NCBI RefSeq assembly: GCF_014696435.1
Contig: NZ_JACJQG010000020.1
Location: 54,103-118,102, forward strand
Reading direction: 5' to 3'
DNA length: 64,000 nt
From: Calothrix anomala FACHB-343
Lineage (GTDB): Bacteria > Cyanobacteriota > Cyanobacteriia > Cyanobacteriales > Nostocaceae
A program made the position numbers and the translations under genes. The stretch's first letter is position 1, and each line of letters begins with the position of its first letter. A model generated the notes under the pieces. It made no database searches. It saw nothing but the letters and a program-made list of their open reading frames with translations, and was not told the origin of the DNA. This document shows, piece by piece, positions 1 through 64,000 of this stretch.

Positions 1-3
1 CGT

Positions 4-32
4 GTCAGTTGTCAATTGTCAGTTGTCAGTTG
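4..32. repeat. Heptamer tandem repeat (TTGTCAG type)
   Basis: Direct repeats of a 7-base unit related to TTGTCAG open the window. The same family recurs at about 4801-4910, 12711-12757 and 48040-48062. Such short tandem repeats are well known from intergenic DNA of heterocystous cyanobacteria. Confidence 0.8.
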
Positions 33-167
33 TTTTTTGAAAGGAGTCTAATACCCCATCCATGTCTTGAAAAATTCACATCTAAGGAAGCCTTATCTCT
101 GACTTTTCGCTTTATGGGTGGTTTTTACAAATCTTTGCTACTGACCACTGACTACTGAACTACTGAC

Positions 168-199
168 AAAACTCCATCCCTTTATAGGTGGAGTTTTTT
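168..199 (+). terminator. Intrinsic terminator of an upstream gene outside the window
   Basis: An 8-bp perfect stem (AAACTCCA at 169-176, TGGAGTTT at 189-196) runs into a T tract at 194-199. No gene precedes it in the window, so it probably ends a plus-strand gene lying left of position 1. Confidence 0.6.
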
Positions 200-793
200 A
201 TTCACTTAAGAGAACTACTGAAACAGAGTATGAGTGCGTTGTCAAGCCAATTTTGATATATTTTCAGAATTTCCGTCTTTTTTCTCGCTCATGCTCTGTC
301 ATCAAGGTGTAAGTCCTGGACTGAAGTCTTGAATTCAAAACAATGCGCATCAAAAAATTAATACCATAGACTATTAGTTCATTTTTCTACAATCCAGAGA
401 AAAGAACTGACAATCTCAGACTAAAGTATAGGTGAAGAACTGATTCACCCATCAAGATTAATAACAATTTGCTATTACTGAGTCAAGAAGTAATAATTTT
501 TACTTAATACTCATTTTGCTCCTAACTTGAGTAGATTAAATTTAACATGAGGAACAAGTTAACAAGATCTCCAGTCTTGTATTTAAGGTTTTATTAAGCA
601 TTGGGATAGGATAAGTAGTATTTGTTGAACTTCATTAATATGTTAAGCTGGACGTAGAACATTAACTAAATATCAGTAAAATAAAATACTAGTATTTAAC
701 TAGATATTTTGTAGAAAAAAATTGGCTGCGTAAATAATCTTTACTTTTTGTTAGTAGTTAAAATTATCAAGTAACTAGGATCGGTTCGATCAA
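200..793. other. Gene-free leader region before the kinase gene
   Basis: About 590 AT-rich bases with stop codons in all frames and no convincing short gene. It probably holds the promoter of the kinase gene at 794, but no clear -35/-10 pair stands out. A Shine-Dalgarno-like AGGA sits at 777-780, ahead of the ATG at 794. Confidence 0.4.
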
Positions 794-2965
794 ATGACAT
801 CCCCACCATCTTCAAATTCTTGGAATGGGCGCTTTATTGGTGACAACCAGCGATACCGTTTAGACAAACGGTTAGCGGGTGGTGGTATGGGAGAAGTTTT
901 CCTAGCAATGGATACCCGTGTCGGTCAACATGTAGCGTTAAAGTTACTCAAAGATACCCTTGTAGCATCCCAGGAGATGCGCAAGCGCTTTGAACGAGAA
1001 ATCGCAGTTTGTGCGGCACTACAAAGCGACCATATTGTCAAAATTAGTGATTGTGGGGTAACTGTTGAAGGGTATCCATTTTATGTAATGGAGTATCTGC
1101 GCGGACAAACCCTCAGACAATTATTACTGCGGGAAAAGCGGTTATCTGTAGAGCGGACGGTAAGTATTATTGCTCAAGTTTGCAAAGGTTTACAGTTAGC
1201 TCACGCAGGTGTAACTTTACAACGGGATGGTGGTAAAACTGCGGAGCATATTCAAGTAATTCACCGCGACCTCAAGCCCGATAATATCTTTTTAGTCCCC
1301 ACCGATTTGGGAGAGTGGGTGAAAATTTTGGATTTTGGCGTGGCGAAAATCCGCAATGACTCTTCCGAACAAACTAATATTACCAATACGTTTATTGGTA
1401 CGTTTCGCTACGCCGCACCAGAACAAATTCAAAGCGATAAAAATCTAGATGCGCGAGCGGATATTTATAGTTTGGGATTGATTCTCTATGAAATGTTGAG
1501 TGCAGCCGATCCCTTTGGTTTAGGTATCAAAGCTAATAATATCAGCGAGGCTTCTTGGGTATTAGCTCATGCTTACGAACCGCCGAAACCATTGCGGGAG
1601 CAACCAGGGTGTGAATATATCCCCGAACAACTAGAGGCGGTAATTCTCAAATGTCTGCAAAAGAATCCCAAGAACCGCTTTGGTTGTGTGGCTGAATTAG
1701 ATGAAGCTTTGCAAGCTGCGGCTAAAGCGGGTGCAGGTAATGTGGGTAACGTGGATTATGACGAAGCGATCGCGCTTTATCCCACAGTACCCAGACCAAC
1801 ACCTGATTCGGAAACCATACCCAGAGTAGTAACGCCAGAGGCAGGTAATCTTGATGATACCATACCACCTTCACCAGCTATATATCAGCCAGGGTTAGAT
1901 AACGAAACTATACCGCGAGCGATCGCGCCAGAGGAACAAAATTCAGGAGAAGATGAAACCATCTTGCGCTTGCGACCTTTGCAGCATCAAAATCTTGATG
2001 ACGACACTATAGCGCGACCAGTAATCCAAATTGAACCGAGCAAAGGACAGAATGAAACCATTCCCCGTCCCCAACCTTTTGTGAATCAAGGTTCAGACCA
2101 TCAAACTATACCGCGATCGCAGACACCAATTGTCAACAACCGTCCAGAGGGGACAATTTTTCAACCCCGTCCTGGACAAAATCACGGTGCAAATCATGAT
2201 GAAACTGTACCGCGTTCAGGAGAATCTGCGCCAAGTCCAGGACAAGATGAAACGATTCCTCGTCCCCAACCTTTTGTTAATCAAGGTTCTGATAGAGAAA
2301 CCGTACCACGACCTTTACAACAGTTTGTGCAAAATCAGCCAGAAGGGACAATTTTTCAACCCCGTCCCCAACCACAGCCAGAAAATACTCCTGTAACTCC
2401 TCCCCAGACAGGTAAACCAGAAGGGACGATTTTTCAACCCCGTCCCCAACCACAGCCAGAAAATACCCCTGTAACTCCTCCCCAGACAGGTAAACCAGAG
2501 GGGACAATTTTTCAACCCCGTCCCCAACCACAGCCAGAAAATACTCCTGTAACTCCTCCTCAGCCGGGTAAACCAGAGGGGACAATTTTCCAACCCCGTC
2601 CCCAACCACAGCCAGAAAATACCCCTGTAACTCCTCCTCAGCCGGGTAAACCAGAGGGGACAATTTTCCAACCCCGTCCCCAACCAGTAACAGAAGGGAC
2701 AATTTTTCAACCCCGTTCCCAACCAGTAACAGAAGGGACAATTTTTCAACCCCGTTCCCAAAGCATACCAGAGGAGACAATTTTTGAGCCAAAGAAAAAC
2801 CAAGGTACGGCGCAGCCAGTTCCTAGTAATTTTTGGCGGGTTATCGGGATAGTTTTGGCGATTGGATTTGCTTTAGGTGCGGTTATTTATCTATATCCAC
2901 ATCTAAAACCAAAGCAAGAAACTAATCAGAACAGTTTGCAAAATCTTAACTACCATCAGTGGTAG
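794..2965 (+). CDS. Transmembrane Ser/Thr protein kinase with Thr-rich repeat tail
   Basis: PknB-type (Hanks) kinase, 723 residues. The kinase domain spans about residues 21-310. It has a Gly-rich loop (AGGGMGEV), Lys50, the HRD loop at 157-159, DFG at 180-182 and an APEQ segment, so all catalytic residues are present and activity is expected. A Pro/Thr-rich tail of about 350 residues follows, with some 20 copies of an (acidic/Gly)-T-I/V-x motif such as ETIPR and EGTIFQPR. Within it lie four 26-residue repeats and then 13-residue repeats. A single membrane helix at about 688-710 places the kinase in the cytoplasm and leaves a short C-terminal periplasmic end. The stop lies 9 bp from the end of the convergent mrpB. 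The tail threonines look like candidate autophosphorylation or FHA-docking sites (inference). The protein substrate is unknown. Confidence 0.93.
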   Translation: MTSPPSSNSWNGRFIGDNQRYRLDKRLAGGGMGEVFLAMDTRVGQHVALKLLKDTLVASQEMRKRFEREIAVCAALQSDHIVKISDCGVTVEGYPFYVMEYLRGQTLRQLLLREKRLSVERTVSIIAQVCKGLQLAHAGVTLQRDGGKTAEHIQVIHRDLKPDNIFLVPTDLGEWVKILDFGVAKIRNDSSEQTNITNTFIGTFRYAAPEQIQSDKNLDARADIYSLGLILYEMLSAADPFGLGIKANNISEASWVLAHAYEPPKPLREQPGCEYIPEQLEAVILKCLQKNPKNRFGCVAELDEALQAAAKAGAGNVGNVDYDEAIALYPTVPRPTPDSETIPRVVTPEAGNLDDTIPPSPAIYQPGLDNETIPRAIAPEEQNSGEDETILRLRPLQHQNLDDDTIARPVIQIEPSKGQNETIPRPQPFVNQGSDHQTIPRSQTPIVNNRPEGTIFQPRPGQNHGANHDETVPRSGESAPSPGQDETIPRPQPFVNQGSDRETVPRPLQQFVQNQPEGTIFQPRPQPQPENTPVTPPQTGKPEGTIFQPRPQPQPENTPVTPPQTGKPEGTIFQPRPQPQPENTPVTPPQPGKPEGTIFQPRPQPQPENTPVTPPQPGKPEGTIFQPRPQPVTEGTIFQPRSQPVTEGTIFQPRSQSIPEETIFEPKKNQGTAQPVPSNFWRVIGIVLAIGFALGAVIYLYPHLKPKQETNQNSLQNLNYHQW
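2339..2787 (+). repeat. 78-bp in-frame minisatellite in the kinase gene
   Basis: Units begin at 2339, 2417, 2495, 2573 and 2651. The first four are 78 bp (26 residues: PEGTIFQPRPQPQPENTPVTPPQ plus 3, given here only as a unit), followed by shorter 39-bp units that keep only the EGTIFQPR core. The copies are nearly identical at the DNA level, which indicates recent duplication. Confidence 0.9.
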
Positions 2966-2974
2966 TTATGTGGC

Positions 2975-3637
2975 TTACAATAACCCCCGATAGCGAATAA
3001 ACACCAAAATCACTGCCCAAGAACCTAAGGCGACTTTGACAGCAACTAAGATATTCAGTATGGGAAGCACTCCACCACTGAACAGCGCGCCCATCTCGCC
3101 ATGTGGTAACTCTATCCCCATCAGGGTGATTGCTGCCAGAATAATAAATACGAGAACTGAAACTTTCTCCCATATAGCCGCATACCAGCGCTGATAAATA
3201 GCTTGCATCCATTCTGTTGATGAGGTAATCGCAATCAAGCCGATAGCTGTTCCCCCCGCTACCCCAGATGCAAAACCACCACCGGGGCTGAGATGTCCGC
3301 GAATCGCTAATTCAATACTTACCATCGTAGCGATGGTGGCTCCTAGACGCGCCAGTACAATAGATGGTTGATCGGTAAACTGATAGATAGAGCAAGAAGG
3401 CCTTTCATTCGCCAGTAGAAAGTAAGCACCCATAATCGCAATGGTAAATACTACTACCTCAAAAATCGTGTCATAGAGGCGATTACGGAGAATGACGACT
3501 GTGACAGCGTTGGGGATACCCCCATCTTTAACAATGGCATCTACAATCGAAAAATCTGGTATTTGTGGGGCTGCATTGGGAAAAAATAGCATTTTAACAT
3601 ATAAAGCTATGCCTGCGGCGATGTAGATCCATTTCAC
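2975..3637 (-). CDS. mrpB: Na+/H+ antiporter subunit MrpB
   Basis: Membrane protein of 220 residues. Its C-terminal half matches the MnhB/MrpB family, including the RGHLSPGGGFASGV segment and several hydrophobic helices. It is the last gene of the mrp operon, and its start overlaps the preceding gene's stop by 4 bp (ATGA), which suggests translational coupling. Mrp complexes exchange external H+ for Na+ (in some species K+ or Ca2+), and cyanobacterial mrp mutants are known to be sodium or alkali sensitive. The N-terminal ~70 residues go beyond the minimal MnhB domain and resemble the C-terminal part that large MrpA proteins carry (inference). Confidence 0.85.
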   Translation of the reverse strand: MKWIYIAAGIALYVKMLFFPNAAPQIPDFSIVDAIVKDGGIPNAVTVVILRNRLYDTIFEVVVFTIAIMGAYFLLANERPSCSIYQFTDQPSIVLARLGATIATMVSIELAIRGHLSPGGGFASGVAGGTAIGLIAITSSTEWMQAIYQRWYAAIWEKVSVLVFIILAAITLMGIELPHGEMGALFSGGVLPILNILVAVKVALGSWAVILVFIRYRGLL

Positions 3638-4257
3638 TGCTGTACCTCCCCTGAATCTGTGACATTTACATAAGTTAGTTTGATCGCTGGTGATGTAAGT
3701 TCGGTTTGGATAATTTCATAGATGCGTTTGAGTCTGACGGTGGTGTGACACAACTGACTGGTATCAACACTGCTCATATCCTCTGAATCTATCTGTTTTG
3801 CTGGTATACAAGTGGCGTGAACCTCTTTTTCCATCAGCGCCCGTTCTAAGGCTTGGGTATTAGGATAGGGAACTAATTCGACGCGCATGTGCCATTTACG
3901 AAAAATTTTGCGTAAATCGGCGATTAATTGCCCCAAATCAGGGTCGGCTGCGACTTTAGCGAGGGTATCTTTATCTGTTGGCGATAATTCCTGTGTGAGT
4001 ACACCCAGACGCATCACCAAGGATGAACGCACCGCTACCGCATAGAGGGTAATTGCCAACATTGTGCCTACTAATGCTTCGGTTAAAGCCACATCAGCAG
4101 CTCCTAAAAGGGCATATAACATGGCGGCGACGGCTCCTAAAATGCCACGAATTACTAAGGCGTGGTAGGGATTAGCTTGGGTGACTACCATCGACGCAGC
4201 TAAGGGTAGCAAGGCTGTGATGGCATAAATATAGGTATCATTCATAACTTTCATCAT
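3634..4257 (-). CDS. MrpA C-terminal-like / DUF4040 (MbhD-like) antiporter subunit
   Basis: 207 residues. The hydrophobic N-terminal half has the MbhD/DUF4040 signature around ALLGAADVALTEALVG, which in classical MrpA forms part of the C-terminal extension. The C-terminal half, about 100 residues, is soluble and of unknown role. In cyanobacterial mrp clusters this gene sits in the 'mrpA' position although the ~500-residue NuoL-like part of MrpA is missing. The start overlaps mrpG by 20 bp. A second Met at residue 5 (4245) is an alternative start. The gene is co-transcribed with mrpG and mrpB judging from the overlaps. Confidence 0.8.
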   Translation of the reverse strand: MMKVMNDTYIYAITALLPLAASMVVTQANPYHALVIRGILGAVAAMLYALLGAADVALTEALVGTMLAITLYAVAVRSSLVMRLGVLTQELSPTDKDTLAKVAADPDLGQLIADLRKIFRKWHMRVELVPYPNTQALERALMEKEVHATCIPAKQIDSEDMSSVDTSQLCHTTVRLKRIYEIIQTELTSPAIKLTYVNVTDSGEVQQ

Positions 4258-4516
4258 TGGGGGAACAGTATGCCAACACGTAGCCCAACATAGTATTCCA
4301 AATGGCTAAGGAAATAATGGCGAGGAGGAGCAGCGGCCATTTGCTGGGTATCTTTAATAACAGCCCGAACATGATACTCATGGAGCCGAGAGTATCTGCT
4401 ACCGAGAGACTATGGAGCTTGAATAAGAGCGATCGCTTTCCCAACAGATGAGAAGTTCCCCAAAAGGAAAAAAAGATGCCAACGCCAATGCAGCTATAAC
4501 TCAAGATATCGATCAT
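4238..4516 (-). CDS. mrpG: Na+/H+ antiporter subunit MrpG
   Basis: Small hydrophobic protein of 92 residues with three predicted helices and the MnhG-type pattern (GTSHLLG-like entry, SVADTLGSMSIMFGLLL). It lies 14 bp after mrpF and overlaps the next gene. MrpG is a small membrane subunit of the Mrp antiporter complex; its individual role is not well defined. Confidence 0.85.
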   Translation of the reverse strand: MIDILSYSCIGVGIFFSFWGTSHLLGKRSLLFKLHSLSVADTLGSMSIMFGLLLKIPSKWPLLLLAIISLAIWNTMLGYVLAYCSPNDESYE

Positions 4517-4530
4517 AGGATTAATTTAGA

Positions 4531-4794
4531 TTAATTTGATACATCGCTCAAACGTTTGAGTACATGGGCTAACAGCATCAACGCCGCATTTCCCACACTG
4601 AGAATAATTACCCCAACCACACCGATCATCCAATCATCACGTAATACCGATACCACCAAGATGAGAATTGATGCTTTAGTGGCGATACTCGCAAATGCTA
4701 GTAATTTCTGCCAAACATCCTCATCTCGCCATGCTTCATACATCGGTATCAGCATCGCCAAAATCATCGCGATCGCAATTAAATTTAGATTCAT
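4531..4794 (-). CDS. mrpF: Na+/H+ antiporter subunit MrpF
   Basis: 87-residue protein with three hydrophobic helices at about 5-20, 34-50 and 56-78, fitting the MnhF/MrpF family. It follows mrpE in the operon but, unlike all other junctions, is separated from it by 158 bp of tandem repeats (4801-4945). No strong ribosome binding site is visible because the repeats come within a few bases of the ATG. Confidence 0.82.
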   Translation of the reverse strand: MNLNLIAIAMILAMLIPMYEAWRDEDVWQKLLAFASIATKASILILVVSVLRDDWMIGVVGVIILSVGNAALMLLAHVLKRLSDVSN

Positions 4795-4800
4795 GTTTTA

Positions 4801-4945
4801 TTGGTTAGTTGTCAGTTGTCAGAGACGCGATTCATCGCGTCTGTACAATCGTCATTTGTCAGTTGTCAGAGACGCGATGAACCCTTGTCTGTACAAATCC
4901 TCATTTGTCCTCCTTGTCTCCCTTGTCTCCCTTTTCCCCCTTCTC
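4801..4945. repeat. Tandem repeats inserted between mrpE and mrpF
   Basis: Two ~50-bp direct copies (4811-4860 and 4858-4909) share a TTGTCAG heptamer run, a GAGACGCGAT module and a CTGTACAA segment. A run of 9-base CCTTGTCTC-like units follows to about 4945. The first copy contains the small palindrome GACGCGAT-TC-ATCGCGTC. Similar modules occur at 61200-61230 and 62470-62515. Confidence 0.85.
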
Positions 4946-4952
4946 CCTCTCT

Positions 4953-5378
4953 TCATGGCGATGAAACATCAGTACTGCCTGAGGACAAACTCTGGGGTTT
5001 GCGTCGTCGTACTCGGTGTACTTCGTACAAACCATCCTCTGTGTATTTAACGACGATTGTTTTGGGTGTAAAGGTAATCAAAAATATATCGAGAAATATC
5101 AAAGCTGGCGTGCGGTTGGGTTTGACTTGTTCTATCGTTATCTCTTCGTAGTTGTGGGGACGAAAGATAATTTCCAAAGCCTCCATATAAGCTTGGGGAA
5201 TGGCTACTAAGACTTCACCCAGTACGCGCAGCCAATCTTGTAATGCTTCCTTCGCTTTCTGTCTACCTGGTAAGAGAAAAGCAATGCTGATACCAATCAT
5301 GATATTGGCTGGACTTAAATCAGCCGTCAGCAAAAACCAGATAACTAATCGCAATATCAAATTTAAATGCCCAACCAT
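4953..5378 (-). CDS. mrpE: Na+/H+ antiporter subunit MrpE
   Basis: 141 residues, MnhE/MrpE family: an N-terminal hydrophobic pair (LNLILRLVIWFLL and NIMIGISIAFLL), then a soluble part with the family-typical EALEIIFRP and VKPNRTPALI. It overlaps mrpD by 16 bp. Its 3' end lies next to the repeat block, and the last ~15 residues (after RRRKPQ) may be lineage-specific. MrpE is an accessory subunit needed for full antiport. Confidence 0.87.
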   Translation of the reverse strand: MVGHLNLILRLVIWFLLTADLSPANIMIGISIAFLLPGRQKAKEALQDWLRVLGEVLVAIPQAYMEALEIIFRPHNYEEITIEQVKPNRTPALIFLDIFLITFTPKTIVVKYTEDGLYEVHRVRRRKPQSLSSGSTDVSSP

Positions 5379-6802
5379 GCAAATCCCTTCCAGAACAGCA
5401 AGATTAAAATGAGACTCATGACACCAATCAGATGATCAAATTCCTCTAAAACCCGAGGTAATTTGACTACTGTATGTTTAAAAATCAACAAGTAAGCTAA
5501 CCAGCCGATACCAATGGTGGCGAGGGGTTTAATGATATTTGTCAGGCTATAGGCTTCGTAATACACCACATTGGCGACAATCAACCCAACTATTAATAAG
5601 CTGACTGCAGGCCAAAATCCCGGCTTGACTTTTCCTGTCCCCCCTCGTGGGAGAAAGATAAATTTGGCAAAGGAGATTGCAGTACCTAAAGCAGCAATAT
5701 TCATCACAATTACTTGCCAAGGTAATAAATTCTTTGATGTTAATACCTTTGCTCCAAAACCAGATAACATGGGAAAACCGGAAATTGAGAAGCTGGCAAT
5801 TACCAAGGCAATCCAAATCGAGTTACTTAAAGGTTGATGTTGGAGTTCCTTGAAGTTACGACTCGGTAAAGCCCCAGCAATTAAAAACAATGCCGATTTC
5901 ACCAAACCATGTGTCAGGGCATAAAAACCAGCAACAACCGGTGCAGCCAGGATAAAGCCTAACTGGGAAACGGTGTGAAAGGCCAGCATTCGCTTGGTAT
6001 CCTTTTCAAACACGGCATAAAATACCCCTAGCAACGCCGTACCAACGCCAAAAATTCTCACGATGGTATCTACTTCTTCCACCATCAAAGCGCACCGCAC
6101 TAAGGGATAGACACCGGCTTTGACTACAATCCCGGAAAGCATGGCGGAAACCGGGGTTTCTGATTCGGAATGTGTCAAAGGTAACCATAAACCAGAGACG
6201 AAAATACCGCCTTTGGTGACTAAGCCGAGGAAAATCAGTGCCAAAGCCTCTGGTGGAGCGACACGCAGACCAGCAAAACTAAAGGAATGATGGGCTTGAT
6301 ATACCAGCACCGCACCCACCAAATAAAACAGCATGGCGACGTTGCTCACAAATAGATAGCGTAAGGCTACCCAAATTGATCTGTCAGTCCGGGGATAGGC
6401 TATTAACAGAAAAGCCGCAATCCCGCTCACCTCTAAGGCTACGTACAAGCTGATTAAATCGGAACAAGCAAAGGCGGCATTTATACTGCCATGTAAAATG
6501 ATTGTCTGGGCGTAAAAAAAAGCTGTTTTATCGCTGTACCAACAGTAGAGAATGACTGCCGCCGTAACTATGGCATTGGTTAAAATAAAATAGCCACTGA
6601 GTTGATCGATTGTTAAATTAACACCGAAATGATCTAATAATTGCAGTTCCAGAGGCGATCGCTCAACAAATACCAGCGCCGCATAGCCTGCGGTCGCTAA
6701 ACTAACGCATAAAGCTAAATATTTGTCAAGCTTGGGGAGTAAATAAATTACAAACCCCAGAAAAAACGGTAAGACAATCCAGGCGATCGTAATGTTAGTC
6801 AT
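5363..6802 (-). CDS. mrpD: Na+/H+ antiporter subunit MrpD (NuoN/NuoM-like)
   Basis: Polytopic membrane protein of 479 residues from the proton-translocating antiporter family shared with complex I (NuoL/M/N). It shows the conserved TKGG lysine, the HSE segment followed by SAMLSGIVVKAGVYPLVR, and the DTKRMLAFHTVSQLG loop. It is the only large antiporter-like subunit in this operon, so it should carry the ion path. It overlaps mrpC by 4 bp at its start and mrpE by 16 bp at its end. Confidence 0.9.
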   Translation of the reverse strand: MTNITIAWIVLPFFLGFVIYLLPKLDKYLALCVSLATAGYAALVFVERSPLELQLLDHFGVNLTIDQLSGYFILTNAIVTAAVILYCWYSDKTAFFYAQTIILHGSINAAFACSDLISLYVALEVSGIAAFLLIAYPRTDRSIWVALRYLFVSNVAMLFYLVGAVLVYQAHHSFSFAGLRVAPPEALALIFLGLVTKGGIFVSGLWLPLTHSESETPVSAMLSGIVVKAGVYPLVRCALMVEEVDTIVRIFGVGTALLGVFYAVFEKDTKRMLAFHTVSQLGFILAAPVVAGFYALTHGLVKSALFLIAGALPSRNFKELQHQPLSNSIWIALVIASFSISGFPMLSGFGAKVLTSKNLLPWQVIVMNIAALGTAISFAKFIFLPRGGTGKVKPGFWPAVSLLIVGLIVANVVYYEAYSLTNIIKPLATIGIGWLAYLLIFKHTVVKLPRVLEEFDHLIGVMSLILILLFWKGFAWLGI

Positions 6803-7134
6803 GGGGTATTATTTTTTTCGATCTCGTTACTTTCCAAGGTCGGATTATCCCGTGCTAGTTTCATCACGCCAACCAACATCACAGCCTGAATTGACAGTCC
6901 GATCACAATCGCCGTCAAGATTACCGCTTGGGGAACCGGATCGGCATATTCGCTATTTTGGACATTACCAATAATCGGCGTGACTAGACCATTTCGCGAT
7001 GCAACTAGCACATAATAGGCAATAACCCCCGTACTCATGACATCCATAGAAATGATCTTCATGACCAGGTTTTTTTTCAGAATGATGCCGAAAAATCCGC
7101 ACAGTACTGTTGCAAATATGTACGCTTCTAACAC
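6799..7134 (-). CDS. mrpC: Na+/H+ antiporter subunit MrpC (NuoK-like)
   Basis: 111 residues with three hydrophobic helices, matching NuoK/MrpC. The signature DPVPQAVILTAIVIG segment is present at about residues 65-80. It is the first gene of the mrp operon on the minus strand and joins mrpD through an ATGA overlap. The operon promoter should lie in 7135-7300. In the complex MrpC sits beside MrpD and links it to the rest of the pump. Confidence 0.9.
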   Translation of the reverse strand: MLEAYIFATVLCGFFGIILKKNLVMKIISMDVMSTGVIAYYVLVASRNGLVTPIIGNVQNSEYADPVPQAVILTAIVIGLSIQAVMLVGVMKLARDNPTLESNEIEKNNTP

Positions 7135-7549
7135 GGGAATAGGTTGTTAATTAAAGGTTGGCGGCTCAGATGTTAATCTGAGATTGATTGTCACTCTCAA
7201 CAAGTATTTTCGCTTATTTAGGGATTGATTTTTTACCACTTCCCATTGCATTTCTAATGCAAATCATTGATGCGAGTCTATGGCAAAGTGGTAATATACC
7301 TAGCAATATTCAATTATAACCTGTTATGCATTTCAATGTTGACGGTTAACGGTTGACTGTTGACCATGCCCCATGCCCCATGCCCCATGCCCAATGCCCC
7401 ATGTCCTATGCCCCATGCCCATTTTCATAGACAATATATTCAGTAATAAACTTTTGCTGAGAAATCTCCAGGTGCTATTGTCAAAAATTGTGTTATTTAT
7501 TACTTTCTAATAATGCTGACTCCGCAGCATTAATTAATATTAAATTTCT
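7135..7549. other. Divergent intergenic region with heptamer repeats
   Basis: This 415-bp gap should contain the promoters of mrpC (minus) and the Ig/WD40 gene at 7550 (plus). About 7339-7422 is a mosaic of GTTGAC-type and CCCCATG/CCCAATG heptamers. No riboswitch or clear operator was recognised. Confidence 0.5.
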
Positions 7550-9787
7550 ATGCAAAATCACGGTATAAATGCTAGCGTATCTACTCAAAATTTAACATTT
7601 CGTCCTGGTGGAACTCCAGCTATATTTGAGGTAATTGTCAACAATGACAGCGATCAACGTGCCAATTTTCAAATAGAAATTACCGCCGCAGGAGAAATTC
7701 GCAATCCTGACTATCGCTGGTATAAGCTGGAACCTGAGGTAGCAGCAGCTAAACCTCCCGGTAGTAGTACGATTTTTCAAGTCTTTGTGTTGAATAGTCC
7801 GATTCCTGGGTTTGTGGGTACAGTGAACCTGACTGTGACAATTTTCTCACCCCAGTTAGGGCAACAACGCAGACTGGTGCTGCGGTTAAAAATTGAACCG
7901 GATAATCAACCAACGATGTTGAGTGTGGAATTACCTGTCAGGGAGTTCCAAGTATATCCGCGCAATACGGTAGATATCCCCGTTAGAGTCCGCAATTTGA
8001 GTCAACAAACTGTTAATGTAACCTTGCGATTTGCCGGGGTGGATGTTTCTTGGCTAGTTAGCAGTGCGGAACGACGGTTTGCTTTAGATCCGGGAGGACA
8101 AACAGAAGCGGTATTTCAATGTCAACCTTTATCTGTAGTGCAAGCACCTAGCGATATTTATCCTTTTACAATTGAAGCTACTAGTATTAGCGGTTATCCA
8201 GCTAGCGCGGAAGGAAATTTAGAAGTTTTACCTGTGGGTTTTGTGGAGTTTTCTGTACCGCAAAACTCACAGACAATACCTCAGCAAGGTGGATGGTTAC
8301 CTAACTGGAAAGCTGATAACACTACCTTTGAATTAGTATTTAGAAATGCTAGTAATCTTTTTCAAGAAATTAATCTAAAACTGCAAGGGCGAGATTGGCG
8401 AAAATGCACTTTTAAGACTTTACCAACAACGGCTAATCTTAATTTAGGAGAAACAACTAAATTAATTTTGGATGTTCAAACTAAACGCCATTGGTTAGGA
8501 ATAAGAAAAACTCTATTCTTGGAAGCGAAACCAGAATTATCCGACCAACGTTTGGGAAGTACAGACCCAGCTACCCAGAATTTAGAGTTACGAGTATTGC
8601 CAATTTTACCTTTATGGTTACAGTTGGCGATTTTACTTTTACTATTGGCATTACTAGCATTATTATTCCGACCAGAGCCAATTATGCATACTCGCTCTGT
8701 GAAATCTGTCGGGTTTAGCGGTACTAGTTTATCTGTGGTGAGTGGTGCAGATGATTGCACTTTAAGATTGTGGAATATTAATGGCGATCGCTTAGAACCT
8801 GCTAGTATTAATTATGATGGACTTTCTGTGGCTTGTGAGAGACAGCACAAGCCTAAAGGGTTGTTAGCAATTACCGATGATGCGGTAGAAGTCGCCCGTT
8901 TTATCCCCCTAGAAAACGATCGCGTGGCGGTGGGTTTAGATAATGGGGTGATTGAACTCAGAGATGTGCCTACAGGGAAAAAACGCAACGAACTGCAAGA
9001 CCAAAAAGACCCGAAAGCAAAAGGCGATCGCGTCTTTGATTTAGCCTTTACCAAAAAAGATTCCTTAGATTTATTTAGCGGTTATGGTAGTGGTAAAGTC
9101 AGACAATGGACAAGAGCATCTATCAACGATAATTTTCAGCCAGAACCAAAAGTAATTGATCTGCAAACGCAACAGCAGTTATCAGGGTTTCAAGTGCGGG
9201 GTTTAGCTCTGTCCTCAGACGATCAAACATTGGTAATGTCAGGAAACTATAAACGGTTCTTATTATGGCAATGGAATCAACCACCTACTAAGAATAAAAT
9301 ACCCAATTTATCGGTGCAAAAATTAGAAAAGTTAGACCAAAGAATTGGGAGAGAAGATTATATTTGGGGGCTAGCTTTTGTCCCTAATTCTTCTGAGAAA
9401 ATCCTCGCTACTTCTGATTCGGCGGGATATATTACGATTTGGAATTTAGATAAATGCCAAAACCAAGCAAATCCCCAAAATCAAATCAGTGAATTAAATT
9501 GTCCCATCTTAGACCGTTGGTCAGCATCAAAATTATCTGTACGCAGTTTAGCATTTAATGAAACTGGTCGCCTATTAGTCAGCGCTGGTGATGATGGCAG
9601 AGTAATGATGTGGTATTTAACTCCAGAACACAAGCTCGATAAAATTAAAGCCGCTACAGGTGAAATAATTTATCAAAGTACCCAGAAAATCAATACTATT
9701 GCTGTAAAAACAATTAATCAAACCAGTGCCATTGTTAGTGGTAGTGAAGATTCTCAGGTACGACTACATCCACACAAGATTAAATAA
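7550..9787 (+). CDS. Single-pass protein with Ig-like N-terminal half and WD40 C-terminal half
   Basis: 745 residues, no recognised family name. Residues 1-350 look like beta-rich Ig-fold modules (phrases such as GGTPAIFEVIVNNDSDQRANFQIEI are typical of NEW1/CARDB-like domains). A very hydrophobic helix lies at about 354-372. The C-terminal ~370 residues contain about six WD40-like blades ending in LRLWN, VRQW, ITIWN and VMMWY. There is no N-terminal signal peptide, so which half is outside is unclear. The gene at 9805 follows by 17 bp with an AGGGAG ribosome site and has the same Ig-then-helix layout, so the two probably form an operon and a complex. The function is unknown. Confidence 0.8.
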   Translation: MQNHGINASVSTQNLTFRPGGTPAIFEVIVNNDSDQRANFQIEITAAGEIRNPDYRWYKLEPEVAAAKPPGSSTIFQVFVLNSPIPGFVGTVNLTVTIFSPQLGQQRRLVLRLKIEPDNQPTMLSVELPVREFQVYPRNTVDIPVRVRNLSQQTVNVTLRFAGVDVSWLVSSAERRFALDPGGQTEAVFQCQPLSVVQAPSDIYPFTIEATSISGYPASAEGNLEVLPVGFVEFSVPQNSQTIPQQGGWLPNWKADNTTFELVFRNASNLFQEINLKLQGRDWRKCTFKTLPTTANLNLGETTKLILDVQTKRHWLGIRKTLFLEAKPELSDQRLGSTDPATQNLELRVLPILPLWLQLAILLLLLALLALLFRPEPIMHTRSVKSVGFSGTSLSVVSGADDCTLRLWNINGDRLEPASINYDGLSVACERQHKPKGLLAITDDAVEVARFIPLENDRVAVGLDNGVIELRDVPTGKKRNELQDQKDPKAKGDRVFDLAFTKKDSLDLFSGYGSGKVRQWTRASINDNFQPEPKVIDLQTQQQLSGFQVRGLALSSDDQTLVMSGNYKRFLLWQWNQPPTKNKIPNLSVQKLEKLDQRIGREDYIWGLAFVPNSSEKILATSDSAGYITIWNLDKCQNQANPQNQISELNCPILDRWSASKLSVRSLAFNETGRLLVSAGDDGRVMMWYLTPEHKLDKIKAATGEIIYQSTQKINTIAVKTINQTSAIVSGSEDSQVRLHPHKIK

Positions 9788-9804
9788 ATCAGGGAGTTAG
9801 TCAA

Positions 9805-12081
9805 ATGCAAGCTAAACCCAGTCCTTTACAAGTATTTATCACCCCTGCTGGCGTTCAAGATGCGAACCCAGGAGATACAATTGAACTGCATGTAGTGGTC
9901 ACTAATGTTGGCGAACAACATGCCATTATTGATTTATATTTAAATTGTGACGAACAATTTAGAAACATCACCGGTTTATCTACTGTACCGCGAGAAAGTT
10001 GTGCGATCGCACCCCAACAAAGCAGCGATGAAATTAAATTTACCTTTGAAATATCTCTCGACGCTATCCCCGGAACTTACGACTATACTTTAGTTGTCGA
10101 TGCGCCACAACATTATCCCCAAGAAACGCCGATTCCCTTAACCCGTCAACTAAAGATTGTCCCCAAAGAACATACTTCTATTGGTTTAAATGATTCGACT
10201 TTTTCAATTAAGCCTAGCAGTAACCCAGCTAAACCCTTAATTTGCAAACTTCACGAACCTTTACTATTAGAAGTAACTGTAGAAAATCGCTCCAAGATTG
10301 TAGATAGATTCCGCCTAAGTTGTCTTGATTTAGATGATGATTGGTTTACAATTACTTATCCAGAAACAGGAGTAGAAGGGGCTGGATTAATATCTGATAT
10401 TAATGGACTTGGACTCAATCCTGGTGATTCCGGTAAAATATCCTTAAAATTTCATCCTCCAGTTGATACTTTAGCGGGAAGCTATACCCCAACACTGCGC
10501 TTATTTTCGGAAAAATTTCCCGATTTAGTGCTGTTAGATTTGGTCTATCTGCAAATTCCCACCAGCTATGATTTAAATGTAGAGTTAAAAACTATTTTAG
10601 GACAAGTTAGCCGGAGTCCGGGGAAATATGAATTATTCCTCAGCAATCGGGGTAATATGGTGCGGGAATTAATATTTGGGGTAGAAAGTCGGGATGAAGA
10701 AACGCTTTTTAGTTATACATTTGACCCCGCAGAAATCAGATTATTACCCAATAAAAGCGCCGAGACGAATTTGTTGGTAAAACCTAAACCTTGGTGGCGT
10801 AGACCTTGGTTTGGTGGCGGACAAACAATCAATTTCCAAGTCAATATTGCAGACCAAGAAAATTTACCATTACCAGATATTTTACCACAAGGGACTTTAC
10901 TTTGGAAACCCCGTCCTTTGTGGCAATTAATTTTATTAATATTATTAATTTTAGGATTACTTGGCGGTCTAAGTTTTATTATTTGGCGAATTTTAAATCC
11001 ACCACAATTGAAAATAGAAAATTTTAGTGTGAATAGTACTCAACTTATCGAAGGCGAAGATGAAGTCACTTTAAATTGGGAGATTCGCAATTATAAAAAA
11101 TTAGAAAATTTGATTGTTCTCGTAAAAGGGCCGCAAGCAATCAAGCCAACTATCTATGATTTTCGCAATAAAATTCCGGAAGAATTAAACAATAACAATT
11201 GTCTAGTCCAGCGACAAGTAGATTTAAGTTGCAAAAATGTAAAAACTGGGATATCAACTAAGGGTAACTACACCTTTGGTTTACAAGGTTTGTATCGTAA
11301 AGGTAACGTCTTATTTTCCGAGACAGCGAAAATCGATAGCCCAGCAATTCAAGTAGTAATTAATGAAAAACCAATAGCGGAAATTGTTGATTTTAAGGTT
11401 AGTAAACCACAGTATCAATCCGGTGAGAATATTCTAGTCAATTGGACAATTGCTAACCCAGAATTACTAGCAGAAACGCAAATTATTGGCAGTACAGAAG
11501 AGGGTACAGCAACGGGTAATCCGATAATTTATAAATTTAATCAAGGTATTATTGATAATCCTAAACTCAACAAGGCTTGTAAAGAAGTTAATCGCCAACT
11601 GCAATGTACAAATATTCCCATTCCCCCCTTGAAAGCTGGGAAGTATGCTTTTGAGTTAAAAGCTGTACCGAATAATGGTAGTGAAAAAGTCAGTGGGAAA
11701 AAGACAGAAGGAAAAATTGAGGTTTTACCAAAACCATTTAAAATAGTAGCTTTCACAATCAATGGTAGCGAACAACCAAATCAATCGCTCAAAGAAGGCG
11801 AAACTGCGGTTTTATCTTGGAGAGTAGAGGGCGAAGATATTCAGGTGAAACTATTACCTTATGGTAATGATGTTGCACCTGTTGGTTCGTTGAAGCTACC
11901 AGTAATAGCCGAATTTCCCCCCCAAATTGCTATACAAGTTGTTGATAAATCTGGTAAACAACAACCCCAGCAAAGAGGATTTGCGATCGCAGTCATCAAA
12001 AAACCTGTACCTACTCTCCCACCAATTATCCCCCCAGTGCCTTCACCTACGCCAGCTTCTCCGTTTAGACAGGGGTTTTAG
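9805..12081 (+). CDS. Single-pass protein with Ig-like domains on both sides of the membrane helix
   Basis: 758 residues, function not recognised. N-terminal Ig-like/CARDB-type modules (about 1-365) include NPGDTIELHVVVTNVGEQ and ENRSKIVDRFRLSC. A hydrophobic helix follows at about 374-396, then two or three further beta-sandwich modules starting with FSVNST and FKVSKPQYQSGENILVNW, and a Pro-rich end. It shares its layout with the preceding gene, 17 bp upstream, but has Ig-like repeats instead of WD40 blades. Likely a surface-associated or scaffold pair. The stop lies 5 bp from a MITE-like element at 12087. Confidence 0.78.
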   Translation: MQAKPSPLQVFITPAGVQDANPGDTIELHVVVTNVGEQHAIIDLYLNCDEQFRNITGLSTVPRESCAIAPQQSSDEIKFTFEISLDAIPGTYDYTLVVDAPQHYPQETPIPLTRQLKIVPKEHTSIGLNDSTFSIKPSSNPAKPLICKLHEPLLLEVTVENRSKIVDRFRLSCLDLDDDWFTITYPETGVEGAGLISDINGLGLNPGDSGKISLKFHPPVDTLAGSYTPTLRLFSEKFPDLVLLDLVYLQIPTSYDLNVELKTILGQVSRSPGKYELFLSNRGNMVRELIFGVESRDEETLFSYTFDPAEIRLLPNKSAETNLLVKPKPWWRRPWFGGGQTINFQVNIADQENLPLPDILPQGTLLWKPRPLWQLILLILLILGLLGGLSFIIWRILNPPQLKIENFSVNSTQLIEGEDEVTLNWEIRNYKKLENLIVLVKGPQAIKPTIYDFRNKIPEELNNNNCLVQRQVDLSCKNVKTGISTKGNYTFGLQGLYRKGNVLFSETAKIDSPAIQVVINEKPIAEIVDFKVSKPQYQSGENILVNWTIANPELLAETQIIGSTEEGTATGNPIIYKFNQGIIDNPKLNKACKEVNRQLQCTNIPIPPLKAGKYAFELKAVPNNGSEKVSGKKTEGKIEVLPKPFKIVAFTINGSEQPNQSLKEGETAVLSWRVEGEDIQVKLLPYGNDVAPVGSLKLPVIAEFPPQIAIQVVDKSGKQQPQQRGFAIAVIKKPVPTLPPIIPPVPSPTPASPFRQGF

Positions 12082-12086
12082 AGGGG

Positions 12087-12315
12087 CTAGGGCGTGTTTG
12101 CAAAGTCGCCGTCACCCTATAAGGGTGCGGCTATATCAACAAAGTCCCTTCGGGTTCGCCAGTCGCCTGCGGAGGGAAACCCTCCCGCAGCGCTGGACTC
12201 ACCGCCTGCGCGGACTACGAAAAATAAGGCTTTTTAGCCCACGCAGGTGGGCTTTGTTCCTGTAGCCTCAGGCATTGGTTCCTGAAGGCGTTTGGGGTTT
12301 GAAAACACGCCCTAG
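12087..12315. mobile_element. MITE-like element with CTAGGGCGTGTTT ends
   Basis: A 13-bp perfect terminal inverted repeat (12087-12099 and 12303-12315) extends to 18 of 19 bases if one mismatch is allowed. Length is 229 bp, with no complete coding capacity. The interior holds palindromes shared with the element at 15869-16016 (CCGTCACCCT..AGGGTGCGG and TTTAGCCCACGCAGGTGGGCTTTGT). CTAG at both outer ends could be a target duplication or part of the ends. Probably mobilised by a transposase encoded elsewhere. Confidence 0.7.
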
Positions 12316-12490
12316 GGGTTCCTCCTTGTCCCTTTCACGATGGCGATCGCCTCAGCCGAATGAGGGTTTTTAGCTTAAAACCAGGGTTTTATCAAAATAT
12401 CAGGTTTTTTTTACACTTTCTTTACGTAATTAAGTGTGTGATGTCTGTATGTGTTTATAGGAGTTGTCGAAATTTGAAATTCTAAGAATC
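12316..12490. other. Intergenic region before the small membrane protein gene
   Basis: AT-rich, with one HIP1-like GGCGATCGCC at about 12340. No gene seen. It probably contains the promoter for the small gene starting at 12491. Confidence 0.4.
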
Positions 12491-12706
12491 ATGTATGTAT
12501 CACTAGCTGTACAAGCTCAAGTTCACCCTCACAAACGAAATGATGTAGGAACAAATCCTCTAACAGGAAGTATGATCATTTTACTACCGCTAATGTTCCT
12601 ACTCACAATTACCACCTATCGCAAGTCTAAAGCGCGAACTCTCCGCCGCCGAATTGCAGATTTAGAAAGAATGTGGCGTTTAAATTCACCAAAACAAACG
12701 CCTTAG
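12491..12706 (+). CDS. Small single-helix membrane protein, unknown function
   Basis: 71 residues from the ATG at 12491. An in-frame TTG at 12464 would give 80 residues, but an AGGAG abuts that codon without spacing, so the ATG is preferred. One hydrophobic helix (SMIILLPLMFLLTITTY) is followed by a very basic stretch (RKSKARTLRRR) and a short amphipathic end, which suggests an N-outside, C-inside anchored peptide. No relatives recognised. It stands alone between repeat blocks. Confidence 0.55.
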   Translation: MYVSLAVQAQVHPHKRNDVGTNPLTGSMIILLPLMFLLTITTYRKSKARTLRRRIADLERMWRLNSPKQTP

Positions 12707-12710
12707 TTAT

Positions 12711-12757
12711 TTGTCATTGGTCATTGGTCATTTGTCATTGGTCATTGGTCATTTGTC
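12711..12757. repeat. Heptamer tandem repeat (TTGTCAT/TGGTCAT)
   Basis: Alternating TTGTCAT and TGGTCAT heptamers lie directly after the stop of the small membrane protein gene. Confidence 0.85.
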
Positions 12758-12801
12758 AGGGTTTCAGGTGTGTTTACCGTTCTGAAGAAGGTAATGTGAT
12801 T

Positions 12802-13947
12802 TTAAATTTTAAAATACCAGTTACGGCGATACATAAAATAAAGAATTAGCCACCAAAAACATAGGGTGGCGATCGCAAATAACAAGGAACCGTTTAACGC
12901 ACCAGCCCAAGGTTGAAATAAATGCTGGTAAATCCAAGTATATGTAGTTGGTGCATCGCTACCAGTACCAACGCGAGTTTTAATTAAAATTCGGGCGACT
13001 AAACCAGAACCGACAAAGGCGAAGATAGCATTTAATCCCATCACTTCTAGGGGAAAGCTTAATCTTTGAAAACTGCGTACTTCAATTAATTCATAACAAG
13101 CTGCTAATAATATCAAGGCAAAACCAGCAGTCAATACTACATAAGAACTTGTCCATAATTGTTTATTAATCGGGAAGATAAACCCCCATAAATTCCCAAT
13201 TAATACGCAACAGATGCCGACAATTGCTAAATTAATGCTAGTGCGACTTTGACGGGGTTGAGATTTTAGCCATTCGCCAGTAAAGTAACCTGCAAGTACT
13301 GTCACCACAGCAGGTAAAGTACTAAATAAACCTTCTGGATCGAATTTTTTCCCGCCTAATAAATGTTGCTGTCCTAAAATTAAGCGATCGATGTAGCCTA
13401 CCAAATTACCTTCGACTGTCAAGTTACCAGCACCATAGCCAGGAACAGGGATGAATTGCATGGCTAGCCAGTAACCAATTAGTAAGATAGCGGCGAATAG
13501 CCATAAATTACGGCGTTGGAGATGTAAAACTGCGATCGCGCTAATTAAATAAGCAAGACTAATGCGTTGCAAAACACCCATAATGCGAATAGTGGCGAAT
13601 TTAGCAGCTGGCGCACCATTTAAGAAGACATCCAGAGTTAAAGAAAACAAAGCTAAGAATAACCCCAGCCCAAATAAAATTAATGCCCTCCGCCCAATTC
13701 GCCAGTAAACTTCCCTGGTAGGGCGATTTTCTTTTGTATATTTGGAGAGGGAAAAAGGCATGGCTGCACCGACAATGAACAAAAAGAACGGAAAAATTAA
13801 ATCTGTAGGGGTACAACCATGCCATTTAGCATGTTCTAGAGGCGGGTAAAGATAATCCCAACTACCGGGATTATTGACTAGAATCATTGAGGCGATCGCA
13901 ATTCCGCGAAACACATCTAAAGATTTAAGACGTTGAGGTACAGTCAA
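12802..13947 (-). CDS. Heparan-alpha-glucosaminide N-acetyltransferase-like membrane protein (DUF5009/NagX type)
   Basis: Polytopic protein of 381 residues from the TTG at 13947. The family entry motif LKSLDVFRGIAIASMILVN lies near the N-terminus, with PTDLIFPFFLFIVG after it and about ten hydrophobic helices. Relatives transfer acyl groups across the membrane to sugars. The longer reading frame to an ATG at 14031 would add 28 residues. Part of that DNA is a GGCAGAT repeat (13973-14001), and the peptide it encodes is unlike the family, whereas GGAG sits 6 nt before the TTG, so the shorter start is preferred. The substrate here is unknown; cell-wall or exopolysaccharide sugar is an inference. 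Confidence 0.82.
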   Translation of the reverse strand: MTVPQRLKSLDVFRGIAIASMILVNNPGSWDYLYPPLEHAKWHGCTPTDLIFPFFLFIVGAAMPFSLSKYTKENRPTREVYWRIGRRALILFGLGLFLALFSLTLDVFLNGAPAAKFATIRIMGVLQRISLAYLISAIAVLHLQRRNLWLFAAILLIGYWLAMQFIPVPGYGAGNLTVEGNLVGYIDRLILGQQHLLGGKKFDPEGLFSTLPAVVTVLAGYFTGEWLKSQPRQSRTSINLAIVGICCVLIGNLWGFIFPINKQLWTSSYVVLTAGFALILLAACYELIEVRSFQRLSFPLEVMGLNAIFAFVGSGLVARILIKTRVGTGSDAPTTYTWIYQHLFQPWAGALNGSLLFAIATLCFWWLILYFMYRRNWYFKI

Positions 13948-13972
13948 TTGCTTCTCCAAAGTTGATAAAAAA

Positions 13973-14001
13973 AGGCAGAGGGCAGATGGCAGATGGCAGA
14001 A
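13973..14001. repeat. Short GGCAGAT tandem repeat
   Basis: About four 7-base units of GGCAGA(T/G) type upstream of the acyltransferase-like gene. The repeat can be read through in frame, which creates an apparent but probably false N-terminal extension. Confidence 0.75.
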
Positions 14002-14244
14002 GTGAGAAAAAGGAAGCGCTTTTTGTGACAAAAAAATTTAAAACTTATTTGCTATATCTTTAGCACAAGAGACGATATTTCCTAATGCAAATTTCTCCTC
14101 TAAATCAGAGATTATCCTTCTGCCCTTCGGGTTCGCCACTTGCTTTATGCCGGGGAACCCGTCCACCGCAGTGGCTCACCTCCTGCCATCTGCCTCCTGC
14201 CTTAGCCCCCAACGTTGATTTTTATTCAAACTTTACTGTATATA

Positions 14245-15774
14245 ATGTCCACATACTTAAAAGCAACCTTTCTTAGCGGATTACTACTGTTAGTTACACC
14301 CTCTGTTCACTCTACAGAAATTCCCCAGCCCCAATCTCTCCCTCCTGCACCAGCAAGGGAGTTTCGCGGTGTCTGGATTGCTTCTGTAGCTAATATTGAT
14401 TGGCCTTCTCGTCCTGGGTTGACAACCACCCAACAGCAAGCGGAACTAATCGCCATGTTGGATCGGGCTGCTGCATTAAAGCTCAATGCAGTTATTTTAC
14501 AGGTACGCCCGGCTGCTGATGCGCTTTACGCCTCTAGTTATGAACCTTGGTCAGAATTTTTAACTGGAGAGATGGGTAAAGCGCCAACACCGGATTATGA
14601 CCCCTTAGCTTTTGCTGTGGAAGAAGCCCACAAACGCGGTATAGAATTACACGCTTGGTTTAATCCTTTCCGCGCCCGCCATCCTCAAGGAAAATCGCCA
14701 GTTGCGGCAAACCATGTCAGCAAACTGCATCCCCAATGGGTGAAAAAATATGGTAAGTATCTTTGGCTAGATCCAGGGGAAGCGGAAGTTCAAGATTATA
14801 CAGTTAAAGTGATTATGGATGTCGTCAAACGCTACGACATAGATGCGGTTCATCTTGACGATTATTTTTATCCCTATCCCGAACGCAGTGGAAGACGGGT
14901 TATCGATTTTCCTGATACAGCAAGTTGGCAAAAATACCAGCAATCAGGCGGAAAACTGAACCGTGATGACTGGCGACGGGAAAATATTAATACATTAGTG
15001 CAACGACTATATCAAGAAATTAAACAAGAAAAACCTTGGGTGAAATTTGGTATTAGTCCTTTTGGTGTTTGGCGACCTGGTTATCCTGCACAAATTAGTA
15101 AAAATGGGGGATTTGATCCATACCAAGAAATATATGCTGATTCGCGCCAATGGTTAGTTAAGGGATGGATAGATTATTTTGCCCCGCAGTTGTATTGGAA
15201 AATTGAGAAAAGCCAACAAAGTTATCCTGTGTTGCTGAATTGGTGGTTAAAACAGAACCCATTAGGAAGACATATTTGGCCTGGTAATTTTACCAGTCGC
15301 GTAGGCGATCGCACTTCCGCAGCTTGGCCAGCCAATGAAATTCTTTACCAAATTAAAACAACTAGAGGATTTTCCGGGGCTACAGGTAACATTCACTACA
15401 GCATGAAGCCGTTAATGCAAAACCGCGATCGCATTGTCGATATCTTAGAAAAGGATGCTTACCCAACTCAAGCATTAATTCCCGCTTCTCCTTGGTTAGA
15501 CAAGACACTACCAACGCAACCCACAATCCAAATCGAACGGGATACAGCTACAGGTAAAATTCGCAAACTTACCTGGCAATCTCCAGAACCTGATAAGGTA
15601 TGGTTGTGGGTAATGCAAACCAAAAGCGGTAATCGATGGACTACACAGATTTTGCCGCGATCGCAAACTTCCTACTTATTTAATAGTCAGAATTCTCCTT
15701 TACCGATTGATACTGTAGCAGTTTCTGCAGTCAATCGTTACAGTACCCAAGGACAACCTGCTATAGGGAATTAA
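14245..15774 (+). CDS. Secreted glycoside hydrolase-like protein (GHL10 / DUF187, YngK type)
   Basis: 509 residues from the ATG at 14245; an upstream in-frame TTG at 14215 would break the signal peptide. The signal peptide (MSTYLKATFLSGLLLLVTPSVHS) is about 23 residues. The GHL10 barrel covers about residues 35-400: EFRGVWIASVANIDWPS, LQVRPAADALY, HAWFNPFRAR and VHLDDYFYPYPE (candidate catalytic Asp pair), then FGISPFGVWRPG and YFAPQLYWKI. The C-terminal ~100 residues form a beta-rich module. Family members are predicted exported glycosidases acting on cell-wall or extracellular polysaccharide. It stands alone between two repeat elements. Confidence 0.88.
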   Translation: MSTYLKATFLSGLLLLVTPSVHSTEIPQPQSLPPAPAREFRGVWIASVANIDWPSRPGLTTTQQQAELIAMLDRAAALKLNAVILQVRPAADALYASSYEPWSEFLTGEMGKAPTPDYDPLAFAVEEAHKRGIELHAWFNPFRARHPQGKSPVAANHVSKLHPQWVKKYGKYLWLDPGEAEVQDYTVKVIMDVVKRYDIDAVHLDDYFYPYPERSGRRVIDFPDTASWQKYQQSGGKLNRDDWRRENINTLVQRLYQEIKQEKPWVKFGISPFGVWRPGYPAQISKNGGFDPYQEIYADSRQWLVKGWIDYFAPQLYWKIEKSQQSYPVLLNWWLKQNPLGRHIWPGNFTSRVGDRTSAAWPANEILYQIKTTRGFSGATGNIHYSMKPLMQNRDRIVDILEKDAYPTQALIPASPWLDKTLPTQPTIQIERDTATGKIRKLTWQSPEPDKVWLWVMQTKSGNRWTTQILPRSQTSYLFNSQNSPLPIDTVAVSAVNRYSTQGQPAIGN

Positions 15775-15868
15775 TCAATCTGCCGTATTCTGTTCTCAAA
15801 TTTGTATTACCTATCTTAATGTGAAACCCTGATGGTTAACAAGGTTTTGTCCTCATCCCCAACCCCTT

Positions 15869-16016
15869 GCTTACCCAATAAACCGCCGTCACCCTGGAAG
15901 GGTGCGGCTAATTGAACAAAGCCCACCTGCGTGGGCTAAGAAAATTTAGCCCACGCAGGTGGGCTTTGTAATGTTAGCCCCAGGCTTACAGCCTGTGGGC
16001 GATCTGTTGGGTAAGC
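15869..16016. mobile_element. MITE-like palindromic element
   Basis: 148 bp bounded by a perfect 10-bp inverted repeat (GCTTACCCAA at 15869-15878, TTGGGTAAGC at 16007-16016). Inside is a near-perfect hairpin built on AAAGCCCACCTGCGTGGGCT and its complement, plus the CCGTCACCCT module also found at 12108. It could also act as a bidirectional terminator between the convergent neighbouring genes. Confidence 0.65.
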
Positions 16017-16021
16017 TACAT

Positions 16022-18166
16022 TTAAGGAATTAAAAAATCTAAATGCTCCCCCGCCTGAGCTTGTAAATCTGTTGGTATACCTTTTGTTTTCAATTCACCT
16101 TTATCCAACATAATAATAAAATCGGCACGCATAATTACTCTTGGACGATGACTAATTATAATCGTCGTTTTACCTTGCCGATAATATAGGAGTTTATCTA
16201 AAACTTGTGCTTCTAATATTGGGTCAAGAGCGCTAGTAGATTCATCTAAAATTAATATTGGTGGGTCGGTAACAATCGCTCTAGCTAAAGCTAATCTCTG
16301 CTTTTGTCCCCCAGAAATATTCACTCCAAATTCACCTAAAACAGTTTGGTAATTATCTGGTAACTCATTAATAAATTCATCAGCGCCCGCAATTTGGCAA
16401 GCCTTAACAATTTGTTCAAAAGAAGCGTAAGGATGGCTAAAACTGAAATTATCTAAAATCGAACGACTCCAAAAGTGTGGTTCTTGGGGAACTAAGATTA
16501 CTTGTTGGCGGATACTAGCTAAAGATAAGTCTTTTTGATTATAAATACCAAAACGAATACTACCTGAATTTAAAGGATATAAACCTGCAATTAATTTTGC
16601 CAAAGTACTTTTACCACAGCCAGATTTACCAATTAATGCTGTAACTTGACCGCCGGGAATAGTTATAGAAAAATCTTTTAATAAATCTGTTCTCCCCAGA
16701 TGATGAAAATTTAAATTATTGCAGGTAATATTAGCATCACCAAGAATTATCGCCCCAGGTTTACTTTGTTCATGTTCATCTTCTGGGGTACTGTCAATAA
16801 CTTCTGTAATCCTTTGAGTTGCAGTCTGTATGTGAGCAAGTTTATCGATAAAATCAATTACTGTAGTAATTAAGGCGATAAAATTAACATTCATCGCATT
16901 AAATGCTAACAGTTGACCAATGCTCAATTCCTTACCAATAACTAAACTACTACCAAACCATAAAATCGCTAGGTTACCTAAACCGGAAACTAAACCAGAA
17001 AATACATTATTAATAATTGTAATTTGAATAGTGCTAAATGTAAGATTCGCTAGACTGCCAAAACGGCTTTGAATTTCTTCCCAAGCTTGGGGTGCAGCAT
17101 TGGCAGTTTTTAAAGTTAGTGCGCCTTTAAATGTTTCGACTAAAACGCCTTGGTTTTCTGCTTCTTTGATGAGAACATTATTTATTTTTCGCCGTAGGGA
17201 TGGGAGAAATATTACCGTCGAAACACTCATTAATAAAGCAACTAAAACAGCAATAATTAGTAGCTTATAACTGTATAACAGCATAAAACCCAAGGAAACC
17301 ACAGCAATAAAAGTTTGGCTGGGTAAGCGCAGCACCACTTGAGAAATTAGCTGATTTATTGCTTGAATATCTCGTAAACGGCTGACAATCTCACCGCTAC
17401 GGCGTGATTCGTAATAAGTTAGGGGTAGGCATAATATTTGTCTACAAAAATCGAGAATTAATCCTAATTCTAAGCGTTGGGCAAAATGGGCAATGAGATT
17501 GGACTGGACTAATTTTAAAGTACTGGTAAATATATTCATAGCGACGACACCAATACATACTGTGTTCAGTAGAGAGGTGTCTCCGCGAACTAAGACATCA
17601 TCTGTAAGAATTTGAATTAAAAATGGAGAAGCTAGGGCGAGGATTCCCATTACTAAGTTAATGACAATCGCCTCAGTTAAAATTAAGCGATAAGGTAAAA
17701 CACGAGCTAAAAAACTTCCAAAATCGCCAACTTTATCAGAATTTTGCTGATAGAAACGAATTTCATCGGGGATTAATAGCAACATAATCCGGTTTGCCCA
17801 ACCTGCAATTAATTCTTCTCGGTTGAGGTAGCGAAGGCCAACACCAGGATCTGCAATAATGTATTTTTTACCTTTCTGTCCGTATAAAACTACCCAATGA
17901 TAGCCTTTCCAGTGAATTATCGCGGGGAGTGGTACTTGATGAAGCTTATCAATTAATTCTGGCGTAGCTCTAACTTGACGGGCGTTAAAACCCAAATTTT
18001 CTGCACCGCGTTTTAAGCCTAAAAGTGTAGTACCTAATTGTCCTGTACCTACAGCTTCTCGCACATGGGTAATTGCAAAGGTACGTCCATAATGTTTAGC
18101 AATGGTTGCAATACAAGCAGCGCCACAGTCTTCTTCACTATGTTGCAGAACAATTTGATATTTCAT
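16022..18166 (-). CDS. Peptidase C39-containing ABC transporter (bacteriocin/peptide exporter)
   Basis: 714 residues with three parts. The N-terminal C39 cysteine protease (about 1-130) has catalytic Cys14, His90 and Asp106 in place. The ABC membrane domain (about 150-450) has roughly six helices. The ATPase domain (about 475-710) has Walker A GKSGCGKST, signature ISGGQKQR and Walker B ILILDEST. Such transporters cut leader peptides after a double glycine while exporting the cargo. A matching substrate lies 275 bp upstream in the same orientation (18441-18674) and an HlyD adaptor is encoded divergently (18925). A hairpin at 18294-18330 lies between precursor and transporter. All catalytic residues look intact. 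Confidence 0.93.
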   Translation of the reverse strand: MKYQIVLQHSEEDCGAACIATIAKHYGRTFAITHVREAVGTGQLGTTLLGLKRGAENLGFNARQVRATPELIDKLHQVPLPAIIHWKGYHWVVLYGQKGKKYIIADPGVGLRYLNREELIAGWANRIMLLLIPDEIRFYQQNSDKVGDFGSFLARVLPYRLILTEAIVINLVMGILALASPFLIQILTDDVLVRGDTSLLNTVCIGVVAMNIFTSTLKLVQSNLIAHFAQRLELGLILDFCRQILCLPLTYYESRRSGEIVSRLRDIQAINQLISQVVLRLPSQTFIAVVSLGFMLLYSYKLLIIAVLVALLMSVSTVIFLPSLRRKINNVLIKEAENQGVLVETFKGALTLKTANAAPQAWEEIQSRFGSLANLTFSTIQITIINNVFSGLVSGLGNLAILWFGSSLVIGKELSIGQLLAFNAMNVNFIALITTVIDFIDKLAHIQTATQRITEVIDSTPEDEHEQSKPGAIILGDANITCNNLNFHHLGRTDLLKDFSITIPGGQVTALIGKSGCGKSTLAKLIAGLYPLNSGSIRFGIYNQKDLSLASIRQQVILVPQEPHFWSRSILDNFSFSHPYASFEQIVKACQIAGADEFINELPDNYQTVLGEFGVNISGGQKQRLALARAIVTDPPILILDESTSALDPILEAQVLDKLLYYRQGKTTIIISHRPRVIMRADFIIMLDKGELKTKGIPTDLQAQAGEHLDFLIP

Positions 18167-18293
18167 CTATTGCTGTTTAAATATTTGAGACTTTATATAT
18201 AAGAATCCGGTTTGATTATTGGACAAATTTCAGTATTTACATTTAAAAATTAATTAGTAATCATATATTAAATTAATAAAACAAAGTAATCAA

Positions 18294-18330
18294 AGCCAGA
18301 ACTTATTATTGAATTAATAAGTTACTGGCT
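18294..18330 (-). promoter_or_regulatory. Hairpin between precursor peptide and transporter genes
   Basis: A 15-bp stem with one bulged base (AGCCAG-AACTTATTA against TAATAAGTTACTGGCT) and a loop of about six bases. There is no strong T tract on the minus strand after it, so it may stabilise or attenuate the transcript rather than end it. Such intercistronic hairpins often keep transporter expression below precursor expression (inference). Confidence 0.45.
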
Positions 18331-18440
18331 ATGTTTAAAATTACCTAGTAAAAATTTACTAGATAAAACTTAGCTATAACCCAAGTAATACTGAGTAATA
18401 CTGGGTATATAAAAATTAGCAAAATTGTTATACGCTATGA

Positions 18441-18674
18441 TTAAAAAGGTAAAAAAGGATTACCAATTTTGCTTAATATAAAAGCAGTCCTTGCTGGATC
18501 GTATTTATCATCTGTTTTGTCTTCAATATTCTCGATGATAGATGTAGCTTTGGCTATTATTTGCTCTGGAGTTGGAGGATTTCCACCACTAATTGCTTCG
18601 CCTTGAATATCAGTCAGTTCTTCCCAGGCTTCTGTATTCAGAAATAGTTGCTTTGCTATTTGTTGATTGGACAT
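18441..18674 (-). CDS. Double-glycine leader precursor peptide (bacteriocin-like)
   Basis: 77-residue peptide. The leader (1-31) has the hydrophobic/acidic pattern EELTDIQGEAISGG typical of C39 substrates and ends in Gly30-Gly31. The predicted mature peptide has 46 residues, is acidic to neutral, Pro-rich at both ends (NPPTPEQ at the start, GNPFLPF at the end), contains no cysteine and has an amphipathic middle. The absence of Cys and of any nearby modification enzyme argues against lanthipeptide chemistry. A GAGG ribosome site lies 8 bp before the ATG. It is encoded just upstream of the C39 transporter and opposite the HlyD gene. The role is unknown: antimicrobial, signal or toxin. No dedicated immunity gene was recognised. 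Confidence 0.8.
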   Translation of the reverse strand: MSNQQIAKQLFLNTEAWEELTDIQGEAISGGNPPTPEQIIAKATSIIENIEDKTDDKYDPARTAFILSKIGNPFLPF

Positions 18675-18924
18675 TTTCTTAACCTCAGATCCGCAGAGAT
18701 AGGCAATATAGAGTCAAACAAATAAAATAGCAGTATTAAGCGATTTTTATATGTTTTCTCTAATTTTATGCTTTCTATAGCAGAATATGGCAAAAAAATA
18801 ATGGGATTTTTACTAATGTGTCACTTTGTTATCTGTCTACAAATTATAAAATTTTTATGTAATGTAATACATTTACTAAATAAGTAATTTTTTCTATATA
18901 AATTATTTCTAATTTGTGATAAAA

Positions 18925-20490
18925 ATGATTGTTAAAAAGTTGGATTATAAAGCTAATAACTGTATATTAACTGTGCCTGAAAGAGATTTTGATTTTATCA
19001 CTCAACAAAAAATTGAATCGGGGATTAATTACAAACTTCTTCGCCCTGCTTTACCAAACGATTTTTTACCACCTATTAGTAGTTGGAATACTTATGGCGG
19101 ATTGGCACTTTTAGGAATTTTTACTGCTACTATTACCCTCTCAAGTATTTTGCAATACAAAGTCATTATTAAAGCTCCTGCTATTGTACGCCCTACGGGA
19201 GAATTACGCTTAGTGCAAGCAGCAACGGAAGGTAGTATTAAAAGTATTCCAGTACAGCCTAATCAAGTAGTAAAAAAAGGGGATATCATCGCTAAACTTG
19301 ATGATTCCCGCTTGCAAACTCGACACCAGCAATTATTAACCAATATCCAACAAGTTAGACTGCAAATATCGCAAATTGATGCACAAATTCGCGCCTTGGA
19401 TGTTCAGATAGCAGCAGAAAGCGATCGCACTTACCGCGATATTACTTCTGCTAAAGCTGAACTTAGCCGCAGTCAACGAGATTTCCAAGATAGGCAAATT
19501 AATTCCACCGCTCAAGCTAAGGAAGCGGAAGCCAATTTACAGCAAGTGCAAAAGGAGCTACAAAAAAGCCAGTTAAAGTTAAAATCGGCTTTAGCAACTC
19601 TCAAGTCTAGTGAAGCTGCTTTTAAGTCAGCTAAAGCAAAACGCGATCGCTATCAACCCTTAGCGCAAACTGGTTCTATATCTCAAGATCAATTTCAAGA
19701 AGCACAGTTAGCAGTTGAGCAACAAGAACAGCTACTAGCCTCACAGCAAGCTACTGTGGAAGAATACCAACAAGCTATTGAGCAACAACAACAAGCTATA
19801 GCAGCTGCCAAAGCTAGACAGCAAGCTATATCAACACAACTCAATCCTAATGATGCCAATATCATCATTTCTCAGGAGAAAATTGCAGCGCAAATCGCCA
19901 CAGGTAAAGTCAGCTTCGCTAGTTTAAAACGAGAACGAGAACAATTAATTCAGCAAAAACTGGAGATGCAAAAGCAATTCAGCAGTAATTTACAAGAACT
20001 GCAGCAGGTAAATAAAGAAATTGCTGATACGGTGATTCGTGCTTCTGCATCTGGGACAATTCAAGAACTGAATTTACGTAACACCTCTCAAGTACTGCGT
20101 TCTGGTGATGTGGTGGCGCAAATTTCCCCTAGCGAATCCCCTTTGATTATTAAAGCATGGGTGACATCAGCAGATGTTCCTAAAGTGCAAAAGGGTCAAG
20201 AGGTGCAATTGCGGGTTTCTGGTTGTGCTTACACAGATTACGGCACTCTCAAAGGCAAGGTTAGCGCTATTTCACCTGATGCGATGAGCTACAATCCACA
20301 GGAAGCTGGAATTTCTGGTAAAACTGGTACTTATGAAGTCACCATACAACCAGAAACTATGGTGTTGGCTGCGGGGATGAAAAAATGTACTGTCCAATCA
20401 GGGATGGAAGGTAGAGCAGATATTATTTCTGCTGAGGAAACAGTGTTGAAGTTTATGCTCAAAAAAGCAAGATTGATGGCGGATTTGTAA
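18925..20490 (+). CDS. HlyD-family membrane fusion protein
   Basis: 521 residues from the ATG at 18925 (a GTG at 18916 adds three). There is a short cytoplasmic N-terminus, one membrane helix at about 54-75, then a lipoyl-like half motif (TEGSIKSIPVQPNQVVKKGDIIAKLDD). A long coiled coil follows at about 130-350 (many QQ, QAQ and KA repeats). The second lipoyl half and beta-barrel follow (ASASGTIQELNL onward). These adaptors link an inner membrane ABC exporter to an outer membrane channel. Its position opposite the double-Gly peptide and C39 transporter makes it their likely partner. No outer membrane TolC-like gene is in the window. Confidence 0.9.
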   Translation: MIVKKLDYKANNCILTVPERDFDFITQQKIESGINYKLLRPALPNDFLPPISSWNTYGGLALLGIFTATITLSSILQYKVIIKAPAIVRPTGELRLVQAATEGSIKSIPVQPNQVVKKGDIIAKLDDSRLQTRHQQLLTNIQQVRLQISQIDAQIRALDVQIAAESDRTYRDITSAKAELSRSQRDFQDRQINSTAQAKEAEANLQQVQKELQKSQLKLKSALATLKSSEAAFKSAKAKRDRYQPLAQTGSISQDQFQEAQLAVEQQEQLLASQQATVEEYQQAIEQQQQAIAAAKARQQAISTQLNPNDANIIISQEKIAAQIATGKVSFASLKREREQLIQQKLEMQKQFSSNLQELQQVNKEIADTVIRASASGTIQELNLRNTSQVLRSGDVVAQISPSESPLIIKAWVTSADVPKVQKGQEVQLRVSGCAYTDYGTLKGKVSAISPDAMSYNPQEAGISGKTGTYEVTIQPETMVLAAGMKKCTVQSGMEGRADIISAEETVLKFMLKKARLMADL

Positions 20491-20671
20491 GTATACGCGA
20501 GTTAAATATATAGGCTGGGTAATACAGTCTAAAAAAGATGATTTAACCGCCAAGAACGCCAAGTGCGCCAAGAAATAAGTAGGGAAGTGGAGGGAATTTA
20601 TTTAAGAGCGATCGCTCCCAAACCTGAAAAAGTTTTAAAATCTATGCTGTATAAGTAATTACCAGCTAAAT

Positions 20672-22162
20672 ATGAAACTTATCGCCAAGGGTTGCTGGAT
20701 TGTTGTGCAGGTGTTAACAACAGTAGCTTTAGCTACACCTGTAATGGCAGAAATTGTCAAGATTAATCTGCTACAACTCAATGATATTTACGAAATTACG
20801 CCTGTAGAAGGGGGAACTCGTGGGGGTTTGGCGCGGGTGGCTACCCTAAGACAACAACTTTATCAAAGTAACCCGCGTACATATACGGTGTTAGCTGGTG
20901 ATTTTCTTAGCCCTTCAGCTTTAGGAACTGCTAAAATTAATGGTACACCGCTAGCCGGTCAGCAAATGGTAGGGGTGATGAATGCTGTTGGCTTTGACTA
21001 TGTGACTTTTGGTAATCATGAATTTGATTTACCAGAAAAGCTGTTTTACCAACGTTTGCAAGAATCGCGCTTTCGTTGGGTTTCTAGTAATGTATCAAAT
21101 AGTCAAGGGCAACCGTTTAAAGGTGTATCTCGCTCAATAATATTTAATGTCAAAGGCGATCGCGGTGCTATCGTCACGGTAGGGTTAATCGGTTTGACTA
21201 TCAATAGTAACCCGGCTAATTACGTCAGTTATACCGATCCGATTGAGACAGCGAAGCAGCAAGTTAAAGCGCTGAAGGGAAAAGTTGATATTATCGTGGC
21301 GCTTACTCATCTTTCTATAGAAAGCGATCGCCTATTAGCAGAAACTGTACCAGAAATTGATATTATTCTTGGCGGTCATGAGCATGAAAATATTCAGCAA
21401 TGGCGAGGTAGAGATTTTACGCCAATTTTTAAAGCTGATGCGAATGCGCGTACAGTTTACCTACATCAATTAAGTTACGATACTATTAAAAAAAATCTGC
21501 AAATTAATTCTCAACTTATACCTATTACCGAAAAAATTACCGAAGAACCGAAAACAGCTACAGTAGTTAAGAATTGGGTAGAAAAAGGTTATAAAGCATT
21601 TCGCGCTAATGGTTTTGAACCTAATCAAGAAATCGCTAGATTATCATTTGCTTTAGATGGGTTAGAATCTAGCGTTCGCAATAAATCTACTAAGTTAACA
21701 GATTTAATTGCTGCGGCGATGTTAAAGGAAGTTCCAGAAGCAGATTTAGCTATATTTAATGGTGGTTCAATTCGCATTGATGATATTATTCCCCCTGGCG
21801 TAATTACCCAATATGATGTCATTCGTATTTTACCTTTTGGTGGTAAAGTTGTGACAATAGAGATAAATGGTGCCCTATTACAAAGAGTATTAGAGCAGGG
21901 AAAAGCTAATAAAGGTAATGGTGGCTATTTACAGACAGCCAAAGTTACTCAAGACTCAAACTCTGGAAATTGGTTAATTAATGGTCAAATTCTAGATGCT
22001 AACAAAACTTACAAAGTCGCGACTACAGAATTTTTAATTAGTGGTAAAGAAAAAGGATTAGATTTTTTAAATTTACAACAACCAGGAATAAAGTTAATTG
22101 CAGAAAAACGCGATATTCGGTTTACAGTAATTGAGCAATTAAAAAGCCAAGCTAATAACTAA
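20672..22162 (+). CDS. Secreted 5'-nucleotidase / UshA-like metallophosphatase
   Basis: 496 residues. The signal peptide ends near ATPVMA (about residue 26). The calcineurin-like metal-binding motifs appear in order: LLQLNDIYEI, LAGDFLSPS, TFGNHEFD, ALTHLSIESD and LGGHEHEN. The C-terminal 5'-nucleotidase domain follows (FNGGSIRIDDIIPPG, ILPFGGKVVTIEI). Expected to hydrolyse nucleotides or related phosphate esters in the periplasm and so supply phosphate and nucleosides. The stop is followed by a hairpin at 22175-22194 and TTTGTTATT, which may terminate it. No direct link to the peptide locus 180 bp upstream. Confidence 0.88.
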   Translation: MKLIAKGCWIVVQVLTTVALATPVMAEIVKINLLQLNDIYEITPVEGGTRGGLARVATLRQQLYQSNPRTYTVLAGDFLSPSALGTAKINGTPLAGQQMVGVMNAVGFDYVTFGNHEFDLPEKLFYQRLQESRFRWVSSNVSNSQGQPFKGVSRSIIFNVKGDRGAIVTVGLIGLTINSNPANYVSYTDPIETAKQQVKALKGKVDIIVALTHLSIESDRLLAETVPEIDIILGGHEHENIQQWRGRDFTPIFKADANARTVYLHQLSYDTIKKNLQINSQLIPITEKITEEPKTATVVKNWVEKGYKAFRANGFEPNQEIARLSFALDGLESSVRNKSTKLTDLIAAAMLKEVPEADLAIFNGGSIRIDDIIPPGVITQYDVIRILPFGGKVVTIEINGALLQRVLEQGKANKGNGGYLQTAKVTQDSNSGNWLINGQILDANKTYKVATTEFLISGKEKGLDFLNLQQPGIKLIAEKRDIRFTVIEQLKSQANN

Positions 22163-22174
22163 TAATTCGTAATC

Positions 22175-22226
22175 AAGCCTGCCTTTGCAGGCTTTGTTAT
22201 TATAGCAATACCCTTATAGGGTATTG
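22175..22226. repeat. Double-hairpin repeat, probable terminator
   Basis: The first stem is AAGCCTGC/GCAGGCTT (22175-22194), followed by TTTGTTATTATAGC. The second stem is CAATACCCT/AGGGTATTG (22206-22226). The same two-hairpin layout occurs at 27998-28048 and inside the elements at 12087 and 15869. It lies between the convergent nucleotidase and kinase genes. Confidence 0.65.
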
Positions 22227-22259
22227 CATCAACATCGGGACTATATCTCATTAAACAGG

Positions 22260-24278
22260 CTATTTTTGTAAATTTTTTATTTCTTTTTGAGCATCTTGAT
22301 AACTACTTGTTTGTCCTCGCTGTTTAAAGATTTTGGCTGCTTGTTGAAAATCAGCGATCGCGCCTTTTTTATCGCCGTTTTTAACCCGCACCAAACCGCG
22401 ATTGTAGTAAGCTAAAGCATAATTCGGTCTAACTGCGATCGCTTTAGTGTAATCTGCAATTGCTGCTTTTTTATTGCCGCTTTCTAAATGTGCATTTCCC
22501 CGGTTATTATAAGCTGTGCCATTTTTTGGATTCAGCTTAATTGCTTCATTATAATCGGCAATGGCACCTTGATAATTGCCGAGAGAAAAGCGGTGCATTC
22601 CTCGATGTAAATAAGCTAGAGACGATTTAGGATCTAATTCTAGTGCCTTATTGAAATCTTCAGTTGCTTCGAGATTCTTCCCCAATTCACTATAAATATC
22701 TCCCCGATTCAGATAAGCTTCTATATATTTGGGATTTAGCTCAATTGCACTGTTGTAATCTTTCAGCGCTAACTCTCTATCGTTATTCGCAAAATGTGTT
22801 AAACCCCTTTGAAAAAAAGCTTGAGCATCATGGGGATTCATCTCAATTGTGGTATCAAAATCTTGAATTGCTACTTGCGTTTGTCCTAAACGACGGCGTA
22901 AAATACCCCGTTGTAAATAAGCGCCGCTATAGTTGGGTTGTAAGGCGATCGCTTTATTAAAATCTACCATTGCTTTTCGCGGATCTTTTAGCTCTACATA
23001 AGCTAGACCCCGTCCATAATAAGTATAGGGGTTTTTAGGCTTGAGTTGAATTGCTTTGCTATAATCGGCGATCGCTTCTTTATATTTACCTAATTGATAA
23101 TAGGAAAACCCTCGGTCATAATAAGCATTATCATCTTTTGGATTAAGCTGAATTGCTTTACTCGCATCTAATTGGGCTTTTTGATAATCTTTTAATTGAT
23201 AAAAAGCATCACTGCGCGCATTATAAGTTTTAGCATCTTTAGGATTAATTTCCAGTGCTTGTGTAAAGTCTTTTATTGCTCCTTGATAGTCATTTGTGTC
23301 ATACTTTTCTACTCCCTGCAAATATAATAACTTAGCATCGCCTACCGGTTTTGGCGTGAAAAAAAACCAGGCTGCTGTACCCAGAGCGAGAAAACCAGCA
23401 ATTCCTGTGAGTAATAACCAAGGTTTTTGCAGTTTCTGTTTTTCTTGTTTGGGTTCTTCTTGAGCTTCTTGAGCATCATTTATCTGTTTGAGGTCATCTA
23501 TCACCTCATTAGCTGATTGATAACGTTTGCGATAATCAAAACGTATCATTTTATCAATAATTTTTGCGAGTTCTTGATTAATTTGCGGCATGTTATTACG
23601 CCAAATAATTTCACCAGTGAGTACATTTTTGTTGCCGATCAATATAGTTAATTCATCTTCTGTCAATCCCTGTAATGCAGCGATCGCCATGATTCCTAAA
23701 GCATATATATCGCTATTATATTGTGGATTACCTTGTAATTGTTCTATGGGTATATATTCAAGGTTACCCATAGTTGTAGTCACAATTTCTCTAGGAGAAC
23801 TAAAGTCAATTAACACTAATTTATTATCTGCATCCCGCCGAATAATATTTGACGGTTGAATATCTTGGTGAATTACCTCATAACTATGAATAAAGGCTAA
23901 AATTTCTAATAATTCTAATAATAAGTTAATAACTTGCTCTTCCTCTAAAGGTATTCCTAGCAAAATTTCCTCAGTTAAAGGATTACCAGGAATGAATTCT
24001 TGCACTAAATAGAATTCTTCCTTTTCTTCAAAATAAGTCGCTACTTTTTGCAGTTGATTATGTGCGTGAGTCAGTTTTTCTAAAGTTTCTGCTTCACCTA
24101 TAAATAAGCGCCGCAATATATTTAACTCTTGAGGATTATTATTAGCAGGGCGTAGTTGCTTTAAGATAAATTGACTTTCGGGAAGATTACTATCTTCAAC
24201 CAAATAGGTTTGAGTCAATTCCTCCGCACTCAGCACTGCTACAATTCGGTATCGTGTATCTAGAAGGTAACTATTCAT
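22260..24278 (-). CDS. Membrane-anchored kinase-like protein with ten TPR repeats
   Basis: 672 residues. The Hanks-type kinase fold spans about 1-270. It keeps Lys40 (ILKQL) and Asp139, but the catalytic loop reads HQDIQPSN instead of HRDxKxxN and the metal site is DFS instead of DFG (158-160). A membrane helix lies at about 285-307 (WLLLTGIAGFLALGTAAWFFF). Ten tandem TPR units (about 315-650) follow on the other side of the membrane. The layout is common in cyanobacteria. Activity may be weak, or the protein may act as a pseudokinase (inference). The targets are unknown. Confidence 0.85.
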   Translation of the reverse strand: MNSYLLDTRYRIVAVLSAEELTQTYLVEDSNLPESQFILKQLRPANNNPQELNILRRLFIGEAETLEKLTHAHNQLQKVATYFEEKEEFYLVQEFIPGNPLTEEILLGIPLEEEQVINLLLELLEILAFIHSYEVIHQDIQPSNIIRRDADNKLVLIDFSSPREIVTTTMGNLEYIPIEQLQGNPQYNSDIYALGIMAIAALQGLTEDELTILIGNKNVLTGEIIWRNNMPQINQELAKIIDKMIRFDYRKRYQSANEVIDDLKQINDAQEAQEEPKQEKQKLQKPWLLLTGIAGFLALGTAAWFFFTPKPVGDAKLLYLQGVEKYDTNDYQGAIKDFTQALEINPKDAKTYNARSDAFYQLKDYQKAQLDASKAIQLNPKDDNAYYDRGFSYYQLGKYKEAIADYSKAIQLKPKNPYTYYGRGLAYVELKDPRKAMVDFNKAIALQPNYSGAYLQRGILRRRLGQTQVAIQDFDTTIEMNPHDAQAFFQRGLTHFANNDRELALKDYNSAIELNPKYIEAYLNRGDIYSELGKNLEATEDFNKALELDPKSSLAYLHRGMHRFSLGNYQGAIADYNEAIKLNPKNGTAYNNRGNAHLESGNKKAAIADYTKAIAVRPNYALAYYNRGLVRVKNGDKKGAIADFQQAAKIFKQRGQTSSYQDAQKEIKNLQK

Positions 24279-24974
24279 GAAAACAAATCATAGTTGTATC
24301 CAGAATTATCTGATTATAGCTTGTGTATAAATACTGGCTAAAATTATGCAAAATTATTTGTATAGATAAAAACATAAAATACCCTAGTATTAGTTGATTT
24401 ATACAAGAGATTCTCAAAAAATTCAAGTGTAATTCAGCCAACCAAACTCACCGATAGCGTGTTACGAAATGTAATATGAATTTTCTCAAAGATAGTGAAT
24501 AAATTAATATTGAGATTATAGAGAATTAATATCAATTAGCTCTAAATACTGAGAACAAAACAACTAATACCATTTACAGCGAATTGCAAGTTGGTGAGGT
24601 ACAGATAATTGTTGAATGTAGGGGCATTGGCACTGCCATGCCCCGAAGCGCGTACCTCGTTTACCTGAAATTATAGATGATAGAAAAACAGATGTAAGGG
24701 CGAATTTCTCATCCCTACAAATTCTTGTATAGATATCTGCGTTAGCGATCGCATTTTCCATCGATAAAAATCTAACCCTGATTGAATTACAGCAATTTTT
24801 AGGTAAATAGACAACACTGTAGGGGCACGGCACCAGTAAGATTATTGTATATACGAGAAGATTGTAGATGCCGTGCCCCTACTACGATTGTGGTTCAAAT
24901 GCATGAAAACTGCTGTAAAAAGGGCGTACAGCATCGATGTACAGCCCTGGCGTTACCTGCATTCTGCAATAAAT
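24279..24974. other. Long intergenic region with dispersed palindromic repeats
   Basis: About 700 bp with no gene. A 14-bp perfect inverted repeat (24819-24832 and 24869-24882) frames a 36-bp spacer. A related palindrome, AGGGGCATTGGCACTGCCATGCCCC, lies near 24619-24645 (given as position only, core GGCA/TGCC). The right end, 24869-24918, matches 61675-61723. Confidence 0.6.
24819..24918. repeat. Dispersed repeat with GTAGGGGCACGGCA palindrome
   Basis: Palindromic arms at 24819-24832 and 24869-24882, followed by a conserved tail ending GAAAACTGCTGTAA. A second copy of the right arm plus tail lies at 61675-61723 with only a few differences over about 50 bp. Probably a non-coding interspersed repeat spread by unknown means. 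Confidence 0.65.
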
Positions 24975-26831
24975 CTAAGCGGGAACGACAAATTTCTCGC
25001 TACCAGCCAGCCCAAAAGCTTCATGAATCACTTGCAGAGCCTTACTACCTTGTTCTTGCGCGACAACACAGCTAATTTTGATTTCCGAGGTAGCGATCAT
25101 TTGAATGTTAATTTGATGTTGCGATAGCGCCTCAAACATTTTCGCCGCCACGCCAGGATGTCCTATCATTCCAGAACCGACGATACTGACTTTGGCGATC
25201 GCACTATCGAGTACAACTTCACCCCAGCCTAACTCTGTACCCGCTTGCGCTAGCATTTTTTGGGCATTTTCCCCATCCATCCGCGCCACAGTAAAAGCAA
25301 TATCGCGCCGGGGAATCCCATCAACTATCCGACAGCGTTGGGATTGAATAATCATATCCACACTAATGTTGTGCTGCGCCAATAAGCCAAATATTTTCGC
25401 CGCCATTCCAGGGCGATCGGGTATTTGCCGAATCGCCAGCCTAACTTGGTTCATATCCAAAGCCACGCCACGAACCGCAGGAGAGGGAGAAGTTTCTCCT
25501 ATCCGTCCCCCTTGTCCTCCTTGTCCCCCTTGTCCCCCTTGTCCCCCTTGTCCCCCAATCCCCTCATTCTCTGCTATTTCAAAAGTACTGCGCAACGCTG
25601 CCACAGCGCGATCGCATTCTTCTGCCCCCACAACGCAACTCACTTTGACTTCGCTGGTGGAAATCATGTGAATGTTCACCCCAGCTTCGGCTAAGGTAGC
25701 GAACATCTGCGCCGCTACACCGGGACGCCCAATCATTCCTGCGCCAGAAATGCTGACTTTGGCGATATTTTGCTCTACCATCACTTCCGCTTCTTCTGCT
25801 GGCGCGTGGGGGTGACTGCGCAGTGCAGGAGCGATCGCCGCCGCTACTGCTTCTGCCCGCTTTAATATTGGTGTTGTCACTGTAAAGGCAATGTCATTAC
25901 TATTACCTTCATGAATCGATTGGATAATTAAATCTACATCTACATTTTGACGAGCGATTTCTCCAAATAACCTAGCAGCAACCCCTGGTTTATCGGGTAC
26001 GCGCAACAAAGCTACTCGCGCTTGATTAGTATCAAATTCTACACCATCTACAGCTTTAGCGATTTCTAAATTGACGAGCGATCGCCCTTGAGGTTTAGGT
26101 GATGTTACCCAAGTCCCCGGATCGTCAGTCCAGCTCGATCTAACTACGAGGGGAACGCCATAATTCCGGGCAATTTCCACCGCACGGGGATGGAGAACTT
26201 TAGCGCCCAAACTCGCCAGTTCTAGCATTTCATCGCTGGTGATTTCCGCCATCAATTGAGCTTCGGGAACCAAACGCGGATCTGTAGTTAAAATCCCCGG
26301 CACATCTGTATAAATTTCACAAAAATCTGCCCCTAATGCCGCAGCTAAGGCTACTGCTGAGGTATCCGAACCACCTCTACCCAAAGTCGTAATTTCTAAT
26401 TCTTCGCTGCTGCTGATACCTTGAAACCCAGCTACCACAACGACTTTACCTTGATTGAGACAACGCTCCAGGCGATCGGTTTGAATGTGTAAAATCCGGG
26501 CGCGGGTGTGTTCAGCTTCGGTAACAATGCCTACCTGCGCTCCAGTCATGGAAATTGCTGGCTGTCCAATTTCCTGCAACGCCATACTTAACAAAGCAAT
26601 GGTTACCTGTTCCCCAGTTGAAAGCAGCATATCCATCTCGCGGCGGCTAGGATTAGCAGAGATAGCATTAGCCAACTTCACCAACCCATCAGTGGTTTTA
26701 CCCATTGCGGAAACTACCACTACCAAAGAGTTTCCGGCTGTAACAGTCTGATAAACCCTTTGGGCTACAGATTGAATGCGTTCTACCGAACCAACAGAAG
26801 TACCACCGTATTTTTGAACTATGAGCGACAT
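24975..26831 (-). CDS. lysC: Aspartate kinase with four ACT domains
   Basis: 618 residues. First step of the Lys/Thr/Met branch: aspartate plus ATP to aspartyl phosphate. The kinase domain (about 1-250) has KYGGTSVGS, TLGRGGSDTSAVALAAALGA and the EIYTDVPGILTTDPR segment. Two ACT pairs follow, at about 270-415 and 450-600, as in cyanobacterial aspartokinases; both pairs contain the IIQS and MISTSE/MIATSE-type effector motifs. Between the pairs lies a low-complexity GGQ linker (about residues 424-445) that comes from a 9-bp DNA repeat (25497-25560). Expected to be feedback inhibited by lysine and/or threonine through the ACT domains. It stands alone. Confidence 0.96.
   Translation of the reverse strand: MSLIVQKYGGTSVGSVERIQSVAQRVYQTVTAGNSLVVVVSAMGKTTDGLVKLANAISANPSRREMDMLLSTGEQVTIALLSMALQEIGQPAISMTGAQVGIVTEAEHTRARILHIQTDRLERCLNQGKVVVVAGFQGISSSEELEITTLGRGGSDTSAVALAAALGADFCEIYTDVPGILTTDPRLVPEAQLMAEITSDEMLELASLGAKVLHPRAVEIARNYGVPLVVRSSWTDDPGTWVTSPKPQGRSLVNLEIAKAVDGVEFDTNQARVALLRVPDKPGVAARLFGEIARQNVDVDLIIQSIHEGNSNDIAFTVTTPILKRAEAVAAAIAPALRSHPHAPAEEAEVMVEQNIAKVSISGAGMIGRPGVAAQMFATLAEAGVNIHMISTSEVKVSCVVGAEECDRAVAALRSTFEIAENEGIGGQGGQGGQGGQGGQGGRIGETSPSPAVRGVALDMNQVRLAIRQIPDRPGMAAKIFGLLAQHNISVDMIIQSQRCRIVDGIPRRDIAFTVARMDGENAQKMLAQAGTELGWGEVVLDSAIAKVSIVGSGMIGHPGVAAKMFEALSQHQINIQMIATSEIKISCVVAQEQGSKALQVIHEAFGLAGSEKFVVPA
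25497..25560 (-). repeat. 9-bp minisatellite inside lysC
   Basis: About six copies of CCCCCTTGT on the plus strand, read in frame as Gly-Gly-Gln on the minus strand. The same 9-base type occurs between genes at about 4905-4945 and 62470-62515. It sits exactly between the two ACT-domain pairs, where a flexible linker is tolerated. Confidence 0.9.
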
Positions 26832-27394
26832 AAATTTTTCTTAATCAATTTGCTGCTTTCTTCAAAGCCGCCGCCGATATGGGAAGCCTGTAAAGCATTT
26901 CCAGTTATTTAGTTTACAGAATCTTGTGCGCACTTTGACAGAGTCTAGGATATATGTTAGCGATTTTTCACATCACAAACCCTTGTCGTGATTTATATAT
27001 GGTATTTTAATATTCCCTGGTTGGTGGAGGTCGTTCTCGATGCTGGGAAATAAGGAGTAAGGCTTTGGCAATCCTCGCTAACCGAAGCTTATCAAGAAAT
27101 ATTCCATACCCAATGCCCCATACCCTCCCAAAACCATTATCTACCCTCCGGTACTTAGCGCATACTGACAATTTCATCTTTACTTAATTACGTATCCCTT
27201 AAATCACTAATTGACAACACAAAAGTGAAAAGGTGAAATAGTTAGTACTCATATAGCAATTTAGTGGAGAAAAAATAGTTAATATGAGCCTTAAGGGCTA
27301 AATGGCACTAATTTTTCCCTCATTCGTCCCGATTCTTTGGCTAACAGCCGTTACCAATAAGTACAGCTACATGAAACCATAGGATGCAAACCAC
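26832..27394. other. Intergenic region between divergent lysC and Nudix genes
   Basis: 563 bp without a recognisable gene, riboswitch or mobile element. It should hold the promoters of both divergent genes. No lysine-riboswitch-like structure was evident by eye. Confidence 0.4.
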
Positions 27395-27817
27395 ATGAGT
27401 TCAAAAATCAACAAAGTATCAAAACAGTCTGGGGTAATTCCCTATAGAGTGCAAGATGGCAAAATTGAGGTACTGTTAATTACCAGCCGCGATCGCCGTA
27501 AATGGGTAATGCCAAAAGGCGATATTCCCAATGGGATGAGTCCGCCAGATTCCGCCGCTAAAGAAGCTTGGGAAGAGGCTGGCGTTATTGGGACGGTTAG
27601 CGATCGCAAAATTGGTACCTATAAATATCGTAAACGTGGTAAAAATTACCGCGTTAATATGTATTTATTACCAGTAGAAATATTGTGTGAAGATTACCCA
27701 GAAGCAGGGCACAGACAACGGCAATGGGTAGATATATCTCATGCGATGAACTGGATTAAAATTACTTCTCTGAAACGGATTCTCAAGGAATTTCCTGCTA
27801 ATGAATTAATCTGTTGA
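27395..27817 (+). CDS. Nudix hydrolase
   Basis: 140 residues. The Nudix box appears at about residues 47-69 as GDIPNGMSPPDSAAKEAWEE followed by AGV. The REUxEExGU half is present as KEAWEEAGV, while the first Glu of the classic box is replaced by Met. It begins QSGVIPYRVQDGKIEVLLITSR, as in diphosphoinositol-polyphosphate/diadenosine-type Nudix proteins. Expected to hydrolyse a nucleoside diphosphate linked to another group; the exact substrate cannot be read from the sequence. It is a lone gene. Confidence 0.85.
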   Translation: MSSKINKVSKQSGVIPYRVQDGKIEVLLITSRDRRKWVMPKGDIPNGMSPPDSAAKEAWEEAGVIGTVSDRKIGTYKYRKRGKNYRVNMYLLPVEILCEDYPEAGHRQRQWVDISHAMNWIKITSLKRILKEFPANELIC

Positions 27818-27997
27818 TCTAGAGAAATATTGAAAGATTTAAGGTATGTAGATTTTGATTGCCCGATAAATTCAGATTTTTACGTTTGAATAAATGATTT
27901 TACACTGTCAAATTCAATTTAGGTTCAATGTAGTTAGGGTGGGCATAGTTCACCCTAACCTAATAATACCAATTCAAGATGAAGACGCATATAATCG

Positions 27998-28048
27998 AGC
28001 CTGCTTTTGCAGGCTTTGTAATTATAGCCCCACCCTTGAGGGTGAGGG
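27998..28048. repeat. Double-hairpin repeat, second copy
   Basis: AGCCTGC/GCAGGCT stem (27998-28015), then TTTGTAATTATAGC and a second stem around CACCCT/AGGGTG. It closely resembles 22175-22226. It lies between the convergent Nudix and CapA-like genes and may terminate both. Confidence 0.65.
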
Positions 28049-28087
28049 CGTTAATGTGCTTTGTTAATGTTGAATTTTAAATTAGTA

Positions 28088-29242
28088 TTACTTTGTATTC
28101 ATCACCACAATTTCCCCTTTTTTATTAATCTTCACTTGATTTTCGGGAAAAGCTTTTTTATTTAAATAACGCAGCAATCCGACAGTCCGAAAACGCTGAT
28201 CGATTCTCGGTATACCTTGACGATCTAAATGCACGGGAATAATTTTACCGCCGACTAAATCTCCTTGGGAATTGAGTTTCGCTTCTAAAATCATCGAGTA
28301 ACCAGTTTCAGCTGCTGTAGACAAAGTTTTGTAGCCTAAAAAGTTACCCAAAGAATAGGCGATGAGTTTTCCTTTATAAATTTCTATAGCTCTAGGAACG
28401 TGAGGCCCGTGTCCGATAACTAAATCTGCGCCTGTATCAATCATTGTCCTAGCAAACTGCATCGAATTACCGCGATTTTCGCCATAGAAAAACTCGGTTT
28501 CATCTTTGATATGTAACGCACCTGTACCTTCAGCACCTGCTTGCATAGAGACAATCACAATATTGGCATTATTTTTTGCTTCTAATACCAGAGCTTTAGC
28601 TGCTGCTAAATCGTGAACGGAATTGTACATATTATATGTAGTAAATCCGATCATTGCTACCGGGATATTATTAGCTTGTGAATAGAGAATTTGATTTTTA
28701 TGTCCTAAAGTTTCAATTCCTACAGCGTTGAGATTTTTCACCGTATCGCGAAAGCCTAAAGGGCCAAAATCCATTGCATGATTGTTAGCTAAATTGAAAA
28801 CATCAAAGCCAACATCTGCAAATAACTGTGCATAACTAGGTGGAGAGCGAAAGGCAAAAATTTGTCCTTGGCTCATATCTTTAGAACTATAGGGATAGGT
28901 AGTTAAACTACTTTCAAAATTCCCAAATAAAATGTCAGCGCCTTGTAGATAACCTCTTACAGATTTGGGAATTAATTCATCGCGAAATTTTGGCAATCTG
29001 TAGTTAGGAAAATTTGTACCCGGAATTACATCTCCGACAGCTTTAATCGTGATGGTATCTCCAGGTACTTCTTGATTTTCAGGAATAGCAAAGGGAAATG
29101 GTAAATTTTCCGCAGGTGTGGTAGCAGCATTCGAGCGTTGTATCTGCCCAAACCGGATGATAATTCCGATACTCATACCTAAACAAAAACAAAAACTGAT
29201 AAACCCGACTGAGAATAAGCGTCCCAGCTTATGATTAACCAT
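28088..29242 (-). CDS. CapA-family (PGA capsule synthesis-like) metallophosphatase-fold protein
   Basis: 384 residues. An N-terminal membrane anchor lies at about 10-30 (LFSVGFISFCFCLGMSIGIII). The CapA domain follows: AVGDVIPGTNFPNYRLP, DILFGNFESSLT, FNLANNHAMDFG, IVSMQAGAEG and DLVIGHGPHVPRAIEIY. The family is named for poly-gamma-glutamate capsule proteins, but in cyanobacteria its role is not established. It probably faces the periplasm. No capsule genes are nearby. Confidence 0.85.
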   Translation of the reverse strand: MVNHKLGRLFSVGFISFCFCLGMSIGIIIRFGQIQRSNAATTPAENLPFPFAIPENQEVPGDTITIKAVGDVIPGTNFPNYRLPKFRDELIPKSVRGYLQGADILFGNFESSLTTYPYSSKDMSQGQIFAFRSPPSYAQLFADVGFDVFNLANNHAMDFGPLGFRDTVKNLNAVGIETLGHKNQILYSQANNIPVAMIGFTTYNMYNSVHDLAAAKALVLEAKNNANIVIVSMQAGAEGTGALHIKDETEFFYGENRGNSMQFARTMIDTGADLVIGHGPHVPRAIEIYKGKLIAYSLGNFLGYKTLSTAAETGYSMILEAKLNSQGDLVGGKIIPVHLDRQGIPRIDQRFRTVGLLRYLNKKAFPENQVKINKKGEIVVMNTK

Positions 29243-29377
29243 TGTTTACTCCTCACATAATGGCAACAGTTTATCCTAATAATTTAGATTTCTGGTATAG
29301 TTTCTCACCCATTTTTCGGGAAATTTCACAGCAAAAATTAACTTAACACTCACAGCTATTTTTGGGGTCAAGTTTCT

Positions 29378-29417
29378 AGATAAGCTAATCTGCTTTTAAG
29401 TTGCACAATCCATTGTG
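29378..29417 (+). repeat. Left copy of 40-bp inverted repeat flanking the giant kinase
   Basis: The reverse complement of 35841-35880 with three mismatches. It is followed toward the gene by ACTGTTG heptamers (29424-29475), just as the right copy is bordered on its inner side by heptamers. Confidence 0.75.
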
Positions 29418-29423
29418 AAGGCT

Positions 29424-29475
29424 ATTGACTGTTGACGGTTGACTGTTGACTGTTGACGGTTGACTGTTGACAGTC
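29424..29475. repeat. Heptamer tandem repeat (TTGACTG/TTGACGG)
   Basis: About seven 7-base units downstream of the giant kinase gene. The same family occurs at 44233-44263, 45304-45333 and 63893-64000. Confidence 0.9.
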
Positions 29476-29514
29476 CTTGCAATTTAGATTTGCATTAGCT
29501 TATGTCGGGTTTGT

Positions 29515-32500
29515 TTATGTATTATCAGCTTTGACTGGCAGAGAAATGATAAATTCTGCCCCTTGTTCCGGGGTTGATTCTACAGAGATAGTTCCCTGAT
29601 GTCTTTGAACTATAATTTGCCAAGCGATCGCTAATCCTAAACCCGTACCTTTACCTACGGTTTTGGTAGTAAATAGATGCTCAAAGATCCGGTTTTTGAC
29701 TGCTTCACTCATCCCAATACCGTTATCTTTAATGCGAATGATCGCATGGGGGGTAGAAAAAGTGTCTCCAGCTGGTACGAGTTCTGTGTTAATGATAATT
29801 TGCGGGAAATGGGGACGAAACTTACCTTGTCTGCGTTGTTGATTCAATTCCTCTATACTATCAATAGCATTAGCCAAAATATTCATAAACACTTGATTGA
29901 GTTGTCCGGGGAAACATTCCACCGCAGGTAAATTGCCAAAGTTTCTCATCGCATCAATGGCGGGACGGTGTTCGTTAGCTTTGAGGCGATGTTTAAGAAT
30001 TAAGATGGTGCTGTTAATGCCTTCGTGAATATTAAAGGGAATTTTATAATCTTGGTCGGCGCGGGAAAAGGTGCGCAGACTGTTACTAATACTGCGAATG
30101 CGATCGATACCCAGTTTCATCGAGTCTATGAGTTTGGGTAAATCTTCACGGATATATTCTAAGTCGATGGCTTCAGCTTCATCGAGAATTTCTTGACCGG
30201 GATCGGGAAACTGTTGCTGATATAAATCTAGTAAGCCTAACAAATCTTGAATATAATTTTTTGCAGGTTGTAAGTTACCGACTAAGAACCCCACAGGATT
30301 ATTAATTTCATGGGCGACACCAGCAACCAGATTACCTAAAGCAGACATTTTTTCATTCTGAATTAATTGTAATTGGGTTTGTTGCAAGTCTTGCATAGCT
30401 GCTTCTAACTCTTGGGCTTTTTGTTGGGCTTGAGCTTCTGCAAATTGGCGATGGCTAATATCAATAACAATTCCATCCCAAATAATCGAGCCATCTTTTT
30501 GCGGTTGCGGTTGCGCTACAGATTGAATCCATTTGAGCTTTCCTGAAGGGGTGATAATTCGCCATTCATGTTTAAATTGAGTTAAATTTGCGGCAGATTG
30601 GCTAATTAACTCTCCCACTTGTGTCATATCCTCAGGATGATTACAGGAGTAAAGATTATACTTCCCGGCTATGACTTCATCGGGTGGTAGTTCATAAAGT
30701 TCCGCGCAACCACAACTGACATAGGGTGTAGAGTTTGTACCGTCAGGAGATAACCGGAATTGGTAAATCATCCCAGGAATGTTATTAGCTAAATTCTGAA
30801 ACCGGGTATCGCTGGCTTGTAATTCCTCTAAATATAACTCTAATTGTCGGCTGTAAATTTGCGATCGCTGGTAAAGGCGAGCATTTTCTAAGGAAATCGC
30901 GGCTTGGGTACAGAGGAGATTCAAGATTTCGACGCGATCGCTCGTAAATGCTCCCGTAATTAAATTATTTTCTAGATACAAAATCCCCAATAGTTTACCT
31001 TGATGCATAATTGGGGTACATAAAATACTCTTAGGTTGCTGATGCAAAATATAGGGATCGGCTGTTAGCCCAAAATTATCAGTAGCATCAATTAATACTA
31101 AAGGTTGTAGGGTTCTTTTTACTGAATTAATTAATAAAATCGGCAGTTCTTGACTTCTTTCTAAAGGCAGGGATTGTAAGACTAGAGGTTTTTCTCCTAT
31201 AGTAATAGTTGCCTCTATGACTAACCTATCTTCTTTTTGTAAGAGTAAAGCACATTTATCTGCGCCGGCATTTTCTAGAACTACTTGCAGCAGGGTAGCT
31301 AATAATTTATCAAGATGAATTTCGCTAGATATCATTTGAAAAGATTGCAGTACAGTAGCTAAATCTAAGGCTGCACATAGACTATTACTGCTAGATTGAG
31401 AATTTTGACTAGGGCTATCATGCTCAGTTATCAGATTATCCACAACTGGGATAGTTAATTCTGAGGAAAAATTCAGCGTTTCTGATTGTAATATCGGCTT
31501 TAAATAAGCAGCATAGCATTGTTCTAATTGTTGAATTTTTGCCTTTGCTCCCCAACGGGCATAGCAATAGTAGGCGTTAATCATATAGTCTTGAACTAGG
31601 CTATTTTTTCCCCAATCTAAAGCAAATTTTGCGGCTAATTCGTTAGCTAAACCTTCTTCATGGGGGTATTGATTAACTTTGGCTGTGGTAATTGCCAAAT
31701 CATAAAATTCCAAGGCGGCAGCTTTATTATTCAGTAAGCGATATCGTTCTGCTTCTACTAAATAAAATCTATGTAGATGATTAGCTGGGGCATGTTCTCC
31801 CCAATTCCTTAGCTGTTGTTGGTTGCTAGTAACTCGCTGTAAAATCTGTTGTTGCTCATCTGGATTAACTTGTGGATAAATTGCCAGATGGGCTAAAGAA
31901 TCATAGGTGTAAAAGCTAGGAACGATAAATAATCCAGTGGCGGCTTCTAAGTAATCTGCTGTAGCGATCGCGGCGCTAATGGCTAAATCAAACTCTCCAA
32001 ATAAATAACTGAGAAACAGTTGGTTGCTATGAAAATAGCACAAAGCTGTTTTATCTTTGCCTAGTTGGAGAATGGGTAGCATTTGTTCTTGATTAAAGGC
32101 TTTACCCAGTAACTGCCAAGGTGCTGCTGTCTGCTCTAATAAATTTACGATTCCTTGTTGAAAAATGGCAATTTGATTTACCAGTGCGGCTTGCTTGCTG
32201 AGATTTAACTGAGCGATAAAAGTCCCAGTTTCTTGATGGAGATCGGTTAAATTTTCTCCAGCTAACCAGGAATGCATCACATAAGCGATCGCACAAATAC
32301 CCGCCCAAAGTAAATCTCCTGTGTCTAGTCCGCTTTGGTAGCCTTCTGTTAACAAAGATAAGCTGTTTCTCACCGGTTCTTGCCAATGCAAGGTTCCTAG
32401 ACTCACTTCTCCATAGGTTTTGGCGATTTGTTCGGCGGCGGGAAACTTTTCTAGGAGTTTCAGCGCTAACTGGCCAAATTGGTAGCCAGAATGAATATCT

Positions 32501-35500
32501 CCTTGTAACCCACATAACAACTGTCCGTAGCAGCCATAGCCATAGCTAGAGGTGGGAGTATTGCCATATTCCACAGATAAGTTAACTTGCGCCAAAATAA
32601 TTAAGGGAAATAATGCCGGTACTGCAACATAAGCAGAAGATGAGACAGCCGCCAGAATGCGCATGGCGGCTAATTTTTCCGGGTTGGTCATTGGCGCTAA
32701 ATTAACTAAATCTAGCGGTTGCCTCTGGGCTAAAATCGATGAAGTTTGGGCAAATTTTTGAACAATATCTGATTCACCAGGCTGTTCGGGAAAAGCGATC
32801 CCTAAGGGTTGGAGGAACTTCAGCGCCATCTCCACTGCTTTAATTGGTTGGTGCTGTGCTTGTGCTGCTTGAATTTGAATTTCGGTAATTTTGACTGTAT
32901 CTAAGTGGCTACGAGCATTTTCTCCAATCACTACGGCCAAGTTCGCCATTTGCTCTAAATTACCACTTAAATAAGCGGCTTCGTGGGCAGCTGCGTACAT
33001 TTCTAGGGTAAGTTGATATTGGGTTTGCCAGCTATCTTCTGGTAGTAAATTAATCCCTGTGGTGAAATATTCTAAGGCGGCGGTGTGGGCTGTGGCGCTT
33101 TTGGCCTGATATCCGGCTTGAAGATTGAGTCGCGCTAGTTGATGTTTTTGGCTAGGCTCGCAAATTAAATTTTTACCGATATTTAATTGATTGACAATTG
33201 GGAAGAGTTTTTCCCTGGCTTCGGTTATGTGAGTGCGATCTAGCAGTAGTTGTCCAATTTTCAGGTGAGTAGCCGGTCTTTCTGTCTCTGGAATTAAAGC
33301 ATATGCCGCCTGTTGGACGCGATCGTGTAAAAATTTGTACTGAGGTAAGGGGTGAGGTATCAGGGGTAATTGACAAATAGTATTTTCACAGTCGGGATCG
33401 ACAAAAAATTTGCAAACTTCGTTAACAGCGAGAATTAATCCGGCTTGTATGGCTTTCCATAAGTCAGAGACTGTCTCTAGCTGAGATTTTTCGTAAACAA
33501 TCGCCAAGGTGGCAATATCAAAAACGTGACCCATACTAGCTGCGAGTTGCAAAACTCTTTGGGTAGGGATGGGTAATTTCTGAATTTGCTGCACCATAAA
33601 TTCCACCACATTATCTGTGAGGGCGAGGGCGCGAATTTGTGGTAAATTGCCTTGCCAGTAACCAGTATTTTTATTAAAACTAATACATTCTTCTGCGTAT
33701 AATAACTGAAGAAATTGCTGGGTAAAAAACGGATTGCCGTTGGTTTTTTGATAGACTAATTCGGCTAAGGGTGCGGCTTTTTCTGGGGGACAGCTGAGGG
33801 TGTCTGCAATTAGCTGATTAATATCGCTGAGTTTCAGGGGATTAAGGCTGATAGTCTGGACGATCGCTGTGGTTTTATTAATTTTATCCAGCATTAACAT
33901 CAGCGAATGAATGGAAGAGACTTCGTTATCGCGGTAAGCCCCGATGAGTAAAAGATAACCTGTATCTGCTGCGCTGATTAATAGTTGCATCAATCGCAGC
34001 GAAGCTGAATCCGCCCATTGCAAATCATCTAAGAAAATAACTAAAGGATGCTGGGGATGAGTAAAAACTTGAATAAATTTTTGTAATAGAAGATAAAATC
34101 GATTTTGCGCTGCGGTTCCCGATAGTTCTGGTACTGGGGGTTGTTGACCAATAATCAATTCTAGTTCGGGAATTACCTCGATGATTACTTGGCCGCGATC
34201 GCCCACAGCCTCGGTAATTTTCCGCTTCCACTGTTCTAGACGCAGATCTGATTCTGCTAGCAGTTGTCGCATTAAGTCGCGTAATGCTTGGACAAATGCC
34301 GAAAAGGGAATGTTACGATGAAATTGCTCAAATTTACCTTGGATGAAGTAACCCCTTTGTCTGACAATGGGCTTGTGGATTTCATGGACAACGGCTGTTT
34401 TACCGATTCCCGACATCCCCGCAATCAAAATTAATTCGCTGTGCGGATGGTTACTATGAAATACGCGATCGAATGCATCTAGTAAAGTTTGGACTTCAGC
34501 GTGACGACCATAGAGTTTTTCTGGTATCGAAAAGCGATCGCTCACATCGAGTTTACCAATGGCAAATGGGGCAATGTTTCCTGTCTGTTGCCATTGCGTT
34601 AAACAAATTTGCAGGTCTTGTTTTAATCCTAATGCAGTCTGATAGCGGTCTTCAGCATTTTTCGCCAGCAATTTCCAGATAATATCTGCTACTGGTTGGG
34701 GAATGGCTTCAATTTTATACTGGGAATCGGGGGCACAGTTAGGCCAATCTTGTGGCGGATTTATCGCTGAATTTACCTTTTCCCAGCGAATTTTAAATTG
34801 TTCTAAAGGTGCGGGTTGTTTGGCTAAATGACAGTGAATCAACTCCATGGGATCGGCTGTTATAAAAGGAGGTTGGCCTGTCAGCAGTTCAAAAAAAGTA
34901 ATTCCCAAGGAATAAAAATCACTGCGATAGTCAATTCCCCGGTTCATCCTTCCTGTTTGTTCTGGAGAAATGTAAGTCAGGGTTCCTTCCAGCAGGTTCG
35001 GGTTTTTAATCTTTTGACTTTCTCTGGGTAGTAAAGAAGCGATACTAAAGTCTATGAGTTTAACTTCTTTGGTTTGGGGATTGATGAGAATATTATCTGG
35101 TTTAATATCTTTGTGAATTATCCGCTTTTGGTGAATTTGTTGGAGAATCTCGGTGATTTGCACAGCGATCGCTAAAAATTCACTGAGTTCTAAAGGCTGG
35201 ATTTTCGTATATTCCCGCAGGGAAATTCCGCCAAAGTCTTCCATCACTAATGCATAGCTATGGTCGTATGCTTCTAAACTGTAATGGCGAACGACTCCCG
35301 GAAAATCAAGGGTTTTGGCAATTTTGTACTGGTTGCAAAACTGCAACATTTCCCCAAAAGTTGGATAATCAGATTTGAGACATTTGATAATTACAGGTTG
35401 TTGGTCTGTCTCTCGAATACCACGATAGACAATAGTTGTCGAACTAACGTGCAATTCTTCGACAACTTGATATCCTAAAATCTTGCATCCGAAATCCAGC

Positions 35501-35511
35501 CCCAATCTCAT
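29515..35511 (-). CDS. Giant multidomain signalling protein: Ser/Thr kinase-AAA ATPase-GAF-PAS-histidine kinase
   Basis: 1998 residues. An N-terminal Ser/Thr kinase (about 1-290) has Lys43, HKD at 133-135 and DFS at 154-156. An AAA_16-type ATPase (about 325-600) has GMSGIGKT and FLDDLQWADSAS. A long helical, TPR-like region runs from about 650 to 1340. A GAF domain (about 1390-1540) and a PAS domain (about 1570-1690) follow. The histidine kinase has H-box VAHEINNP, N-box NILANAID and G-box GTGLGLAIAW. This 'multi-kinase' layout is well known in filamentous cyanobacteria, where family members affect heterocyst development or stress responses. It should be soluble. No response regulator is adjacent. 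The gene is enclosed by a 40-bp inverted repeat pair. Confidence 0.93.
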   Translation of the reverse strand: MRLGLDFGCKILGYQVVEELHVSSTTIVYRGIRETDQQPVIIKCLKSDYPTFGEMLQFCNQYKIAKTLDFPGVVRHYSLEAYDHSYALVMEDFGGISLREYTKIQPLELSEFLAIAVQITEILQQIHQKRIIHKDIKPDNILINPQTKEVKLIDFSIASLLPRESQKIKNPNLLEGTLTYISPEQTGRMNRGIDYRSDFYSLGITFFELLTGQPPFITADPMELIHCHLAKQPAPLEQFKIRWEKVNSAINPPQDWPNCAPDSQYKIEAIPQPVADIIWKLLAKNAEDRYQTALGLKQDLQICLTQWQQTGNIAPFAIGKLDVSDRFSIPEKLYGRHAEVQTLLDAFDRVFHSNHPHSELILIAGMSGIGKTAVVHEIHKPIVRQRGYFIQGKFEQFHRNIPFSAFVQALRDLMRQLLAESDLRLEQWKRKITEAVGDRGQVIIEVIPELELIIGQQPPVPELSGTAAQNRFYLLLQKFIQVFTHPQHPLVIFLDDLQWADSASLRLMQLLISAADTGYLLLIGAYRDNEVSSIHSLMLMLDKINKTTAIVQTISLNPLKLSDINQLIADTLSCPPEKAAPLAELVYQKTNGNPFFTQQFLQLLYAEECISFNKNTGYWQGNLPQIRALALTDNVVEFMVQQIQKLPIPTQRVLQLAASMGHVFDIATLAIVYEKSQLETVSDLWKAIQAGLILAVNEVCKFFVDPDCENTICQLPLIPHPLPQYKFLHDRVQQAAYALIPETERPATHLKIGQLLLDRTHITEAREKLFPIVNQLNIGKNLICEPSQKHQLARLNLQAGYQAKSATAHTAALEYFTTGINLLPEDSWQTQYQLTLEMYAAAHEAAYLSGNLEQMANLAVVIGENARSHLDTVKITEIQIQAAQAQHQPIKAVEMALKFLQPLGIAFPEQPGESDIVQKFAQTSSILAQRQPLDLVNLAPMTNPEKLAAMRILAAVSSSAYVAVPALFPLIILAQVNLSVEYGNTPTSSYGYGCYGQLLCGLQGDIHSGYQFGQLALKLLEKFPAAEQIAKTYGEVSLGTLHWQEPVRNSLSLLTEGYQSGLDTGDLLWAGICAIAYVMHSWLAGENLTDLHQETGTFIAQLNLSKQAALVNQIAIFQQGIVNLLEQTAAPWQLLGKAFNQEQMLPILQLGKDKTALCYFHSNQLFLSYLFGEFDLAISAAIATADYLEAATGLFIVPSFYTYDSLAHLAIYPQVNPDEQQQILQRVTSNQQQLRNWGEHAPANHLHRFYLVEAERYRLLNNKAAALEFYDLAITTAKVNQYPHEEGLANELAAKFALDWGKNSLVQDYMINAYYCYARWGAKAKIQQLEQCYAAYLKPILQSETLNFSSELTIPVVDNLITEHDSPSQNSQSSSNSLCAALDLATVLQSFQMISSEIHLDKLLATLLQVVLENAGADKCALLLQKEDRLVIEATITIGEKPLVLQSLPLERSQELPILLINSVKRTLQPLVLIDATDNFGLTADPYILHQQPKSILCTPIMHQGKLLGILYLENNLITGAFTSDRVEILNLLCTQAAISLENARLYQRSQIYSRQLELYLEELQASDTRFQNLANNIPGMIYQFRLSPDGTNSTPYVSCGCAELYELPPDEVIAGKYNLYSCNHPEDMTQVGELISQSAANLTQFKHEWRIITPSGKLKWIQSVAQPQPQKDGSIIWDGIVIDISHRQFAEAQAQQKAQELEAAMQDLQQTQLQLIQNEKMSALGNLVAGVAHEINNPVGFLVGNLQPAKNYIQDLLGLLDLYQQQFPDPGQEILDEAEAIDLEYIREDLPKLIDSMKLGIDRIRSISNSLRTFSRADQDYKIPFNIHEGINSTILILKHRLKANEHRPAIDAMRNFGNLPAVECFPGQLNQVFMNILANAIDSIEELNQQRRQGKFRPHFPQIIINTELVPAGDTFSTPHAIIRIKDNGIGMSEAVKNRIFEHLFTTKTVGKGTGLGLAIAWQIIVQRHQGTISVESTPEQGAEFIISLPVKADNT

Positions 35512-35671
35512 ATTGTACTTACCTCATCTGCAAAATTACTTTTGCTTAATGGTTTTAATAATATTAGTATGCCCATGAGTTAGCTTTTTCTAACTTGAGA
35601 AGCCAGTAATACATCAGTTGAGCAGCTTAACAAGATCTCAATAAACCAGCCCCTACTGTTAACGGTCAATC

Positions 35672-35815
35672 AATTTTGGATTTTGGATTTACGATTTTGG
35701 ATTGACTGCACCGATTCCGGGATGCAGCTTGGGGATTTTAAATTGACGATTTTGGATTTGTTCCACCCACGGCTGTGCATGAACCGAAATAATCTAAAAT
35801 CTAAAATCTAAAATT
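35672..35815. repeat. Imperfect inverted repeat of GATTTTGGATT units
   Basis: The left side carries repeated GATTTTGGATT units, the right side AATCTAAAATCTAAAAT, its complement. The arms flank a GC-richer centre. Similar AATTCAAA-type short repeats occur at 58122-58152. Confidence 0.6.
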
Positions 35816-35840
35816 GGCGCGGTCAACTGTCAACAGATCT

Positions 35841-35880
35841 CACGATGGATTGTGCAACTTAAAAGCAGAATAGCTTAACT
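35841..35880 (-). repeat. Right copy of 40-bp inverted repeat flanking the giant kinase
   Basis: Pairs with 29378-29417 (37 of 40 bases). The two copies define a segment of about 6.5 kb that contains only the giant kinase gene and short repeats. Confidence 0.75.
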
Positions 35881-36001
35881 CTATTAATAGGCTGTTTTCT
35901 TAATTGATTACAAAATTTTTTGCTAATTATAACAGTCGAATTTATTTAGAGGTGAAGATAACAGATTTATTTCCAATTCTCTTAATTATGATGACATCAT
36001 A

Positions 36002-36137
36002 CTATAGCAATTCTAAATAATTTGTGAAAGATTACATAAATGATTGTTAACTGTTAACTGTTAACCGTTGACAGTCAACAGTCACCAGTCAACAGCCAAC
36101 ACCGATATTTCTCACAACTGAAATAGGATTGCTATAG
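36002..36137. mobile_element. MITE-like element with CTATAGCAAT ends
   Basis: 136 bp. The ends match as inverted repeats: 10 bp perfect (CTATAGCAAT) and about 24 of 31 bases overall. The centre is an inverted array of heptamers (GTTAACT units, then CAGTCAA/CAACAGT units). It has no coding capacity. It is probably a non-autonomous element or a dispersed palindrome. Confidence 0.6.
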
Positions 36138-36540
36138 AGAATTTCTCAATTAATTCCTTCCTCGCTTCTTAGAGGCATATCTATATAGCGATAAATGAGA
36201 TAAAGGAGATAAAAAATATTTAATTATGTATTTATCATGCTTGATATTTAGTAATCAAAAATCAAATTTCTCTTTGTTTCTAGTACCTGTAATAAAATTT
36301 ACAAAATTTAGCCAAACTGGCAGCTATATATTGTAGCTAAAGAATACAATCTGCTTTAGCGAACTCATCTGTAAATTGGTATGGCAAAAAAAAATCATAA
36401 AAAATCATAAAAAATCTGGTTTAAACAAAAAAACAATTTAATTAACTAAAAAGGATTTAAAATCAGCTTTATTATGCTAATTTACTGGTTAATTTTGAGA
36501 TAATCTTCTTTATTTCCTAGAGCTTGTAGGAGCTACAGAA

Positions 36541-39500
36541 TTGACGTTTGAGCAAGCAATGCTGGTATTAGATCTAGTATTACAGCAGAAGCATTTAAGT
36601 AATATTCAAGAGCTAGTACTTCGTCAATCTTGGGAAGGATATACTTATGCACAGATTGCCGAAAGATCTGGTTATGATGATGATTATATCCGCGATGTAG
36701 GATATAGATTATGGCAGACACTCTCAAGGGCATTAGGGGAAAATGTCAATAAAAGTAATATTAAATCTGTCTTAAGAAGACGTTATGTAAATCTGCAACC
36801 AGCAGAAGTATCAGTTCCGACTCTCATAGAGAATCCCGTGGGAGAAAAACAGCCAAAAACCTCACTGCAACAAGATTGGGGCGAAGCAATAGATGTGTCT
36901 GTGTTTTATGGACGCATGACAGAACAAAGCAAACTGCAACAATGGATTGTCAACGATCGATGTCGGTTGCTGGCTTTATTAGGAATGGGTGGAATTGGGA
37001 AAACAGCTTTGTCTGTCAAGTTAGCACAACAACTGCAAGATAATTTTGATTACGTGATTTGGCGTAGTTTGCGGAATGCGCCACCAATTGTGGAATTGCT
37101 CAAAGACATCATTGCTTTTGTTTCTGAAGGAGAAGCTGTCAATCTCCCAGAAACTGTAGAAGCGCAAATTTCCGGCTTAATGAATTATCTGGCGGCTCAA
37201 CGCTGTTTAATCGTCCTGGATAATGTGGAGTCGGTGTTAGCGACTGGAACCAGATCCGGACGCTATCGTTTGGGATATGAAGGATACGGACAACTTTTGC
37301 GCCGGCTGGGAGATGAACGCCATCAAAGTTGCTTGCTGATTACCAGTCGGGAAAAACCCATTGGCTTTACCGCCAGAGAAGGAGATAATTTACCAGTGCG
37401 ATCGCTCCAATTAACAGGTTTACCCGAAGCCGAAGCTAGGCAAATCCTCCTCACCAAAGGACTGCTAAATTCCCCAGATGAATTTGATAATTTAATTCAG
37501 CGCTATACAGGTAATCCTCTCGCCTTAAAAATCGTCGCTACTACAATCCAGCGACTATTTGGTGGCAATATTCAGGCATTTTTAGCCCAAGGAACTATTG
37601 TTTTTGGGGATATCTGGCAAATTTTAGACCAACAATTTAGTCGCTTGGCGGTGAACGAACAGCAACTGATGTACTGGTTAGCAATTAAACGGGAATGGGT
37701 AACCATCCCCGAATTAGAAGCAGACATTATCCCTCAAATATCCAAGCGAGAATTATTAGAAGCACTCTTATCTTTGCAGGGGCGATCGCTTATTGAACAG
37801 CAATCGGGTAGTTATACGCAACAACCTGTAGTCATGGAATACATGACCGATAAATTAATTAAACAAGTTTGTCAAGAAATTATCAGCGGTGAAATTAACC
37901 TCTATAATACCTACGCTTTAATGGAAGCAACAGCGAAGGATTATGTGAGTGAGAGTCAAAAACGGGTGATTTTAGCACCGATATTAAACAGTCTCAATAT
38001 TATCTGGAACAATCCCGCCACTATTACCAGAAGATTGCAAGAAATTATTTCTCTACTGCGCAGTAAATTTGCCGCCATACCAGGATATGCAGCAGGAAAT
38101 ACAATTAACCTCCTGCGTCAACTCAATGTTGATTTCACTGGCTGGGATTTTTCCGGTTTAACCATTTGGCAAGCTTGTTTGCAAAACATCAACTTGTATC
38201 AGGTAAACTTTCGCAATAGCGATCTGAGAAAATCTAATTTTCATCAGGCTTTGGTGAATATTCTCACCGTCCAATTCAGTCCTGATGGTCAAGTTTTGGT
38301 CACAGGCGATGCTAATGGTAGTGTCAGGTTGTGGAATATTGCAGATGGACAACAACTACAACATCTAGAAGGACATACAGGCTGGGTTTGGCAAGCTAAC
38401 TTTAGCCAAGATGGGCAAACTCTCGCCAGTTGTTGTGAAAATGGCATAATTAAACTCTGGGATGTGAATACAGGGCAATGTTTGCACAGCTATCATCAAG
38501 AAAGCATTCGCAGTTGGTTATCTAGCTTTAGCCCAGATAATAAAATTTTAGCCAGTACTAGCCGAGAACAGACTATTAAATTCTGGGATATCCACAGGGG
38601 AGAATGTATCAAAACTTTCTCAGAAGATACTCATAAAATCGGCCCGGTGGCTTTCAGTCCGGATGGGCAAATTCTCGCCAGTGGTAACGATTATCAAACA
38701 GTCAGCCTCTGGGATGTGAATACAGGGGAATGTTTGCAGACATTAGACGAACACCATCAAGCAATTTGGTCTGTTAGCTTTAGTCCTGACGGGCAAATTC
38801 TCGCCACTGGTAGCGAAGATAAAACAGTCAAACTTTGGGATGTGAGTACAGGTAGGTGTTGGCAAACCTTACAAGGATCGCAGATAGATTTAGTTTGGGC
38901 GATCGCTTTTAGTCCCGATGGCAAAACTTTAGCGATCGCCGGCGAAGCAGCAACAATTAGTATTTGGGATCTGAATACAGGTAAATGTATCAAAACCCTA
39001 TCCGGTCACACTACCCGTGTTTGGTCAATTGCTTTTAGTCCCGATGGGCACATTCTCGCCAGTGGTGCAGAAGACCAAAGTATTAGATTATGGGAAGTGA
39101 ATACGGGCAGATGTATTAAAACTTTTCACGGTTACCCCATTTTTACTGGTGCAGTTGCTTTTAGTCCTGATGGTGAATCGCTAGCGAGTAGCACGGGGCA
39201 CACAGTTAGATTATGGGATTTAGCAACGGGTAATTTAGTCAAAAACTTACCAGGACATAGCCGCGATGTTATGGCATTAGCCTACAATACTGATGGAAAC
39301 ACTTTAGCTAGTGGTAGTTTAGATGGCTCAATTCGCTTGTGGAATCTCAGTAGCGGAGAATATGACAAAATTCTCCAAGAACATAGTAGCTTTATCTTTG
39401 CACTTAACTATAGTCCTAATGGGCATAGGTTAGCTAGCGGGAGTGCAGATAAGACAATCAAAATTTGGGATGTCGCCACAGGGCAATGTTTGCGCACTTT

Positions 39501-40104
39501 AACCGGTCATACAGGCTGGGTATTTTCTGTAGTCTGGAGTCTAGATGGGAGATTTTTAGCGAGTATGGGGGAAAATAGCATTCATTTATGGGATGCTATC
39601 ACCGGGGAAAATTTACAAGTATTACCAGGACAATATTGTTTAATTGGTGCAGTAGCCTTTCATCCTAATGGTCAACTGTTAGCAACTGGGGATAATCAAG
39701 AATATAAAATTCAGTTTTGGGATATTCACACAGGTAATAGTTGGCAAACAATAGAGTCACATAAAACCACCGTCACTGATGTCAAGTTTAGCCCCAATGG
39801 CGATCGCGTTGCTAGTGGGAGTCACGACAAAACCATCAAAATTTGGCACAGTCAAACCGGGGAATACTTGCAAACCCTGCAAGGACATAGTAATTGGATT
39901 TGGGCGATCGCATTTCATCCCCAAGGACAAATCCTCGCTAGTGGTTCCCAAGATGAGACAGTTAGACTCTGGGATATCGCTACAGGCGAATGCTTACAAA
40001 TTTTGCGATCGCCTCGTCCCTATCAAGGGATGAACATTCAAGGCGTGACAGGTTTAACTCCAGCCCAGAAAGCCACTTTAAAAATTCTCGGCGCTAGGGA
40101 TTGA
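36541..40104 (+). CDS. NB-ARC ATPase with N-terminal HTH and 14 WD40 repeats
   Basis: 1187 residues from a TTG start with AGGAG 9 nt upstream. The N-terminal ~85 residues form a sigma-70 region-4-like HTH (ELVLRQSWEGYTYAQIAERSG). The NB-ARC ATPase (about 120-400) has GMGGIGKTAL, CLIVLDNVES and CLLITSREKP. A helical part and a pentapeptide-like stretch near 530-570 follow, then fourteen WD40 blades (about 575-1170), each ending in LWD/IWD-G. This is a STAND-class switch: ligand sensed by the propeller, nucleotide exchange, then assembly. In cyanobacteria such proteins have been suggested to serve signalling or defence-like cell death, but the effector part here looks like only the small HTH domain. 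The function is unproven. Confidence 0.9.
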   Translation: MTFEQAMLVLDLVLQQKHLSNIQELVLRQSWEGYTYAQIAERSGYDDDYIRDVGYRLWQTLSRALGENVNKSNIKSVLRRRYVNLQPAEVSVPTLIENPVGEKQPKTSLQQDWGEAIDVSVFYGRMTEQSKLQQWIVNDRCRLLALLGMGGIGKTALSVKLAQQLQDNFDYVIWRSLRNAPPIVELLKDIIAFVSEGEAVNLPETVEAQISGLMNYLAAQRCLIVLDNVESVLATGTRSGRYRLGYEGYGQLLRRLGDERHQSCLLITSREKPIGFTAREGDNLPVRSLQLTGLPEAEARQILLTKGLLNSPDEFDNLIQRYTGNPLALKIVATTIQRLFGGNIQAFLAQGTIVFGDIWQILDQQFSRLAVNEQQLMYWLAIKREWVTIPELEADIIPQISKRELLEALLSLQGRSLIEQQSGSYTQQPVVMEYMTDKLIKQVCQEIISGEINLYNTYALMEATAKDYVSESQKRVILAPILNSLNIIWNNPATITRRLQEIISLLRSKFAAIPGYAAGNTINLLRQLNVDFTGWDFSGLTIWQACLQNINLYQVNFRNSDLRKSNFHQALVNILTVQFSPDGQVLVTGDANGSVRLWNIADGQQLQHLEGHTGWVWQANFSQDGQTLASCCENGIIKLWDVNTGQCLHSYHQESIRSWLSSFSPDNKILASTSREQTIKFWDIHRGECIKTFSEDTHKIGPVAFSPDGQILASGNDYQTVSLWDVNTGECLQTLDEHHQAIWSVSFSPDGQILATGSEDKTVKLWDVSTGRCWQTLQGSQIDLVWAIAFSPDGKTLAIAGEAATISIWDLNTGKCIKTLSGHTTRVWSIAFSPDGHILASGAEDQSIRLWEVNTGRCIKTFHGYPIFTGAVAFSPDGESLASSTGHTVRLWDLATGNLVKNLPGHSRDVMALAYNTDGNTLASGSLDGSIRLWNLSSGEYDKILQEHSSFIFALNYSPNGHRLASGSADKTIKIWDVATGQCLRTLTGHTGWVFSVVWSLDGRFLASMGENSIHLWDAITGENLQVLPGQYCLIGAVAFHPNGQLLATGDNQEYKIQFWDIHTGNSWQTIESHKTTVTDVKFSPNGDRVASGSHDKTIKIWHSQTGEYLQTLQGHSNWIWAIAFHPQGQILASGSQDETVRLWDIATGECLQILRSPRPYQGMNIQGVTGLTPAQKATLKILGARD

Positions 40105-40129
40105 TTGCTGTGCGCTTTTGACAAATACT

Positions 40130-40861
40130 TCAAGCTACATAGTCAAACAGCATCGTGTTTATGTAGCGATCTGTCCACTCTGTCCCAAAGGATTTTTCGA
40201 GAACTCGGCGGGTTTTATCATTCTGTTGTTGCTTTGTACAGTAATAGCGTTGACCTGCTAGCACTCTGGAGATGTCAAGATTTGATGTCAGGGGAGTTTC
40301 TGTACTCGCAATCTGACAATGAATGGTTAAAAATTCTCGCACGCGGTGGAAAAACTTATCTTCTTCTTGGGGGTTTTCGGGACGTACAAACAGACAAAAA
40401 TCTGAAAAGATATCACCCCACTCTGGTAAAGCCCGTGGTTGGGAAAACTCCACAGGAGATAAAACCGACAACTGTTGATAATAACGTGGGGGGAGAGTGC
40501 GATCGCTACTTACAGGAGACAAATCCGCGATCGCTGCACTAATTGCGCCGCCTCGTCCGCCTACCAAATCCGTACCAAAAATGGGAATATCATATTCAGG
40601 ATTGGGAAACATGACACAATGAAGAATATCCAATCCATTACCGACTCGCGCCAATTCCAAATGTAGTTTGCGAAATTGTGGCGTCTGGTAACAATGATTT
40701 TCCACGATCAGCCGTTCACCTTCCAGATGTCCCTCAACATAACCTAAACCTTCAGGGATAGAGTAAGGGGAGAGATCCAAGTACTGATGCCAAATTTCTT
40801 CAATGGCATCCGCCAATTTGTGGATGAGAGAATGCTGATGGCTTCTGATCGATGTTTGCAT
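40130..40861 (-). CDS. pcyA: Phycocyanobilin:ferredoxin oxidoreductase
   Basis: 243 residues from the ATG at 40861. An in-frame start at 40927 would add 22 residues outside the usual family length of about 245. The enzyme reduces biliverdin IXalpha in two two-electron steps to phycocyanobilin, the phycobilisome and phytochrome chromophore, using ferredoxin. The catalytic residues fit the family by exact spacing: Glu69, His81 and Asp98 correspond to Glu76/His88/Asp105 of the Synechocystis enzyme (12 and 17 residues apart). It is convergent with the NB-ARC gene, only 25 bp between the stops. This gene is strong evidence for a phycobilisome-containing cyanobacterium. Confidence 0.96.
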   Translation of the reverse strand: MQTSIRSHQHSLIHKLADAIEEIWHQYLDLSPYSIPEGLGYVEGHLEGERLIVENHCYQTPQFRKLHLELARVGNGLDILHCVMFPNPEYDIPIFGTDLVGGRGGAISAAIADLSPVSSDRTLPPRYYQQLSVLSPVEFSQPRALPEWGDIFSDFCLFVRPENPQEEDKFFHRVREFLTIHCQIASTETPLTSNLDISRVLAGQRYYCTKQQQNDKTRRVLEKSFGTEWTDRYINTMLFDYVA

Positions 40862-41081
40862 AATAATCAGGAATGATAATAGGTCAATAGGTATTAGCTC
40901 ACAGTCCCCTACTCCGATCTCTGGCAATTACCTCAACAGGTTTCATAGTCAATGAGGCAGTTCAGCGACCAACAGTATTTTCCCATGCGTTGGTTTCGCT
41001 CACAACTATTCATGCTTCCATCGGCAATGGGAAGCAGAGGAGCAGGGTGCAGGGTGCAGGGAAGGGAAAAGGGGGAATAAT

Positions 41082-41127
41082 CAATGCCCAATGCCCAATG
41101 CCCAATGCCCAATGCCCCATGCCCCAT
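41082..41127. repeat. Heptamer tandem repeat (CCCAATG)
   Basis: Six or more CCCAATG/CCCCATG units immediately downstream of the response regulator gene. Confidence 0.9.
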
Positions 41128-41129
41128 AA

Positions 41130-43061
41130 TTAACTCGCCCAAGCTTTAACTCTTTGTAACCGCCGCAGAATCCGGTTAGCGAGTTCGACTCCTTTGACTG
41201 GCTTACACAAATAGTCATCAGCACCTGCAGTAAAAGCTTGATTTTGGCTGGCGGCATCTGTGAGTACGCTCAGAAATAATACAGGTAACCGTTGCCAATG
41301 AGGATCGCTGCGGAGAATTTGGCACAGTTCAAAGCCGTTAATTTGTGGCATATTCACATCTAATACTAAAGCATCGGGAGTGACTGCTTGCAGTACTGCC
41401 CAAAATTGTTGCGGATCGGCTAGGGTTGTGACTTTAAATCCCCAAGGTTTAAGGAGAGTAGGGAGAGTGCGTAACCATTCTTGATCGTCGTCAAGAATCA
41501 TCACTTTCTTGGCTGCTTCCGTACCGCGTAACAAATTGACTGCAGTGTCAATCACTTGTTCAGCAGAAATCGGTGCGGCTAAAAACAATTTTCCACCCCG
41601 GCGCATGACTTCTAAGCGATCGCTTAATTCATTGCGATCGCTCATCACCACAATCGGTAATTCCGAGTAACGTTGTGCTAATATCTGCAATATTTCCCAA
41701 ATATTATTGTCTGAATCTGATAAACTAGTCGGTAAGCGCAACAGCACAACATCAGGATTTTGACCGACAGCATCAAAAATTGACTCGGTTGTTAGTAAGG
41801 TTTTAGCCATATCCAGCAACGGCGCAATCTCAATCCGAATTCCCTTAGTTGCTGCTACATCCGCTAAAGATTGGTTAAACTCGCTGTCTGAACTGACAAT
41901 TAGTAATAGGGGTGATTGCCCATTGGGAATTTGCGACATCTGAATCAGTGTAGTCTGCTCAATGTCTTGCTGCAGAGCCATCACCAAAGTTTTCATCAAT
42001 GGTGCGTGTTTTGGTTGTAGCGGTTCTCGACCACCTAACCAATACTCTAACTGTCTGGCGATGTGAATTGTTTTTGTTAACCCAAAAATTCCCAGAGTAC
42101 CCGCTAGTTTATGGGCTACTTGTTGCGCCTGTGCTTGTTGTTGAGTTTTGAGTTGATTTGCTTGTAAGTCCCTGACGGTTTGTAATAATACTCCAATCTG
42201 GTCTAGGGTTTTGGCTTTGCTAGACTTCCACGTGTCGTTGAGAAAAGCGAGATATTGTTGCTGGTAATCAGTCGCAGGGCGATAATTTTCCCCATCGCTC
42301 AACTTTTGTGGAGATAACGCTATTGATTCCTCATCCGTATAATTACTATTATTATTTGTAGCTAATTGTGTAGAAGATTCTTCTGTATTGATGGCTTTTA
42401 AGTAATAGCCCCTTCCATGCATAGTAGCAATAAAATCGTGGGGCGCGCCTGCTGCAACTAACTTGTGTCTCACCCGACGGATATGGGAACGGACTGTAGC
42501 TTCCGAAGGAAATTCTTCCGAAGACCATAAGCGATCAAGAAGTTCTTCCGTGCTGAACACATGCTGACAATCTCGCAGCAATAATTCTAGCAAATCGTAC
42601 TCCATCGCCGTTAAATTGAGGGGGCGACCATTATAAGTCACTTCACAAGTACTGGGGTTAAGCAGCAAATCGCCCCAAGTCAGTAAAGGAAAAGGATTGT
42701 TACTACCACGCCTCAGCAAAGCGCGAATCCTGGCGATTAATTCTACAGGGTCGAAAGGCTTAACCATGTAGTCATCTGCACCAGCATCCAAGCCCTGAAC
42801 TTTCGCGGTAATATTATCTTGTGCTGTAAGTAGTAAAATTGGGAAACTGTATCCATTGGTGCGGAAGCGCTTGCATAAGCTGATACCATCTAACTTTGGC
42901 AGCATGATATCTAGTACGATCAGGTCATACTCAAAGGTAGAGCCATAAGTCCAACCCATTTCTCCATCTTTGACCACATCTACAACATAGTTATGGGTTG
43001 TCAGATTTCTGCTGAGAACTTTAATTAATAAATCATCATCTTCTACAAGCAAGATTTTCAT
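41130..43061 (-). CDS. Multi-receiver OmpR-type response regulator with Hpt domain
   Basis: 643 residues from the ATG at 43061. Order: receiver 1 (about 1-120, LLVEDDD, VLDIMLP, VKPFDP intact), OmpR winged helix (about 125-225, ending in TMHGRGYYLK), Hpt domain (about 265-360, AHKLAGTLG His), receiver 2 (about 385-505), receiver 3 (about 515-640, ILDDDQ, VLDVNMPQ, LCKP intact). In receiver 2 the phosphoacceptor Asp is replaced (DVVLLRLP) and the conserved Lys is Ala (LAAPIS), so it is a pseudo-receiver. The protein can in principle relay phosphate internally and bind DNA. The upstream kinase seems lost (see 43187-43390). Confidence 0.9.
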   Translation of the reverse strand: MKILLVEDDDLLIKVLSRNLTTHNYVVDVVKDGEMGWTYGSTFEYDLIVLDIMLPKLDGISLCKRFRTNGYSFPILLLTAQDNITAKVQGLDAGADDYMVKPFDPVELIARIRALLRRGSNNPFPLLTWGDLLLNPSTCEVTYNGRPLNLTAMEYDLLELLLRDCQHVFSTEELLDRLWSSEEFPSEATVRSHIRRVRHKLVAAGAPHDFIATMHGRGYYLKAINTEESSTQLATNNNSNYTDEESIALSPQKLSDGENYRPATDYQQQYLAFLNDTWKSSKAKTLDQIGVLLQTVRDLQANQLKTQQQAQAQQVAHKLAGTLGIFGLTKTIHIARQLEYWLGGREPLQPKHAPLMKTLVMALQQDIEQTTLIQMSQIPNGQSPLLLIVSSDSEFNQSLADVAATKGIRIEIAPLLDMAKTLLTTESIFDAVGQNPDVVLLRLPTSLSDSDNNIWEILQILAQRYSELPIVVMSDRNELSDRLEVMRRGGKLFLAAPISAEQVIDTAVNLLRGTEAAKKVMILDDDQEWLRTLPTLLKPWGFKVTTLADPQQFWAVLQAVTPDALVLDVNMPQINGFELCQILRSDPHWQRLPVLFLSVLTDAASQNQAFTAGADDYLCKPVKGVELANRILRRLQRVKAWAS

Positions 43062-43186
43062 GGATGCAGCTACCAATGGAGAATTATCATAATTTGCTCT
43101 GCCAGATCTAGCAAGTTAAAATCTTTGCTAATTCCATTACTCACTCCCAAAACAGAAAACTGAAACTTTGTCGCCATAAATTCCCC

Positions 43187-43390
43187 TCATTGAAGATTGG
43201 CTGACTCAAGGTTAAACAATGTCAGCGCAAATTTACTTCCACACATCAGATGACTTTCTGTCCAAGTTCTGTCGCTGTGCTGCTCAATCGGTTGCTCACA
43301 AATGGTGAGTGCTAAACCAGTGCTAACTTGTTTGGGGTCATCTGACGAATCTACTGGTGAAAATCGGTTTTTGCGCCGGATTGGGAACAT
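43187..43390 (-). pseudogene. Remnant of a histidine kinase C-terminus
   Basis: The 67-residue frame contains a decayed G-box region: RFSPVDSSDDPKQVSTGLAL followed by TICEQPIEQHSDRTWTES and GSKFALTLF. This lines up with the consensus FxxVDSSDxxKxxGTGLGLAICxxIVExHGGxIWxESxxGxGSxFxFTLP, but the glycines are largely lost and the domain is cut short. It lies 126 bp upstream of the response regulator gene in the same orientation, where a partner kinase would be expected. The DNA just before it (43391-43440) gives further weak matches in other frames, suggesting frameshifts. Confidence 0.6.
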
Positions 43391-44070
43391 TGCTCAAAAG
43401 AACGTTTTGACGACTAAATCAATATTTCAGGGGGAATTTTCCATTCTTTACTTAACTTAGCGAAAGTTTAAATCTTATGAAGTTAATGTTGGAAAAATTA
43501 ACATTTTTGCTATAAAAACTCAGGTAAAAACCTATGATCAGACATTCCTTCTAAAATTTCTGCCAAGCGCGTACAAGCGGAAATTATCGCTCTTGACTGT
43601 GTCCTGTGTTAATTAGCGATCGCCTGAAAAGTTCTTTGTTTGCGCTTACTGCACTTGTTGACAATTTTGTCAATGCGTAAGTCCTAGTATTTTTCTTTTA
43701 TTTGTCTTTGCTTCACACCCATTTTTTCAGAGGGGAGAGGGTTGAAAGGTGCATCCGACTTGTAAGCCTATGAGATTCTACAAGCCTAGAAAGAGAAATA
43801 GAAATTACGCTTAATGTGAATTAAAGAAGTTGAGATTGGAAAGTGAGAACATTAATACCAAAACGCCGACCAAGCAACAAACGTAGTTATTAAATTTTTA
43901 AAGTACCATTTTAGTCTTAAACTTAAATCTAAATAATATGACGACATCCAACTATGAATAAAACGACATTAATTTGCGAAAACTCACTATAATTAAATTC
44001 AGTCTAAAAAACAGTCAAAGCGACATTGATTTGCAAATCGCGACATACAATTTGCGAATCTACAACATAA
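43391..44070. other. Intergenic region between kinase remnant and tRNA
   Basis: 680 bp. No intact gene. The first ~60 bp may be further decay of the histidine kinase. The rest is AT-rich with no clear structure. Confidence 0.4.
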
Positions 44071-44142
44071 AGCCAGCAGTCGGATTTGAACCGACGACCT
44101 TCCGATTACAAGTCGGATGCACTACCACTGTGCTATGCTGGC
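44071..44142 (-). tRNA. trnT: tRNA-Thr (anticodon TGT)
   Basis: 72 nt. On the minus strand the acceptor stem GCCAGCA pairs with TGCTGGC (7 bp). D arm, anticodon arm (TCCGA-CTTGTAA-TCGGA; loop T33, anticodon TGT) and T arm (GTCGG-TTCAAAT-CCGAC) are all regular. The CCA end is not encoded. Reads ACA codons. Confidence 0.95.
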
Positions 44143-44232
44143 GTTTTTTGCGAAGCGCTTAATGCACTCACCGATTTTGAATTATAGCATAAACAAGTTT
44201 ATTGTCTAGCAACAGGCGAGAAAATTTTTTTG

Positions 44233-44263
44233 ACGGTTGACTGTTGACGGTTGACTGTTGACC
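44233..44263. repeat. Heptamer tandem repeat (GTTGACT/GTTGACG)
   Basis: Four 7-base units between tRNA-Thr and argF, of the same family as the window-end array. Confidence 0.85.
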
Positions 44264-44379
44264 AATGACCATCTCCCCCCGACACCAGAATATCTGGTAG
44301 AGTTTTAAGGCGATAATTTTTCATAGAGCTGGCTCAAGGCATAGAAAAAGATCACTGGTTCTTTACAGATTCATAAAGC

Positions 44380-45300
44380 ATGGTAGCGTTGAACGGACGA
44401 GATTTATTAAGTCTGGCGGATCTGAGTTCTACAGAACTTCAGGAACTTCTGCAATTAGCATCTCAACTCAAATCTCAAAAGCTCAAGTTGCATTGTCATA
44501 AGGTTTTGGGATTGTTGTTTTCTAAAGCTTCAACTCGCACGCGAGTGAGTTTTACAGTAGCGATGTATCAATTGGGTGGACAGGTAATCGATCTCAACCC
44601 TAATGTTACCCAAGTGAGCCGTGGAGAACCAGTACAAGATACAGCTAGGGTGTTGGATCGATATCTGGATGTATTAGCAATTCGCACTTTTGCGCAACAA
44701 GAGTTAGAAACTTTTGCTGACTATGCCAAGATTCCGGTAATTAATGCGCTGACTGATGCGGAACATCCTTGTCAGGTATTGGCAGATTTAATGACGATTC
44801 AAGAGTGTTTTGGTAGCGCCAAAGGGTTAACTTTAACTTATGTGGGTGATGGGAATAATGTCGCCAATTCTTTAATGTTGGGTTGTGCTTTGGCGGGAAT
44901 GAATGTGAGAATCGCGACGCCTGTTGGCTATGAACCCGATAGCGCCATTGTAGAACAAGCCAGAGCGATCGCTAATCATCAAACTGAAGTTCTGCTCACC
45001 CATGACCCAGAAATCGCCGCTAAAGGTGCATCTGTACTTTACACTGATGTGTGGGCAAGTATGGGACAAGAAGCAGAAGCAGACGATCGCTTCCCGATTT
45101 TCCAACCATACCAAATTTCTGAGCAGTTATTAAGTCTTGCTGACCCCGAAGCTATTGTTTTACACTGTCTACCAGCCCATCGCGGTGAAGAAATTACCGA
45201 AGCAGTTATCGAAGGTTCTCAATCACGGGTTTGGGATCAGGCGGAAAATCGAATGCACGCCCAAAAGGCTTTGTTAGCTAGTATTTTAGGCGCAGAATGA
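44380..45300 (+). CDS. argF: Ornithine carbamoyltransferase
   Basis: 306 residues, the usual length. Makes citrulline from ornithine and carbamoyl phosphate in arginine synthesis (cytoplasm). The carbamoyl phosphate site STRTR is at 51-55. The HPCQ-like segment (EHPCQVLADLMT), TYVGDGNNVANSL and the ornithine-site HCLPAHRGEEI are all present. Single gene with a strong terminator at 45351-45402. The upstream region ends with a heptamer block at 44263. Confidence 0.97.
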   Translation: MVALNGRDLLSLADLSSTELQELLQLASQLKSQKLKLHCHKVLGLLFSKASTRTRVSFTVAMYQLGGQVIDLNPNVTQVSRGEPVQDTARVLDRYLDVLAIRTFAQQELETFADYAKIPVINALTDAEHPCQVLADLMTIQECFGSAKGLTLTYVGDGNNVANSLMLGCALAGMNVRIATPVGYEPDSAIVEQARAIANHQTEVLLTHDPEIAAKGASVLYTDVWASMGQEAEADDRFPIFQPYQISEQLLSLADPEAIVLHCLPAHRGEEITEAVIEGSQSRVWDQAENRMHAQKALLASILGAE

Positions 45301-45350
45301 AGAATGTTGACTGTTGATGGTTGACTGTTGACTGGAACCGTCAACGACTT

Positions 45351-45402
45351 AAAAAGGCAAAAGACATGGTACAAATATCATGCTTTTGCCTTTTATTTTT
45401 TT
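45351..45402 (+). terminator. Intrinsic terminator of argF
   Basis: Stem AAAAGGCAAAAG with CA/TG closing against CTTTTGCCTTTT (45352-45366 and 45381-45394), then ATTTTTTTAT. It is the strongest terminator hairpin seen in the window. A heptamer repeat block (45304-45333) lies between the argF stop and the hairpin. Confidence 0.85.
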
Positions 45403-45622
45403 ATAGTTATCGGTATTGATCCCAACAGATGCCACAAAATTAGGTCAATATATCTTTCATTCCCAACAAAACTGCTACAGTAGTCTTAAATAACTTCTCA
45501 TAAACGAACTCATCCTTTATCTGGTTTCTTTCACATTACCTATCTTCATCAATCAACTCTCAAATTAAATAAGATTGTCAGATATATTTTCACTTTCATC
45601 TTGCTTATATGGGATTTTATGT

Positions 45623-45636
45623 AGTACTAATGTTCT
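45623..45636 (+). promoter_or_regulatory. LexA box upstream of lexA
   Basis: AGTACTAATGTTCT fits the cyanobacterial LexA box RGTACNNNDGTWCB at every position. It lies 32 bp before the lexA ATG at 45669, as expected for autoregulation. Confidence 0.75.
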
Positions 45637-45668
45637 AGGGACATTTGTAATTACTTCCCAACAAAATT

Positions 45669-46274
45669 ATGGAACGTTTAACAGAAGCTCAACAAGAATT
45701 GTATGAATGGCTGGGAGAATACATCCGCACTCATCAGCATTCGCCTTCAATTCGGCAAATGATGCAAGCGATGAATTTAAAGTCACCTGCACCAATTCAA
45801 AGCCGTTTAGAACATTTACGGACTAAAGGCTATATTGAATGGACTGAAGGTAAGGCGCGAACTATTAGAATTTTGCGTCCTGTTGCTACTGGCGTACCTA
45901 TTTTAGGTACTATTGCTGCTGGAGGTTTAATTGAACCTTTTACCGATGCTGTAGAACATTTAGACATTAGTAATTTTGCCTTACCTCCCCAAAGTTATGC
46001 TTTGCGGGTAGCTGGAGACAGCATGATTGAAGATTTAATTGCTGATGGCGATTTAGTATTTTTGCGCCCAGTACCAGAACCAAATCAACTTAAAAATGGC
46101 ACGATTGTAGCTGCAAGAGTTGACGGACATGGTACTACATTAAAGCGCTTTTATCGCAGTGGCGATCGCGTTACTCTCAAACCAGCGAATGCAAAATACC
46201 AGCCGATTGAAGTTCCAGCTGTTCACGTACAGGTACAAGGTTCTTTAGTCGCCGTTTGGCGTGATTATAACTAG
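45669..46274 (+). CDS. lexA: LexA repressor
   Basis: 201 residues. The N-terminal winged helix (about 1-70) includes SIRQMMQAMNLKSPAPIQ. The autocleavage site Ala84-Gly85 (TIAAGG) is present, and the Ser118/Lys159 dyad (GDSMI, TTLKR) is intact, so it should be a self-cleaving repressor like the E. coli protein; some cyanobacterial LexA proteins lack these residues. It has its own LexA box at 45623. The helicase gene follows 85 bp downstream in the same direction. In cyanobacteria LexA also acts outside the SOS response (carbon and redox genes), so the regulon cannot be assumed. Confidence 0.95.
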   Translation: MERLTEAQQELYEWLGEYIRTHQHSPSIRQMMQAMNLKSPAPIQSRLEHLRTKGYIEWTEGKARTIRILRPVATGVPILGTIAAGGLIEPFTDAVEHLDISNFALPPQSYALRVAGDSMIEDLIADGDLVFLRPVPEPNQLKNGTIVAARVDGHGTTLKRFYRSGDRVTLKPANAKYQPIEVPAVHVQVQGSLVAVWRDYN

Positions 46275-46330
46275 AGGCTAGGGGTTAGGGGCTAAGGGCT
46301 AGGGAGGGATGAGGTAGACAACTTACCATT

Positions 46331-46355
46331 GACTTTTGACTTTTGACTTTTGACT
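46331..46355. repeat. Tandem repeat (TTGACTTT) before the helicase start
   Basis: Three or four TTTGACT units end just before the apparent ATG at 46360, leaving no ribosome site for that start. Confidence 0.8.
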
Positions 46356-46359
46356 TGTT

Positions 46360-47841
46360 ATGTACCTGACGCCAAATCGAGTGCAGCCACTACCCGGTTT
46401 TCGCTTACGATTGCCATTGTTAAGGGAAAATCGGGGTAATTATCAAACGCAAAAACCATTACCAGGATGCCCAAAAATGCCCCAATCTCTGCAACTGCGG
46501 GGATATCAGCGCCAAGCGATAACAAGCTGGTTTGCTAACAATGGCAGAGGGACGCTAAAAATGGCTACTGGTAGTGGTAAAACGATCGCAGCTTTAGCGA
46601 TCGCTTGTGAATTATACCAGCAGATTAACTTACAAGTCTTGGTGGTGGTATGTCCCTATCGTCATCTTGTCACTCAATGGGCAAGAGAATGCGAAAAATT
46701 TAACTTGCAGCCGATTTTAGCATTCCTTGATGTCCGCAATTGGCAAAGTCAACTCTCTACCCAAATTTATAATCTGCGTTCTGGTTCGCAAAAATTTGTC
46801 ACGGTGATTACCACCAACTCGACATTAATTGGCGAGGGGTTTCAGTCGCAGGTGAAATATTTTCCCGACAGAACTCTAATTATTGGCGATGAAGCCCATA
46901 ATTTAGGCGCACCCAAGTTAGAGGAAAGTTTACCTCGTCGCATTGGTTTACGGCTGGCGTTATCTGCGACGCCAGAAAGGTATTTTGATGATGATGGTAC
47001 TCAATGTTTGCTTGATTATTTCGGCCCTGTGCTACAGCCTGAATTTACTTTGAGAGATGCGATCGCTCAAGGTGCTTTGGTACATTATCTGTATTATCCG
47101 ATTTTGGTGGAATTAACAGAAGCCGAAAGTATTGCCTATTTAAAATTAACTCGCAGAATTGGGCGATCTTTATTGTACCGAGAACGGGAAAATGGCACAG
47201 TCGGAGATTTTGAAAATAACGAAGATTTAAAGCCATTATTAATGCAACGCGCCCGGTTAATTGGTGCAGCATCAAACAAGTTAACTGCTTTGCGAGAATT
47301 AATGGCGACTCGCAAAGATACCACCCACACTTTATTTTATTGCAGCGATGGTTCCCAAGAAGCGGGAGAGCGTTCTTCCTTGCGTCAACTTAAAGCCGTA
47401 GCCAAAATTCTTGGTGTGGAATTGGGGTATAAAGTTAGTACCTATACAGCCCATACTTCTTTAGAAGAAAGGGAGGTTTTACGCCGTCAATTTGAAAGTG
47501 GAGAATTGCAAGGTTTAGTAGCCATTCGCTGTTTAGACGAAGGTGTAGATATTCCCGCAATTCAAACTGCGGTAATTTTATCCAGTTCTGGTAATCCCCG
47601 TCAGTTTATCCAACGTCGCGGGCGCGTTTTACGTCCCCACCCAGGAAAAGAACGCGCCATTATTTACGACATGATTGTCTTACCGCCAGATTTAGAAAGG
47701 GAAACTATAGAAGTAGAACGCAATTTATTAAAGAAAGAATTGCGGCGCTTTGTCGAGTTTGCCGATTTAGCTGATAATGCCGGTGAAGCGAGAATGAAGC
47801 TACTTGCTTTACAAAAGAGGTATGGTTTATTAGATATTTGA
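46360..47841 (+). CDS. DEAD/DEAH-type helicase, likely dnd-associated restriction enzyme
   Basis: 493 residues, SF2 helicase. Walker A MATGSGKT (about 68-75), DEAH box IIGDEAHNLG, motif III LRLALSATPERY, and C-terminal motifs FESGELQGLVAIRCLDEGVDIP and QFIQRRGRVLRPH. The first start lacks a ribosome site because repeats abut it. Met40 (46477), with AGGA 11 nt upstream, gives 454 residues and begins right before the RGYQRQAI Q-motif, so it may be the true start. Such helicases occur with dnd genes as the predicted restriction component of DNA phosphorothioation systems. dndD lies 440 bp downstream, with a short gene between. Whether it cuts DNA is not evident, because no nuclease motif was recognised. 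Confidence 0.82.
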   Translation: MYLTPNRVQPLPGFRLRLPLLRENRGNYQTQKPLPGCPKMPQSLQLRGYQRQAITSWFANNGRGTLKMATGSGKTIAALAIACELYQQINLQVLVVVCPYRHLVTQWARECEKFNLQPILAFLDVRNWQSQLSTQIYNLRSGSQKFVTVITTNSTLIGEGFQSQVKYFPDRTLIIGDEAHNLGAPKLEESLPRRIGLRLALSATPERYFDDDGTQCLLDYFGPVLQPEFTLRDAIAQGALVHYLYYPILVELTEAESIAYLKLTRRIGRSLLYRERENGTVGDFENNEDLKPLLMQRARLIGAASNKLTALRELMATRKDTTHTLFYCSDGSQEAGERSSLRQLKAVAKILGVELGYKVSTYTAHTSLEEREVLRRQFESGELQGLVAIRCLDEGVDIPAIQTAVILSSSGNPRQFIQRRGRVLRPHPGKERAIIYDMIVLPPDLERETIEVERNLLKKELRRFVEFADLADNAGEARMKLLALQKRYGLLDI

Positions 47842-47931
47842 ACCGCTGTTTTTTTATGGATTTTTGTAAAATTTTTCGTAATAGTGAATTATGTGTGCCA
47901 ATTTATGAAAGAATAATCTTATTGACCATAA

Positions 47932-47980
47932 TATAATGGGATGTTTGCAAAATTTTTAAAAGCGCAAACATCCCATTATA
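47932..47980. repeat. 17-bp perfect inverted repeat between helicase and dnd genes
   Basis: Arms TATAATGGGATGTTTGC (47932-47948) and its exact complement (47964-47980) around a 15-nt loop. There is no T tract after it on either side, so a simple terminator is less likely than an attenuator, operator or small repeat element. Confidence 0.7.
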
Positions 47981-48039
47981 ATATAGGCTAATTATAGCAA
48001 TGCATCACCTAAAAATAAAGCCCTTTCTCTAAAAAATCA

Positions 48040-48062
48040 AACAAATGACAAATGACAAATGA
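48040..48062. repeat. Heptamer tandem repeat (AAATGAC)
   Basis: Three AAATGAC units upstream of the small dnd gene. Confidence 0.8.
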
Positions 48063-48108
48063 CACGCGCAGCGCAGTACAATAAATAAACAAGTATCTAC
48101 CATTCCCC

Positions 48109-48282
48109 ATGTCACCAGAGCAAAATATTGATGATGTGCAGGAGCCAATTACCAGCGCCCCGCCGGAAGTGAGACAGATTATTGAGCGGGTATGGAAGCT
48201 GGAAAAAGGCAGATTAGATAAGAGAATTAACAGCCACATTAACGAAGAGATTTTGCTGATTATTAAAGAAGAGGTGCGATGA
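48109..48282 (+). CDS. 57-residue protein coupled to dndD, unknown function
   Basis: Begins MSPEQNIDDVQEPITSAPPE, then a charged helical segment (VRQIIERVWKLEKGRLDK) and ends IIKEEVR. Its stop overlaps the dndD start (ATGA, 48279-48282), a strong sign of translational coupling and of a real gene. The composition fits a small helical protein, perhaps a partner of DndD. It does not resemble DndE, which is about twice as long. No Cys and no membrane segment. No family recognised. Confidence 0.7.
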   Translation: MSPEQNIDDVQEPITSAPPEVRQIIERVWKLEKGRLDKRINSHINEEILLIIKEEVR

Positions 48283-50363
48283 AGCTAACTTCCATCAAGC
48301 TTTGCAACTTTCGCTCCTTTTATGGCATAACACCAGAGATAATTTTGTCTGGGGGAGAAGTACTTAACACCACGATAATTCATGGCAATAATGGTTCTGG
48401 AAAAACTAGTTTACTTAATGCCTTTACCTGGGTATTATATGAGAAGTTTAGTGCTGCCTTTGCCTCGGTAGAACAGCTAGTTAATAAAAGAGCGATCGCA
48501 GAAGCAAAAAACAAGCAAGCTGTGGAATGTTGGGTAGAAATTGGCTGGGAACATGAAGGTAAACGCTACCGTGTGAAACGTGCCAGTCGAGTTTACAAAA
48601 ATGAGAGTGATTTTGAAGCTGGTAAAACCCAATTAACCATGTGGGTAGGTGGTGATGATGGTAAATGGTATTTTCCACCCCAGCAACCAGAAGAAATTAT
48701 TAATCAAATTTTACCTGCGAGTTTGCATCAATATTTTTTCTTTGATGGCGAACGCATAGAAGAAATTGTGCGTTCTGATAAAAAAGCGGAAATTGCCGAA
48801 GCTACTAAGATATTTTTAGGTGTGGAGGTAATTAACCGTTCGATTAAACATTTGGGAGACGCGAAAAAAAGTTTAGAGAATGACTTAAAAGCTATCGGCG
48901 ATTCGGAAATTAAACAGCTTTTACGCCAGCAACAGAAGATAGAAAGAGAAATTGAAGCTATTGCGCAACGCCAAACAGAAATTAAACAAGAATTAGAATA
49001 TCAACAAACTTTTAAAAAAGAGACAAGTAACCGCCTACGCGAACTAAGTGCGGCGAAAGAATTACAGGAACGCTGTCAAAATTTAGAAACGCAGAACCAA
49101 GGATATAAAGAAGAATATAAAAAAACTCGCGAAGCTCTGAAAAAAATTATTTCTGCCCGGGGTTATACAGTACTTCTGGCTGAAACCACATCCCAGTTTC
49201 GGGAAATCATGCATGATTTGAAGCAGCGCGGTGAATTAACGGCGGGAATTTCGCGGGAATTTATCAACGAATTACTTAATTCCCAACGTTGTATTTGCGG
49301 TACAAATTTAAATGTCGGTAGTCATCCCCATACAAATGTGACTCTCTGGTTAAATCAAGCAGGTTCTTCAGCAGTAGAAGAAATGGCTTTTCGGATGAGT
49401 GCGCAAGTTGATGAAATTGATAAACAAGCAACGGCTTTTTGGCAAGAAGTAGATAGAGAACAAGCCAGGATTCACCAATTAAAACAAAATATCTCACAAA
49501 TTGAAAGCGAATTAGATAATATTCAAGACAGGTTGAGAAAAGATGCGAATGAAGAAATTAGCAGTTTACAAAAACGGTTAGACGAAATTGAAAATAAGAT
49601 TGATGAATTAAATCGCGAACAAGGTGCAAATCAACAGCAAATCGCCTATTTTAATACAGAACTTGAAACATTAGGTAAACAAATCGCCAAGCAAAAACTC
49701 AATGAAGAACGTCAAGCATTAGCACAGCGCAGAATTAACGCTACTCAAGATGCAATTGAACGCTTAACAGAAGTCAGAAACCGTCAAGAAAAGCAATTTC
49801 GCCTGCAATTAGAACAGCGCGTACAGGAAATCTTTGCCGAAATCTCTTTTACTCCCTATATTCCCAAAATCAGCGAAAAATATGAACTAACACTTGTAGA
49901 AAATACTGCTGGAGTGGAAGCACCTGTAGCTGCTTCCACTGGTGAAAATCAAATTCTTAGTTTATCTTTTATCGCCAGTATTATTGACAGAGTGCGGGAA
50001 TGGAGCGAAAAAAGAAAAATGCTGATGCTACCAGAAAGTAGCACCTTTCCCATTGTCATGGATTCGCCTTTTGGGAGTTTAGATGAAATTTCCCGCCGAC
50101 ACATTGCGCAGACAATTCCTAAATTAGCCAATCAGTTAATTGTGTTGGTGACGAAAACCCAATGGCGAGGTGAAGTTGAAGCAGAAATGGCAGATAGAAT
50201 TGGTAGAGAATACGTGCTGACGTACTTTTCTTCTAAACCAGATTGCGAACAAGATTATATTGAATTGGATGGAGAAAGATACCCTTTAGTCAAGCAAAGT
50301 CCTAATGAATTTGAGTATACAGAAGTTATGGAAGTACAGAGAAAGTATCAATTCGCAGAATAA
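48279..50363 (+). CDS. dndD: DNA sulfur modification protein DndD (SMC-like ATPase)
   Basis: 694 residues. RecF/SMC-type ATPase. Walker A GNNGSGKT is at 36-43 within a typical N-terminal half (KLCNFRSFYGI). Two long coiled coils (about 190-300 and 390-520) flank a CxC hinge (QRCICGTNL, near 335). A C-terminal half with a Walker B-like VMDSPFGSLDE and LVLVTKTQ-like end follows. DndD hydrolyses ATP and is thought to open or nick DNA for sulfur insertion by the DndCDE complex. It is translationally coupled to the 57-residue gene. The other dnd genes resume 3.8 kb downstream. Confidence 0.88.
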   Translation: MKLTSIKLCNFRSFYGITPEIILSGGEVLNTTIIHGNNGSGKTSLLNAFTWVLYEKFSAAFASVEQLVNKRAIAEAKNKQAVECWVEIGWEHEGKRYRVKRASRVYKNESDFEAGKTQLTMWVGGDDGKWYFPPQQPEEIINQILPASLHQYFFFDGERIEEIVRSDKKAEIAEATKIFLGVEVINRSIKHLGDAKKSLENDLKAIGDSEIKQLLRQQQKIEREIEAIAQRQTEIKQELEYQQTFKKETSNRLRELSAAKELQERCQNLETQNQGYKEEYKKTREALKKIISARGYTVLLAETTSQFREIMHDLKQRGELTAGISREFINELLNSQRCICGTNLNVGSHPHTNVTLWLNQAGSSAVEEMAFRMSAQVDEIDKQATAFWQEVDREQARIHQLKQNISQIESELDNIQDRLRKDANEEISSLQKRLDEIENKIDELNREQGANQQQIAYFNTELETLGKQIAKQKLNEERQALAQRRINATQDAIERLTEVRNRQEKQFRLQLEQRVQEIFAEISFTPYIPKISEKYELTLVENTAGVEAPVAASTGENQILSLSFIASIIDRVREWSEKRKMLMLPESSTFPIVMDSPFGSLDEISRRHIAQTIPKLANQLIVLVTKTQWRGEVEAEMADRIGREYVLTYFSSKPDCEQDYIELDGERYPLVKQSPNEFEYTEVMEVQRKYQFAE

Positions 50364-50629
50364 TTGAAAAATTCTTAGCAAATTTACTTATGTCAGATAT
50401 CAATCATGGTAGTTAGAAATCCTTATTTTTTATTGCCTCATCTTCTCAAGTAGTTAAAGTACAGCTAAATTGAAAATTTTAGCTTGTTTACACAAACTTT
50501 TTATTAAAATCCGTAATCCTTCGCGAACGTTCAACTGTGTTCTTATTACATAATCAAGACAATGATTGCTGTGTTCGTGCCTGAATCAACGTTTCAAGAG
50601 AAAGATTTCAAACTGAGAAGGATAAATAC

Positions 50630-51439
50630 ATGAAAAGTTTTTTAGTTAAGTCAGCGATCGCTTCTGGCGTTGTATTATCTTTAGCAGCTATTAACCGTCC
50701 AGCGATGGCTGCTTCTTTTGTAGTCTCAATTGAAGATGCAAAAGTACAACAAGCAAATTTAAACAACCTTGTTAATGCTAATGTCCAAACTTTTGATGGT
50801 TTAACAACAGGTTACAAAGCCGCAGGTTTTGCCTGGAATAATGGAACTACAAATGTTGGTTCCTATCAAAATACGCTTATCTTCAATGCCGATCAATATG
50901 GCGGTGCTGGTGGTACAAAACAATATTTTGATGTGGATACTAGCAGATCGAAGAATGGTCAAACAGTTTCCACTTTAGAATTTACACAAGCACAAAGTTA
51001 CTTTGGGCTGTGGTGGTCTGCAGGAGACAGTACCAACGCCATGAAATTTTATTCCAACGGCAATCTTGTGCAAACGATGACTACTGCTGATGTGAAAAAT
51101 TATATCTCCAAGCTAGCAAATAAATCCGACTACTACGGTAATCCTAATTCGGCATTCGCAGGTAAGAATACTGGGGAACCCTACGCATTCATCAACTTTT
51201 ACTATGACGGCGGTACTTTTGATAAGATTGAATTCACTAATCTCAAGCCAGATGGGACTTTATCTGGCACTGGTTTTGAATCAGATAATCACACAATTGC
51301 CACTGGTTACAAAACTTTCACTGGTAATATAGTTACAGTCGTTCCTGAATCTTCTTCTTTATTCGGAGTCTTAGCGATTGGGCTTGTCGGTGCTAGTTCA
51401 TTTTTGACTCGTCGAGTGAAGAAAAGTTCAGTTGCTTAA
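50630..51439 (+). CDS. PEP-CTERM sorted exported protein
   Basis: 269 residues. The signal peptide ends around RPAMAA (residues 1-28). The middle is a beta-rich, Gly/Asn/Thr-rich domain of unknown role (QTFDGLTTGYKAAGF, FDKIEFTNL). The C-terminal sorting signal comprises VPESSS, a hydrophobic helix (FGVLAIGLVGASSFL) and a basic end (TRRVKK). The tripartite tail is the PEP-CTERM type handled by exosortases, and 'VPE' is a common cyanobacterial variant. AGGA precedes the ATG. It is probably an extracellular or envelope protein. It interrupts the dnd locus and has no evident link to it. Confidence 0.82.
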   Translation: MKSFLVKSAIASGVVLSLAAINRPAMAASFVVSIEDAKVQQANLNNLVNANVQTFDGLTTGYKAAGFAWNNGTTNVGSYQNTLIFNADQYGGAGGTKQYFDVDTSRSKNGQTVSTLEFTQAQSYFGLWWSAGDSTNAMKFYSNGNLVQTMTTADVKNYISKLANKSDYYGNPNSAFAGKNTGEPYAFINFYYDGGTFDKIEFTNLKPDGTLSGTGFESDNHTIATGYKTFTGNIVTVVPESSSLFGVLAIGLVGASSFLTRRVKKSSVA

Positions 51440-51500
51440 CATCTTGCATTCATCAAAACTCATGCATTTTAATAGCTTTAGTTTATACTAAAGCTTATTA

Positions 51501-53399
51501 ATGTTTCTGAGAAATACTGCAGTTGCGATCGCCTCGCTGTTAACTTTATCAAATCCCATCACTCTGGCTTTTTCTGATACCCAGAAATATTGGGCAGAAG
51601 CTTGTATTCAACAGTTAGCAGCACGAAAATTAATTACAGGCTACCCGGATGGTAGTTTTCGTCCCAATTCAACAGTAACACGCGCCGAAGCAGCTGTGTT
51701 ACTGTTGAATGCTTTTGGGGATGCGCCTATCAAGCGCAGTGCGATAAAATTTACAGATGTGCCTGAGAATTATTGGGCGAATAAAGCAATTACTACTGCT
51801 TATCAAAAAGGATTCTTTTCTGGTTATCCAGGGGGAGTATTCCAACCAAACCAGCCAATTCCTCGCGCCCAAATTATCGGTGTGGTTGCTGGGGCGAAAA
51901 ATTATAGCCCTCTACCTAACCCAGCGCAGATATTACCACAGTATTTTGAGGATGCGGCACAAATTCCTAACTATGCCCAAAGTGCGATCGCATCCGCTAC
52001 AATCAACAGCATTGTCGTCAACTATCCCCAAGTCAAACAGCTAAAACCCCAGCAAAGCGCTACCAGAGGCGAAGTAGCTGCTTTGATGTGTCGGGCGTTA
52101 AATATCTACACTGTACCCCCACAATATATAGCTGGTGTGGAAGTCCAACCGCAAGAAGTCCGCCCTTTACCGGGAAAACTCGATAATATCCCTACTTTTA
52201 ATAGTAATAGTCCGGAGTTAGTAACTACTGAAGGAATTTTACTCTCTACCTTCCCCCCAGATAACAAACAATCTCCAGCAGCACACCTGAATTATCCCTT
52301 TTCTGGGAGATTTGATGTATTTGCCCATCATATAGTCAGGGCGGAAACCCCATCCCAAAACCGCACTGTTTACCAAGGAATCATCGTCCACAATCCGGGG
52401 AATGAACCTGTGACATTGCAAGTATTACAAGCCGCCAGTTATTTATCTACAGAAGCACCGTTTATTGCTTTACCGGATATGGTAGACAACTCCCAAAGTA
52501 CAGTTTACGCTGGCCCTGGTAGCAGGACAATGAACGATGTACTACGGGGAATTAGACAGAGTAATTTTCCCGAAAAGCTGGTAATTGAACCAGGAAAAAC
52601 CCAAATATTAGCGAATTTACCCATCCCTGTACAGGCTCCCTCTTCTAATGGTCGCACAACAATGATGCGATTAGCGAGCGATCGCCCAATTTATCTGGCA
52701 AACTTAGCTAAAAATAGCTCTACACCTCCCACTGTGGCTGAATGGCAAAGGCTTTTAGATACAGGTAGTTTAGCAGGAAAACGCGACCCCATCCCCACCC
52801 CTCTCGACCCACCCAGAGAACCGACAGTATTTAGCCGCGTCGCTGGTGTCTCCCAAGGGGCGCAATGGCAAGCTAATCTAACAGATAATCCTAATGTGTC
52901 CGAGTTAACCATACCCCAACCCGGAAAAGCCTTTGCTTATCCTTTGGGCACTGTGCATTTAATCACTCTTAGCACCGGACAAATACAGAGTGCGCCAATG
53001 CTGAAACGCTATCCTGATACCGCGTATTTTGCTCATAGTAACTATGGTGTTGAGTACAATTTGACTTTGCCGTTACGTAATCCTAGTAATCAAAGTCAGA
53101 TAGTTACTGTATCAATACATACACCTTTAAAAGATGAAGGGGGAACCGATAGACTACTATTTTTAAAGCCAAGGGTGGAACAGATATTTTTTCGCGGTAC
53201 GGTGAGGGTGCGTTACACCGATGATAATGGTGGGGAAAAGACGCGCTATGTACATTTAGTACAACGTCGGGGACAAATGGGTGAACCTTTGGTGAAGTTG
53301 AAGATGTTAGCGGGAGAGAAGCGACAAGTACAGGTAGATTTTTTGTATCCTCCTGATTCTACGCCGCCGCAGGTGGTGACGGTGAGGACGGAGAGGTAA
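51501..53399 (+). CDS. SLH-domain exported protein with DUF3370 region
   Basis: 632 residues. The signal peptide is at about 1-24. Three S-layer homology repeats lie at about 25-210 (FSDTQKYWAEACI, GYPDGSFRPNSTVTRAEAA, VPENYWANKAI, GYPGGVFQPNQPIPRAQ). A ~400-residue C-terminal region resembles the cyanobacterial DUF3370 family. SLH repeats bind peptidoglycan-linked polymers and anchor proteins in the envelope. The gene lies 61 bp after the PEP-CTERM gene. It is presumed structural; the enzymatic role is unknown. Confidence 0.83.
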   Translation: MFLRNTAVAIASLLTLSNPITLAFSDTQKYWAEACIQQLAARKLITGYPDGSFRPNSTVTRAEAAVLLLNAFGDAPIKRSAIKFTDVPENYWANKAITTAYQKGFFSGYPGGVFQPNQPIPRAQIIGVVAGAKNYSPLPNPAQILPQYFEDAAQIPNYAQSAIASATINSIVVNYPQVKQLKPQQSATRGEVAALMCRALNIYTVPPQYIAGVEVQPQEVRPLPGKLDNIPTFNSNSPELVTTEGILLSTFPPDNKQSPAAHLNYPFSGRFDVFAHHIVRAETPSQNRTVYQGIIVHNPGNEPVTLQVLQAASYLSTEAPFIALPDMVDNSQSTVYAGPGSRTMNDVLRGIRQSNFPEKLVIEPGKTQILANLPIPVQAPSSNGRTTMMRLASDRPIYLANLAKNSSTPPTVAEWQRLLDTGSLAGKRDPIPTPLDPPREPTVFSRVAGVSQGAQWQANLTDNPNVSELTIPQPGKAFAYPLGTVHLITLSTGQIQSAPMLKRYPDTAYFAHSNYGVEYNLTLPLRNPSNQSQIVTVSIHTPLKDEGGTDRLLFLKPRVEQIFFRGTVRVRYTDDNGGEKTRYVHLVQRRGQMGEPLVKLKMLAGEKRQVQVDFLYPPDSTPPQVVTVRTER

Positions 53400-53512
53400 A
53401 TGTCTCACGCAAAGGCGCATAGACACGAAGTGGCTTCCCGCAGGGTAGGCGCAAAGGTTTTTTAGTTAGAGTTAAAAAAGGTGGCTTTTGAGAGGGAGTA
53501 AGTTGCAAGTAT

Positions 53513-54052
53513 ATGTCTCCTCAAGAATATCTGGAATGGGAAGTACGTCAAGAAATTAAATACGAATATATTGATGGTGAAGTTTTCGCCATGACTGGGG
53601 GTACTCTTCCCCATAATGATATTGCTTTAAACTTGGCTTCAGCGTTAAAAAACCATCTGCGGGGAAGTAGCTGTATTCCCTTTATGGCTGCTGCAAAAGT
53701 AGCTGTGTCAGAGAATACCTTTCATTATCCTGATGTTGTAGTGAGTTGCGATGAACGAGATAAACAAGCGATTCAATTTATCCAGTATCCTTGTTTAATT
53801 GTGGAAGTTCTTTCCCCAAGTACGGAAGCTTACGACAGAGGTGCTAAATTTACGCGGTATCGCCGAATTGAAACTTTGCAAGAATATGTGCTGATTGATG
53901 CTGAAAAAATTGGTGTAGATTGTTTTCGCTTAAATGATAGAGGACTTTGGGAGTTACATCCTTATGAAGCAGGGGATGAAGTTCAGTTAACCAGCGTTGA
54001 TTTTCGCTTTCCCATAGCTTTGCTGTATGAGAACGTGCAAATTCCTACGTAG
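53513..54052 (+). CDS. Uma2-family PD-(D/E)XK nuclease-like protein
   Basis: 179 residues. Uma2/DUF820 fold: YEYIDGEVFAMTGGT, then YPDVVVSCDE and LIVEVLSPSTE, which give the D...ExV nuclease core, and a C-terminal half with LQEYVLIDAEKI. These proteins are extremely numerous in cyanobacteria, their cellular role is not settled, and they may be remnants of selfish elements. It is preceded by a short repeat-like spacer (53400-53510). No transposase is adjacent. Confidence 0.85.
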   Translation: MSPQEYLEWEVRQEIKYEYIDGEVFAMTGGTLPHNDIALNLASALKNHLRGSSCIPFMAAAKVAVSENTFHYPDVVVSCDERDKQAIQFIQYPCLIVEVLSPSTEAYDRGAKFTRYRRIETLQEYVLIDAEKIGVDCFRLNDRGLWELHPYEAGDEVQLTSVDFRFPIALLYENVQIPT

Positions 54053-54173
54053 GGTTTTTGAAATTGTAGCAGGTGCGGTGGGAAGAAAGAGCGATCGCTT
54101 GGATGTGGCAATAAAGTAGTGCAATCGCTCTTTGGTTTCGGTTAAAATTGCCACAATGTAAATATGCAAATCA

Positions 54174-54647
54174 ATGGCTGAAACTGGCAGAATCAGGGTT
54201 GCAAAAGATAAAGCTGAGTTAGTCAAAGCTTTAACATCCTCCGACGGGGAAACAGGGCCTTTTCAAACTTTTGCTGATGTAATTGTGTTTGCAGCCGCTT
54301 TGGGTATTAAGCATAAAAAGCGTGTTTCTTTGGGGGAGATTTCCAAAAGGGAACCTTCACCAATTCGGCTAGAATCTTTTGCTTCGGTGGGAAATGATGT
54401 GGTAATTAAGTTACTGGGAATTGCTGAAACCCAGGACATTAATATTTTATCTACTTATGAAGAAGAATATGAAACTCAACGCAATCATATTTTTGAAGAG
54501 TATGCTAATGGTGGGCTAGAAATCTTACAAAATGAATTGCGTGGCGCTGTAGATTATTCTGAGCGCATTTTATTATTTCTCAGTTATGAACGCATCAATA
54601 AACAGGAACAAGAAGAAGAATTTGATTTAAGCAAATTCCTCTCTTGA
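54174..54647 (+). CDS. DNA phosphorothioation-associated protein 4
   Basis: 157 residues. It resembles the small family of 'dnd system-associated protein 4', with phrases such as FADVIVFAAALGIKHKKRV and a C-terminal acidic tail (EQEEEFDLSKFLS). The function is unknown; relatives are found only beside dnd genes, which fits this location. It is convergent with the DGQHR gene (34 bp between). The identification is from memory of the family pattern, so moderate confidence. Confidence 0.7.
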   Translation: MAETGRIRVAKDKAELVKALTSSDGETGPFQTFADVIVFAAALGIKHKKRVSLGEISKREPSPIRLESFASVGNDVVIKLLGIAETQDINILSTYEEEYETQRNHIFEEYANGGLEILQNELRGAVDYSERILLFLSYERINKQEQEEEFDLSKFLS

Positions 54648-54681
54648 TTTTTAATTCCTAACATTTTTTTAACGCTAATTC

Positions 54682-56280
54682 TTATAAAATTGGTGGCAGT
54701 CCTACTGCTTGAGGTTCAACAAACTTACCATCAAAGCTGATAGTTTGGTTTTCGATAGTTCTAGCATCAGCTAGCGCCTTACGAAGTTCAGCAGATTCCA
54801 TGCGATCCTTAATTCCACCTAAGATATAAATTAGTAACTTCGCCGCTAAATCTCGCCCTGCAACTTGTATGCGCTTTTTATTGGGATCGTATAAAACGCC
54901 ATACCAAAGAGATTGTGGATACTCCATACCACTAAAGCCACCTTGCTGATCGAATTTGCGTAATTTCTTAAAAATATCTGTCAGGGAAAAACCTTTTTTA
55001 AAAACCAAGATTCCCAAAGCTTGAGCTAATGCCACTTGAGCAATAGGGCGGAAAAGCATATTTCCTTCCCCTCCATCTTTTTCAAAACTGAAGCGTCGTA
55101 ATTGCGGTGTATCTTCATGTTCCAGAATTTTATAACTGGGAAGGCTGGCTAAAGCATCAAATAGTTTTCTAAATTCATTAATTCCTTCTTCAATTTCATT
55201 ATCTTCTGGGCGCATAGGAATTAAACCTTTTTCTACAGGTTTCCAATGAGGAAATTTTTGCCCTAAATATCTCTCTGACATATCTTGAATAGCTTGCAAA
55301 GTTGTTAACACTGTGGAATTTGCTGCAACTGTTGCACTATTCCAATTAACACGAGGTTTGCGTTCTGGCTGTTGTGCTAAAAGCGGATGATTTGTGGCAA
55401 TTTTTCGGGCGACAATTGCAAAACCATCATCTTCATTTAACTGTACTAATTGACCTTTAGTTAAAGGTGCAGCCATTAGGTTAACATGGACAAAAATCGA
55501 TCTCACTCTGCGTCTGGCTTGAGTGCGAGTTTCTCCAGACGCAACCGCACAAATAAATTCGATCCCAATTTTTTCTTTAGATAAGCTTTGTAAATAAGCA
55601 GGATCTACTTGATATTGCTCAATCAAATCATCTATTTTAATGAAACTATCATCAGCAATTTTATCTTTTTTATAACGCTGAAGTTTTCCTGTTTTAATTA
55701 ACTCCATTAAACCTTGTACACCCATCAATCGATGTTGACCATCTAATGCATAAATAGTGACATCATCTTCAGAAATATTCAGTAAACCTACTTTACCGTC
55801 TTTATCCAAAGGCGTAAAATCGGTAGTTGATTTAGTTGCGATTCCCTCACTATTCCACTCAGCAGCTTTGGGATCGTCCACCCAAGATTGATTAATTACC
55901 ACCAATACCGGGGGAAACTTATGATTTTTTCTTGCTGATAAATACTGTACCAAAGGTGCTTGACGAGACCAATCTAAGGGGCGTTGCTGAATTTCATCAA
56001 TACTATCTGCGTCAATTTCGATGTTATCAGTTTCAGAATTATACTTATTCTGAAACAGAGGTAAACCAGAAGCGAAGTGAACCCTACCTGCGAACCATTC
56101 CAGACTGACAGAACCAACATAAGCTTCCGTTCCACCCATCTCGGTTTTCTGTACTAAAATCCGATCCTTTTTCTCCAAAAACTTCTCTAAAAGTAAAGCA
56201 AGTACCTGTTTATCCTTGGTTTCCCGTTCTTGGTATTCTCTAGCGATGTCAGCAGTTGGATCGGATTTACTGTCTTTCAT
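54682..56280 (-). CDS. DndB-like DGQHR-domain protein
   Basis: 532 residues. The DGQHR motif is exact at 180-184 (ALDGQHRLMG), followed by an FVHVNLMAAPLTKGQLVQLNEDD segment typical of the domain. The protein is longer than classical DndB (about 365 residues), so it is called DndB-like. In other bacteria DndB represses dnd transcription and limits modification. It is divergent from dndC with a shared 163-bp intergenic region that contains an 18-bp perfect palindrome (56346-56363). The DNA-binding site is unproven. Confidence 0.82.
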   Translation of the reverse strand: MKDSKSDPTADIAREYQERETKDKQVLALLLEKFLEKKDRILVQKTEMGGTEAYVGSVSLEWFAGRVHFASGLPLFQNKYNSETDNIEIDADSIDEIQQRPLDWSRQAPLVQYLSARKNHKFPPVLVVINQSWVDDPKAAEWNSEGIATKSTTDFTPLDKDGKVGLLNISEDDVTIYALDGQHRLMGVQGLMELIKTGKLQRYKKDKIADDSFIKIDDLIEQYQVDPAYLQSLSKEKIGIEFICAVASGETRTQARRRVRSIFVHVNLMAAPLTKGQLVQLNEDDGFAIVARKIATNHPLLAQQPERKPRVNWNSATVAANSTVLTTLQAIQDMSERYLGQKFPHWKPVEKGLIPMRPEDNEIEEGINEFRKLFDALASLPSYKILEHEDTPQLRRFSFEKDGGEGNMLFRPIAQVALAQALGILVFKKGFSLTDIFKKLRKFDQQGGFSGMEYPQSLWYGVLYDPNKKRIQVAGRDLAAKLLIYILGGIKDRMESAELRKALADARTIENQTISFDGKFVEPQAVGLPPIL

Positions 56281-56345
56281 GTTAATTTTAAAAAATTGCA
56301 GAATTTGCTACCAACTAATTTTCTATGAAATTCAGTTAATATATA

Positions 56346-56363
56346 AAAGTTTTTAAAAACTTT
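56346..56363. promoter_or_regulatory. 18-bp perfect palindrome in the dndB-dndC intergenic region
   Basis: AAAGTTTTT followed directly by AAAAACTTT, between the divergent starts at 56280 and 56444. Its position suits an operator controlling one or both genes, possibly bound by the DGQHR protein or another repressor (inference). AT-rich palindromes also arise by chance. Confidence 0.45.
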
Positions 56364-56443
56364 ACGCTTTACAATACAAGGGTTGCTCTTGCAGTACAGA
56401 TAACAGGGGTGACTAAAACCCATGTCTAGATAGGAAAGGAGCT

Positions 56444-58090
56444 ATGGCTACAGCACAACAGCCAGAAAATAAAAGCCAGCGATCGCGTACCGTTGCAGAT
56501 TTAGTAGAAGACATAGAGAATCTTACCAAAGAAATCCAAGATTTATATTGCTCAGATCAAATACCTTGGGTGCTAGGAGTCTCTTGGGGGAAAGATTCTA
56601 GTACAACGCTACAGTTAGTCTGGAATGCGATCGCTCTTCTTCCCCAAGAAAAACGAACTAAAAAAATCCATGTAATTACTACAGATACTCAGGTAGAAAA
56701 TCCTATCGTCTCTGCTTGGGTACGCAAATGTTTACAACAGCTAAAGTCTGCAGCACAAGCACAAGGAATGCCCGTAGAACCGCATTTGCTGCAACCAGTT
56801 GTTCAAGACACATTTTGGGTCAACCTGATTGGTAAAGGTTACCCAGCACCGCGTAATCAATTCCGTTGGTGTACCCAAAGATTGAAAATTAATCCAGCCA
56901 ACCACTTTATCCGTGAGATGGTGCGTGCCAACGGTGAAACTATCGTAGTTTTGGGTACTCGCAAAGCCGAAAGCACAAAACGTGCAGCGACAATGGAAAA
57001 GCATCAAATGGGCAGAATACGCGATCGCCTCAGCCCCAATGCCAGTTTACCTAACTCTGTAATTTATACGCCCATTGAAGACTGGAGTAATAATGATGTC
57101 TGGATTTATCTCAATCAATATGACAATCCTTGGGGAAACAGCAATAAAGAATTATTTAGCATGTATCGCGGGGCGACAGCAGATAACGAATGTCCCCTTG
57201 TAGTTGATACTTCCACACCTAGTTGTGGTGATTCTCGCTTTGGTTGTTGGGTTTGTACCTTAGTAAATCAGGATAAATCAATGGAGGCGATGATCCAAAA
57301 TGATGAAGAAAAAGAATGGATGCAGCCTTTATTAGATATTCGCAATGAATTAGATATTAAAGACGATCGCGAGAAAAGAGACTTTCGCCGCATTTGGGGT
57401 GAAGTGCAATTATTTGAGCGCAATAAAGATGGGGACATTTCTGTAGAACCAATACCTGGCCCATATACTAAATATTGGCGTGAATATTGGCTAAGGAAAT
57501 TATTAGCAGCGCAAACTCAAATCCGCCGCACAGCACCAGAAAATATGCGCGATATAACTTTAATTACTGTTGAAGAAATGAGCGAGATTCGCCGCATTTG
57601 GCTAGAAGAAAAACACGAATTTGATGATAGTTTACCCCGTATTTATCAAGAAGAAACAGGTGAAATTTTCCGCGATCCTCGTCCTGGGGCTGATAATAGT
57701 TTACTGGGTAGTGATGAATGGGCGGTACTAGAAGAAATTTGTGCAGATGACGGTATGCACTTAGAATTGATGGCAAAATTATTGGATACAGAACGCCAGT
57801 TTCGTAAAATGGCGCGGCGTGTTGGGATATATGAAACGTTAGAAAAATGCTTTACAACCAGTTCCCGTTCTAAAGAAGAAGCAGTAAGAAATGCTCATTT
57901 AAAACGGGATTTGAAAACAGCAGTTGATCAAGGTGATGTGGCACGGGTTAAGCAGTTAACTTTAGGAGATTTTACATCAGCAAAAGCAACTGCGGAAGAA
58001 ACCAATGAATTACCCGCTAGTAAATCCAAAACTTGGGGAAATATGAAATTTAAAAACAAAGAAACAACGCCAGATAGTGATTCTCAATAA
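56444..58090 (+). CDS. dndC: DNA phosphorothioation system sulfurtransferase DndC
   Basis: 548 residues. ATP pyrophosphatase/PAPS reductase-like domain with the PP-loop SWGKDSS (46-52) and a cluster of cysteines suited to a 4Fe-4S centre (Cys250, Cys261, Cys268, Cys271) plus Cys143. DndC activates the DNA backbone and inserts sulfur delivered by a cysteine desulfurase (DndA or IscS). GAAAGGAG precedes the ATG. No DndA or DndE gene follows; the next gene is unrelated, so the missing functions must come from elsewhere. Confidence 0.9.
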   Translation: MATAQQPENKSQRSRTVADLVEDIENLTKEIQDLYCSDQIPWVLGVSWGKDSSTTLQLVWNAIALLPQEKRTKKIHVITTDTQVENPIVSAWVRKCLQQLKSAAQAQGMPVEPHLLQPVVQDTFWVNLIGKGYPAPRNQFRWCTQRLKINPANHFIREMVRANGETIVVLGTRKAESTKRAATMEKHQMGRIRDRLSPNASLPNSVIYTPIEDWSNNDVWIYLNQYDNPWGNSNKELFSMYRGATADNECPLVVDTSTPSCGDSRFGCWVCTLVNQDKSMEAMIQNDEEKEWMQPLLDIRNELDIKDDREKRDFRRIWGEVQLFERNKDGDISVEPIPGPYTKYWREYWLRKLLAAQTQIRRTAPENMRDITLITVEEMSEIRRIWLEEKHEFDDSLPRIYQEETGEIFRDPRPGADNSLLGSDEWAVLEEICADDGMHLELMAKLLDTERQFRKMARRVGIYETLEKCFTTSSRSKEEAVRNAHLKRDLKTAVDQGDVARVKQLTLGDFTSAKATAEETNELPASKSKTWGNMKFKNKETTPDSDSQ

Positions 58091-58121
58091 AGAGTCAAGT
58101 CTTGATGGAGGGGGACAAACA

Positions 58122-58195
58122 ATTCAAAATTCAAAATTCAAAATTCAAAATTGTTTCTCTACCCCATGCCCAATGCCCAATGCCCAATGCCCCAT
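58122..58195. repeat. Mixed short repeats (AATTCAAA and CCCAATG)
   Basis: Four AATTCAAA-type units (58122-58152) are followed by CCCAATG heptamers (to about 58195) between dndC and the fusion gene. Confidence 0.85.
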
Positions 58196-58230
58196 TATCA
58201 TTTGAATAATACAGCCGACACGGGGAATCT

Positions 58231-60759
58231 ATGCTTGCATCTGGTGATACAGTGATTTGGCTACAAGAACGCACGCCTTTAGGAATTTTCTCACCTAAGG
58301 TGTTAGAGGCGATCGCACAAGCGATGGAGTTACAAGTTATACCTGAAGGTAAAACCTTAGTCACCGCAGATACTCCGCCAGAAGCACTTTACATCGTGCA
58401 AGACGGACATTTAGAGTGTGAAACTAGTAATCAAAATTACTCAGCTTTAGCCCGTGGTTTTCTTCCTGGTGAAGTTATTAACCTACAGGAATTACTCTTA
58501 GACGAATTCGCCCCATTCACAATTATTACCCTGAATGAATGTCATTTGTGGACAATCCCGGCTGATAAATTTCGCGGTTTAGCTAGTCAATATCCAGAGA
58601 TAAATCAAGCTTTTTCGCGCTTATTAGTGCAAGAATTAGCGGAAGTGACATCTGCTTTAAGCTACGAACAAGAACGGGCGATCGCATTACGTCCATATTT
58701 AGTCACCAAAGCACAACGGGGAATTGTCGGTACAAGCCGTTATGCTGTGCGCTTGCGGGAGCAAATTCGCGCTGCTGCGGGCGATCGCTTATCTGTAGAT
58801 ATCTTTGGCGAACCGGGTTTAGAAAAAGATAATATCGCCGCCTTAATTCATTTTAGTTCACCCCGACGCCGCGAACCGATTATTAAAATTAATTGCAGCA
58901 TTCTCCAAACTAGTGGTGTAGATTTATTTGGTCGTGCTGGTGGTAAACCTGGACTTTTAGAATTGTTGGGGGAAGGTAGTTTAATTCTCAATAATATTCA
59001 AGAATTACCCCCAGAATTATTACCAGCTGTCGCCCAATTACTGCAAACAAATACATATAATCCGGTGAGTCGTCCGGGAGAACCAAAAGCCGAACCCCGT
59101 ACCAGTAAAGTTAAGATTTTAATTGTCTCCGAAAAAGCCCAATCAATCATCGAACGTCAAGTAGGTCATGTCATTAAAGTCCCACCGTTGCGGGTACGTA
59201 AAGCCGATATTAAAGCGCAAGTAGAATATTACACCAGCCTCTACAGTCGGGCGCGAGGTTTAACTAAACCCCATGTCACCCCAGAAGCGTTACGCCGCTT
59301 GCAAGCTTACGATTTCCCCGGTAATCTCAAAGAATTAAAAAATTTAGTCGAAAGAGCGATCGTTCAAGTTGGCGAAGGGAAAGAATTAACAGAAGAAATA
59401 TTTTGGTCAGCAGAACCGAAGAAAAAGCAATTTCGCGTCAACTTGTTAAATATGTATCCAGGGTTGCGCAAGTTTTTACGCAGTGATTGGTGGCCAGATC
59501 GCATTAACTATGGTTTTACTGTTGCGGCGTTTGCTTTTTTGGTTGGTGTATTATTTATCGGGCCGCAAACACGCGATCGCAATTTCGGTTTAATCTTATT
59601 TTGGGCTTGGTGGTGGCCTGTCTTTCTCTTCCTCTTTCCCTTTTTAGGAAGGATTTGGTGTGCCGTATGTCCCTTCATGATCTACGGTGAAATTACGCAA
59701 AAACTATCACTCTGGTTGTTTCCCAGACAACTCAAACGCTGGCCGCGAGAACAAGCTGAAAAATGGGGTGGATGGTTTTTATTTGGGCTATTTACCTTAA
59801 TTTTTCTCTGGGAGGAACTCTGGGATTTAGAAAACACCGCTTATCTCTCCGCTTGCTTGCTACTCTTAATCACCGCCGGTGCAATGATTTGCTCTGCAAT
59901 ATTTGAACGGCGATTTTGGTGTCGCTATCTTTGTCCTATTGGCGGAATGAACGGTTTATTCGCCAAGCTATCAATGACAGAACTTAGAGCGCAACAAGGT
60001 ATTTGTTCGGCAACTTGTACCACTTATCAATGTTACAAAGGCGGGCCGCAAAAAGGCGAGGGAATGGAAACCGATGGTTGTCCTTTATACTCTCACCCCG
60101 CCCAATTGGAAGATAACAGAGATTGCGTATTATGCATGACTTGCTTAAAAGCCTGTCCCCATCGTTCCGTAGAATTTAACTTACGTCCCCCAGGAATTGA
60201 ACTTTGGACAACTCATGTACCGCGCAGTTACGAAGTTGCACTGTTATTTTTATTATTAGGTGGTATATATCTGCATCGCTTACCAGAAATACAAGCTTGG
60301 TTAGGGCTAAACTTTGATTTAACTGTTTTTTGGCAGCACACAGAATTATCTCTCATAACTTTACTCGTTCCTATTACAATTCCTTTAGCCGCTTATGGTT
60401 TAACCAAACTATTTAATTTTGGTCGCAAACCTAAGACATTTATTGAGTTAGCCTATGGCTATTTACCATTAGTATTAGGAGGTAACCTAGCCCATTATCT
60501 CCATTTAGGCTTGGCAGAAGGCGGACGGATTTTACCCATCACTGTTGCAACTTTTGGGTTAAATAACGAGCAATTACCGACATTAGTAGCCCATCCAGCA
60601 GTAATTGACTTTTTACAAGGTACAACCCTAATTTTTGCTGTGTTATTGTCGATACTGCTAACACAAAAAATAGCAAGACAACCAATAATCACCTTGATTT
60701 GGCAACACTTAGCGACTATTGCCTTAGCAGGTAGTATGTGGGTGATTATTGTTGCATAG
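58231..60759 (+). CDS. cNMP-binding / degenerate sigma54-type AAA / polyferredoxin membrane fusion
   Basis: 842 residues. A cyclic nucleotide-binding-like domain lies at about 10-120. A sigma54-activator-type AAA domain follows (about 160-390), but its Walker A reads GEPGLEKD instead of GExGTGKE, Walker B reads LILNN, and the GAFTGA loop is missing, so ATPase activity and sigma54 contact are unlikely. About nine membrane helices follow from residue 425, with NapH/NosR-like cysteine motifs CAVCPF, CRYLCP and ICSATCTTYQC and the classical CVLCMTCLKACP ferredoxin cluster. Cyanobacteria have no sigma54. The C-terminal half probably moves electrons across or along the membrane while the N-terminal half senses a ligand (inference). 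The electron donor and acceptor are unknown. Confidence 0.85.
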   Translation: MLASGDTVIWLQERTPLGIFSPKVLEAIAQAMELQVIPEGKTLVTADTPPEALYIVQDGHLECETSNQNYSALARGFLPGEVINLQELLLDEFAPFTIITLNECHLWTIPADKFRGLASQYPEINQAFSRLLVQELAEVTSALSYEQERAIALRPYLVTKAQRGIVGTSRYAVRLREQIRAAAGDRLSVDIFGEPGLEKDNIAALIHFSSPRRREPIIKINCSILQTSGVDLFGRAGGKPGLLELLGEGSLILNNIQELPPELLPAVAQLLQTNTYNPVSRPGEPKAEPRTSKVKILIVSEKAQSIIERQVGHVIKVPPLRVRKADIKAQVEYYTSLYSRARGLTKPHVTPEALRRLQAYDFPGNLKELKNLVERAIVQVGEGKELTEEIFWSAEPKKKQFRVNLLNMYPGLRKFLRSDWWPDRINYGFTVAAFAFLVGVLFIGPQTRDRNFGLILFWAWWWPVFLFLFPFLGRIWCAVCPFMIYGEITQKLSLWLFPRQLKRWPREQAEKWGGWFLFGLFTLIFLWEELWDLENTAYLSACLLLLITAGAMICSAIFERRFWCRYLCPIGGMNGLFAKLSMTELRAQQGICSATCTTYQCYKGGPQKGEGMETDGCPLYSHPAQLEDNRDCVLCMTCLKACPHRSVEFNLRPPGIELWTTHVPRSYEVALLFLLLGGIYLHRLPEIQAWLGLNFDLTVFWQHTELSLITLLVPITIPLAAYGLTKLFNFGRKPKTFIELAYGYLPLVLGGNLAHYLHLGLAEGGRILPITVATFGLNNEQLPTLVAHPAVIDFLQGTTLIFAVLLSILLTQKIARQPIITLIWQHLATIALAGSMWVIIVA

Positions 60760-61334
60760 TTTGTTGCTAAATTCCTTAAGCAATAACCTGAATTTTGTAT
60801 TTACATCTAAAGACTGATAAAAGAAAGCGTGTTTTACATCTAAAGATTGATAAATTATCACCACATAACAGCTAATGTAAAACTACATGATGGAAATAAA
60901 AGCTTCATCACAATAAAGTTGTTTGCTTGTTGCCCGTGGTCTAATTAAAAGCGTGTGTCATGTGTGGGGAGACAGAATATCAGCTAAGTGCATTTACCAG
61001 CTATAAGTAAGCTTGGCTAATATGTAATAATAAATAGCCTAAACTTACAAATGTTAAGTAAAGGACAAAGCAAAATTAACCCTTGGATTGAAATAAAATT
61101 CAACCCAAGGGTTAATTTTATAAATTATTGAATATGGGCATGGGGCATAGGGCATTGGTAAATAAATTCTCAACCAATAACAAATGACCAATGACGCTTA
61201 TACAGACGCGATGAATCGCGTCTCTTACAAACGACTAATGACTATTAACAAACCTAACCCATAGATGGATGAGTAAATCATAAATAATTGATATTGTATT
61301 AATGAAAAATAGGTAATAAATAGCAAATAGATTT
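60760..61334. other. Intergenic region with terminator and repeats
   Basis: 575 bp. Two ACATCTAAAGA(C/T)TGATA copies (about 60803 and 60838), a strong hairpin (61072-61119), then heptamer and GACGCGAT palindromic repeats (61133-61230). No gene. Confidence 0.5.
61072..61125. terminator. Strong inverted repeat, probable terminator
   Basis: 15-bp perfect arms AAAATTAACCCTTGG (61072-61086) and complement (61105-61119), flanked by A and T runs, so it could terminate in either direction. It lies 310 bp after the fusion gene stop. Confidence 0.6.
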
Positions 61335-61592
61335 ATGGCATCCACAACACCATTGCAAGGCACAGAATTAGTAGATTGTGCGAGAGCAAACGCCAAGCAA
61401 GGAATTGAAACTGCTGCTTATCAATGCGGTTATGGTAACGACCTCAATAAATTTGCCAGCGAATTAAGGCAAGCTTGTGAAGAAATGAATTTACAAGTAA
61501 AAGAACTCAATGAACTGATTACTGACCAAGATTTGCTCCTAGAAATAGGTACAGGTGAAGTTATTGCACCTACGACAGCAAGCGAACTTTAA
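61335..61592 (+). CDS. Small helical protein, unknown function
   Basis: 85 residues, no recognised family. Two Cys in the N-terminal third (VDCARAN, AYQCGYGN) and one in EACEE-like RQACEEMN. A helical middle with heptad-like character (LRQACEEMNLQVKELNELI) and a short flexible end. No membrane segment or signal. Independent gene after repeat-rich DNA. The codon pattern and clean ATG support a real gene. Confidence 0.6.
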   Translation: MASTTPLQGTELVDCARANAKQGIETAAYQCGYGNDLNKFASELRQACEEMNLQVKELNELITDQDLLLEIGTGEVIAPTTASEL

Positions 61593-61663
61593 AGTAATTC
61601 TTGCTTCAAAAATCAAATTATAGTAATTGAAATAATGTTCGCAACACATCAAGATATTTTATA

Positions 61664-61723
61664 GGGCACGGCATTGCCGTGCCCCTACACAGATGTGCTT
61701 CAAATAGGTGAAAACTGCTGTAA
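61664..61723. repeat. Dispersed repeat with GGGCACGGCA palindrome
   Basis: Arms 61664-61673 and 61675-61684 with a one-base centre. The tail to 61723 matches 24869-24918 over about 50 bp. Lies between the small gene and the CBS gene. Confidence 0.7.
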
Positions 61724-61777
61724 TGCTGGGTGTAATTCTCACATTAGAGCTTTTGAAAGTATTTTTAAACGGTACTT

Positions 61778-62392
61778 TTAAAGGTCGTATGTTATTGCTT
61801 CTATAGCTTCTGGATATTCATCACAATAATCTTCAAAAGCTGTTTTTACAAACTTTTCAGAGCGTTGATGTGCTATCTCTGCTTGGATTTCTTCAACAAC
61901 ATCCCATGCAGCCGCACATTCTTGCGAACGAACGCCTGTTTGCGCGCAGACTAGGCGAGCTTTCTGAATTTCGTCTTGTAATTCTTGTTCTAATAACAAT
62001 GTTCGTGGTTGTTCCAAAAACTCACTATGAGCCAGAATATCGGTGAGTGAGACTATTCCTAATAGCTCGCCTTGGATAACTGGCGCTCTGTGAAGATGAT
62101 GTTGAGCAAATAATCGGGCTACATATTCCAAACCAAGGTTGGGATTAATAGCAATACAAGGCTTAGTCATAATTTCATATACACGCATGGTTTGGGGATC
62201 TTTACCATGAGCTATTACCTTATAAGCAATATCGCTTTCGCTAATAATCCCATAAGCATCTTGTTCGTTACGACGATCCACAATTAACGCCCGCCAGTCT
62301 CTTGATCTTAAGAGTCTCACAGCTTCAGCAACAGTCGCAGAACTCCGAATTGTAGCAACATCTTTCGTCATGATATCTGCTGCTTTCAACAT
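61778..62392 (-). CDS. CBS-domain pair protein
   Basis: 204 residues. Two CBS repeats (about 1-65 and 70-128): MTKDVATIRSSATVAEAVRLL and MTKPCIAINPNLGLEYVARLF. They end in a charged C-terminal helix with three Cys (about 145-205). CBS pairs bind adenine nucleotides and regulate partners. The lack of any catalytic domain suggests an adaptor. It is encoded next to a DUF3122-like and a universal stress protein gene, all on the minus strand, but separated by more than 200 bp of repeats, so not one tight operon. Confidence 0.87.
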   Translation of the reverse strand: MLKAADIMTKDVATIRSSATVAEAVRLLRSRDWRALIVDRRNEQDAYGIISESDIAYKVIAHGKDPQTMRVYEIMTKPCIAINPNLGLEYVARLFAQHHLHRAPVIQGELLGIVSLTDILAHSEFLEQPRTLLLEQELQDEIQKARLVCAQTGVRSQECAAAWDVVEEIQAEIAHQRSEKFVKTAFEDYCDEYPEAIEAITYDL

Positions 62393-62469
62393 AATGAATC
62401 GTCTCCAAAAAATTTTTTAATATTGTGGTAGATGGGAGGAATAGGGGCTAGGAACTAGGGAAGGGAAGG

Positions 62470-62591
62470 AGGATAAGGAGGACAAGGGGGACAAGGGAGA
62501 CAAGGGGGATAAGATATACAAATGACCATTGACTATTGACTATTGACTATTGACTATTGCCCAATGCCCAATGCCCAATGCCCAATGCCCC
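62470..62591. repeat. Array of GGACAAGGG, TTGACTA and CCCAATG repeats
   Basis: Three adjacent tandem repeat families: about four 9-base GGACAAGGG-type units (62470-62515), TTGACTA heptamers (to about 62560) and CCCAATG heptamers (to 62591). The first is the complement of the minisatellite found in lysC. Confidence 0.9.
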
Positions 62592-62597
62592 ATACCC

Positions 62598-63113
62598 TTA
62601 ATCCTTTAATACCGTTTGCCATTCTTTCACTACAGATGGAGGAACAGAGATATTAATAAATTTCTCGCCAGGTAAAGGAATACTTAGTAGTAGAGATTCT
62701 ACTGGTAAATTTGGTAATATATCTTGAAAATTATACTGACCAATTGTTGGTGCTGGTGCTGAGTCTAAGAAAACATCAGGAGCAATTAAGACTTCTCCTG
62801 TAGCTTTGGTAATTCGCAATGGTTGGGGATGAATTAATTCAGCAGAACCAGGAAAGCCTACTAAACGGAGATTTACAGTTGATGGATGCCCTGTATAAAT
62901 TTGCTTCCACAAAATTACTTGCCAAATATGTCCCGATTTATCTTCTAATTTGAGTTGTGAGCGATAAATGATTTCTCCTGGTACTGATTCTAAACGAGTA
63001 ATAGCAGCGATCGCTCTTTTAGAGGTGCTGATATCTAAACCCAGGAATATCAATATCGTCACTGTTCCTAGCAATAGCAGCCGCAGTAATATTTGTAGGA
63101 AGCTACGCAACAT
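62598..63113 (-). CDS. DUF3122-like exported or membrane-anchored protein
   Basis: 171 residues. An N-terminal hydrophobic helix (LLRLLLLGTVTILIFLGL, about 9-27) acts as anchor or signal. A beta-rich domain follows (LESVPGEIIYRSQLKLED, KQIYTGHPSTVNLRLVGFPG, NFQDILPNLPVESL). It resembles the cyanobacterial DUF3122 family, which has no known role. Presumably faces the thylakoid lumen or periplasm. It lies 40 bp downstream of the universal stress protein gene and may be co-transcribed with it. Confidence 0.72.
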   Translation of the reverse strand: MLRSFLQILLRLLLLGTVTILIFLGLDISTSKRAIAAITRLESVPGEIIYRSQLKLEDKSGHIWQVILWKQIYTGHPSTVNLRLVGFPGSAELIHPQPLRITKATGEVLIAPDVFLDSAPAPTIGQYNFQDILPNLPVESLLLSIPLPGEKFINISVPPSVVKEWQTVLKD

Positions 63114-63153
63114 GAGATATACCTCCTAGCTTCTAGTCTCTAACCCCTATTGC

Positions 63154-63696
63154 CTAATTTCCAGCCCCTACTTTAACGCTAGATTCTGCCACAACTTCTT
63201 GGGCTTGGGCAATATTAGCGGTAACATGAAGCACATGCACTGAGCAAGGTGCATGGTGAAGAACATAGTTACTTACACTACCAAGAAATAGTTCCTTTAA
63301 TCCTGAACGTCCACGACGCCCCATGATAATTAAATCAGCATTAGATTGAACGGCTAATTGACAGATTAGCTTACCAGGGCTACCAAGTTGTTGGATAAAT
63401 TCTGCATTCACTCCTGCCGTGTTAGCTTCCGCGCAGAACTCTTGCAACATTTGCACGCCTTGATTTTTAAATTTATCCCATTGCTGTTGGTAGTACTCGA
63501 AGCTTTGACTACCTAAACCTGGGTAATAATCAAAATTAGATAATACGGGTGCGTAAGGACTACCTTCTTCTTCCGCAGATAGAACATGCAGTAGCGTTAA
63601 ACTAGCTCCTGTTGCCTTTGCTAAAGCTAAGGAATGCTCAAAAACCTGTTTCCCCGTTGGCGAACGATCTAAGGCAACTAAAATCTTGGTAAACAT
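63154..63696 (-). CDS. Universal stress protein (UspA family)
   Basis: 180 residues. N-terminal KILVALDRSPTGKQ. The ATP-binding motif G-x2-G-x9-G-S is present as GRRGRSGLKELFLGSVS, and HHAPCSVHVLHV closes the fold, so it should bind ATP. An internal insertion at about 45-75 (YAPVLSNFDYYPGLGSQSFEYYQQQ) is typical of cyanobacterial members. Cytoplasmic stress adaptor. First gene of a likely two-gene unit with the DUF3122-like gene. Confidence 0.92.
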   Translation of the reverse strand: MFTKILVALDRSPTGKQVFEHSLALAKATGASLTLLHVLSAEEEGSPYAPVLSNFDYYPGLGSQSFEYYQQQWDKFKNQGVQMLQEFCAEANTAGVNAEFIQQLGSPGKLICQLAVQSNADLIIMGRRGRSGLKELFLGSVSNYVLHHAPCSVHVLHVTANIAQAQEVVAESSVKVGAGN

Positions 63697-63892
63697 ATAT
63701 ACCTCTGCTTCTAGTGATAAATGGCAATAGAGGTTTCTGGCTTTGAGTTCTCAATTATGTTTGCTCACTAATAAATACATATGTTTTAAGAGTTAGCCTG
63801 AGTGTTTTGGTCAGCCCTCTGCTGTATACGCTTACTTTTATAGCTCTTAAATTTGAGGAACTTGTGAGGACAGGCAGGTGGTTTTGTAAAAA
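63697..63892. other. Intergenic DNA upstream of the universal stress protein gene
   Basis: About 200 bp; it should contain the promoter of the minus-strand gene. No structure recognised. Confidence 0.4.
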
Positions 63893-64000
63893 GGTTGACT
63901 GTTGACTGTTGACTGTTGACTGTTGACTGTTGACTGTTGACTGTTGACTGTTGACTGTTGACTGTTGACTGTTGACTGTTGACTGTTGACTGTTGACTGT
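63893..64000. repeat. Long heptamer array (GTTGACT)
   Basis: At least fifteen near-perfect GTTGACT units run to the end of the window and probably beyond. This is the longest uninterrupted member of the repeat family here. Confidence 0.95.

Follow-up and report, generated by a model that had tools for sequence, protein, structure and literature searches.

What function is left to an AAA domain of the sigma54-activator type when its catalytic motifs are altered or missing, and when its fusion partners are a sensor-like domain and an iron-sulfur membrane half? The question is raised by a gene of Calothrix anomala FACHB-343, located in the 64,000-nucleotide stretch of DNA analysed here (the window), in which the open reading frame exactly at positions 58231-60759 (+) encodes one 842-aa protein with an ATG start. 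In our best explanation, to which we give close to an even chance, it would be a membrane electron-transfer protein of the NapH/NosR/FtrD kind, in which the AAA domain of a former activator acts as a non-hydrolysing regulatory or docking module, and which has a sulfide-linked sister.

The composition given in the original prediction, namely an AAA domain of sigma54-activator type fused to a cNMP-like domain and a NapH/NosR-like half, was confirmed by Pfam and NCBIfam matches (Table 1), and the Pfam E-values rule out chance similarity of the domains. Among solved structures, the AAA core is matched best by VpsR, then by NifA and NtrX-type proteins, with PspF and FleQ also among the matches listed. 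In the membrane half, Fer4_5 is over its gathering score (Pfam, 3e-6), and residues 465-650 match a NapH/MauN-like NCBIfam model (TIGR02163, 1.5e-12) with 47.6 bits against a model cut-off of 213.05, indicating that the protein is a relative of NapH and not NapH itself. Approximately eight hydrophobic segments follow residue 425, according to a simple hydropathy average.

Table 1. Features of the gene and its protein, with positions in the window.
Feature	Residues	Window positions	Strand	Evidence
Whole gene, 842 aa, stop codon included in span		58231..60759	+	ORF and homologues
CRP-like (cNMP_binding) domain	36-121	58336..58593	+	Pfam, 46.9 bits vs cut-off 27.5, E 2.7e-12
AAA core, sigma54-activator type	165-296	58723..59118	+	Pfam Sigma54_activat, 47.4 bits vs 20.2, 2.2e-12
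Altered Walker A, GEPGLEKD	193-200	58807..58830	+	Column counts in alignment
LFGRAGGKPG at deleted GAFTGA loop	232-241	58924..58953	+	Alignment with four activators
LILNN at Walker B position	251-255	58981..58995	+	Alignment, column counts
AAA lid	321-389	59191..59397	+	Pfam AAA_lid_14, 6.7e-13
NapH/NosR-like membrane and iron-sulfur module	404-660	59440..60210	+	Pfam, NCBIfam, alignment
CX2CP motif	C477, C480	59659..59673	+	Invariant in 101/101 rows
CX3CP motif	C564, C568	59920..59937	+	Invariant in 101/101 rows
Eight ferredoxin-like cysteines	C592 to C642	60004..60156	+	Each in 100 or 101/101 rows
C-terminal membrane part, without Pfam family	661-842	60211..60756	+	Pfam, alignment, hydropathy

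The window protein belongs to a widespread cyanobacterial family. At E 0.001, a match was present in 136 of 291 genomes drawn across the phylum, a count that includes weak single-domain matches, and a genome-contig scan confirmed 518 related stretches, the best 80 of which are all cyanobacterial by title. The nearest relatives, being the best of the 518, are from Calothrix brevissima NIES-22 (96%) and Tolypothrix sp. FACHB-123 (94%). Most full-length homologue rows have no internal stop, and a few carry one; because full-length homologues without such a stop are common, a sequencing error that fused the frames of two genes, a danger pointed out in the original prediction, was excluded. A literature search over titles and abstract beginnings of open-licence papers found no description of this protein family.

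Aligning 157 homologues and counting columns by branch, we distinguished three branches, here named A, B and C, with the window protein in branch A; the 138 branch-A rows include the window protein, and some may be near copies. A paralogue in the same genome (G000:C115), which is 42% identical and carries the Walker A motif GQAGTGKT, belongs to branch B. In branch A, G193, E194, K199 and D200 occur in all 138 rows, while the altered positions of Walker A are 197 (L in 136) and 198 (E in 117, G still in 17), and Walker B has N254 in 136 and N255 in 134 rows. The Walker lysine K199 is kept in every row of each branch in this alignment (138/138 A, 9/9 B and 8/8 C). Among the 44 branch-B rows longer than 650 residues, G198 and K199 are found in 44 and T200 in 43, and at Walker B 22 rows retain the aspartate, while every row has another residue in place of the glutamate (N 39, Q 4, H 1); that is, the GKT P-loop is retained and the catalytic glutamate is missing. 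As for branch C, all eight rows read GEPGLEKD, and five of the eight retain D254. Of two scanned C proteins, one has an AAA core just over the cut-off of 20.2 bits (20.3) and the other falls short of it (17.1), and most C matches start near residue 150, suggesting that the CRP-like domain is missing in most of this branch. Branch-A genes at two loci (L093 and L095) were also matched from about residue 110 only, with an in-frame TGA upstream within the match, and the CRP-like domain may be decaying there too.

GAFTGA, Walker A, Walker B and the arginine finger are the named motifs of sigma54 activators. When four ordinary activators were used as the alignment reference for 46 family rows, only 0-3 of the nine GAFTGA columns were filled in the family, against 9/9 in the four activators, and the columns of the arginine-finger loop were nearly empty in all 46 rows from all three branches. 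The family shares with sigma54 activators (VpsR, NifA, NtrX type, PspF and FleQ) an AAA core and lid that exceed the Pfam cut-offs, but it differs from them in having no GAFTGA loop, no arginine-finger loop and no catalytic glutamate, in the absence of a helix-turn-helix domain from the scanned members, and in the altered Walker A of branches A and C. The motif loss originally predicted is therefore true of the window protein as regards the missing GAFTGA segment and the Walker B sequence LILNN, while its Walker A is altered with the lysine kept; the loss does not extend through the family, since branch B, including the copy in the same genome, keeps GKT. Intact Walker motifs are nevertheless not the rule among homologues. 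A branch-B query gave a match at E 1e-100 in 245 of 388 genomes of the class, and the intact P-loop marks a minority sister branch, found in at least 45 of the 388 genomes (rows of at least 57% identity) versus the 245 with any strong match.

The order of these losses was considered with two trees. The AAA tree, calculated from 22 of 49 A rows, 16 of 44 B rows and 8 C rows with the Walker columns removed and rooted on the four activators, contained a branch that sets A and C together apart from the rest (99/99), and it recovered B as a single group (100/99). Since the two loop losses and the missing glutamate are common to all branches, they look older than the branch split on this tree, and the grouping of A with C suggests that Walker A was altered once, in the A+C line. 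Asparagine at Walker B is a property of A and not of C and, given that five of eight C rows keep D254, its appearance is not one shared loss. In the membrane tree, calculated from 106 rows that included neither the rhizobial ones nor the too-short C row of L058, B and C each formed one group (100), but the A+C grouping was not recovered, as C clustered with B next to a single A row and the program flagged the long branches involved.

Every part of the protein is under purifying selection. Over 210 pairs from 21 Nostocales genes (the window gene and 20 of the best 80 loci), the median dN/dS was lowest in the transmembrane and iron-sulfur part (0.037), followed by the lid (0.057), the pseudo-AAA core (0.093), the C-terminus (0.109) and the CRP-like domain (0.183). 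The median dS is above 1, and the ratios rise slightly when only pairs with dS below 1 are considered (to 0.118 in the AAA core). The low ratios show that the dead AAA domain is maintained by purifying selection, less tightly than the redox half.

CRP has a phosphate-binding arginine. Columns 78-101, the approximate stretch in which phosphate binding is expected, have no conserved arginine column, the maximum being column 96, where 23 of 138 A rows have R, and this makes cyclic-nucleotide binding by the CRP-like domain doubtful. Of the redox device proposed originally, the pseudo-ATPase stands as a conserved domain, as does its fusion with a sensor-like domain and an iron-sulfur half, while a dead AAA ring is putative.

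In the iron-sulfur half, all 101 cyanobacterial rows have C477, C480, C564, C568, C592, C596 and C601, and C617, C632, C635, C638 and C642 occur in 100 of them, one C row being the exception. Two motifs, CX2CP and CX3CP, each preceded by membrane helices (placed by hydropathy only), together with eight ferredoxin-like cysteines, would constitute a predicted [4Fe-4S] electron-transfer module, with the number of clusters deduced from the cysteine pattern. Similar CX2-3CP motifs after helices and ferredoxin-like cysteines are known from NapH/MauN, NosR and FtrD, but the window protein is fused to CRP-like and AAA domains and has an extra C-terminal membrane part. The NapH clusters are said to be on the cytoplasmic side, according to PMC5449189.

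The same membrane module exists without any CRP-like or AAA part in standalone "4Fe-4S binding proteins" of Deinococcus ficus (452 aa, 30.6% identity over residues 404-817) and of haloarchaea (Halobaculum, 25.8% over residues 430-809), implying that it works without the AAA part in these organisms; in the alignment, however, some of the ferredoxin cysteines are absent from the four haloarchaeal rows. H755 is found in 6/6 non-cyanobacterial module rows, 40/49 A rows and 39/44 B rows, and is absent from the C rows displayed.

Gene neighbourhoods provided a lead for branch B. On plasmid pPg_03 of Pseudanabaena galeata, the branch-B gene is directly followed by cysK, and nearby lie genes for DsrE, glutaredoxin-family, rhodanese, DUF3365, DUF4079, petC, psbA, NifX-like and ArsR proteins, as well as for a FAD oxidoreductase that is SQR-like below the cut-off. 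A similar locus is present on plasmid2 of Aulosira laxa, where the B gene is annotated as a nitrogen assimilation regulator. Neighbours were then counted in 48 B loci of varied length (the duplicate L224 dropped), 121 A loci and 8 C loci (L054, with no recognised target, dropped), and cysK was called adjacent when it lay immediately downstream in the same orientation, at a distance of at most 700 bases. In B, cysK (cysteine synthase) was present in 32 loci and directly downstream in 29, and SQR-like, rhodanese or DsrE genes in 20; the corresponding numbers were 4, 0 and 0 for the 121 A loci, 2, 0 and 0 for the 41 A loci outside the Nostocales scan, and 0, 0 and 0 for C. The difference in adjacency between B and A is large (Fisher p 3e-20), with loci that are related to one another and with a count that favours B because the reference genes were all chosen from four B loci; by subtraction of these four, 26 of 44 remain. 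The B loci with cysK downstream span 11 family codes plus two named plasmid records, but cysK was downstream in none of the three B loci of the window's own family, the paralogue in its own genome included. At L043 and L045, B loci carry Hdr-like (by reading of translations), SQR-like and rhodanese genes instead, all in one direction.

Cyanobacterial sulfide islands contain sqr, arsR and psbA, and B genes lie beside SQR-like, ArsR, psbA, petC and rhodanese genes, whereas branch A is not located in such islands. That psbA genes occur near sqr in cyanobacteria, as reported in PMC5061849, supports the reading of B loci as sulfide islands; "cysteine synthase", "cyclic nucleotide" and "4Fe-4S" are all absent from the main text of that source, so the family gene is not described there by those words.

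For branch A, the neighbourhood comparison found no neighbour conserved across families. The original prediction had suggested a co-occurrence check with respiratory or nitrogen genes: among 22 genomes with branch A and 22 without, hand-chosen and with kinship ignored, nifH occurred in 14 vs 8, cytochrome bd in 16 vs 17 (one of the latter as fragments only) and NiFe hydrogenase in 15 vs 20, which is no clear link to any of the three. The lead from context is sulfur, and it is for branch B only. In branch C, the genes at L057 (9073-12195) and L058 have a 4-base overlap with an upstream short-chain dehydrogenase-like gene and are followed in the same direction by a FUR-family gene (by Pfam for L057) and a further gene, and a tie of this branch to iron or metal is possible.

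Our best explanation draws on the constancy of the cysteines while the AAA motifs change, on the selection on every part, on the loop deletions in all 46 family rows, and on the domain matches, the A+C branch, the standalone module and the cysK adjacency of B as against A. It is weakened by the absence of a conserved neighbour in A, by the own-family B loci without cysK and the choice of reference genes from B, and by the membrane tree and the retained D254 in C. The cytosolic front end would be a former sigma54-type activator, and the iron-sulfur half would connect the membrane with a partner by electron transfer. Rather than performing ATP-driven work, the CRP-like and AAA half might sense or dock a partner and tune the redox half. 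The most economical interpretation of B is a switch that binds ATP but does not hydrolyse it and that acts in sulfide or cysteine metabolism, and in A, including the window protein, the AAA domain may be a fixed structural or docking module. A more far-reaching version has a rather small chance of being right as a whole. In it, a sigma54-activator ATPase would have been converted stepwise into a transducer that serves an iron-sulfur electron line without hydrolysing ATP, giving a membrane redox signalling family; the P-loop branch would be a sulfide or persulfide switch linked both to the synthesis of cysteine and to the reduction of quinone, and the dead branch a housekeeping form.

Other functions have to be weighed against this electron-transfer reading. 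VpsR and FleQ bind c-di-GMP, and with VpsR as the best solved-structure match and FleQ also matched, the pseudo-AAA domain could still be a ligand sensor, which would hold a nucleotide (ATP without hydrolysis) or a dinucleotide in its altered pocket and signal to the redox half. The universal K199 and D200 of branch A and its nearly universal GEPGL exceed what a bare scaffold would need, and B retains GKT; however, position 198 is mostly glutamate in A, and the Walker B acids are lost there, both of which speak against it, and we give this sensor a rather small chance. Much less probable is a membrane-tethered transcription regulator working with sigma70, even though the AAA and CRP-like domains derive from regulator families and the A. 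laxa gene bears the annotation of a regulator. Pfam found no DNA-binding domain in the window protein (E 0.01) and no helix-turn-helix domain in any of the five proteins scanned, namely the window protein and two members each of B and C. The loops that work with sigma54 are deleted, and no Sigma54_DBD match was found in this genome, the only one for which the premise of the original prediction, that cyanobacteria lack sigma54, was judged and in which it holds; the control search was positive in 4 of 14 genomes and negative in Synechococcus elongatus. The two best Sigma54_activat matches in the genome are the window gene and its paralogue.

Electron supply or uptake for metal handling, as for FtrD in the FtrABCD iron system, was also considered. 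The Ftr system includes a component FtrD, as stated in PMC11966278. A rhizobial 4Fe-4S protein resembling the D. ficus module lies beside FTR1, cupredoxin and iron transporter genes, and it is probably FtrD in view of these neighbours; in addition, the gene next to the branch-C one on its downstream side in L057 belongs to the FUR family, and ArsR, MerR-like and ArsP_1 genes occur in B loci. On the other hand, the rhizobial match is to the D. ficus protein only, with 26-32% identity over 42-47% of that protein, the rhizobial protein is not among the matches listed for the window protein, and no FTR1 is annotated in the B regions of P. galeata pPg_03 and A. laxa plasmid2, which leaves metal handling unlikely.

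An activator motor domain thus persists in a genome where no sigma54 was found, and it has been under selection after losing catalytic motifs. Because dead and P-loop-bearing sisters reside in one genome, experiments on a cyanobacterium that can be cultured could directly address the purpose of the dead AAA domain. Should the link of branch B be real, an unstudied membrane redox protein would join the gear with which cyanobacteria cope with sulfide.

Finally, the surroundings of the window gene itself hold several other genes. A dndC gene (window 56444-58090, +; TIGR03183, 729 bits) lies 140 bases upstream and is adjoined by a DGQHR/DndB-like gene (54682-56280, -). The PP-loop of dndC reads SWGKDS in the window and SGGKDS in the two closest relatives, to which dndC is 82% and 75% identical, compared with 96% and 94% for the target protein. 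A dndC/DGQHR link as a trait of the family was rejected, as it was found in only 2 of 179 other loci, both belonging to the closest relatives. Downstream, on the opposite strand, a gene at 61778-62392 (-) encodes a CBS-CP12 fusion protein, both Pfam domains of which are over the cut-off.
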